NCBI RefSeq assembly: GCF_032854445.1
Contig: NC_088295.1
Coordinates: 81,450,644-81,514,643, forward strand
Origin: Liolophura sinensis
Lineage: Eukaryota; Mollusca; Polyplacophora; Chitonida; Chitonidae
Direction: 5' to 3'
DNA length: 64,000 nt
Shown here: one piece after another, positions 1-64,000 of the stretch
Position numbering within the stretch: the stretch's first letter is position 1
Layout of the letters: each line of letters begins with the position of its first letter
Program-made: the position numbers and the translations under genes
Notes under the pieces: generated by a model
What the model was told of the DNA's origin: nothing
The model's database searches: none
The model's input: only the letters and a program-made list of their open reading frames with translations

Positions 1-805
1 AAATAGGCCTTGAACAGGAAAAATTGCAAGACAGTCACTTTCACAAATTGGATGATTTTAAAGATTCATTTTTGCTCTATCCTCCGAAAGATTTTTTCTG
101 CCTGTAAAACAGTTAAACCTGGTGTTGTCTATTCCACAGCTTTTCTGGTCACAAGATCAACTCGTGCATTTAAGTTAACATTAGATTACAGACAACAAAA
201 TGCAAACATACATATGAAAATATTTAATTCATATTTATATGTTGAGGATATAATGAGCTACATGGAAGAGCTACTGCTGCAACCAATATTCAGGAAGTAC
301 ACATGATGATGTTATAGTTACCTATTCAAATGTGAGAATTTAAAACCAAAATAACATTCATGGTTTTCTTATCTGGTTTAATGATATATGAATGCCAGAA
401 ATATTATGTACAGAATATATAACTAATTTTCTATCCATCAGTGTGAAGACAGATATGGTAAATGTACAAAGTATTAACAACCCACAATTTACATTGCTGT
501 TCTCTGCTTCCTTGAAAGTGGCTGAAATCATAGAGACAATGATAGACGAAGTTGCATCAACGTTTAAGGTTGACACGCAGCATCCATTCAAGGTGCATTG
601 CACCCAAGTCTTCTCACTGACCATATATCTGGGTTTCTTTTGTCAGAAGGAGAGACAACTTCGATGGCGCGTATGTCACTTGCACTGTACAATGGCCCAT
701 GAAGTATAGAAGGCCACCAACACTTTCATTACAGTATCGAGATACAAAGAATGGACAAATCCACGAAATTTATGATGTCACTGGGAGTGTTATGTACACT
801 GCACT
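1..805. other. 3' flank / 3' UTR side of MCM6
   Basis: No coding region is supported here. The short open frames have no recognisable domain and overlap on both strands. For MCM6, read leftwards, this is the downstream side. An ATTAAA-type polyadenylation hexamer on the minus strand lies at 377-382, about 425 bases after the stop, and another at about 224-229. Which one is used cannot be told from sequence. Confidence 0.45.
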
Positions 806-11836
<11,031 letters not shown>

Positions 11837-11995
11837 TTTGAAAACAACACCGAAGTAAGAAACTTTCTATCGTCACTCTACTACAGGTCTACGTACTCAC
11901 AAAGACCCAACTCCCGCCAAACAGACCACGTGTCTTGTTACGTCATGGTCATATGACTAGTCACGTGGTATTTCCCCCGGGAATATTGGTTGCCG
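11837..11995 (-). promoter_or_regulatory. MCM6 proximal promoter with E2F-type site
   Basis: Directly upstream of the MCM6 start, the minus strand carries TTTGGCGGGA (plus-strand CCCGCCAAA at 11913-11921), a close match to the E2F consensus, about 77 bases before the ATG. E2F control is well established for MCM genes in animals. Nearby are two CACGTG E-boxes (11927-11932, 11962-11967), a CRE-like TTACGTCA (11938-11945) and a CCAAT box in inverted form (11985-11989). The transcription start is not visible. The sites are pattern matches, not proof of use. Confidence 0.7.
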
Positions 11996-12709
11996 TGAAC
12001 TGGAAGGATTGCCTCCCCTGAGTTGCCTGGTGCTCAGAAACTCCCAAAACAAGACCAATCTACAATTTATTATTTAAGTAGACAATGAGACAGGTTCCTT
12101 TGCTTATGCACGTCGTCAGCGATATCTGAAACAATGTACATTGCCCTTAACCTGTCATCGTCATGATATTTACACATCGATCAGCAGAACTGTTCAAGCT
12201 AAGTTATAGATGGATCACTCTGTGAAAATGACAGCTATCCATGCAGTTTCATCTAGTAAACACATGTACATTATCTCTAGGTCTCACATAGTACTCAGTT
12301 TTCAAGGTGTTAATAAATATTAATTAGGCCAACTTGGAAAAGTGTAATCCTATATTTAAGAAATTAAATGTCTGTGCACAAGTGATTTGCTGAAATAAAG
12401 ATACATGTACTTTACATTTCCCTATAGGCCTACACAGGAAATTGGAGAAATACTCTATAAAGCCTGAGAGTTTTCTTCAGCGTCTCATTCAAATTTCACG
12501 TCAAGTAATCCACTAATAACAAACGCCGTCTATTTATCATGTATGATATTCCGCATGATCACCGCGTGATTTCATAAAATGGAAAATTACACAAAGTGCA
12601 ACCTCGTTAATTGCGTGAGACTGTAGATGTGCAGAATCCAAAAAATACATACTTGGGCTATACTATTGCCCCATTCATTTCGCTATGCATACCTTCTCAT
12701 TATATCAGG

Positions 12710-13326
12710 CAGGGGCATAGGCTGGGGGAAGTTGGGGGGAGGGGGGGGGGTGCGGACGCGACACAAAAATGTTTCCGCTCAAGTCGACGAAAAAAATATT
12801 TTAGCCTATATTTCTTACCTAAAGCTATTGACGTTCATTACACAGATATTTGCTGTAGCCTATATAGCCCAATATTTCAATTTCCTACCAATTTATTAAA
12901 TAGTACATAGGCCTATTTATACCTGTTATTGGAACCATTCCATATTGTTCCGGGTTGGAGACGGCATGTTTTACAGAATTACCTCTCTTGAATATTACCG
13001 CGCAGGCAGCAGTAGCCATTTCCGTCTGGTGGGCAAGACAGATGTTGCAGTTTTACTTGTACTGTTTGTAACTGGAACCCATGACAATAAATACTATATA
13101 TTCAGAGACAGCCTGTTTTCAGCCCCACCTAAGCAGAACTTGAGTTGTTTTGGGCTTGAATGTGAAAATGAATGTGTATACATTGGCCAAATCACTCAGA
13201 TTCTCTCTCCGGCAATCTAATATCCTGGAGCTTCCGGGGCCTAGGCAGCCCCTGGACCCTCGCCTAATAGACTTTCAAAATACGCCCCCCCCTCCGTCCC
13301 CGTGAAGATCCACGCTACGCCCCTTT
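12710..13326. mobile_element. Putative non-autonomous DNA transposon with CAGGGGC(A/G)TAG-type ends
   Basis: The left end reads CAGGGGCATAGGCTGGGGG and is followed by a G-run. The right end, on the other strand, reads AAAGGGGCGTAGCGTGGATC and is preceded by a C-run. Ends of the CAGGGGCGTAGC kind are familiar from hAT-like elements in marine invertebrates. Both flanks contain TCAGG, but a clean 8-base target duplication is not visible, so the exact ends and the superfamily are uncertain. No transposase frame lies inside. Confidence 0.5.
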
Positions 13327-13744
13327 CAGGGTTTTTATGTGCATTGCAATTGCTGGAGACTAAATCCTGACAATAGTATATGACAATGTCTGTTGGATAT
13401 ATCAAGGCCTATACAGCGTAAAGACTTAAAATTCTTATACCGGTCAAAAGTTAACACATTTTATAATAAGTGTACCGGTGTCTTTACCAACAGTTTGATT
13501 CTATGGAAGCAAATGCCAGATACGAAGAACTTTTGCGGGATGTTTAAATTGCTTGTGAAAATACAAGCAAAGTTGCAAGGTGCACTCACATGAAGAAACA
13601 TATGTAGATTCCTTATATAGCATTAGTATAATTCCTTATTCTGAACTGTCTTCTTTTACAATTGATCTGACTTTTATATATGTGACCTCACGTTTGTGAA
13701 CTGTGATTTAGAAAGATCTTGCATACTAGCAAGATGTAGGTTGG

Positions 13745-13748
<4 letters not shown>

Positions 13749-13786
<38 letters not shown>

Positions 13787-13787
13787 A
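13749..13787. repeat. (TA)n/(GT)n microsatellite upstream of the GRHPR-like gene
   Basis: About 30 bases of TA repeat run into a short GT repeat. The tract is flanked on both sides by the same word, TGTAGGTTGGCTCT (about 13734 and about 13785), as if it arose inside a small duplication. It lies about 190 bases before the start codon. Confidence 0.9.
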
Positions 13788-13978
13788 GGTTGGCTCTTCG
13801 ACTGATTGCAAGCCTTGTCAAATGTCGTTTTTATACATGTATATGTATCATATCGTCATGTACATGTATATAAAGCTATACACTCAGCGGGATTATGCGT
13901 CCTCTATATGTCGATGACTGATAACATATAGGCCTACACCGTAGCAGCAAAAGAAAAATCTACACCTGGAAATTCCAA

Positions 13979-16900
13979 ATGTCTTCAGAAAAACCGGCAA
14001 TACTAGCCTGGGAGACAGCGGACACAGACAGAGAAGTGGGCATTCCACAGAAATATGTAGAACTTTTGAGGCAACATTTTGATGTTGTATGGGAGAAGGA
14101 TGTGAAAGCTAACTACAACCTGGGTAGCAAGGTGGTCGGTGCTATCGTGACAGCAGACCGGCCCATACCTATCATGTTTGACCATCCTAAGCTGTTCCCC
14201 AATCTTCGTGTCGTGGTCACACTCTCCGCCGGTCTCGACCACCTGGACTTAAGCTCTCTCAGGGCAAGGGGCATTAGGCTTGCAGCGACTGCGTCATTCG
14301 CCAATGCCGTGGCCGAAATTACCCTCACTCTACTCCTCTCGCTCACCCGAGATATTGGGAAAAGTAAGTGTGATGGCTTACTTATTTCTGATGACAAAGA
14401 AATTGAAGATTTCGGTCGATATACAAACAGGCCTGAACATAAGATCTATTTAGCCTTAAATCGAGACATACCATAATTGGAGGAATTTGAAATTTTTAAC
14501 ATTTTCTGACGATGGATGTCTATCTTCAGAACTTATGCGGAAATCTACATATGTTGGTAGAGGACAATATTCATACTTGTATGTGCAATGGGGAAGCTTT
14601 GGGGGAAATCTAGATATTTTAGTAGAGGGCTACATTCATACTGTATGTGCAATGAGGAAACTTATGGGGAAATCTACATATTTTGATAGAGGACTATATT
14701 CATACTGTATGTGCAATGAGGAAACTTATGGGGAAACCTACATGTTTTGATAGAGGACTATATTCATGCTGTATGTGCAATGAGGAAACTTATGGAGAAA
14801 TCTACATATTTTGATAGAGGACTATATTCATACTGTATGTGCAATGAGGAAACTTATGGAAAAATCTACATATTTTGATAGAGGACTATATTCATACTGT
14901 ATGTGCAATGAGGAAACTTATGGAAAAATCTACATATTTTGATAGAGGACTATATTCTTACATAAATGTGCAGTGAGGAGACTCTACTAATGTAATTCGG
15001 GCCTAATTCGGCCACGGTTACTTTTCATCCCTGTGGATTACCATGGCGACATGATGATGGTGACATGATGATAGACGTTACTTAACGTTAGCCCTTGACA
15101 GACTTTAGTTAACTCTTCCAAAGTAGAAATAAAACCCATAAACATTAACGCTATGAACACTGTTAACCATGATATCACTCAGCGTTGTGGACCCTTTCAC
15201 TTCACATCAACGCACTTCGATTAATGACATGGAACAAAACAATATGTTATTTCAAAATACATGCCTCACTCTCGCTGGCTGGAAACTTAGATGCTTAAGG
15301 CTTTGAATCTCTGTTATAACACGTGAAAATTCGCAAGACATACTTTTCAAAAAGGATCAATCCGAGTCTAGGTTGTCACTATTAAGGCACGGCCCTAGAT
15401 GTGTGAGGTAAATTTTCTTTCCATCTTTCTGTTTTATGCTTTCACATGCTTTCACATGCTTTCAATTGCTTTCACATGCTTTCACTTTCGTTCACATGCT
15501 TTCATTTGCTTCCACATGCTTTCGTATGGTTTCACATGCTTTCAAATGCATTGTGATTTTCTGAACAGTAACGAAGACAATCTACGAGCCATCCCTAAGA
15601 CAAAGCCGACTAGCCTGGGACAGTCCCGGTATCAGTGACTCCACCGTTGGACTGGTCGGCTTTGGAAGAATTGGTGTTCGTACTGCGCAACTGCTGCGAC
15701 CACATGATTGTAGGATATGCTACTTTGATCCCCACGTCAGAAGGTATGCACAGAACTATCCGTCCAATTATATGTATATGCACATGCATATGTACTATTT
15801 TGCCTGGATTGAAACCTGAATTAGAAATATGTTTTGCTTTTCAAAACGATTCAAAACGCAGAACTTGCCCGCATTTACTGTAATCATTGATAACCTTTCA
15901 TTTCTCAGATCTCACGAGGAAGACCGTGAGATGGGTGTCACACGGTACAGGGACCTCTGTGAAATGCTACGAGACTCTGACGCGGTTATTGTGGCATGTA
16001 CTCTGACACCAGACACAATTGGACTGATCGGAGAAACAGAGTTCGCGGCAATGAAACCATCAGCAACATTCATCAATGTAGCTAGAGGTACTGCTTTCCA
16101 AACATTCTAAACTTATTTTCAAAATAAATAAACAAAATGATGATTTTAGCTACCCTAATTCTCCAACCTTTTCTCATATGAAAGAGCAACTTTCAGCGCA
16201 ATTTATGCATATTTATAATTTGATTTTGGAGATAAAACTACATCGATTGGATTGGTCAGTTTCAGGGTCTTCACAAAAAGTATAATTTTATCAGTCAAAA
16301 CAGAATAATGCCTTCAGAATATGCTTGAATAAACACCTTACAAATATGAAAAAGGTTGAAGAATTACAGTTTTTTTTAATGTGAATTAAAATGAATTTTT
16401 GTAGTGGCACTACAATCGCTTTAATCCTATAATACTGTTTCACATACAATATCATTTTAGCGGGTGATCTTAACTGTAGGTTGTGATTGAAGACACAGAT
16501 CATTCTCATGTATAATCATTTTAACATGGGACCCATTCTACACTGTATCTGCCAGTTTTACACATGACGACATGATATATGTATAGTCATTAATTTTTCT
16601 TTCCTCATTTGGTTCTGCTTACCAATGCTGTTTGCTGCATTAAACACGATCTTAATTAAATAAATGACCCATGCATATAATGCCATTCCTGTGGAACTGG
16701 GATTTCGATGACAGTATTATCGATATAAAAATATACAGTAAGAGTAAAACAAAAGCAGAGCGGTATAAGATGATTGGCAATTGAGAAATGTTCTCATAGA
16801 TTGTTTATTTTCAAACGTTTAACCCGAAAAAAAAAAAAAACAAAAAAAACACTGTACAGAAATATGTATGGGCACATCATACAGTGACATATGAATGATC

Positions 16901-17573
16901 ATGGCGGCGATAAACTGTTATATTGTCCCTGGCAGATTTACAGTTCCTGTTGTCAAATGTGCAAAACCATGCCCTGTATTCAACAGTCAACATTGCACCG
17001 GGTGTTGTATTTCGTCTTGCTAACAGGATTGATGTAAACAAGATTAAAACCATTAATCAAATAAAAGCCCATTGTCATAACAGTACATGCACCATTTACA
17101 TTAACTTGTACATACTGATGTGTGTATGATATAGGTGTTTAAACGCCAACACTGTTTGGTAGTCAAGGGCTTCCCACACCAACCCGTGAATCAGGGAGAT
17201 ATCGCCCTGGTACCGTGACATACTCTTGAGTATAGCGTTAAACCTTATCAAAATATAACTATTTAAGTAACTAAAGAAAGAAACAACAAACAAAACATAT
17301 TTCTTATGTACAGGTAAATTGGTGGACACCTACGCCCTGACCCGGGCTCTGCAGTCTGGAGGGCTAAGATCAGCAGGACTGGACGTGGTACATCCGGACT
17401 GGCTACCTACTGATCACCCACTACTGACCATGGACAATGTTCTATTGGTTCCACACTGTGCGGCAGCCACATTACCCGCCCTGGATTTCGCCTTCAAGTC
17501 GCTTATCAGTAACCTTCTGACTGGCCTGAGCGGAGAAGTCATGCCGAAGGAAGTGGACCTAGAACATTACTAA
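13979..17573 (+). CDS. GRHPR: GRHPR-type D-2-hydroxyacid dehydrogenase, complete, 4 exons
   Basis: Exons are 13979-14363, 15569-15743, 15909-16087 and 17314-17573, all GT/AG with matching phases, giving 332 residues; human GRHPR has 328. The family reduces glyoxylate and hydroxypyruvate with NAD(P)H in cytosol or mitochondria. Visible features are the substrate loop SAGLDHLDL in the N-terminal domain, the Rossmann motif GFGRIG (159-164), catalytic Arg246 in INVARG, and His294 in VPHCAAAT. The C-terminal SNLLTGLSGEVMPKE resembles GRHPR. The expected catalytic Glu of the xPEPLP motif is Asp275 (HPDWLP here), a conservative but unusual change, so activity may differ. It could be an invertebrate paralogue, sometimes annotated as a 2-ketogluconate reductase, rather than the true GRHPR orthologue. 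The start has A at -3 and fits the family length. It diverges from MCM6. Confidence 0.92.
14522..14985. repeat. 64-bp minisatellite in intron 1 of the GRHPR-like gene
   Basis: The word ATGTGC recurs at 14581, 14645, 14709, 14773, 14837, 14901 and 14966, a period of 64 bases (65 in the last step), giving about seven copies. Each unit contains AATCTACATATTTTGATAGA and GAGGAAACTTATGG-type blocks. The first two copies are the most diverged and the middle copies nearly identical. Confidence 0.93.
15436..15551. repeat. 12-bp (GCTTTCACAT) array beside the exon 2 acceptor
   Basis: Repeats of TTCACATGCTTT, with TTCAATTGCTTT-like variants, run for about 115 bases and end 18 bases before exon 2 of the GRHPR-like gene at 15569. 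The array is pyrimidine-biased on the coding strand, so it sits in the polypyrimidine/branch-point zone and may supply these signals. Confidence 0.85.
16152..16375 (+). repeat. Dispersed repeat, copy 1 (intron 3 of the GRHPR-like gene)
   Basis: This segment matches 44148-44362 in the same orientation. Shared blocks include ATATGAAAGAGCAAC, TTGGATTGGT(C/T)AGTTTCAGGG, ACAGAATAATG and ATATGCTTGAATAAACACCTT. Identity looks like roughly 75-80 percent by eye. No coding potential or terminal structure is seen. It is probably an uncharacterised interspersed repeat family. Confidence 0.75.
17150..17262 (+). mobile_element. SINE 3' fragment in intron 3 of the GRHPR-like gene
   Basis: The stretch contains GTGACATACTCTTGAGTATAG, then GCGTTAAACCTTATCAAA. 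It resembles the GTGAAATATTCTTGAGCACG / GCGTAAAACACCAATCAAA tail of the SINE at 20579-20819. It is degenerate and 5'-truncated. Confidence 0.5.
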
Positions 17574-17579
17574 ACATCC

Positions 17580-17995
17580 TATACTTCACTGCGAACGGGA
17601 ACATCCATTCAAATAACAAGATATACCTCACCGCGAATAAGAACCTCCCCTTAGACAAAAAGACACCATTTAACAAAGAAGGTATACCACACCGCGAATA
17701 AGAACCTTCTCTCAGACAACAAGACACCATCTAACAAAAAAAATATACCTCACTGAGAACAAGATCTTCAATATATCTCTCGACAAAGAAGTCACCTTTC
17801 TGCCAACATGATCCTCCATCCAAACAACAAAATACCACCAACAAACAGGATACCTTCATATGAACAAGCTCTTTCATCCAAACAAAAAATATTACCAACA
17901 AACAAGACACCTTCATAACAAGTATAGAAACGATCCAAAACAAAATAGCCATAACAAAACAGATACATTCCACACCCAGAAAGATCTGCAGCAAA
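17580..17995. repeat. Degenerate tandem repeat of about 60 bp in the 3' UTR of the GRHPR-like gene
   Basis: Directly after the stop codon, units containing ACC(G/A)CGAATAAGAACCT and GACA(A)CAAGACACCAT recur with a spacing of about 60 bases for the first copies and then decay. Words such as CATCCAAACAA and ACCAACAAACA persist to about 17900. It would lie in the mRNA if the polyadenylation signal at 18352 is used. Confidence 0.65.
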
Positions 17996-18351
17996 CAATA
18001 TCACAGTTTGAAACATGTCTCATCGTTTAATAAGAAAGACAATACAGCAAGGACGTCATTAGATACGCTACTGAAAACTCTCTAAAAATACCTTCGCTAA
18101 TTTTTTAAAACATAATGTAATATACTTGAATATTTGTGATCACAGCAGTAGTACACTTGTAATGGGAACGACCTTTCTGTCCAGATGATTGGTTATCCAC
18201 TGGCTATTGTTTGTTGTATTTACATGAACATATATTTGTGGTTTAGATCAGCCACATGGCTTTTACAGTACCTATAAGCAGTAAGCCACTGCTGACTTTC
18301 CTTTAATCTCACAAGCCATATAATTACCCACTATATAATCATAATATATGC

Positions 18352-18357
18352 AATAAA
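18352..18357 (+). promoter_or_regulatory. Candidate polyadenylation signal AATAAA for the GRHPR-like gene
   Basis: This is the first canonical AATAAA seen downstream of the stop codon, about 780 bases away. It would give a 3' UTR containing the degenerate 60-bp repeats. Use is inferred from position only. Confidence 0.45.
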
Positions 18358-18707
18358 CGTCAAGTTAGTTTTGGCATCCAGCACGTCGATGAAATAGCTT
18401 GGTCTCTAAGGGGTGCCTCCGTATATACATGTATAGTAAGACATCACTGTGTAACACGAAGGGTTATTTTCACATCTGTTTATAAGTATGCTTATGTACC
18501 ATAGTGCAGTCTGTTCTCTGAAATGCTGACCATTAATGAGTAGAAATGGTTGCCTACACTGTTAGGGAGACATTGTTGGAGGCTATCGATCAGTGATAAG
18601 TGATTAGTAACTGTCTGGCGGCCATTTTAGCGATCACTTTTATAGGTCTATACATGAATATATTATGTAGTATATAATAGTCCCAGCTTATAAACGTTTC
18701 AAAACTT

Positions 18708-19023
18708 CCCCGACCGTTTAGTTGGCCTAATGATTAGAGCGTCCGCCTCGAAGTCGGGAGACCCGGGATCAAAGCACGGGCCGGGTCATAGCAAAGACTT
18801 TAAAAATGGTACTTTCTGCTGCATCGCTTGGCTTGATTATGATGGGGTGTTATATCTAGTGGCTTCGGCATGATACCTCAGTGGCGGCAGGCATGGGCTC
18901 ACCCTGCCACAAGAAAACACAGTATATGTACACAATTCTAATGACTCATTGTCATCATATGACTGAAAAATTGTTAAGTGCGACGTTAAAACCCAACCAT
19001 TAACTCCTTCATTCATTCATTCA
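18708..19023 (+). mobile_element. tRNA-derived SINE, family 1 (ATTC-tailed)
   Basis: The head TTAGTTGGCCTAATGATTAG with AGCGTCCGCCTC matches the A-box side of a tRNA, and GGGATCAAAGC is a decayed B box. The 3' part reads GAAAAATTGTTAAGTGCGACG followed by TTAAAACCCAACC and an (ATTC)n tail at about 19005-19023. A second copy of the family lies on the minus strand at 51075-51235. Confidence 0.85.
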
Positions 19024-20578
19024 ATATCTTCCCACAATAATATGTAGATAATTAACTACTATAAACAGTGATCATCTAGTATATTACGAACAACCCTGAT
19101 AAGTTTCTTCCGCTGTCACATGACATCGTTTAAATTGGCACAAAAGTATAGGTAATGTCTTTTGTAGCCTAGTTTGTGGCGTGCCTTATCGGTCATATTT
19201 CATTTTACCTTCCTTAATTCTTATCTCTGTAACGACGACACAGGAAGAAATGAAAAGGAACAGAGGAAGATACTTAGCTAAAAACTAAAATCTTAATTTT
19301 TTCTATTTTGAGTTTCTCCTTTCTGTTTCCAAATATTATCACTTTTTAATGACGATAAGCCAATATGTAGAGCCGATAAAAAAAATACGTGCTTCTGATT
19401 GGTTAATATTGGTGACTTATCAATATTCGGGTCGTGGTATATTATGATAATCCTGAATTAGTTTTTATTCATTTTCTGCAACTCTGAAGGCTGGAGAAGT
19501 CAACTCTGACATTGTCTAAATGAAGCCACTTTCATGCGACCGTCCCATCATTATGACCAGCATCACTTTTCGGCCGTATTGAATTTTACGTTTTCTTTCC
19601 TGTCTCTGTTATCTATGGGGAAGACAAATATGAAGGAACGCCTGGATTGTGTACATGTATTTTAGACTGGGTACATTGCTTCACCTTCGAGGACACATTC
19701 TGTACGTTCCGTTTTCAACAGCTTTGTCATCATAGCGCTAATGTGGCATGGTGTGAAGACCCAAGGTTTTGCTATGTACCGTGTATATGGGTCTCATGGT
19801 TTCTAGGTTACAAGCTACTGTCATGCATAAACCTGTAGCCCCTAATTTAGTACAAGCTGACTTTCCTGTCGGTCATGTTCCCATGCAGACCATGTGTCGC
19901 CCTATGTGTTGTTTAAATAACATGGTTAAATACGGCATTAAGAACCAATCAAACACGCAAATAATTGAATCACACAGAGCAATACAGTTATACGAGGGTG
20001 AATACAAGTAAATTAATTAAAAAATCTATGCCATGTGTAATTTATATGTTGAAAAATTTGGTTTACCAACTTTGCCGTTTTCCTCCCGTGCCAGCTATTT
20101 CTGTATGATCGATGACGTTACAAGAAAACAGCATTTGCTCACCAAGTGTAAGGGGCTGGTAGCTAGCTGTTAAAATATACCTTCATGTATTTTGATTTGA
20201 GGCTGAACACAGATCGCTAATGGCGCACGTGACAGCTATATTCATCAAGATTTGTTCAATAAAGTGTGAAAAGGCAATAAATCTTTATCTGAAAACAGTT
20301 TTTGTACAACGTACTTAAACTCAAATGAATGTGGGTAAAATTATACATCTCGTTTGCAAGAGCGTGGTGCACAGGTAAGGTAACTCTTCTTGGCTCAACA
20401 GTTGTTTCTGGATATAATCTGTCTTCCTTCATTGATAACTTTCCAAATGCTGTATCCAAATGGGTAAAACTTTTCTTTTAAGCTATAAAAAGTAATCCTT
20501 TAAAACAGACAGGCCTATCTGAATCTTCCTTTGGCTTTGTTACTAATCTTAGAAGTTAATTTATATTAAACTAACTGG

Positions 20579-20819
20579 GGGCCTCCGTGGCGCAGTTGGT
20601 TAGCGAGCTAGCACAGCGCAATGACCCAGGAGTCTCCGACCAATGGGGTTGCTCTGAGTTCAAGTCCAGCTCATTTTGGCTTCATCTCCGGCCGTAAGTG
20701 AGAAGGTCTGCCACAACCTGCGGATGGTCGTGGGTTTCCTCCCACCATAGTGCTGGCCCCCGTCGTATAAGTGAAATATTCTTGAGCACGGCGTAAAACA
20801 CCAATCAAATAAATAAATA
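20579..20819 (+). mobile_element. tRNA-derived SINE, family 2 (near full length)
   Basis: The A-box GTGGCGCAGTTGG is at 20587-20599 and the B-box GAGTTCAAGTCC at 20656-20667. A middle domain follows with CTCCGGCCGTAAGTGAGAAG and GTGGGTTTCCTCCCACCA, then GTGAAATATTCTTGAG, the tail CGTAAAACACCAATCAAAT and (AAAT)n. This is the best copy of the family whose pieces also occur at 2600, 9629, 17150, 30060, 48405, 62460 and 62700. Confidence 0.9.
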
Positions 20820-21399
20820 CATGTGCTTATCAGAAGTCATTACCATTTTATCCTCAGTGCAAGTAAATACCAAAATACAGATAAAGTTATAGACTATACC
20901 ATGAATATAAAGGGCTATTTTGGTTTACATAAGTATCCAACAATATACATTGTGCTTGAATAACACAGGCCGTTTCATGTGTCACGCGATTAAGTCTTTA
21001 AGACGTTCCGCACAAAAAAGGGACTGTCTATACACGTATGTCTATACAGGTCATCGTGCCGGTCATAATATTCTTCCATATACTGTCGTGTTACTTTCGG
21101 TTTGCACGAGTCTAGACGAAATGCGGTAATCCATGACATGCAAACAATTAATCCACTGGACAATGTCATGTACACGTTAATAGGGTTAACGTGCTGACAA
21201 ACAACACTGTCATCATAACACACACACAACAGCAGCACATTATTATTTGTTTTATTTATACTGATTTATTCTTAAACTGTTAGTATTCTAAGCCATATTC
21301 AGGAAGATTTCATTTGCATCACTCAGTCTGGTCTCGTAAATCAGTGTGGAACATCGGAAAACAGGAAACCAGCACACTTCACGTAGTGTATGTACCAAG

Positions 21400-21480
21400 C
21401 AAAAACCTTAGTCGGAGGAAGCCTGAATCGAACCCAGCATCTCACTGACTGTGGGCTTGAGTCCAGCGATAGGGGTCTCT
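21400..21480 (-). mobile_element. Possible tRNA-like SINE head fragment
   Basis: The minus strand carries a B-box-like GGGTTCGATTCAGG within a short tRNA-like stretch. No A box at proper spacing and no SINE tail is visible, so this is only a possible relic. Confidence 0.3.
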
Positions 21481-24179
21481 TCACTTGAGCACGAAGATAC
21501 AAAACATCCAGAGACAAATATAGCTGACTCTTTCTGCCCTCAGTATACCCTAAACTAGAGAAAGCCTATAATGAAGGATTATGCGTTGATCATGGCCTGA
21601 GATCCATGTATGAAGTATTAGACTGAGCCGTATGCCTCTAGTTCTTCATATCATATGAAGGGTGCGTGCTGTCAACTATGTTTACGCAGACCGCTGTCTA
21701 TACAGCCCAGTGAACATTGTCATAAATATGTTTGGGCAAAGTTCGTCTTTTTTAATCGCCTTCATATCGAATCATCTTCCTTCAAATCGAATCTCTTGCC
21801 GGTAAACAGGCTTTCCCTCGGAGTTCAGCAAGTTTGGTCTACTTTAGGAGTTTGAACAGACAGTGCTGTGTTTATATGCAGGTCGACTTCTCACCCTTAA
21901 CTCATAAATCAACTTCTGAGAGTCAGTCGGGTGCCATTGTCACCTTGTCTACTCTGTGCTGTCACCATCGATAAGCCACACAACCCTAATAATATAGGCT
22001 GAAATATGACTACCGCTTCTGCAGATATCTACAATCTACATTTGTTACCTGTACCGTATAGGGTAGATTTCACATCACTAAACTAGGCCTTTATAGGCTC
22101 TGGTCAATGTCAACATGCATGTACACAACTATTCTAACCAGACACCTTCTCCTTAATTCACAGGGTCACAGGATCTCTAACGGTCACGATATACTTACCT
22201 GTATGTACATGCTCGTGTCTTTGTATCAATTATATCTACTAATAGAGGCCTTAGAAGAGGGACGTAGCCTTTCAGTGAGTATAAGGAGGGTGACTCCTGA
22301 CTACGAGGCAGACAAGGTGGGAGATCAATACCTGTCTTGGACAGGGTGTACGTTTGTTGATAGTCCTGCTCTCACTTTTTTCGGGGTCTTGGTTCCCATC
22401 AGCAGCCCACGAGGTTCGTGTGACCTTTGGCGCAGCCTTACGCTCCATTTGTCTTCTTATAGTTTCTAACAAGACGGCGCAGAAATTCGTACACCATACG
22501 TGGGAAGGTTCGTCAGTGAATTAACAAAGGTCAACGTTTTACTCTCCACTCCGCTCCTTTTGCCCCCACTCATAAAACTAACTGCCATAGTTGGCTATAT
22601 ATCGAAAATACTTAAGTTTGACATTAAATAACAATTAAATAAATTAATATATCAAATCAAAATGAAAGCGAGACCATCATTATGTATTCAGGTATATGTA
22701 TAGGAATAGCTAGTTATCGAGAATTCTGTGCAAAACTGACATTATGTGATGTGGATTTGAACCACTTGGATATAGCGTCTTTCAAAAACCATTTATGATT
22801 AACTGTGACAAAGAATGCAACGGTAGCATAAAATCTTGTCGCGCGCTCAAATTCGGTTACTGCACTAATCTAGTTACACTCCACACAGAGGTCTTTTAGG
22901 TACTTTGAAATTTCAATTACAGTGTACTTACATCTGTTTACACAGATAAGGTACACAGGCTTACACAGTGTCCCTATAGTTTGTGGCAAATGCTTTCATT
23001 CACTCGGATTACTGATCACAATGTCCTATTTAAATCAAGCATTGAATCCTTGCGCAGAGCTTTCAGTTAAGCGAGGATGACAACGTGTGTTTACAAATAA
23101 ATACAAGGTACACAGGGCCTGTACAATCACAGATTCACAGACTCGGTGTGACAAAGTCTGACGTGTGTGCATATATAGGCTGTTTACTGCTAATGCCAGG
23201 TTATAACTGGATCAGCGGTACCCTATTGATTGCCCATACGTGTAACAGGGTACACAGGTCAGGCCGGGCGACGCACTTCCCAATACCTGCGCCACTCAGC
23301 GATTATCCTGTTACACTCCAGGCTGTTAGGCTAGGTGTTTGGAGTTTTACCGGAGACGTCCCGCGGCACTGCCCTGCCCCCACACTGTGGTCACCCTCAA
23401 TTCTCACACACTTATCTGACAGAAGACCGGTTGGAGTTACCTGCAATTAATTCCTCAGGTGAGTTTATAGAGCGCGTCAAAAATCTGGCCCACTGTACAT
23501 GTCTGTGTATATGCCCACAAACCTATTTAAGGAGAAAAGGTAAACAAACAGCGTTTTTAAACATAAGTTGTATATACCCTACAGTCTTGTGTACGTTTTT
23601 CTGAAAGTTAATTAGTCTGTACAGCTTCATTAGTGTCGTGTAACTGTTAGGGAGAGCTGATTTAGTGTTCATCAAAAGTTTGATGTGACAGTAAATTATC
23701 TCAGCTACAACTCGGCCGTCTTGCTGAGAGCTGAACTCTCTTCCAGAAGGATCTCAGAGCGTTAAAGAGGTCATTACAACCTGACAGTTCCGTTGAGGCC
23801 TGCTCTGAACAAACACCCCGCGGGTGGCATCTCTCCAAAACCCAGTCCGCCTCCAATGATCGATTATCGATATCGCTGGGTGAGCGGTGATTGTTGTGTA
23901 AATGGGGATCTCCAAACATTTACCTGGATAAGTTTACCTTTCATAGAAGGATGCCTAAGATTTGAATGTTCTCTCATCATCCTTATGCTGATCCACTCCA
24001 AGACTACTGCCAACCTGCATGTGTTTTCCTAGATTTACACCTCCTTATATACTGTTGTCAGTAAGTTTTCATTTTGAATCATTTTTTTGAATCAGCTAGA
24101 TGTTACAAGCTTGTGAAAAACCCACCACTGCCAGACAGCCCTACTATTCATTGTTTTCCCTTCATCGTGAAATCGTTGT

Positions 24180-24560
24180 GTTCTGATTTATCCGCGGCTG
24201 TGTAGCCGGATGTCTTGAATGTGACTTTCAGTTTGCTGATACACGTATATGTTGATGGTAGACGCAATTTTCTGGTATTTTCCGCCATAGTTCGTGTGTC
24301 TTAAGTAAATGATTTTATGGAATACTTTCCCCGATAGTACACAGATGTGTTGAGTGCGACTTTCAGTTCTTATTCGTATTTTTTGCGCGATAGAACACGT
24401 ATGTCTTGATCGTGATGTCTTGTTTCGAGATGGCGCATGTCACGTATGTATGTGTTGGAACATCTATGATGTCACGCTTAGACTCAGAGTAACTTTCAGT
24501 TTTCTTGGATAGTTTCCCGATCGCACACATCTGTTCACTGAGCATCATTTGGGACCACTC
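24180..24560. repeat. Degenerate tandem repeat of about 134 bp, three copies
   Basis: The blocks GTGACTTTCAGTT (24221), GCGACTTTCAGTT (24356) and GTAACTTTCAGTT (24489) are spaced 135 and 133 bases apart. Each is followed by a GAT(A/C)G(T/C)(A)CACA-type stretch. The copies are old and diverged. Confidence 0.5.
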
Positions 24561-27500
24561 GTAACAAATTTGAAAGTTTTTTTGTGTGTATACACTGCTT
24601 TGCATTAAACATTTAGTGTTGATTTACTAAACTCTCCACAGAGCAGTATTTTTCAAAAAATAAGTGGAATTATACCACATGTGAACATGAGTATAATTTC
24701 GAGGAGTCCTGTAAATTGAACGAACTTCGAACTAAATGTAACAGACATACGCCGTATATGCAAACCATGTTTGTCGTCCCTTTTCAGCCTTGTGTGGGTA
24801 CACACAATCACTGAATCATGTCTGTGCTCGTAATACAGCTGCATTGTGTCATACACTCTTTTTGTTAGAGTTCATTCAAGACAACATTCGCTTTGTTCAA
24901 AACATAGAATTTGAACTAAGTCAAAGAGAAATCAAACACACCTGCATGCAATAATGTGGTTAACGTTATGTATAAATGATAAAACATCGTTATTATCTTT
25001 ACTTTTTCCCCAAGGTCGGGGGATGTAGGAATAATAGTCATTTCTTATGCAGCCACCATGGAAGGTCTATAAGCGCAGCATTCAGTGATGTTATCATAAC
25101 CGTGACAATAGCTAGACATTAATTATATGTCATAATATGTCAGCATATAGCTTTACATTAGATCTTTCCAAATGAGTTCTTTGTGTTCATCTTTTAGAAG
25201 CTGCTTGGAATAAGTAAAGAAGAAGAAAAGAAAAACAACAATTTGTATACAATCTCACAGGCAACAATGCAAACGCCCACTCTAAGGCAGGTGTGCATGA
25301 AGCCAACAGTCACGTGCTTTATCTCTTTGTTCAGAGTTTAAAATGTCAAAATTTTGTTCATCTGGTGCATTACTGTACTTCACTACCATGCAGTCCCTCC
25401 CCGCGTCTTGGCCACAGCGTCACTCAGTCTGTGCCGGTAAGTTGGGTTTATTGATTTATACGTCTGTACAACGGCATCACACGATGAGAGTGGAATTGAC
25501 CATGATTATATACTGATTGATATTACCACATAATAAAAGTACTGGATACTACCTCCTGAAGTGAACACAAGCTATCAATATATAATACCTTTTGACACAA
25601 ACATCTCTACTCGCCACCGTCTCCAGCTGCATCTATCCGCCATTACTAGTTACATGTATGCCCACCTCGTTATTATAATCCACCTCTACAACGAAGCCCA
25701 CCCGCAGGTACACCTATGTGATGAAGCCCACCCACGCGGTACTAGATCGAGGGGTTAAAGGTCTGACAGAACATTACTGAGGTCACGAAAACGTGTGTCA
25801 GATTGCTCCTGAGGTACAATGCATATTACTAATTGGTGATTGGCTAAGCAATTGACCTATGACCTCTGGTTAGACTTAAAGGTAGATTATATTGAGATTG
25901 GTAAGCAGATACATGTATGCATGTACCACGCAAATATTACCCACGTTACTGTTCAGGCATTTCCTGGCTGGCTCGATTGGTTCGAGCTGCCTGCTCTGAG
26001 CGGCATATCTGCACCCAGACATCAACTTTATCAGATTACATACTGACACTGTATGTTTATAATTTACCACACCTTGCACCGGTCTTAACCGGGTGTATCC
26101 AGAAGTACAAACGATAACAACAAAACGATCGACCGGTTTGTTTTGATATGGTGAAACACACGCGATTTGTGAACAGATATTGGCGGTATCCAAACTGCAA
26201 TGTCATTTGTTTGTTGTCGACACACATTTAAGTCATAGAATATCCTCATTTAAGCAAAAACTATTGAACTAACGACGAATGAAAGTTGATCGGTACATTT
26301 TTGGCGTGTGTTACAATCTTTCAATTGCATGTTTATTACTGTTAGTACTGTAAGAGACAGGCATGTTGCCAAACGTTCTAGGAAATTACGTAAGTTTTGA
26401 TTTGTCAGAGCTAAACCACTTTGGGTTATAACCAAGCTAAATGGCTTGGTTGATTTATAGCTAGATATATGACGGCCCATCAGGAAAGAAAAATTTGTTT
26501 ATCAAGAATTTAAAATTATAGGTTATCAATATATGCAATCAATCAATAGTTTGGCATATGCATGTGGCTATTAGACCTTATGTTTACTGCTATCTTCTAC
26601 GCGCCAACCTCTGTTTCCCCCGCTAAGGACCGTTACATTAAATTCAGACAGAAATCATAATTAACATGCTGCCGTACCAAACAACATGCATTGGTGCAGA
26701 AACTATTTCTTACATTTATTTATTTATTTTGTTTCGTTCTTTTCCATGTGTATTTTCCCTGTAAGCTTAATGTACCATGTTCTTCAATTACACTTGGTCG
26801 AGTTTTTTCGAAACTGGATTACCTGGCGTGTCGAGAATCTAGCACTGGCTTTAATGTCAACGTGTACGAGCAGGCTGAATAGGCATTCGTCGCCTTAGAG
26901 TTGGGATTGATCGCCTTGTATTATTTATTTGTGCAAGTCCTTAAGCAGTTAGAAATCGACCCTTACCTGTGTGATTAATGTGGGACCCCAGAGAGCGCAA
27001 GTAAGTATGTGGTGTAATGCCGTGGAAATGGAGGGCTGTAGAAAGAGCTTTGTGGGGATTGAAATGTCTGCTATGGCTAGGAGGTGACATGTCATTACCG
27101 CCCAGGTCTGTCTCCTGCACAGCATGTTTATTACTGAACCCTGCCTAAGCGACAGGTAGGACACTCGTCTCTTTTTCTACTATGCTCACACTACAGATTG
27201 TTGGTCTGTGAGGAACTCGGTCTGTGCTCAACTTGAAAATTTCCTTTGGTACCATGCAGTCCTGTCTTATTGCAGTTTAACATAGGCAGTTGATAGAGTA
27301 CAGGTGAGTGCCATACATCCAGTGTCGTATATTAATTATTTTTCTTATGATATAAATCAGTTATTCTAATTCTGATCACACGTCACAAAAATAATGTTGA
27401 TTAGATGTAAACTTTGGCTATTTATATGTTTGACAGTTACCGTAGTTTTCCATTTAAATGACTACACATTGTCAATGTTAAATCCCTTTGTGTTTTTCAA

Positions 27501-28092
27501 GTGAATGATGTTGTTATCGCTGAGTGATTTTGAGATGCCTTGCGTTATACAACTGTATGTATAATGAGTGAAAGAAAACAAATTTTGTTCATTAGAAATG
27601 CCCTGAAGGTTTAACCTAACAAAGTACGAGATTTGGGGTTTGTTGTGTAGAGAGTGCATGCTGTGTAGAGATTTGAGGTTATAACATGATCACATTAATG
27701 GAAAAGCATGTATTGGCTTAATCCTGGAAGTGTATACCACTTACACAGACTCCACATGTATCGGCTGTGCATATACTGTATTAAAACGCGGTATGTGAAA
27801 AAAAATACACGCCTGTTAAGGTGATTTAGTGACGCTATATGTCTGGGTTTTAGCGTTAACCTGTCCATTTCCCAAATCTGTATTCCAATCCGGTTTGAGG
27901 GCACTGTGGGTTATCTGTTGTTTTAAAGGGGCAGAGCGTATTTCCTATGTGTGAGGGGCGTACACTCCCGGCCTATCACTACCTAAACACCTTCACGTTT
28001 ATTGATCTTGCCGACAGGCAATCCTCTGCCAGGTAAATGGCTATTGATTTTATGATAGCGTCTTGTCTAATCTCAGAACGCCGAATAAAATT

Positions 28093-28165
28093 GCATCGCG
28101 ACTTCGCCCCTTCCCATCACAACTTCGCCTCTTCGCATCGTAACTTCGCCCCTTCGCTTCATCGC
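28093..28165. repeat. 21-bp tandem repeat, three copies
   Basis: Units of the form ATCGxxACTTCGCCCCTTCGC start at about 28095, 28116 and 28137. They are C/T-rich on the plus strand. No gene is nearby. Confidence 0.8.
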
Positions 28166-29063
28166 CTTTGAAATTACTGGCGTCATACTGTGGCCCTTAT
28201 CAGTCATCATACCTATTGCCATACATAGAAGTATATGAAATACGTACATGCATGTGATTATAATAGATCAACACGACAATGCGTATTAAAGACCGACTCG
28301 TCTTGTTAACTTCATGATCTCAAGATCTATTTCTCAGGTGCTGTTATTCTCCATTTTCCTCATATGCTCACACACAGCTGTTATAAAATATACCATGATA
28401 CATATGACAGTGTTAGCTGTATGTACTCGAACCATACTAAATGAAGAAATATCTTTATGACACAAACCTTTTTGGTCTGTAATGTAAGATTAGAATTAGT
28501 TCATAAATAATTTTCATGGAGTTAAGATCTACAGCCTACATCAAGGTAGAATCTTATTTGGAATTTACTATGATTTCTAAACTTTGTTACACTTTGCCAC
28601 ATAAACTTCATTTCAAAGTTTACAGTTCACAGTTCGAGAGGGATCTGATATATACCCAAAGTCGTCGATAGCGTAGCACAGATTAGTGCGTACGAAAACG
28701 AAACACAAAACAACTTACCTTTATATATCACGGACACCTAATTCAGAGAAGTGTATTATCGAGTGTTTAAAATTTATCAACACAAATACAAACCTCAGTG
28801 TATTGCTTTCTAGTACACTGAGTGTCATATTTATCAGTTCTGTCCACAGCATTGCATAGAGCTGCTGTTAATTGCTTCACTTTGACCATGATACGGAATG
28901 CTTGGCTGTTATACTGCTGAAGTGGTGTTCAGCATGCGATGATCACTTATTCATTCATTCGACCCTGACACAGGCAAAAGGGTATAAAAGGATATTTTGC
29001 TTTATACTGCATAAGCTGACCTTAAAACCCTGTCACTCTTTACCTACAAGTGAATATTTTCAT

Positions 29064-29119
29064 TAACGTATAAGCTAAATATTCAACATTTTAACGTATA
29101 AGCTAAATATTCAACATTT
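29064..29119. repeat. 28-bp direct duplication
   Basis: TAACGTATAAGCTAAATATT and the following bases occur twice, at 29064 and 29092, nearly identical. A simple recent tandem duplication. Confidence 0.85.
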
Positions 29120-30059
29120 TTGCTGTATTAATAATGTTTACTCACATCAACTGGCGAAAACTCATTTTTCCATATATTTGCACACAGCAAAATGGCATGT
29201 ATATTCAGTTAAGTCTCAGTCAGGAGAAAATTCATTATTTGATCCGATCTTCGATTAAAAAAGATATGTATATGTTTAAACGGAAAGCCAATCTGGTCCG
29301 TGGAGCTAAGGTCAATACGCGGAGATGACCAGTGGCCGTTTTGTTTGATCACTCATGTTGCCCTTATTTCATCGACCTGCATACCAGAAAATATGCATAC
29401 ATCACTGGGCTTAACGTATTCTATATAAATGTTGGCTTTGAGTCAGGACACACTTTTGAAAAAAGCTGTTTAAGAGTGACCCAGTGTTAATTCCGGTAGT
29501 CTTCTTGACGAAGGTTTGGGTCAAGCGGTATATATTGTGTCAGTGGTTCACTTGTCTGGCCATCAATAGCCAAGACGTTGTCTCCACACTCTAAACTGTC
29601 AATAACTCCCGTCCCCGCAAATCTCACATACCTATGTTACCGTGAAAACTGCCCATACGGAACTTTCTCAAACTGTCACCTTAGGTCGGCCGTGTGAAAA
29701 TTGTCCAATAATTGGACACAGTGACAGCGCTGAGTGAACAGCCCTGGGGAGATTGTTAACCTGGCTGTGTTAAACGGTTCATTATGTCATCCCCCAATTA
29801 CCATGGCCTGTGAGGAGTGCTGACAAGCCAGCCCTACCCAAGTATGTGTATATCGTCTGGTTTGTCGAGCTCCCATACTGAGCTTCGAAGAGAATGGCCA
29901 ACTGTATGCTCCATGAAGTTTAGCCTTTAGGGTAACGTTTTGATTTTCCGTTCATTGAATAGAACGCAGCCTTCCAGGTTTTTCTGTGTAAAGTGTCTCC
30001 CTTTTGAGAGCCCTGTGTATATCCTAGCCTCTGTGGTAAACAACACGCCATTTTCTGCT

Positions 30060-30280
30060 ATTCTTCACCATTCACATTGGGGTTCTCCCGGAATGGTTGC
30101 TACTATATATCAGGCATATGAAGTCGCCTATTCGAATCCAGCTCTTGATGTTTCGAATGCGGTTTTAAGAGGTTTGTCAGGTATCTAGCCCAGGGGTTTA
30201 CTCCTGGCAGTTATGCAGACTTTTACCAACCACCCACCCGGCCGCCCTCAAATAAGTGAAAAATCACCAATCAATTAACA
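30060..30280 (+). mobile_element. SINE family 2, degenerate copy
   Basis: A B-box-like TATTCGAATCCAGCTC (about 30130), a middle part with GGTTTGTCAGGTATCTAGCC and GGTTTACTCCTGGCAG, and a tail ATAAGTGAAAAATCACCAAT resemble the 20579-20819 SINE in order. A relative with the same middle part lies at 62700-62870. Confidence 0.65.
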
Positions 30281-33200
30281 TCGATGTAAGTCAATAGTGG
30301 CATTATTTCAGTTTACAAACACAACCACACACCAGCATATCAACTGTATAGCATTGCATGTAATCGTAAAGGAATCGTAGGGTAAAGAGTAGTCCACCTG
30401 CTAGGCTGAGGGTTAAACTCTTAAGTTTCTTCACGCGCGTTTGTCACGTGATCCCTCTACCTTTTTCTAGTTGGCTAACCCTTGGTGTTGATTTAGTTAG
30501 TTAAAGAGCGGTAATATTACCACCAGTGCTGGGTCTGTCTGGCGTATAATTAGCACTGTGAGGGAACAGGTAAAGCGGGAAGGTAACAAGTGTAGGTTTA
30601 GGATAAATACTGAACTGTCAGATAGGCTACCTGCCTGTAGCTTCTCAAACATTGAGATAGTCTACCTGCGCCCTCTCAACAGTTATTCTGCCTGTATGCA
30701 GTAAATCAGGTAAGCAGAACATGTTTACATGACTAACCCCGACACTGCACAAATCACAGCCGGGTTTGTAAACTCTAAAATCACAAACCTGAAAGAAGGA
30801 AGAAGAAAAAACACAGCATCAAGTCGTGGTTTTACAGCTGACTGCTTCGCGTAGAAGTAAGCGCACCAGGTAAGCCTTGGGCTGATGTAAAATGATAAGC
30901 CGTTCAGATTAGTATCATTTTAGAGGGCTGTTTTTTTCCTGTAGTTTTTCTCGGTAACAAGGTTAGAATACTGATCGGACAGATGTGTTGTCCAGGATTC
31001 ATGTGTATCATACGGGCATAAGAGGATATAGACTGCACATGCAACCTGTCTGCTATAGCTGCGTGGACTGCTAAACGATACATCACCGGGTATAAAAAGA
31101 GAAGAGAGTTATGCATGTATATTGTCAGCGCATGTCTATTTTAGACAGCTAAGTACCTGGTACACTGGCGCTCTTATATAAAAAAAAATCATGACAGAGT
31201 CACCTCAGCGACAAAACTATAATGATTCAAACTTGTGTCCCACAGTTGAACCGTGTTGTGGATGCGGACGCTTGGCGTAATCATCAATCAGTCAGGCTGC
31301 CGTTGTTGTTGTTGCTTGGGTGGAGCAGACAATAGGTAAGGCTTGTAGCGTGGACACCTTTGTTTGCGGCGTAACACACATGCGGGGCCTGACCGGACTT
31401 GTCCCACCATAGTGATTCCGTATTATCGTGTACTTGTGGAATGTACTGGTGTGTTAGCTGAAGAATTAACAACACGACGAACTTTGTGAACGTGGAACAG
31501 AATTAAATCGTATTGGTATGGAGACCTGACGGTGAGTCGGCATTTCCCCGAAGTCATTGTCACAACATTATGTGACGACTGTTTCATTCATCATTTGTAG
31601 TCCTCTTCTTCTGCAAGTCCTGGTTTGAAATCATTGCATTAATTTCGTGGTAACTACATACAGTCACTATTTCGTGTCCCACTGTCAGTATGTACCTTTA
31701 GAATATTAAAACGTGTCTTATTGCACTTTTATTGACAATGCATAGCTGGGTGTGTTCGCTGTCGAGTATTATGTTGTATACGTCTAGATGCGTCAGTTAC
31801 ATGTGCACTTCAAAGGACCTCGCTGACGAGCTTACTGCAGTACTGCTGAATGTACCGACGTCTCCCACCTGAGAACAATGACACAGAAAACCTCAGGTCA
31901 ACTGTACTAAACAATTACCAAATCGTCGTGAAATTTAGCGAAAAGAAGTTGTCAGTTCTATTGACATAGGTGGTTCGTGTCTGGATGTAAACTCTATTCA
32001 CAGGTGTAGAAAGTACCTATGTTACCTGTCACTCATGCTGAAAGACTCATGAAATCTGTTATTTAAGTACCCATGTAATGAATTGTGATGGCTACTACAG
32101 GATATCGCAGACTTAAGGACATGTGTATGAAATATTTCCAAGCTTTCGTCGAACTGAATGGCATGATTAAGGTAGCGCTAGACAAATTTCTTTCTCATAT
32201 AACATCGCCGCGCATAAAATCTATACATATGCGTGGATATACAGGGAATTTAACTGCGCTGAGTCTCGGGCAGGTATTGCAGATGAGAACAGTGTTGCTT
32301 TTAAGCTAGCTCTATAACGTCGTCGGCTTACTTTCTCGCGTTTACGACCGCAATAAGTGAAGCTTACCTGAAATGCATGTATATGGTGTAATGTGAGAAA
32401 TTGCCAGAATATGTCGGTCCTTTGCGGTATGGTTTCCTTTGAGTCACTAGTTTCTGTCATATTTCAGGTGCAGTCATCACACCTCTATTCCACTTGTTCT
32501 GGGTTAAGAGAGAAGTCAGATTTATGTCTGATCGTATGCGGTTTAACTCTCACTATTTCTGGTTGGCATAGACATTTTCTTATGTTATGCTGACGCCCTA
32601 CTATCGGTGTAAGCTCCATATAAAACTGATTTATGTGTCGGAGAATCCGTCACCAGTCTTCCAGTAGCAAGGGAACCCCCAAAAGCCATGGTAGTTTCAT
32701 ATCTTAACCTTTTCGCTAGACCCATAGTAATTCTCGACTCTGAGAACTGTCTAATAATCTTAATGTAGACATGAGTGTTGTAGCCATCAGAAGTTGTATT
32801 TTCTTCGTACAAGCATCGTAGGTTGAAAGTTTACCTGTTGTCCGCTGGGAAGCGTTGACTGGAATGTAATGAACTGATGATTTGATTGGCTTAAAACATA
32901 GAACTGGCCAAGGATGTAGTGTATATGGGTATTGCGCAGAAGTATTTACGAAACTAGGGATGACGGTCGCGTTTTGGGTCTACCGTGCCTTTACTGGGCA
33001 ATTATAGGAGTCGAGAATGCCTTTGGGTCTAGCGAAAGAGTTAAGGAATAGGTGGTTTTTTTGTGGATTCCTTAGCACTAGAAGATAGATGAGGCATTCT
33101 CTGAAAATCGGGCATTTTATACGGATGAGTCTGCGGCGTCATTCATGCGAGCGTAACGGCAGAAAGTGTGCAGTGTACAGTGTGTAGTTCGGCTTGTATT

Positions 33201-35800
33201 TAATTCTTAAACGCGATCATAACCTTCACCTTGACACTGTCAAAGTGAATATGAAAATAATTCGACTTTGTCCTTTTACGCTAAGCTATATAGTGGTTAT
33301 ACTGTTGCACAAAGTGAGCAGTAGTTGAATCACAATTCACAATGACAGCGATCCAAAATACAAAGATCATGCTGTGTTACTCTTTGGCCTTATTTGATTA
33401 TGACCCATGTCACTGCACACATTTGTTGCAGAGGTGTGCCTGATTGTTACACGTGTGAACACCTTACACCGCAATATTTATTTGTCTTCTGATCTGATTA
33501 TTACATGTGCATAAAAGCACATGGTTCGTTTCCACTCCAGTGTTAGACAAGTCACGCCGCATCCAGTCATTTGCACTGTTGCGGTCTGAGAACCATTGTA
33601 GAGCCCTCTACAACATGGGACCTCTCTCTGAGCCAGTAATCTTCCTGACTTTCTGGCGGCAGCAACTGCCACGCTGACCAAAGATGTGATTACTTAAGAA
33701 TTGAGAAGGAGACTCAGTTAATTTACAGGGCTAATTTATTCCTGGAGTCTGACTATTTGCTCTATGACTGTACAACAGCAAAGTGCTCATGTGCAGTCAG
33801 CTTTGCGGATGGTGTGTGCGGATTGTACGTGTGATCAACAAGGCTAACAGTCAAAAGATCACACAACAAAATCGATTACACGTCATAATCGTCTAACAGT
33901 TTATTCTTTTTTTACGCAAAACAAACTTCTTGGCTCAAACTTCAAGCATGGTCTGCTAAAATGCTGCATAACATTCTCCTATTGACGATGTGGGAAGACG
34001 AAAATGTTTTTGCTCCTTACATATATAGACAGAATGTTTTCATTTAAGTGAAGGACTTCGTTCTGGGGTTAAAGGCACTTATTTGGATATATCATCATTT
34101 GTGATCGCGTCTGTTCTTTGCCGTTGTTATCTCATTCAAACTGCATTTATCACTTCTATCGAAACTTTGCAGGCTTATAGATGACTCATTGTATGTTCGC
34201 CTTAACTTAATGTAAACATCTGAAGGGAGACCTGTTTTAATTCCCTTGCGTCATTTCAGTTTGTATGAGACAGCTAAGTTGGTGTACTGATGTACAGGTA
34301 AAAACCAGGTATACACTTGCTGAATTCCCAGTGACCAGAAAACTTTATGACCTGTTTTTAACCATTGTACATAAGTTACCAGTATAAAACTTTCTTCATA
34401 ATATTGGATGAAATAGCACGGCGTTGTCTATCCCTTTTTATTTTTGGGAGGGCTGTACACTTGAATTTGTTTTCACACATTGCTTTGTAAAAAAAATTTA
34501 AAATAAAGTTTAAACTATAGTTTACAACTATACCAGAACCAAGCTATCAGAAACCTGCGATGGTAACCATTCTGTATAGGTCCTATTTAACCTTTCCCGC
34601 CAAAAGTAAATCGGGTCCAAGCTATGCAGTGTAATGTCAATCGCTGCCTTTGCCATGATGATTTGTGCTTTGTGCTTTTCGGGTATTGCAAGAGGACAAT
34701 GGTTACTCTGGATAGGAACATACAGTGTCTCCATTGCGAAGGGTACCCTATTGAATCTGTTGATAGATTGTGACCACTCTGTCGTTGAGATGTTCCCTCA
34801 TCTCTCTACTCAGCTGTGTGGTCAGACCACAGCTATATATAGTGTAATACACTGAATATCGTAATTTACGAGGGAATATCTCGTGAAATTTTCATGAAAA
34901 GTTGTTATATTGGGGACTAGAATATCTAGTGTATGAACGCGAACATGAACCAAACTCACACTAGGGACAGTCGAGGGCGTTCACTTTCATGAGATAAATG
35001 TAGATACTGAAAATTGCAATAATTATATAGGCCTGCACTCTTTAACTGCCAACCTCCTCATAACTTAAACAATCGAATCGATGTTATAATTGGTCTTGAG
35101 GTTACTTTTTTGGCTAAATATGTGTTTTTTTTTCGTCGCCCTGTTCCCAGGTTATAACTCCACAAAGTGATGTACGGGATCAAATGACAAGAAAAACTAA
35201 ATTATGAATGTTTGTGAACTTTGCCCCTTATCTTAAGCAAACTTATTAAGATGTTAAGCAACGTCTGTTCAAGTGACAGAATTAGCTTTTGCACTTAAAT
35301 GCTTCATTCGCAGTGACTATGTTGTATTTTTTTTATTTGCGAATATTATACAATTGGTGATTTAAGCATGAAGCTCTATGATGTTGCATTTGAGGAGGAA
35401 AGATCAGTTTAAAACTGCATGACACAAGTCTGGATATATGTGCTATATATAGGGACTGATGTCTATATATAGAAAATGTAATGAAAACTATTATATATAC
35501 ATGACATAACACTTACATATAGGTGAATATTTTTATACGAGTTAAATGTGTAGATTGGACAAAGGATTGTACCATGCAGCATACTATAGTGGTTGAAAAA
35601 GGATAATTCTTGATAAATGATGTGTGCGGCCATAAAGCTGAGTGAGTAGGCGGGTATCAAACTAGTGTGACAAGTTGTAAGGAAAACAGCTGCTGCGACT
35701 GAGTCGTGTGCTCTGTCGGCATTGATGGATGCAATACGACACTTCAAACCCTCACGTCAACGGATGTGAACATAGTTATCAGTTCAAGCAGAAAACAAAC

Positions 35801-36006
35801 GTTTGTAGAAATTAAGCCGGCCCACTGGAGTGAAAAAGCCATTTGAGTTCATACTTTGAAAGGAGGACAGGTTACATGTCACATTATTGCGCATTGGACT
35901 GGAGTTTGTAGAAATTAAGCCCGCCCACTGGAGTGAAAGAGCCATTTGAGTTAATACTTTGAAAGGAGGACAGGTTACATGTCACATTATTGCGCATAAG
36001 ACTGGT
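35801..36006. repeat. 103-bp tandem duplication
   Basis: GTTTGTAGAAATTAAGCC starts at 35801 and again at 35904, with the following about 100 bases almost identical, including GGAGGACAGGTTACATGTCA. The few differences indicate a fairly recent duplication. Confidence 0.92.
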
Positions 36007-36592
36007 GTGTTGGGCAACCAATCTAGAGACACTGAAAAAAAATATGGTCAGTATTTAAACATCAAGAATTTCTTTCAGATACTCAGAGAAAAAATATCAT
36101 ACTGTTCAAGATTTAGTAGTCTGTGGATATGTCAGATGGTTATTTAAATTCTTGATCTCTAATGTCCTATGTGTAAAATTAAACATCTTTATCCTTATTC
36201 ACAAATAGCTACTCAAAGACTGCACGGTGATTGTACTCTTTTCTATAACCACATTTCTTATAATACATGCCTTTTCTTGTCTGTCACACGCACTTTAACA
36301 CACCGTATTTATATCTAGACTAAAAAGAACATAATTACTTGTTTTTAAATTGGTGTTCAGTTGCGTTTACACCTTGCCTTGCATATGTGCAGGTAGATGT
36401 GCACTGACTCTGGGCAGTAATACACTTCACACCAAGACATGATCTTTTTATAGATCTTACACTGCCTTCAACTAAAACGGAGACTTTTTGTTCCTGAATC
36501 AGGTTTACAATTCTTCAGCGTACTTAAAAGCCAGATAGCTGTCGAGTGGTGCCTCAGTACGCATATGCGTAACTTGTCATATGTGGGATAAA

Positions 36593-36624
36593 CCTGGGAT
36601 ATAGTATGTATACTATATCCCAGG
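36593..36624. repeat. Perfect 14-bp-arm hairpin
   Basis: CCTGGGATATAGTA and its exact reverse complement TACTATATCCCAGG are separated by four bases (TGTA). No T-run follows and no gene is adjacent, so this is not a bacterial-type terminator. It may be a cruciform-prone site or an element end. Confidence 0.9.
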
Positions 36625-38271
36625 ATAAACATAAGTACGCGATCATTTATGCCTATGGTACAACATTGCAGTCTTCGGCGAGGGCTCAGAATTCAACTCC
36701 AATCCAATTTTTAAAAATGTATTTTTCTAAAATTTCGGCTTGAAACTGTTTTCGAACTCTTGTAAAGTCTCAGATGTCACAACGAGTGGAATAAAATACA
36801 CGGATTTTGCTGAACCGTATGTAACTGCCGAGGGTGATAATGCTGAAACACTATCACGCGAATTTGTTTGTCACGCAGGGATGAAATCTCGATCATCAGC
36901 ACTGGAACAGCTATTCAGCTTATAAGTGCGATCCCGAAGTTATACTTATGTGAGAAACGGTTCTTATGAACTGTTCTCTATATAGCCAAACCCTCACATT
37001 TGTATTTGTGGCTACATTCACACAGCATGGGTTTTATCTGACCACACTGCACCGACACAGTGCCATACACCATACTATTAAATGAGCCATATTTGTATAA
37101 AAGGAAATCATATATAGTCGTTTAATGAGTGTCTCATCCGTGGGATCCGTTTTGTTGTGATCCACAGTTTTTGCACATGTATAGACATGGCTAAGGACTC
37201 TCATTGTACTTAGATCCGTTCTGCAGTCTACATGCAGTTTCGTTCAGACAGTGTTTATTTTGCCACAGTGACACTGTTTTTTCCCTTCGTTTGGTTTATT
37301 CATGTAGCTGTGTGATCACCTCGTATACACCGACACGCACCTGTCCCGATTTGATGGATGCAGTGTCGTGTACTTATGTAAATCCGCGGGGAAGTCCCTT
37401 TGTTTAAGATATCACTATGGATATTCTCATAATCCACCTGTCGGCAGACGCAACCTTCAGAGTTTCACCGAATGGAAATATTACTTAAAACCCCATGTGG
37501 GTATTTTGGTGTGAATGTTTTTTTTGTCGCTTGCTGCATTCACTGAAAGCAATCGGTTTTAGTTTAATATTTATGAATACCAGACGGCAAGCGTAGTGAT
37601 TATTCTTATGTACCAGACAAACTTAATAACATGTTTTTATTTGCTTCTGTTTTCCTCAACAGACAAATTTTCAGTTGTTGTCTATCAATTAAACTGGAGG
37701 TAAATTATTGCATGAAACTGAGACAATGTGAATCATGACTGAAACATTTTGCTATCGCAAACCCTAAGACATATGTAACCGAAATTAAGAGTTAAAGTAT
37801 TGCTGAATTCTGATGTGTGTTTACCCCCATTATATCGTTTATTCTCCGATTTTTATTTGTTTCTGATCTAATAAATCCATATTCTTTCATAATAACATAC
37901 TAGTCCTCCGTCACCAAAATATACATGTAGGCTTGCAGATATATAAGTCCTAGGATGGTAATCTGTGATCTAAGTCGTAAGAAAACATAGGAGATTTAGA
38001 TTACCCAGAAACAGAACTATCCAGAAAACTCCGAATGCTATGAACCTCTAAACACGTGCTCTCATTTCAAGTGAAAGTCCATTACTGCTTATCTTATCAC
38101 TGTCATCTAATAATGACGCGTCCCGAGAAGTTTGCCTGAATATTCAGTGTTCAGTCGTTGTTTGCGCACTTGGTGTTTACCAATTGAAAAAGTTGTCTGT
38201 TCACCGTCTAATAGTGAGTGGTACCACGTGGACGAGGAGCTGGCTGTAGCTGTACTGTTTATGTTTTGCAG

Positions 38272-38515
38272 GTTCACCTTGTGACTGTGGCGCTCATGGA
38301 AACAGATAAAGACGATATCGGGATGACCGTGCCGGAGCTCACCTCAGACCCAGCCTGAATAGACCCCCCTGCTGCACCTAGCAATTTGCTCAAGCCTTTG
38401 TGTTTAACCACAGTATATACACACAGTCACCCGTCACACTCGATTGGCGGGTCGCTGAGTAAATCTATTCCTGCGTTTTTATTTTTGATAAAAGGGCTCT
38501 TATTTTACATTAGCC
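38272..38515 (+). promoter_or_regulatory. Leader exon of the PRR15-like gene with an upstream ORF
   Basis: A good acceptor, TTTATGTTTTGCAG, ends at 38271, so the leader probably starts at 38272 and is spliced to an unseen upstream exon. An upstream ATG at 38296 opens a 20-codon frame that ends at the TGA of 38356-38358, about 157 bases before the main start. Such a frame could lower translation of the main protein. Both the splice and the effect are inferred. Confidence 0.5.
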
Positions 38516-38953
38516 ATGTCTTTCTTGAAATTTTGGAAGGGTCGTCCTAAAGGTGTCAGTCGTGGTGGGTACGCCGACGAGGCCGGAGATCCATCCAGTA
38601 GCAACATGGGAGAGCACGGAGAGTACGAGGACGCGGACGGCGACAAGAGGGGCCGACTCAAACACTCTCTCTCAATATCACGCTCAGGCCGATACAAGGC
38701 CAAGAAAAAAGAGCGGACAGGCTTCCTCGACAAACCAGATATATTCGATGGGCCTGAAAACGAAGCGAATCAAAGTCAAACTAAATCCAGTGTTCCCAAT
38801 CAGTCGCCGTCATCGAGTCAGAGAGGATCTCAATCGAGCAGTCACAGACGGAACCCCAGTAACCCGACGAGTTGTCGTGAGGGTACCCAGATCTCCAGCC
38901 TGCGGCTGAAGCACCCTCCAGGTATCACCTCTCAGCAACCTACAGCCGTGTAG
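38516..38953 (+). CDS. PRR15: PRR15/PRR15L-like protein, single coding exon
   Basis: A 145-residue frame starts at an ATG in TAGCCATGT context. Residues 52-67 contain LSISRSGRYKAKKKER, which matches the conserved LKISRSGRFKEKRK-type core of the vertebrate proline-rich protein 15 family (PRR15 and PRR15L/ATAD4). The N terminus FLKFWKGRPKG is the expected short Trp/basic lead. The coding region is one exon, as in vertebrates. The rest is acidic (25-45), then Ser/Asn/Gln-rich (about 80-125), likely disordered, with no signal peptide or membrane segment. The role is poorly known; vertebrate PRR15 has been linked to epithelial and trophoblast cells. Orthology to PRR15 versus PRR15L cannot be decided, as the invertebrate gene probably predates the split. 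Confidence rests on the core motif and gene structure. Confidence 0.83.
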   Translation: MSFLKFWKGRPKGVSRGGYADEAGDPSSSNMGEHGEYEDADGDKRGRLKHSLSISRSGRYKAKKKERTGFLDKPDIFDGPENEANQSQTKSSVPNQSPSSSQRGSQSSSHRRNPSNPTSCREGTQISSLRLKHPPGITSQQPTAV

Positions 38954-41320
38954 CACCTTCCCCACCCCGACACACGACCGTGCATTGGCATATGATCTAC
39001 GGAAAAACAGGGAAACTGACATTAAGCTTATTTTGTATATCGGAACATTGTGTGAATATATGGTTGTACATTACCCAGACTGTTATTAAAGGTCTGGGAT
39101 CGGACAGCAGTTGCTTGTATGAATGTATTGACGAGTTCGCTCCCTGAGAGCCTGTGTTGGCGTCTTGTGTCTCGTCCAAGACCCCCTTTCCCCCCCTATG
39201 ACCCCAAGTGATCTCGTCTCTTTAAGATTTGATCTCAGTTTGAAGAGACAATGTGATGTCTCTAAAATCTGGAAAACTACATCTTGCTACTCCACATGCA
39301 GAACCATGGAGAAAGCAAGAAGTGCGTGCGTTGGTTGTGATCACTAACAAATTTGTCTGGACGAGCAAACTAGAGGCCAATTTTCCGTTGTGGATAACAT
39401 TAACTAAGGAGTGAATGGTCGATTTGATTATTGATGAGTACAGGAATGCCAGATTCATCATCCTCACCATCAGTACAGAAATCGAGGATTAGAAAGGGCA
39501 CGGGCAGGAAATTAGACGACCACAACAAAATGACAAAAGTGTATATTTTCTCATGTTTCTTATTTGTGCATCCCTACTTGTTTCCATTACTGTAATAGCA
39601 CATCACGTAAGATAATTATAACATTTGACCATGGTAATTTGAGTCAGGTAAAGTGACTACTCTCAGCTATTTTCTTCTGCAGTAATTAATGATTTATTTA
39701 TTATAGACAATCCGTTTCTAAGGCCTGCTGTCTGAGATGGTATTATGCAAGATTATCGTAGCATGTTGTCACATACTCAGTTGAACCTCAGTGTATACTG
39801 CTGTATGAACTTCAAGTCCAAACTCTGGTTCAAATTTATTTTAAAAAATACTGAAATTCTAAATTGAGATATGCAGATGTTGCCATCTGTCAGTGTGCCA
39901 GCTGGTTCGTCTAATTTCAAAGCAGGCGAAGCACTACTTAAATTTCCACTTTTTCGTCGAGTCATTGCGGCTTAATTCAACCCACGAACTAGCATTTATC
40001 ATGTTGAAGTGTATTTGTGTACACGTCTATAATGGCGGAGCAAATCGGGCTCTAGTTATGTATCTTAGCGAACATGAACAAACATTGCAGTGTTACACAA
40101 TATTTCATAATGTGGTGCTAACTTCAGTATAATTCACATTTAAATTTCAATATTTGGTACTAGTATATATGTAATATACTAGTACTAAGTTGCCCTCCAA
40201 ACTGAGTTGTGTTCATAATTGTCACTTACACTTCGTTTTTGTTTTCTTGGGGACATGTTTTTGCATGAGTTCTGGAGGTGTAGGATAAAAATTATAAGAA
40301 TAGTCAATAGACGTGAAATAAGATTTACCCGAAGATAAATTAATTGTTTGCAAATGGTGTGTGTTTGTCGCTCATTGAATATTTTTTTTAGAGAGAAAAT
40401 GGAAATAGTATATCGTAAAGCATAATACTGAAAAGTAGATATTTATGCAGTGTGTAATTATATAAATTTGTTTTCGTTATATCACGCCATTGTTGCTTGG
40501 TGCACATGTAACGGTTGTGCCATTGTGCTGACGGATAGTTTTGAAACAGTTTGCTTGGCATAACCTCGCTTTTGTGGCATTACCAGACTTTACCCGGATT
40601 CTTACTTTTAGCACAAGCCTTGAAATTTGGATACTGCGATAACGCGTCACCTTGGGTCTATAATTGTATTGTATCCACATGACAATTTTTTCAATTGCCT
40701 AGGGACCACCACTTGACTAATTTATCATTCACCTTCAAGTGGATCTATATTGCAAATGTCTAACTCCCGAAAGAAACACCATAAAGTTATAAATTCCTCT
40801 AGAAATTTCAACCTAAAATTGAAACCTAGTGACCATATTTTTATGCTTTTGTACTGTACTTGTTACAGTAACTATAAAAAAATTATGAGCATTTTTTTTA
40901 GATATGTACACTGTCATTTTTACAGTTTTGTTTTTATACCTATGATGAGATATTTATAAATGAAACGCTTTATGTCGACTTTTTTCCATGTAACGTTCGC
41001 CCGTAATGATGCAGACGCTAGACCACCTGTCTCCTTTTCATTATCTTGTCTTTTCAATTCATGTCTGGTATTTAGTGATTTTTTTATGTCTTTATTCAAC
41101 AAAAGTGCAGTTTTAAAGATAAATTTATAAAGTTGTGCTGAAAACGTTGCCATTAGCCTTTTTCAGTATTAAACATGTAATGCTTTTGTATGCACTTGAG
41201 TTCTAATACTGACTGTACATTGAGAATGTATATATATAAATATATATATATATGGTGATATCAGTTTGTACAGGTTTCCCATTAGTTGTACATTTAGCAT
41301 CATTAAATGAAAAATATGGA
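38954..41320. other. 3' flank of the PRR15-like gene
   Basis: AT-rich sequence with no coding region. An ATTAAA hexamer lies at 39085-39090, about 130 bases after the stop, and others at about 41168 and 41303. Either a short or a long 3' UTR is possible. A TA-rich microsatellite lies at about 41228-41255. Confidence 0.45.
40157..40185. repeat. Perfect 12-bp-arm hairpin
   Basis: GTACTAGTATAT and its exact reverse complement ATATACTAGTAC are separated by five bases (ATGTA). It is AT-rich, downstream of the PRR15-like gene and possibly within its 3' UTR. Confidence 0.85.
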
Positions 41321-44147
41321 TTGTAAGAAAATTTCACCTGTTGTTATTTTTGCTTTGGAGAACTTTTTTGAATACATGTGTATAACAGAACTTCTATATA
41401 TATATCTATATAGATTCGGATTAAAAAAGTGACACCATTCTGTTTCCACCCCCCGAATACTGTTCCTTTTCGCGTCATTGAGGGTATATTGTGCACATGT
41501 AACTCCAAAGCGAGGCCTATACAGACGATCTACAACACAATATGGTTTCATACCGGTTTTCTGAAGCATCCTCTTCAAACTATTTGGAAACCCTTTATTA
41601 ACATACGGTTTTAATAACGCTTTCACATATAACCCAGACATGAGTAATCACCTTGTCCTGCATTCCCTTGTGTTGCTTGATTAGAAGAAGCCGTGAAGTT
41701 TTTCCTAATAACACCCCCTCTTCTCACCTCAACATCGCGCTGAGCTGATACTTTACCATACATAACCACCCCCCCCCCCCCCTAAAAAAATCCGAAAATA
41801 TAAGCGTATAATACTGAGATGATGTGGCGTTGTGATGACATCGTTGTTTAATGACATCATTACCTCAGATAACTAGTCAGAATTTGCCTACGTACACACG
41901 AGCATAGTTTTGATTACCTTTGTCCGTATTAACATCCTCAATCTCTGGTTTATGAACTGCTGAAAAGTGCGACGAAAATCTGCATGCACAGCGCTGTAAA
42001 TACTGTGGTCAGCTTACTGTCATTAGTTAATATATTGTAGATGCTAAATCCAGCGCATATTGTGGTATGATTACGGTGGGCTAACATCAGGTCCAGGTGG
42101 AAATTTGAAAAACTTCACAGATCTTAAGAAAATTAGCTCGGGTATCACCATGAAATCTTCGCTGAGATATCGAGATGGTTTAAATCTGTATAGGATGATG
42201 TAAAACATGTCTCTATAGTCCAATGTCCAAAGCAGTCTTGAGCTTACCACAAATTTGTCCTAGTCGTTTCGATGAGAATTTAGCTTGATAATATTATGAG
42301 CTTTCTCCAAACGTTTTGCTGCGTGTCCTATAACAATAACTTATATTTACTCTCAATGGTTTCGCAAACCATTCTATTGAGAAAGACAAAAATTTGACAA
42401 CAATACGAAAATCCCAGTCGATTTCTCTAGAATTTAGAAAGAGAATAACACAAACTTTTAGTTGCTGTGGTTCTGTAGGTATACTACCTTGGGGCCATCA
42501 CAAACTCATCCACATTTGGTTGGCCCCAGAATAAGTAAGTTAGGACACCTCTTCGGCCTGCATCTGAATCTCAGACCAGATCTCAAATCAGAACAGGCCT
42601 TTAATTATACATGCATATGCTATTGGGATTTCTTCAAAGATCGGTATCTGGGATTGTATCCTAAAGTCAGATTTTTTTTTATCAAATCGACAACATCTAT
42701 ATATCTGGTCTCTTAATGAATTACCATAGTTAATACCGCAATAGCCACAGGCAGTGTATATGTGACACCTATAGTCTTTTTCATTTACTGAGAGTATAGA
42801 AAGTTTTTTAGTTGGAAGACTTTCATTAGTAGAGTTGTTTCTTGACGATCTGTTCATGAGTATGGAGTGGGATCATGCCATCAAATTTGTGATGAGTAAC
42901 AGTGAGACACTAATCCTAAATACTATAAATATCATGCTCGTAACTGGTCCTGATTGTATCTGATTTGCTGAACTATAATTCTCTACCTAGGTACAGCGTT
43001 GTTGCAGTTTTTTGAAGAGTTGATCAGCAAATTTTTTCTTCACACTTCGACTGTTATTTGACTGGTGATTCGCATGTTTTAATCTGAGATCTAACAAAAG
43101 GAGTTACATTGAATTCGAATCCAATCTACAGTTCCGAGCATCAGTCTTACAGGCTTTATATTCTATATACTGCTGGTTTCAAGTACAAAATGTCTTTGAT
43201 ATCATATGGAAGTTGTATGGGTTATCATATTGCTTTTTACAAGTCACTAGTTGGAGTTAACATCAACACTTCAACCGTTAGGGGAAATAAGGTTAAATAT
43301 ATTTAATATGTTAATAACTGTTTACTATACCACGATGTGATTTTTACTCAAACATATCGGAGCTTCAAGATGTGTACATGACTAGAATCCGTCGTCACGT
43401 CACAATCTCAGCCAATGAGAAAAAAAAATCTGTTTTTTGTTATGTTGAGGAGGTGGGATTGGATCATCTTGTTAGGCACGTTGATTGCCAGAGAGCAATC
43501 CCAAACAACTTGACACACTCTGTGTTATCCGACTGTTACATGTCTGTATAAGGAGGACAGGTAGGTTGCCAAACTTGAGTACACTAAGACACAACATGGC
43601 CCGACCTGTGTTCAAGCACGGGTCAGCCTGACAAAATCTACTTTTTACATCGGGTTAGGTAAGTTCATACACATAATTACAATACAGGCCCATCCTCCAA
43701 TGTAAGGAGAAAAAATTCTGAAACGGATCTGTGTTATAGTGAGTAGAACGTGCCCTAGACTTTGTAAAATGACGAAAGAGATGACAAGAGTGTAGGATAT
43801 GTCAGGCAGAGATGTTGTCATTTTGAAGAGCTGCTGATATACCTCAACATTTTCATACTAAGAACAATTGTTACCTATGATTGTATCAGTTGTATAGCAG
43901 CTAGCAACTGCTGTCCGTCACAGGACAGCAATGGTTTGCACTGCTCACATTGGCTCTGTATACATGACATGATGCGTGTAGGGTATATATAATATGTATG
44001 GTAAAGTCCACATTGTGTATATTTTCTGTACACATGTATATACACACGAAAACCATATTCTATAAGTATCTAAAAGACAAATTAAACAAAGCTACGCAAA
44101 TACTATACAACTGTAACTACCTCCTGAAGGTTCACAATATTTACTGC

Positions 44148-44362
44148 TTAATACCTCAACCTTTCCGGATATGAAAGAGCAACATTCAGAGCCGATTGTG
44201 GCACTTTTTAAGTTGATTTCGGTGACAAAACTGCATTAGTTGGATTGGTTAGTTTCAGGGCTTTACAAAAAACTAATTTTAACAGTCTACACAGAATAAT
44301 GACTTCAAAATATGCTTGAATAAACACCTTGCAAACAGTTGAAAAAGGCTGAACAATTTTAC
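44148..44362 (+). repeat. Dispersed repeat, copy 2
   Basis: Same family and orientation as 16152-16375: GATATGAAAGAGCAAC, TTGGATTGGTTAGTTTCAGG, ACAGAATAATGACTTC and ATATGCTTGAATAAACACCTT align in order. Each copy is followed by an A-rich tract, about 430 bases downstream at 16.8 kb and about 100 bases downstream at 44.46 kb. Confidence 0.75.
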
Positions 44363-45540
44363 TCAATATAGCTATAACTTTACATAATGTTCGTGTATAT
44401 TTGATTAGTGTTTGTACCTTTACTTAAAAAAAACTATATAAGAAACTATATATATGAATATAAAAAAAACAAAAAAAAAAAAACAAAAAACGGAGCGATG
44501 TTGTGCTTTTAAAACGCTTTGCTTATGCTACTTCTCAACTAACTGTAAATGTACAGTCAGAAGTGAGATAGATGTTTATCTACACAAACATGCACTGTAG
44601 CTCAAACTGCCAGGAAACTTTATTGTGAAAATGCACTGTATGTTTGTTATCACAATACAGGTGAAATAACAGGAGAGGAGAGGCCTACATGGTACTATTA
44701 ATGACAAGTGTGTTCGGAAATAAGACAAATGTACTGGCATGGAACATACTGTGTGACACATGTTCCAAGCAACAAAAGAAATTGTGTTTATATAGACAGA
44801 CTATATTTAAACAGAAAGCCGTTTGTCTGTTGATAAAGAGAACGACGAAACCCAAAAGAATATAATGCTACCCCGATAGTCAAGTACGGAAGAAAATATT
44901 CTTTTATATAGATGGCCACGAAACTATATATATCCTATACAGTAAATATAGGTTACCCAGTAATGAAGACCGTGTCGATTTGGGGTATGGATTAGTTTGA
45001 AATGAGTGTTGTTTGGCATCTATATTTACTGCGCCCATTGTGTAACCTTCTCCCACACAGAGTCTTTGCCGTTAAATTTACTAGTTTGATGAACCTTAGC
45101 TCAGACTTCATATATAATATGATAAACACACACAGTGTGAACTTCAACTTGACGGGTACTGTAGCTAGAAGGTCCGTCTAATTAATAAATGGGAGTTGAG
45201 TGGCTTTTGTGTGAATATATCAGATATACCTTAGGAGAAGTACAAATCGTTATGTTATCAGGTGGAAGGTTAATTAGTTTGAAGGTTACACCTGAGACCC
45301 ATTGTGAACATATAAAGACACATAGAAGAAAACGAGTGCCTTTGAGATAAACATTGCGTAAAAGCACCACAGATATAAAGGTATATATAAAAGCTGGCAC
45401 ATAACTAACAAAATTCTTCAAATTTTAACACCTTTTGTTTTTAGCTAATGGACAAGACATTTTTACAACCATTCAGTACACTGACAATGTTCATGTCAGC
45501 TCATGCTTTGTTAGCCTTTCACACTTTTTGAGTTATTATT

Positions 45541-45640
45541 CGTAAAATGCGATCAGATTTTCAACAACCGGAACAAAAGGTAACCTTCTGGATCAGAAAG
45601 TGGCCCAATGATCTGATCGCATTCTTGATACGAGAAATTC
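45541..45640. repeat. Short inverted repeat
   Basis: AATGCGATCAGAT (about 45546) and ATCTGATCGCATT (about 45611) are exact reverse complements about 50 bases apart. The outer flanks CGTA and TACG also pair. It could be a small foldback element or a chance palindrome. Confidence 0.55.
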
Positions 45641-48404
45641 CGAGTGTATAATATCCAAGCCTAGCTTAATGAGCATCATAAAAACGTATCAAATAATAGA
45701 AACATTAATTAGATTTAAGTGTTTGGCGAATGATAAAAATCATTTTTAAGTCCTTTGGGCTATGCAGTATGTGGACAGATAGTGTATCTTGGTAAAGCGT
45801 GTCTCCTGCAATATCATTCACCTTTGCCGACCATCAGATATCTGCAAGGATGCTCGACTTGCGTTTTCACATATCAATACATCAATCTCGTGTAATGACT
45901 CACAGGTATTTGTTTTCAAAGACTGCATGAATATTTTCATCAAAGGATGTGAATTATAGCCACATAAATTCATTCGTGCAGGTCTGGATCAAAACATAAC
46001 GGTTTTATGGTTTTGAACATGTTTTTTAATATCTGGCGTGCCTGTGCAGAGAAGTATTGATTGCCCATATGGCTTGTTAGTATATTATAGACATATAGGA
46101 TTTGTGTGGGCGTAATTTATGAGAAGTTTCGATCTGTGATCTTATGACATTTATATTTGAACACCAAACATCATTAACCTTATGTCGGTTATAAAGTCTG
46201 CGCCATTAAAGTTTTATATCTCATTGCCTTTTATTTTCAAACACTTGGAATGAATCATTATTTCTTTAGACACAGACACCTTGGCAACATGTAAACAAAT
46301 GATCTTGACGGTGGCACGGTTTGAATTCTGATAGTAAGCCCTCTAGTTTTACCCCTACACTGTGTATTGTTTACAAATTCAGTTAACCGAACTCGCCATT
46401 AACCGCTGTAAAGATATAGCAAGGACGTCTCAACCCATTAATTAGCTATAAATGAAACTTAACTATATATGCTTTACATGTTATCGTTGCATACCCTAGT
46501 GCTTTACTGGAAAACCAAAGACACAGACATGACCCTGGGCATGGTGCCGGACAAATCAGTACTTTACCTTTATGTTGAGTTATGATGGTACAAGATTGGC
46601 TAATTTAAATTGGCGTGGCCTGAATCGGGTTTGAACTACTGTCTGTCCTCGAGACTGGAGCTCTGTATCCCAATAAGATACTGGTATTTTGATACGGCTA
46701 AACTGATGCAAACGTATTAGTGATTACACCCGCAAACAAAATGACATCGCCAGCACCCGCTCGCATAAGTAGCACCTTCTTTTGTGCTGGAATCGTCTTC
46801 ACAGTCAGACAGTTTAAGGCAAATGGTATGGAGTACAAAATGTAGGTGAGAATAATGTAGCTAATTTAAGATTTTCATGAAGTCAGGTTGCGGGGCCACA
46901 AATCTATCTTAAGCTTGGAGCAAATTTAGTTTTAACGTGAGGCCTTACACCGGACGTAAATTATACATCGAAAGCCCATAACTGTCTTCATCATAACAGT
47001 GTACACCTATACCCTTTGTGTTAAAATAACAATTTCAGTGGTTGGTCACAAACATAGCACAACGAACATTCTTGAAGCTAAGACCAAGTATGTAATTAAC
47101 CCAAGTCAGCTTCACGATCCCTGAGCCATTAAATAAGGGCAGGTTAAAGAACAGGCCTTCATGTGGAAACATTTGACAGGCTGCTATGAGGTGTGGTGAC
47201 TCTAGTTACCTTGTGTAGCAACCAAAATATCATAACAAGATTCCATCTCTGATGCGTTTATGAACACAATGCCCCCGGTTGAAAACAGCATGTAGGTATA
47301 GGCTTACACTTATATTGGTATAAGTGCTTTTAGTTTAGAGGGTAGGTTATATAATATATAGCCCGAGCGTATGTCAGCGTGACTTATCTCCTTGGTCGGG
47401 AGTTTATACAGGTGGTCGACACGACAAAGCAATGTTTAACCTTGCAGTGAGTACCTAGTCTGAAGACCATGACAATCCCCTATAGACGGATTATATGTAT
47501 ATACAGGAACCGAGCACAACGTGTAGTTATTGCTGCCTTATGTATAAGTCCTTACAGTCGAGCGGTAATTGCGCAATTGCTTTCGTTTTTGTTAACAGAA
47601 ATAGATCAAAAAAATTCCCATTGAAAATAGGCGGCCAAGTAAACTGAGATATAATTGTTCATGACAAAAACTGCTTAATTGCACTGTGGATCTTTATAGT
47701 GCCTACACAGGCATACTTGTTTTAAACAAGATATGATATCATCTCCCGAACACAGGTATAATTAAAGGAAGTGCCGTCTGCTTAGTTTATAAAAATGGAA
47801 ACGTATCCGAGGCTTGTTTGGCATGAAACGATGAATGCAAGCTGCAGACAATGTTTTGCCCCATAATGTTTTGGGCATGGCTAAAACATATGTAGATTTA
47901 CAATATGTACATGTATCTATTCTTGTTTCGTAAAATGTGGGAAGAAGTAACAGATAGTTTCAGAACTATGAGCGATGTGTATAGTTTACACCGCTTGGAG
48001 GAACAGTTTTATATACGGTGTAAAAAAAGCCTTGTCCAACAACATCCTGTATTTAAACAACAGCAAAATGTCCAACCGGTGGAAAAACCACTGCTAAAAT
48101 AATTTAAAAGTTAAGCGCAGGGAAATATTTTTAAGTGGATGAGACTGACGGTGATTTGTACTTTCTTGCTATCCTCGCCATTATTTACTATCCGAAAAAT
48201 CCTTCACCTGCATGGTAACGGCTAGGTTTATTGGTGGAGAATACCTGGACTAAGCCGCTGGGAAGCTGCCTCACCTTGGTAGGTAGCTTACTTCGCAAAC
48301 TTGCGAACGTAATGCCGCCACACCTGTCGATCAGTGAGTTTATCTCTTCATGACGTAAGATTTCCCTCTTCTTTTCTAAATAAAACTCAAAACAGCGTAA
48401 CTGA

Positions 48405-48465
48405 AGTGAATACATTTATTTATTTATTTAATTGTGTTTTACGTCGTACTCAAGAGTACTTTGGT
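48405..48465 (-). mobile_element. SINE tail fragment
   Basis: On the minus strand: ACTCTTGAGTACGACGTAAA, then ACACAATTAAATAAATAAATAA. This fits the 3' end of SINE family 2. The remainder is lost or too diverged to follow. Confidence 0.7.
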
Positions 48466-50376
48466 GACACAGAGCAGCCCATGTTGCCTGGATTATCAAT
48501 TTTCCGACAGTTACAATGATACGAGGTAAACATTAAATGTTGTGAAGAAACTGCGATATTTTTTTTCCATGTAGGTCGTATAAAACTAAATTTCAACCAC
48601 GTTGATATGGCCTGGATTCCCTCATGGATATATAGTTGGTTTGTTATATTTTTGAGGTGAACGTCTCATTTCTATTCGTGGTTTTGTGCGCTGGTTTGGA
48701 AGCTGATGCACAAGAGTTACTTTACAGACAGTGGGACAATGGCCCCACAAACTGACCCACACCCACAAATAACCCCCAATTAAACGTCATTCATGTGCTG
48801 AGATCTCTCCATACCTGTTATCAGTGTCAATCAGCATTTCCATCCTAACAGCTATACATTTATATCTGAACAAGGTTTCCGACAAACACCATGACCTGGT
48901 CATTTCTGTACCTGGTGCACCTCCAACGTTCAAGTATATTGGCTAATGATGTACCAGTACTCTCTATATTTAGTCTGCCCATGTAAGTTCATGGGAACCA
49001 AAAGTATTTAAGCTGCAAGCTACCTCGGGCACTCCAGTTTCTTCCACATGCAAAATTAACTGCTTTAAGTGTAAGAGAATATTTTTTTAAATAATGTGGC
49101 CTTAGACAAAAATCAAATAAGTAAAACGAAACACATATTTATGCAGGCTGTACTAGGTGTGAGAAGGTTGGTACCTGACTCAAATGCTCACCTATTTAAT
49201 AGCGTTTATATTTCCTGCAGATCTTTACAGTGATAGGTTCTAATTACTCTTATCGCCATAACGTATCTTGTTTTTTATTTCATACCTGAACAAAGCGTAC
49301 CCATTTTATATTCAGTGCCCGTCTTGTCAACAAATTTAATAAACAACGGAACTTGTGAATGTCAAGATTATCGGAGACGATCCCCATGAACTAATTACCA
49401 AGGCTCATTCAACCTGAAGTACAGATTAACTCGCCCGATTATCATGATTTGCGTATGGTTCTTCATTACATCCTTCGTATACTTACCCTAGTCTGTCCGT
49501 TATCACGTTCTAAAATCGAGATAAACATTTATCTTACAGTTATATTTCACAGAAATGCTGCAATAAGAAATATCAATAGCAAGTACAGAACAGACAGGTT
49601 TGACCTTTGGACTCGGTGTGACGCACATATGTGTTAGTTGAAGATTACCCTTATCAATGATGTCTTCGCGCAAGCCTATGATCAGCATTTATCAGCAAAA
49701 TTGTTTCAGGTGTCCATTGGAATCATGTGGTGCGTACCAGTACAAAATTGAGTAGGAGTAAGTGCAACTCTTTCCTCCCTGGCAGCTAAAAGAGCGTTTG
49801 AAGCGGCTGATAGTGGGAACAAATCAAAGCCTTCAGAACAATCACGTTCATGTTTCCTAATTATATAAAAAAAAATTTGCCTTTATGTTTACAGATTTTC
49901 TTGGACATGGCTAAATGCCAAATCAGTTAAAATGATTACCTGCTAGTGCACAGTAGGCTATGAATTGGGGTATTCAAAATGTTGTCATTTGAAATGGTGG
50001 GGATTTTTGTTTTTAGTGGACTTTCGATCTGGAAGGTTAGTATTATTTCCAGACTCCAGCAGAATATTGTTCGTTTGGTTCTCGACGTCCTCCACGGAGT
50101 GACACCACTGTACTATAGTCAAGGAATTGAACCATCTTGTTATATATGTGTCCTCCGATCTGGGCTGATCCTGCAGACATCTGTAAGACCGAATCAGTCC
50201 TTGCATGGGCCATGTGCACATTAATGCACCTATCCCTATAAAGCTTACACCACTTTTTTTTTTACCTATATGGCTAGATAAATGCGATCATGCCACTGAT
50301 GGAAGACTGTATTTCTTCATCCTTTAGAATTAACAGTTTCGTTCAGGTACAGAATCAAAAGGCCCATATCCTTGTC

Positions 50377-50696
50377 TTCAAATTATTATCCAGAGATTTG
50401 CCTTTAAATCATCGTCCAGAGATTTGCCATTGCATCGTCGTTCAGAGATTTGCCATTACACCATCGTCCCGAGATTTGCCATTACATCATTGTTCAGAGA
50501 TTTGCCATTACACCATCGTCCCGAGATTTGCCATTAAATCGTATCCCAGAGATTTGCCATTAAATCGTATTCCAGAGATTTGCCATTAAATCATCGTCCA
50601 GAGATTTGCCATTAAATCATCGTCCAGAGATTTGCCATTACATCATCGTCCAGAGATTTGCCATTAAATCATCGTCCAGAGAATTGCCATTAAAAC
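50377..50696. repeat. 26-bp minisatellite, about 12 copies
   Basis: The unit AGAGATTTGCCATTA plus AATCATCGTCC repeats with a 26-base period and small changes. Since 26 is not a multiple of three, the apparent peptide repeat in the open frame 50290-50589 spans three units (78 bases). This is what a non-coding array read through by chance would give. Confidence 0.93.
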
Positions 50697-51074
50697 TGAG
50701 ACACGTTTGTTTAAATTACACTTGCACGAGTCTTAAAAATGTAATCTATGTGACACAAATGAGACAGTCTCAATTTTCGTGACGAAGTAAATATGGACGA
50801 CACAAATACAAATTATATCAGCAAATATCTCACTTTTTTGATCTGTATAAGTAATTCAGCAAAGAAACTTTCTCCAGTGGCGTTCTACATTCTTCCAGCG
50901 AAAACCAATATATTTTAAATGATTATAACTATTAAACAGTTCATATGATTGATCCCATTCACAGTAGGCTAAGGTTAGCAAGATTATCCAGACATGACGT
51001 ACAGACGTGTGTTTTCAACAGGTTGAATAACTCTAATAACCTGGAGATAAGAATAGGCAGGGTCCCCAGCTTAT

Positions 51075-51235
51075 GTGAACAGAAGTGAGTGAGTGAGTGC
51101 TTGGGGTTTAACGTCGTACTTAACAATTTTTGACGACGAAGGAATCCTGAGAGTGCATGTAATGTGCCTCCTTGTTGCAGGACGGATTTCCACTGCCCTA
51201 TGTGAGCAGGACATATCATACGAATGGCCCTACCA
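51075..51235 (-). mobile_element. tRNA-derived SINE family 1, 3' part
   Basis: On the minus strand: AAAAATTGTTAAGTACGACG, then TTAAACCCCAAGCACTCACT and an (ACTC)n tail. This matches the 3' half of the copy at 18708-19023. The tRNA head is not recognisable. The 142-codon minus-strand frame across it is not credible as a gene. Confidence 0.8.
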
Positions 51236-54200
51236 ACAGATTCAAGTTTGAAAACATGAAACGAAACTATGCGAGAGATAAATCCAGGAACAACAATGTT
51301 TAAAACTTTCTCAATATCGCCCCCACGGTAATATTGTTTCTGTAGATAATAACACCATGTATATGTGTTTTTGCAATAATAAAACAACTACTCGTACATC
51401 TCGGTTCCATGCTTGCATAGCTTCAACGCCTATACAGACATATATGTCTTTTTCTTGTATCCAAATCATACATACATACATACATACCTTTCACTTGCAC
51501 TTAAAAGCCCAGAGTCTACCACCCACATGGTTTATATAAAATGCTTTACTCGTACTAAGAGACTACACCCAAATTATTTAACAATCTTCGCTTATCATAA
51601 GTAACACTCGTTACAAGTCATTCCTCACTGGATGTATATGTCTTAGTAAACTAGCACCTGGCAAGACAGACGTGTCAGTACTTTACTTTTATGCTACTCT
51701 GGGTTCGTGTAAACAAGTGTGTACGTAGAGGCGTGGGTGTTGGTTAATAGAACATGGTCATTTTTTAAAGTGTCATATTTCAGACGAATTTGTTTATAGC
51801 GTTTTTTTGTTTGTAGTTCGTTTAAATTTCTTGTATGAATCTGAAAAAAAGTTGGCGACATAAAGCAGTACAAAAAGCAAGACTCTTGAACAGCGTTTTC
51901 TTTCAGGTTAATCCATGCATCTTTAAATAATAAAGACAGCATGTACTTCTGGCGGCACGCCGCTTGTTCGTGCTGAGGGTCCTTTACACCGAGAGGTGCC
52001 GTGTGCACTTATGCCGGATTGTCAGTAACAGGTCCCTTAGTGGCACAATGTCCCAAGGACAGACTAAAAAAGCATCTGTAGACCACAAAAACATTTTCTC
52101 TCAGATATTGCTGAATGCTTATAGCTGTTATATTTCACTGCTAAGTGCAGTAAATGAGAGTAAAACACGCTATTTCATTAATCTTGAGATCTCGCTATCA
52201 AAACAATCACTAGGTGTGTAAAAAACACTGTTGTTGACAATGGACCCTTGCCAGGTGTGCTCAAATATTGGGTTGCAAGTAAAACTGGATATATATAACA
52301 GTATCATGGAACACGTCTGCAGTGGAATAGGAGATAGCACAAGCAAATGACACAAGCAAACCCGTGTTTCACTTTGTTTTTATTGACAGACTGTCTACTT
52401 AGGCGAATACCTGATTGGTTGGTTGAAGAATTGTTTGACATAGTGTCATGCCCACGACATGCCAAAGCTCAGGCGACTGCCCAGACTGCTGAAGAGTAAT
52501 TTCCGGTTTGTTCCATCAGGGTACCTTGCATTTCATTTGTTATGGTGCATCAGGCGTTTAGGTAAGAGTTTATGCACAAAGTGAGCAGTTGACGCGGGCA
52601 GGTTTTCATTGTTGACATGAGCTTCTGTCTCACACTCCTATACCCATGACAAATGCAGCTGTACGTATGATATACCCGCTGGTACCGCGTCATTTATATT
52701 AATATCAAGCTCCATAAACCAGGTTCTCAGAACGGTAGTGTTAACTGGTGTAGGCCTACCTATGATTCATCGTCTCTCAGCTATGTCAAGTGTAGGTGTA
52801 GCGGTCCTTCAACGTTTCACCTAGCTCCTACATGTACAGTTGCATCGACTAAGCACTTTTATCTGCATGTAAACAATGATAAAAATTCGCTGCTTCCGTT
52901 TTCACCTAATTTACTTCTATTATCAAATGCCTACCCATTTCAAGAGCTTTTACAGGACGTCACAGTGTATTTATTAAAGTAATCATTGGGGTGGTCTGTC
53001 TTGATGTAATCATTTAAAGGGCACTTAATTCTTTAGTTTTGAAAAGTCAGTGAGGAAATCTTTTGAAAACTTCATCATTTCCAAAAAACAGGGTAAGTTG
53101 GTTGTGCACCGGTATGGTAAGCCATTGCTGAGCTTAATCCTTCTCTGCATGTCATCATTCTGTTACTGAACTGTTATAAAAACCAGTGCTTTGATCTTCT
53201 TTAATATCTGTACATGTATATGCTCTACCTTAAAGATATAGAGTATAAATGAATACTCTTGCGCAGCCTTTGAACCTATTATCAAGGAGTTGAAAGTCCG
53301 TAGTTAATATAAAAAGGAATTCCCTGGATAAAGATCCTCTGCTAACAGCGTAACGGTCACGATGACAGACCTCCATGGTCACGCGCTGTTTAAATAAACT
53401 TAGGAGTAGTACTTAAAATCACGAGTGGTTTGTGGAACGGCAGACTGGGAGTTTGTATCGTCTCTGATCTGTTATTCCTTGTGTCTGTACTACAGACGGC
53501 TCACGATTCCCTGCAGCATGACATCAGCAGAAATGTTAGTTTTTGCTCAGTTGCATGCATTTACAGTAACATGATGGTGCAAACATACTCCCCAGAAGAG
53601 GCAAAGTTGAGTGTTACTCTCTGCACAGTATACTGTACCAGGAATGAGCACAGGCACAAAGCTGGCCATCAGATCAACCAAAGTGTATGAGATTTAATGT
53701 CTCTGAGTAGCTGGGTTGTGTAATGTGATAGTATGACGGTCAACAGTTCATTTTACATGAGGTTTTCCCTTTCAGTTTTCTTAGACATTGTTCCAGAAAA
53801 AAAGATATTCATATTTCGTATACTTAAAATGTAGTCATAGACCTAACGGTGCCATTGTGACGTATGCAAATTACTCACATGAAAGTAAATTAAAGCCATG
53901 TCGGTTGAAACACTGGTTTCAACTTTCATCTGTTTTGGTGGTGCACTAGGTATACATTATCTCCACGTGGAAATGATTGTTGTCATTCATTGATGGTGTT
54001 AATCATTTGTTGCCCAATTGTCAGAAAGCAGATCTATTTGCTTAGTTTTCATGAATCATCTCCTCTAACGTTGTTTTCTTTGTTGATAGGTACAGATATG
54101 TGTTTAGCCGCTGAAAACGCATTGGCAAAATCCTCCCCTGCCTTGTTATACAATCATCTGTTCAAACACAACCACAGCTGCTTCGACACGATTATCTAGT

Positions 54201-54784
54201 ATTACTATTTGTATGGAGTATTTTGGTTATAACCGCTATCCATTGGCTCGCCGAATACAATGGTCATTTCGAAGCACTTCTCTTCTTTCAACAACATTCA
54301 CTGGTGACACTTAATACTGATATATTTCCTTATACATTCATGTGTGGGTTAACTTTGGAGAGTTTGATGTTGACTCAAGTGTCTGATCTGTCAGCCATGA
54401 GACCAGTGTCTCATCGGTATAAAACAGCTCAATATTACCTATCTGCATGAACTGACTCTCTGTTCTGCATCTTTCACGATCACTGTATACATATATTATG
54501 CGCTATCATAATGTTCCATTGTCATGAAACCGCTCATTGTAGGTGTAAGGTAATCAGCAGACTAAATCTGCACCCGCGACATTCTACGTGACTCACGTGT
54601 CAGTGAAGATGACGACCCCGCTCATTCTCCATGTCTGTATGTTTTGCGAAGGTCGTGGGAACCGGGAAAGCAACAGTACCGCCATCTACTCATACTAGGT
54701 GGTTTTCTGTGTAACTTTCAGTCCGTTAATACACTGATACATGAGCTAAGCAGTAAAATAAAACCGCAGTTTTGTCCGACAGCC

Positions 54785-55036
54785 ATGCGTTTTATTATTC
54801 TCTGTTATTTTGTTGGAGTTTTATTAGCTGTTGGTGTCTGTTCTGCGATACTGGTATGTCCTCCTGACATCCGCTTCACGTGCATACCCGTCATTAAAAA
54901 ATTGTCAAACCTCTATCCACTAACAAAAAAACAAACTCAGGCATTCATAATCCGGCATTACTTGTGTCAGTCCGACAAACGGCAAAGGTGTTCTCAATCA
55001 GTTTTCACATTCTGCAGAAAACCCGCACATGTCTAA
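54785..55036 (+). CDS. Possible short secreted Cys-containing peptide (hypothetical)
   Basis: An ATG in GCCATGC context opens an 83-residue frame. Residues 1-21 look like a signal peptide: a basic start, a hydrophobic core with FVGVLLAVGV, and a small-residue CSA end. The remaining about 62 residues hold five Cys spaced irregularly and several basic residues. I recognise no family. There is no clear promoter, splice partner or conserved domain, and the AT-rich background makes chance frames likely. A mature peptide with an odd number of Cys would dimerise or be incomplete. Treat it as a candidate only. Confidence 0.25.
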   Translation: MRFIILCYFVGVLLAVGVCSAILVCPPDIRFTCIPVIKKLSNLYPLTKKQTQAFIIRHYLCQSDKRQRCSQSVFTFCRKPAHV

Positions 55037-55194
55037 ACTGGTGACTTTAAACTGGTAGGAAGTGAACAATGACTAAGGAATAAAACTGCTCTTCACTCAT
55101 GCGTACTTTATCACCAGGTTGAACATTATATTCCGCTCAGTACAATTCAATACTGGTTTTGTGTTTTTTTTCATAATAGTGGTTAAGGGGCCCA

Positions 55195-55395
55195 TTCTAC
55201 AAAGCTGTCGCAACGCTTCCATGGAGACGTATCTTCACTGTATGTTGTCATGGAAATTGCGCCAGGCGCAGTTTTGCGACTGCTTCGTAGAAAGCTGTGA
55301 CAATGCTGCATCAAGCGCTTTTACGTACCATGGTGACATATCTTGTTAATTTGTGTTTTCACAGAAATTGCGCTAGACGCAGTTTGCGACACATG
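55195..55395. repeat. Diverged local duplication (TTCTACAAAGCTGT type)
   Basis: AAAGCTGT occurs at 55201 and 55291. CATGGAGACGTATCTT is followed about 109 bases later by CATGGTGACATATCTT. GAAATTGCGCCAGGCGCAG is followed about 111 bases later by GAAATTGCGCTAGACGCAG. The two copies together look like a repeat element of a kind scattered in invertebrate genomes. The frame 55343-55600 begins inside it. Confidence 0.65.
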
Positions 55396-56547
55396 TGTGT
55401 TTATCGTGCCATCCGATAATTGTGAAGAGAACAAACTTAAAAACGAAGATTGCCAGACCGGCTTAAAGGAAGGTATAAACGAAATGTGGTTTAGATGTAG
55501 ACTAACAAAAGGGAAGAAAGGCACATTGCATGGCTGTGACAAGAAAATCATACTACAAACAGATTCACTGAGCAATTATACCATAAATAACAAAATTTAA
55601 GTTTATTAGAATTTATCCCCTTTTAGGAACCGTTGTTTCTGCAGTGTAGGCGAACTACATCTTACGCTGATTTCTTCAGTTCATGTATTTATTGTTGATC
55701 TATGTCGCAGTCAAGTTAACTCACAGACCTCCTGACTCGAACATGCGGCAATATGCAGATATATACCATATCTATTTGCTTGACTGCGTTTTTTCATGTG
55801 GAATAAAATTTTTAGCCATAAGCATTTTTGCACTAATGCAAATAAAAACTACAAATTAATGTTTTCAGAAAAAAGAATAATGTTTTAATTTTTGGTCATT
55901 GACACCAAACTGACCACGCAATGCATTCCATATCATAGAATATCTAACTCACAGATCTGCCTGAAGTACTTTTTGATCACGTGAGTATCAAGTAATAAAT
56001 ATCACAAAATATATCAGCTTGTAATTTCCAAAATCCAGACAAAATATATGAACACTATTTGTTAATACCCGATCGCTTAACTAAGAAGATTCAGACCCAG
56101 ATTAGACCGATAATCCGCACTGGTGTTGTGTAAACCTTCACTCTATACCCAGGTAACCTTTGAACGGTGTTCAGTATTTTCCTAATGATTATATCATTTA
56201 CTTCTGAACCTAGGTTCAGTGCGCAACAAAACATTATCTAGTCATATTTTCTTTTCGAAAGAGGAAATGAGGAGACATGTAAAGTTCACTTAAAATCCAT
56301 AAGTGGGTAGTTAGCACCTTGTTACCTCTGGTATAATGAGGACTCGTAATCCGATTAGATTACTTTATATGTGTGTTTGCTAAATGCCTTGCCATAGTAA
56401 CTGATTGCCTGGGACTGATGAAAATTGCTTAATGTCACTTAGGCAGAATTGCTTGCATCCATATTAGGTGGTGATTCATGCCTTAGAAAATCGTGCCATG
56501 TTACCCATACCCTAGATTGTGTTTTACAAAAGAGAATTTACAAAACC

Positions 56548-56553
56548 TTTATT
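56548..56553 (-). promoter_or_regulatory. Candidate polyadenylation signal for the Ig/CCP/LDLa gene
   Basis: AATAAA on the minus strand lies about 93 bases after the stop codon at 56646. The position fits a short 3' UTR and supports 56646 as the true end of the gene. Confidence 0.6.
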
Positions 56554-56645
56554 TCGGGCTACATGGAGAATATTCCGGTAAAATGACCTGGATTATCAAG
56601 AACAGCCTGGTTCTATAGCTGCATGAGTGTGCTCAGTCTATCCGA

Positions 56646-59052
56646 TCACTCCGGAACACACTTAATTTCATCTGAGCCATCCCCGCAGTCATCGTCATGA
56701 TTGCACACCTTTTCTCTGGCGATACACTTGTCATTAAAACAGCGGTATTGTTTCCCACCACACCATTGGCCGTCCGAGCGTGCGCAGTTACATTCGTCCA
56801 TACCGTTGTAACAGTCCTTCCGCTTGTCACACACTCTGCTCACATGCACACATTGGCGATCTCCACAGTTGTATTCCTCTTCCGGGCAGCCGTGACATCC
56901 TGCTTCGTCCGAGCCGTCCGAACAATCATTCTCGCTGTCACACTGCCAGCGCGGGGGGATACAGTTCCCGTTACTGCAGCGGAAGGACACCAATGGGCAT
57001 GGGTAGACACCGTGTGAGGAGCAGAATGTAGTCCTTCGGCTGTAAAGGACTCTCCGACAGCATCCCCACTCCACGTAGCGTGTCCTGACCGGTATAAAGG
57101 ATTGCTCACCCTCAGGGCACGTCACTGTCCGGCATCTCTCTACCCGAGGGTTACAGTGAATAACTGGAAGAGTCAGAATTTCTCACTCAAGTTAGAGAAT
57201 CAGAGAGATATGAACGTGTCATGCACACGTTTTATTTAAATTAAGAAAGGACAGTAAATAATATGTTACTTCGGAGGAGGAGTGGGAATGGTCATCGCAG
57301 TTTTTTCTTGGTAACGCCATAAATCAACTTTTAGTCCATAATGCACTAGACCGTGGAATCCCCATGTTAGAGAAAACGGAAACACCATGGTGCCTCACCG
57401 GTTACCCTTTGCAAATATGACTAAAGGGCAAACCCGGGTTCGCGTGACGTCGGCGGAAACAGCTGGCATACGTTGTCGGACTATGGAAATAATTTGCAAC
57501 TGATAGGTTCAAATTGATAACATGGTTCAAAATGATAACATGGCAACTCCTTTTCAAAGTACGCTCTGAACTGCAAAATCTTGGCTTTGCACCATCACAA
57601 AATATAATTTCTTCTAACGTTTTCAAAATATAGACAATGCGTTATTTTCATCTGGAATTCGTGGGGGTTTGTTTGGAGGGAAGGGATAGGATTAGTACCG
57701 CATGGGTTTTGGATTAAGTTGTCGTTACTGGACTTGATCAACATAGCATCAGCTTGGACTGACGGCCTTTGGCGAATGATGTTGCATGTTCTAAACTATA
57801 GGCTGATAGGATGTGCTTTTACTGGCCACCGCCAGGCACCCCAGTGAGGTGCCGTCAGGTTTGTTGAGGTGTTACCAAAGACTTAATCCAGTTCCCACTT
57901 CATGCTGAGAAATATTCTTGATGAAAACACCAATGAAATATATAAACAGATAATTCTTGGATTAAATTATTGGTACACAGCAATATGATTTGTTCAATCA
58001 TGGGTGAACATTCACTTCCGGACGGACTGACGGATGAACTGACGGACTGTTCAACTAGTTCACTTACTTCCACACCTCTCCTCATCGTAGCCACCATCAC
58101 AGTCATAATGTCCATCACACACCTTGTTTAACGGCAGACATGCGCGGTCTCCTGGACAGGTGAACTCGTCTTGCCCACACCACGCAATCTCTGCCTCACC
58201 CAGAGGTGCCCATCCCCGGGCGCACCAAGCCTCGTCTGACCCGTCGACACAGTTCTTATCACGATCACAAACCTTTAAACGGAATAAAAAAACACCCCAC
58301 TGCAATACATTGTTTTGGAAAAGAAGTATATAAGAGGACTCAGAAGAAACAAAAAAATTGTGCGCAAGATCCCACGGGAACTTTCATAACCCAAAAATAT
58401 TTACATGTCCATGCATGGTAACAGTCGGGAAAAGGTGTATTCGATATTTATTCGAATTTCGAGTTTAAAAAGTACAGCTTTTGAACAAGACGGTTAAGTC
58501 GTTATCACAAAAAGAGAGGTAAAGAGTAAAATTTTACAGAGCCATCTGCTGCTCGCAGCGTGTCTTACATAGTCAAAGTCCACACACTGTCCGTCCCGAC
58601 ACCGGAATTGGGATCCGTCACACGGGGAGCACCCCTTCTCATCTGTGCCATCCGAGCAGTCATTATTTCCGTCACAGACGACTCCATTCCGTACGCAGTT
58701 GCCATTAACGCAGGGGAAACCCTTAGAGCACGGCTGCAGGCGGAAATTCCTCTCACACACCATTTTGCGCATGTCATACAAAGCACTTCCACAACATCCC
58801 CAATGGCGACTGTCTGCATCACGGGGTATCATGTAGTGCGCGTGCGCGGAACAATTCAAGGAGAAACAATCTACCTCTGTTTGATTGCATCGGATTTCTG
58901 ATTAAGGGAAGTAGTTAGAACAAAGATTATTACAGTAGTCGGGCATGAAAACTATTCGCACATATGGATATTGTAGATTCTTCACAGGTAGTTGGGACAT
59001 TTTCCAAAGAGATCAAAAGGCATTTGACTAAAACACCCACCCCCAAAACGGC

Positions 59053-59116
<64 letters not shown>

Positions 59117-62100
59117 TGTACAGTTGGTGCCGCGCTGAGATGAATTAGTCTTTGCCTTAATATTAAGATTTAATCACAGGATATATGTTAAAAAGCAGCT
59201 TATTTTTAGAACGCTTCTTCATCACCATATGGTTACTGATTCAGCCAAAGATTTTATACAGTAAATGAGAAACTAGAGGGCGACTTAAATTCTCAAGAGC
59301 ATCAACCTGAAAATACGAACAAAACAAACTAACAGGGAATGGCAACCGCCGTGACGATATCAGGCCGTTTTCCTTACCAAGACAAGAAGGTGGTTTATGG
59401 GACCATTTTCCATCCGCCTGACAACGGGTATGTCGTGAGGACCCGTCAGTGACAACACCGCTGTTACACCTACAGAAAAAATACATGTTCTCATAGTTAA
59501 AACTCTCACAATTATCACAGTTTACTTTGAATATCAACAACGCCAGTTACAATTTTCTGTTAAGACAACCACAATCATATTAATAGCAAGAAGTGATCCT
59601 GCATGCATGAAGGCGAGCTCTGGACTAAGACGTTCTTTCGAAAAATCAACGGAAGTTGTGTATGAGCATGTCAAGTGAAGCTTACATCTTACCAAAAGTA
59701 AAATATCCCTCCCAGGGTGGTTTTATTGCCAACTAGTCTTCCCTCATTGAACCCAGGTGGTGGGCCACAGTCTATCTCTGTAATAGATGGAGAACTGTTA
59801 GTACGGTGAGTTCCTTATGAAATACCCCAGCCAGAGATAGGTGGATTCCAACACTTTCTGATCCAAGTGCACGTTAATGACCTGACATAACGCCTTAAAT
59901 GACTCAACCTTACACAATTAAATTCAGATATCTAGTACGCTAAAATCTCTCCTAATTGCTATAAAAAGGTTCTTCATATACTTTTACAGAGAGGTTAATA
60001 ATGCTTGATAGGTTGGTGAACAATGAAATATAGTTTTATTTAATTTAATCAGACATGGGATAGGCCTATTCCTCATGAGTCATCTGGAATTTATGTCAGT
60101 AATTTTACTGTATGAAAACTTGATCTGACCGACACAATTTGGAACCGGATCACTCCATGTTCCGTTAGGCTTGCAGAAAATGTCCGTGGGTCCGTCCAGA
60201 CGGTAACCAGGGAGACAGGAGAAATACGTGTGGTATGAGCGGCCATTGCGAGCTGTCCTCGCCACCAAATTAGGAGTAACCTCCAGACAGGGACAAACAG
60301 AACCTGTACAGAAAATCAAATGAGAAAATAAAATCACGTAGTAAGCAACAAAGAAGATTTGTCGACATCGACTGTGCAAGCACGTATTCTCCTGTTCTGT
60401 CGCAGAATTTATTATGTTTGCGACTACATCTGTTCAAATAACAGGAAATTATGAAATCCACTGGTTTATTACCTTGGCAGACAGGAGAAGGTGGGTACCA
60501 GTTGCCTCCAATCCGACAGGTGCTTACGTTGGCTCCATCCATGGCGTAGCCCTCAGCACACCTGAACACTGCACGACCGCCCAGCTTATTGTCCTCCTCC
60601 AGTAAGATTAGGTTCTCAGACGTGATCACAGATTCTGGACACGTCCAGTCTAACAACAAATTAGGCAACATTGTTATGAATTACATCCGGGTTAATTGTT
60701 GGACTCAATGATTAAGTGGACAATATAACAATCCTTTTAATGCAGTTCGTTAGTTTAATGTAATCGGAATTTCAGTTTACCTTCAACCGTTATGTCAATG
60801 GTTGTCCTCCCGGTTTGCTGTAGATTAACACACGAGAATTTCCCTGAATCTGATTGGCTGATATCCGCTATTTTCAATTCCAGCCCAGAATCTGCTGTTT
60901 CCCTACTTGGATATGACTTCCGGTGTTCGTTCACCCAGTACAAGAACGCATCAGATGAGCTGTTATAGCGACACGTGAGGATCACCTTGGCTCCAGGACG
61001 AACAGCCAATCGCCCGTTGGGTGTGATAAGCTGTTGTCCTTTTTTAACTCGAATCTCAACTACTGGAGTGGAGTTGCCTGAAAAATTAAAACAACAATTA
61101 TACAAGACATTGCCTTTACACAGATTTGTAGATTTGAGTAAACGGGAGGCATTCATAAAAACGTATTCTTAAATTAAAATTTCAACTTATAAGAAGCTGC
61201 AAGAAGCGTCAAGAAATATTTAAGCCGGTATCCAACGCCTTTATGCAAAATAATTTTCAACAACTTTTCTGAAAAATAAAGAGGAAAATGTTTTAGTTGT
61301 GTGCCTCTTATTGTTACTGAATTACTCAATAAATAATGTGGTTCTCACCTGTTTTTTGTTGGTTTGGCGTACAGTATGGAATCTTATCACTCCATTCTCC
61401 ATTAACACAAGCTATGTTGTGCTTTCCATGAAATATAAATTTACCAATGTCTACACACCGGGCCTGCAACTCGGTACCATGGGGATAACGCGCTGACGAG
61501 TTGCCTGGCAATTGCTCATAATTAATGAAGAAGAGGATGTTGTCGCCTGGGACCCGGATGTCGCATGCAGAGAACGGCACTCCATCCGTTCCAGCGCTGT
61601 CTACATAACAGAACAAAAACACTTGACTAATCATATCATTGCAGAGTGTATATAGCTTTCATCTTTAGACTTATCAGGATACTAAAACGCTTTTCATCGA
61701 TATGACTGTCAGGTTGTCAGATGGGATTGATGACTGCACGGGATGAAGGGAGGGGCAATGACCTGATACAAGGCATAACCATGTCCCATCAGCCCTTTTC
61801 AACATTTAATCACATGGGTAAAAACACCTATACATAACGTCTATAGATATTCACTCAGTTCAGTTACATGCTTAACCATTGGTTTCGTGGTTTATGAAAC
61901 TATTTTCACATAAACCATGCACTTCTGTAAATAACAAGTCTGTTGTTTGTTTCCTCTGAGTACTGAAATTTCAAATTCCCTCATTCCCACCCATATATTG
62001 CACAATAGTTTGTTGTCGGGATACGGCAGAAATAGTGGCGATGTGGCATTAAGCCATCATCATTCAATGGTTCACAATAGTTTTGTTGATTCACAAAATG

Positions 62101-63415
62101 AATGACGTTTACTGATACCTTTACACTCAGGCGGTGAGTCCGACCAATGGCCGTCGTTGTTACAATGGACGTAATCTGGACCAACCAAACTGTATCCCTG
62201 ATCACAAACAAACCGAGCCACATCCCCGGGTTTATTTCCATACGCAGTTACCTCCCCATAGCTTGGAGTTTGTATGCATGGACAGGATTTCACTATGGAA
62301 CATGAAAAAAAAAATAATAAAAATAACAGATTAGGCCGAAAGGATAGATTTTGGCAGAAATATTTGATCACTTACGGTACCAGATATGCAGGCAACGTTT
62401 GCACGGTGGGGCTTATTTAATAATGATCTGCTTGTCCATATCAAGATATTGCAGACCGATTACTTTATAATCGGTACAACGGCGAAAACAAAAACACCAA
62501 TCAAATATATAAATATATATAATCGGTACAGTAATCATACATAAGATATCCTACCTTTCACTATTAGAATGGCGCTGTGAGTTACCTCCCCTGCAATATT
62601 CGAAGCTTTACAGGTGTATACTCCGGCATCTAAAATTCTGAGATCTAAACACAAGACAATCAAATAAATGACATTTAACAGAAAATATTGGTTTTAAGTC
62701 ATACAGAGCACAAATTGCGTACCGCTACCTATGACCCTTCCGGCTTGGAGTCAGGAGGTTTAACTGTCAGATACCTGGTAAGTCTCTCTAGATAAGGTTT
62801 TATCCGCCAACTAGCCCGACCAATGGCATTTACGTGAAATATTCTTTAAAAAATAAAAAACACCATTAAATTTTGATCATATCATAATGGTATCAGGTTT
62901 TTGTAACAGGTCCGTTATACGGTGAACTTTATAAGCTGAAACCCAACGCCGAGGACAACAGGTATGACTCCTAACCCAGTCACAATTTATTGTTAGGAAA
63001 ATACCAAGACTGACAATTTCATTGTCTTACAAGTCTCCAGCTTACAAGGCACATGGAATATACAAAATACTAAGTAAAAACATTTACTCAACAACCGATC
63101 GATGTGCACATGCCGGCGACAGAAAAAAGCTGGTCTCTCAGTCACAAACTAGAGAGTGTGAAACAAGGTTCATCTGAGTGTGCTAGTTTCCATGATTACT
63201 ATTTTGAAGTATTAACAATAATCACACACCTGTAATCTGTAATGAGCCGGAGCTGAAAACTTTGACTCGCTCTTCAGACACTATTGGCGTGCCGTCGAGG
63301 TACCAGCGTACGATTGGCTGAGGTCTACTGGAAGCGTTACACGCCATCAGAGCTGTACTACCGACAGTCTGGTTAATGTCCTGTGGCGGAGTGTCAATGG
63401 AGGGCGGAATTGGGG
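56646..63415 (-). CDS. Large extracellular Ig/CCP(sushi)/LDLa protein, 3' part, 12 exons; 5' end outside window
   Basis: Exons, in transcript order: 63230-63415, 62555-62644, 62119-62292, 61349-61600, 60781-61077, 60473-60649, 60130-60303, 59693-59777, 59378-59469, 58569-58897, 58068-58272, 56646-57163. All are GT/AG and in phase, giving 858 residues. Order, counted from the first visible residue: I-set Ig (1-92), CCP (93-150), long CCP-like (151-234), Ig (235-333), three CCPs (334-392, 393-450, 451-509), a Cys module with HWGCCG (about 510-560), LDLa 1-3 (to about 687), a second Cys module with EWGCCR (688-740), and LDLa 4-6 to the stop. Most LDLa repeats keep the DCSDG(S/T)DE calcium motif; LDLa 5 has NGMDE instead. 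There is no membrane segment at the C terminus, so a secreted or matrix protein is likely. CCP plus Ig recalls the synaptic-matrix protein Hikaru genki, but the LDLa tail does not. Function is inferred as extracellular binding. Confidence 0.93.
59055..59113. repeat. (AT)n microsatellite
   Basis: About 29 uninterrupted AT units lie in an intron of the Ig/CCP/LDLa gene, between the last CCP exon and the first WGCC exon. Probably length-variable. Confidence 0.97.
62460..62520 (+). mobile_element. SINE tail fragment
   Basis: CGGCGAAAACAAAAACACCA followed by ATCAAATATATAAATATA matches the 3' tail of SINE family 2. It lies in an intron of the Ig/CCP/LDLa gene, opposite to transcription. Confidence 0.55.
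62700..62870 (+). mobile_element. SINE family 2, degenerate copy in an Ig-gene intron
   Basis: GGTTTAACTGTCAGATACCTGG, CCGCCAACTAGCCCGACCAA, then ACGTGAAATATTCTTTAA and AACACCATTAAAT follow the same order as the middle and tail of SINE family 2. The head is missing. It lies between the two exons of the first Ig domain. Confidence 0.6.
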
Positions 63416-63840
63416 CTTGTCAAGTCCATGATAAAAAAACACAAAATGCATCATTCCATTGTTTTTGACAAACATATTAACACAGAAAAGGTAAAAACAA
63501 TAATCGTTAGTGCTTTATATAAGGAATTCAATTTCATACGATACTAAACAATTACAAAACAGAAGTAAAGCTTCACCGGAAAGGTTTCTTCACTTTGTAC
63601 TTCAGGTTTCTCCATTTGTAGCCACCGGTAGATTCTTATGAATTCATAAGTGTGCCATATTCCCACCGACATTATAGGCTATTTGTTTAGGGGGAAAAGA
63701 GTTAAAACGTGTGAGCAGAGTGAGATGGCCTTTAACCTTATGAACAGGGACATACAGGCTGACGTAACATAGTATGATGCCAATGTGGTAGAGTAAGACC
63801 TTTGGAAGTGAACACATCCAAAAAGAGCAGATAGATATAT
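63416..63840. other. Intron upstream of the first visible Ig exon
   Basis: No further exon of the Ig/CCP/LDLa gene is visible here. The first visible exon enters in phase 1, so at least one more coding exon lies beyond the right edge. The minus-strand frame at 63644-63916 has no Ig or CCP features. Confidence 0.6.
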
Positions 63841-64000
63841 TTAAAGGAGAAGAAAATTTAGATATAATATAAATAATAGAGTATGTATTTCCTCGCAGGT
63901 GCATACCACAAAACAAATTCTAATATGTACCTCACGTTGATAAATTTTAAATAAAGTCAGCGCCAAAATCCGCTGTAGGCGACTCCATTTTGCCTAAGAA
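63841..64000 (+). mobile_element. Second copy of the 6.4 kb element family, cut by the window edge
   Basis: It begins TTAAAGGAGAAGAAAATTTA and runs through TATTTCCTCGCAGGTGCATA and GGCGACTCCATTTTGCC. It matches the reverse complement of about 6780-6940 over its whole visible length. This shows that the MCM6 intron element is a dispersed family. The other end lies outside the window. Confidence 0.75.

Follow-up and report, generated by a model that had tools for sequence, protein, structure and literature searches.

What is the short cysteine-rich segment, recognisable by the letters WGCC, that precedes each of two trios of LDLa repeats in the chiton Liolophura sinensis, and did the two resulting units arise by duplication of one cassette? 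In molluscs, extracellular proteins often contain small modules rich in cysteine that have no family name. The window analysed here is a stretch of 64,000 nucleotides (NCBI RefSeq assembly GCF_032854445.1, NC_088295.1, positions 81,450,644 to 81,514,643), and the genome searched comprises 632 contigs with 609,464,459 bases. The chiton genome was published under the name Liolophura japonica (PMC11068029); the species was later corrected to L. sinensis (PMC12441733). A sequence-only reading of the window had proposed a tandem duplication of a WGCC-LDLa-LDLa-LDLa unit, with a WGCC segment that it did not recognise as a named domain.

A mosaic gene and its duplicated cassette

Sixteen GT-AG exons with matching phases on the minus strand join to a single frame of 1045 residues, whose sole stop stands at the end (Table 1). 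The predicted protein has the domain order Ig1-Ig2-Ig3-CCP1-CCP-like-Ig4-CCP2-CCP3-CCP4-WGCC1-LDLa 1a-c-WGCC2-LDLa 2a-c, and most module borders of this mosaic gene lie in phase 1. Pfam found I-set, Sushi and LDLa in a typed protein version of 953 residues, which is without Ig1 and has a slightly different Ig2 joint; it reported four Sushi stretches, compared to five CCP or CCP-like segments in the protein. The model contains 13 N-glycosylation sequons and 79 cysteines, with odd cysteine counts in CCP1, CCP3 and LDLa 2b. No signal-peptide exon was found in the approximately 35 kb inspected upstream of the gene, and secretion is thus assumed from the domain content. When Ig4 was used as query against the genome, 16 matches were obtained at E ≤ 10, with a meaningful score only at its own locus (next best E 0.17); the mosaic gene thus looks single-copy in this genome.

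Table 1. Features of the mosaic gene, in window positions unless a contig is named.
Feature	Position	Strand	Phase	Basis
Ig1 and Ig2 exons (locus L007)	NC_088295.1 81,515,741-81,519,402, past window end	-		spliced frame
Ig3, first exon	63230..63415	-	1-1	domain search, spliced frame
Ig3, second exon	62555..62644	-	1-1	domain search, spliced frame
CCP1 exon	62119..62292	-	1-1	domain search, Pfam, spliced frame
CCP-like exon, four Cys, divergent	61349..61600	-	1-1	weak match to the gene's own CCP profile, E 0.016
Ig4 exon	60781..61077	-	1-1	domain search, Pfam, spliced frame
CCP2 exon	60473..60649	-	1-1	domain search, Pfam, spliced frame
CCP3 exon	60130..60303	-	1-1	domain search, Pfam, spliced frame
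CCP4, first exon	59693..59777	-	1 in, 2 out	domain search, spliced frame
CCP4, second exon	59378..59469	-	2 in, 1 out	domain search, spliced frame
Exon with WGCC copy 1, LDLa 1a and start of LDLa 1b	58569..58897	-	1 in, 0 out	acceptor aatcag, donor gtaaga; Pfam LDLa
WGCC module copy 1, six Cys, at exon start	58728..58897	-	1 in	module end approximate, before LDLa Cys1
Exon with remainder of LDLa 1b, CAR...W linker and LDLa 1c	58068..58272	-	0 in, 1 out	acceptor ttaaag, donor gtaagt; Pfam LDLa
Last exon with WGCC copy 2, LDLa 2a, 2b, linker, LDLa 2c, stop TGA	56646..57163	-	1 in	spliced frame; Pfam LDLa, three times
WGCC module copy 2, six Cys, spacing as in copy 1	56997..57163	-		cysteine alignment
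AATAAA, candidate poly(A) signal some 95 bases past the stop	56548..56553	-		sequence only

Both proposed units are present in tandem on the minus strand and share 67 of 168 aligned residues. Since they are joined by the open frame of 16 exons, they belong to the same predicted gene, and the genomic frame did not bear out the alternative of units in different genes. Unit 1 is spread over two exons (58897-58569 and 58272-58068), with an intron within its second LDLa that has no counterpart in unit 2, which occupies a single exon (57163-56646). The predicted splice borders bore out the phases given in the first reading: both units begin at a phase-1 intron and unit 1 also ends in one, while unit 2 ends at the stop codon. 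The symmetrical phase-1 borders and the likeness of the copies that mark a duplicated exon-shuffling unit are hence both found here, though copy 2 ends in the stop. At fourfold sites in conserved codons, 6 of 15 agree between the units and dS was not computable; the synonymous sites thus look saturated, so that the duplication is old and no assembly artefact.

Whether all four domains were duplicated jointly depends on more than the LDLa repeats. LDLa 1a and 2a are the sole reciprocal best partners (score 103), whereas LDLa 1b scores higher with 2c (99) than with 2b (91), and LDLa 1c higher with 2b (93) than with 2c (75). Due to this crossed pairing of the last two repeats, LDLa likeness by itself is no proof of a joint four-domain duplication. 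We nevertheless favour a single event for the whole cassette, based on the domain order, the exon phase and the CAR...WCG linker between the second and third LDLa, which is common to both units. The linker with WC had been noted before, although its C is in fact the first cysteine of the following LDLa repeat. The proposed shuffling unit is supported to this extent: in a mosaic protein of extracellular type, a cassette with phase-1 borders was duplicated in tandem long ago.

The LDLa repeats themselves are ordinary members of their family. Searched against Pfam at E ≤ 10, each unit yielded three LDLa stretches (PF00057, E 2e-24 and 3.6e-27) and nothing else; the two units score 85.9 and 94.7 bits, above the cut-off of 24.1, and all six repeats are full. 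In LDL-receptor repeats the acidic positions bind calcium. Here, these ligand positions are complete in four of the six repeats, with one D-to-N exchange each in 1b and 2c; unlike the family, LDLa 2b carries a seventh cysteine.

Some further features of the region and the genome may be recorded at this point. On the plus strand of the window, three open frames between 13925 and 17570 resemble by eye D-2-hydroxyacid dehydrogenase exons of the glyoxylate/hydroxypyruvate reductase type. The intron within Ig2 (NC_088295.1, about 81,515,970-81,517,330, in L007) contains DNA repeated in tandem, in which both strands have long open frames. Two Kunitz-like exons (L008 and L009; 78601-79299 and 94716-95294 in extended window coordinates, by eye) lie on the plus strand, opposite to the mosaic gene and upstream of it. 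Molluscan haemocyanin gave eight matches in one locus of the genome.

The six-cysteine module

In both copies, the module cysteines are located at positions 3, 10, 15, 34, 35 and 47, corresponding to the pattern C-x6-C-x4-C-x18-CC-x11-C. Apart from the cysteines, the copies have kept IxCN, IP, WG, LY and R. The motif (I/V)xCN near the module start, as given in the sequence-only reading, is present with I in both copies, the V stemming from an unspliced reading of a codon that is ATT after splicing. The cysteine of the terminal PC, previously counted to the module, is Cys1 of the first LDLa repeat; without it, the module proper contains six cysteines. Identity at non-cysteine columns amounts to 10 of 48, a value reached by 19 of 100,000 shuffles, while the BLOSUM62 score was reached by 2 of 100,000. 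The likeness resides in the second half, where 9 of 200,000 shuffles equalled the score and 442 the identity; taken by itself, the first half is borderline (9,834 and 8,631 of 200,000, respectively).

Structure prediction, which had been suggested as a check of the module, was run with the two-sequence alignment and gave a best module-only model with a mean pLDDT of 84.2 (pTM 0.56) and six strands (residues 10-14, 20-24, 32-35, 38-41, 46-48 and 51-53), but the other models reached mean values of 77.9, 47.1, 46.0 and 34.7. For the module together with the first LDLa, the best model had a mean pLDDT of 74.6 (other models 58.8 to 36.9) with a poor LDLa part. Foldseek revealed no PDB relative for either model; at E ≤ 10 it gave 27 matches for the module-only model (best E 3.1) and 48 for the module-LDLa model (best E 1.3). 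Based on these models the module fold is likely beta-rich; given the disagreement between models, the two-sequence alignment and the missing Foldseek relative, the fold itself is not secured.

The statement that the WGCC segment is not recognised as a named domain withstood these searches, as no named domain in Pfam, NCBIfam or the PDB sequences claimed it. NCBIfam gave no match to the module for either copy at E ≤ 10, and a search of PDB sequences at E ≤ 10 gave none with a single copy or with the two-row profile; a galaxin query against PDB sequences found none either. No description of the module appeared among the papers listed in the literature searches, and among the matches listed for WGCC as a word, none concerned a protein motif by its title. 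With the two-row profile, 20 pattern stretches in viral and 32 in prokaryote contigs were obtained, none of which was confirmed. The module gave no match to the annelid linker family, where the controls were equally silent.

Within the chiton genome, a coarse first pass of protein searches retrieved the two window copies and two chance matches (L005, E 0.65, and L006, E 1.4), which were rejected as further modules from their translations. Pattern searches yielded 6 and 23 matches, of which none but the copies in the window is certainly a module. The 23 matches to WGCC-x4-Y compare to 22 for a reversed-pattern control; they comprise the two window copies, seven with a stop inside the matched letters and 14 others. 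No evident module was seen on reading these 14 sites, and the cysteine is at the right place in two of them. One (L046) scores 14.8 bits and has stops nearby on both sides. The other (L016; small contig C15, 589,491-589,517, minus strand) has the open frame C-x4-C-x19-WGCC-x11-C and scores 24.0 bits to the module profile; it is without the first cysteine and IP, and no LDLa, CCP or Ig match lies within 9 kb (L086). When WGCC...LY was kept fixed, 124 of 40,000 random sequences attained this score, a null made harsher by flanks that were in part drawn from the mosaic gene; with four genomic sites containing WGCC...LY, about 0.01 such scores are expected by chance. This site is a weak candidate for a decayed third module, or a chance match.

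The lack of a clear further copy in the genome would agree with the module being an ordinary lineage-specific cysteine-rich linker, whose CC-Y-C hairpin arose by convergence and which forms no family beyond this gene. Convergence is easy for small cysteine-rich stretches, and the copies show weak conservation in their first half. On the other hand, the six cysteines are identically spaced and W-G, L-Y and I-P were kept despite long divergence, which argues for a constrained fold. We therefore regard the linker explanation as possible but somewhat unlikely.

Likeness to galaxin, VWC and trefoil

In the galaxin literature, the repeats are described as standing in tandem, each unit having two di-cysteine motifs, and galaxin-like di-cysteine motifs are discussed for biomineral matrices (PMC2726143). 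The chiton genome contains at least 137 matches to the galaxin family PF24748 at E ≤ 1, with 150 of 375 candidates scored; neither WGCC copy is among them. Some of these matches are probably spurious, as several of the loci contain other repeats or no galaxin repeat in the frame read. Long galaxin-like arrays occur on contigs C7 (58.45 Mb) and C2 (19.08 Mb), the open frames being 2552 and 2035 codons long, respectively. We read 22 galaxin loci and used 11 for a position matrix and 10 for profile comparison. Excluded from the galaxin profile were L026, L027 and L030, owing to other spacing, and L029, L031-L035, L038 and L039, which have no galaxin repeat in the chosen frame; L018 was replaced by L020. 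The genomic galaxin half-repeat thus obtained reads CC-x4-Y-x6-CC, and n = 11 was found in 84 of the CC-xn-C spacings counted.

Both WGCC copies contain CC-x4-Y-x6-C in their second half and share with galaxin the Y, N/D/S, R, T/K and aliphatic positions. Using the position matrix (44 half-repeats from 11 loci), the non-cysteine score of copy 1 was reached by 95 and that of copy 2 by 15 of 200,000 shuffles of their own residues. In the profile comparison, the two-row module matched 36 galaxin rows with P 81.3 and a score of 27.0 over columns 29-50 (E 1.2e-5 for one comparison). None of 1000 cysteine-fixed column shuffles reached this score, the best attaining 22.0, and controls in the same comparison remained low (LDLa P 0.9, CCP 0.4, reversed module 7.9, trefoil 0.4). 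Taken singly, copy 1 gave P 72.2 and copy 2 P 7.8; when a galaxin HMM was run on a small set of frames, the copy-1 exon was found at E 0.0037 and copy 2 was absent from the best 12 matches. The galaxin half-repeat signature is hence present beyond the cysteines, in single-sequence comparison mainly through copy 1. What had been called a faint likeness of copy 1 is stronger than faint (P 81%), yet it is limited to the second half and mostly to copy 1, and no family cut-off was reached.

These data could indicate that the module descends from one galaxin repeat, captured by the mosaic gene in a genome rich in such repeats and since diverged. Nevertheless, Pfam gave no galaxin match for either copy at E ≤ 10, the alignment covers 22 columns only, and the module differs from galaxin in its architecture: it contains one CC and forms no array, a lone cysteine stands in place of the second di-cysteine, and an extra N-terminal half contributes three cysteines. 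Moreover, copy 1 matches Carb_bind (PF10645) at E 0.057, and a galaxin locus likewise brushes this family, so that galaxin is not alone in having such a hairpin motif. Specifically, the galaxin loci L019 and L022 gave weak matches to IGFL (PF14653; E 0.086 and 0.034) and to Carb_bind (E 0.018), all under the cut-offs. A common CC...Y...C hairpin may lie behind these weak matches. Galaxin ancestry of the module hence appears doubtful to us.

The first half of the module has the spacing of the VWC second half, C-x6-C-x4-C ahead of a later CC, as in the VWC domains of this genome, and RCNQTEVDC of copy 1 can be placed alongside RCNQGDVEC of a VWC locus (L060). It is nonetheless improbable that a VWC-type domain decayed into the module with its second half kept (C-x6-C-x4-C-P ... 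CC), considering that P drops from 12.5 with six rows to 7.8 with 26 rows, that this score is equalled by 26 of 1000 shuffles with cysteines fixed, leaving the non-cysteine likeness not above shuffles at 1%, that the next cysteine and the C-terminal CPxC of VWC are missing, and that Pfam found no VWC match (PF00093) at E ≤ 10, the ten cysteines of that family not being present. The likeness remains a lead, perhaps by chance. Trefoil (PF00088) likewise has six cysteines including an adjacent CC pair, but its core spacing, C-x4-CC-x10-C, differs around the CC; Pfam gave no match and profile comparison gave P 0.4 with six rows and 0.2 with five.

In conclusion, the observation is confirmed and the interpretation given by the sequence-only reading is partly supported: the duplicated cassette is real and old, and its unclassified six-cysteine module is galaxin-like in part.

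Possible working of the protein and its meaning

Taking the gene, the cassette and the module into account, we consider it fairly probable that the locus represents the 3' end of a chiton gene present in one copy and encoding a secreted or extracellular mosaic protein, in which a cassette with a partly galaxin-like, beta-rich six-cysteine module was duplicated long ago; the resulting tail would bind at two places. Here, the last 20 residues of the WGCC module would form a galaxin-like CC...Y...C hairpin, and the module could act as a disulfide-stiffened spacer which ends one domain rod and sets the next LDLa trio. The LDLa repeats would bind calcium and basic patches of ligand proteins, and the Ig/CCP part might anchor the protein to a surface or matrix, enabling the calcium-stabilised, two-armed tail to grip a partner at two places. 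As the cysteine count is odd in three domains, at least one cysteine may bond between chains, and unpaired cysteines could thus link chains covalently, possibly into dimers. By inference from its domains, the protein would be secreted and serve as an adhesive scaffold whose tail carries LDLa repeats twice.

A more specific function, as a synaptic or neuromuscular scaffold like fly Hig/Hasp or worm LEV-9/LEV-10/OIG-4, could be proposed by analogy, since CCP, Ig and LDLa are module kinds in common. According to the review PMC9083331, five CCP modules accompany one Ig in Hig and eight accompany one WAP in LEV-9; LEV-10 contains LDLa and CUB, and OIG-4 a single Ig. The likeness to Hig, Hasp and LEV-9, with CCP and Ig modules within one extracellular chain, is one of module kind only. 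In contrast to these proteins, the chiton protein adds two WGCC-LDLa3 cassettes, its module order differs, and Pfam reported no WAP or CUB in the 953-residue version; furthermore, the LDLa of LEV-10 is described in the same source as dispensable. We judge a synaptic or neuromuscular role unlikely.

Returning to the adhesive scaffold, the module might tentatively be regarded as a new domain family that folds on its own and occurs in molluscs or more widely in lophotrochozoans, a galaxin-type hairpin capping LDLa trios in a surface or matrix mosaic, although we deem this unlikely. If true, the WGCC family would connect ligand-binding LDLa rods to the di-cysteine proteins known from biomineral matrices. 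The presence of a galaxin-like hairpin in an Ig/CCP/LDLa mosaic encoded by a single-copy gene would mean that the motif serves adhesive or signalling proteins too. The profile of the module is directly testable on molluscan proteomes, and the module with its two copies provides a compact case for the origin and spread of small disulfide modules.
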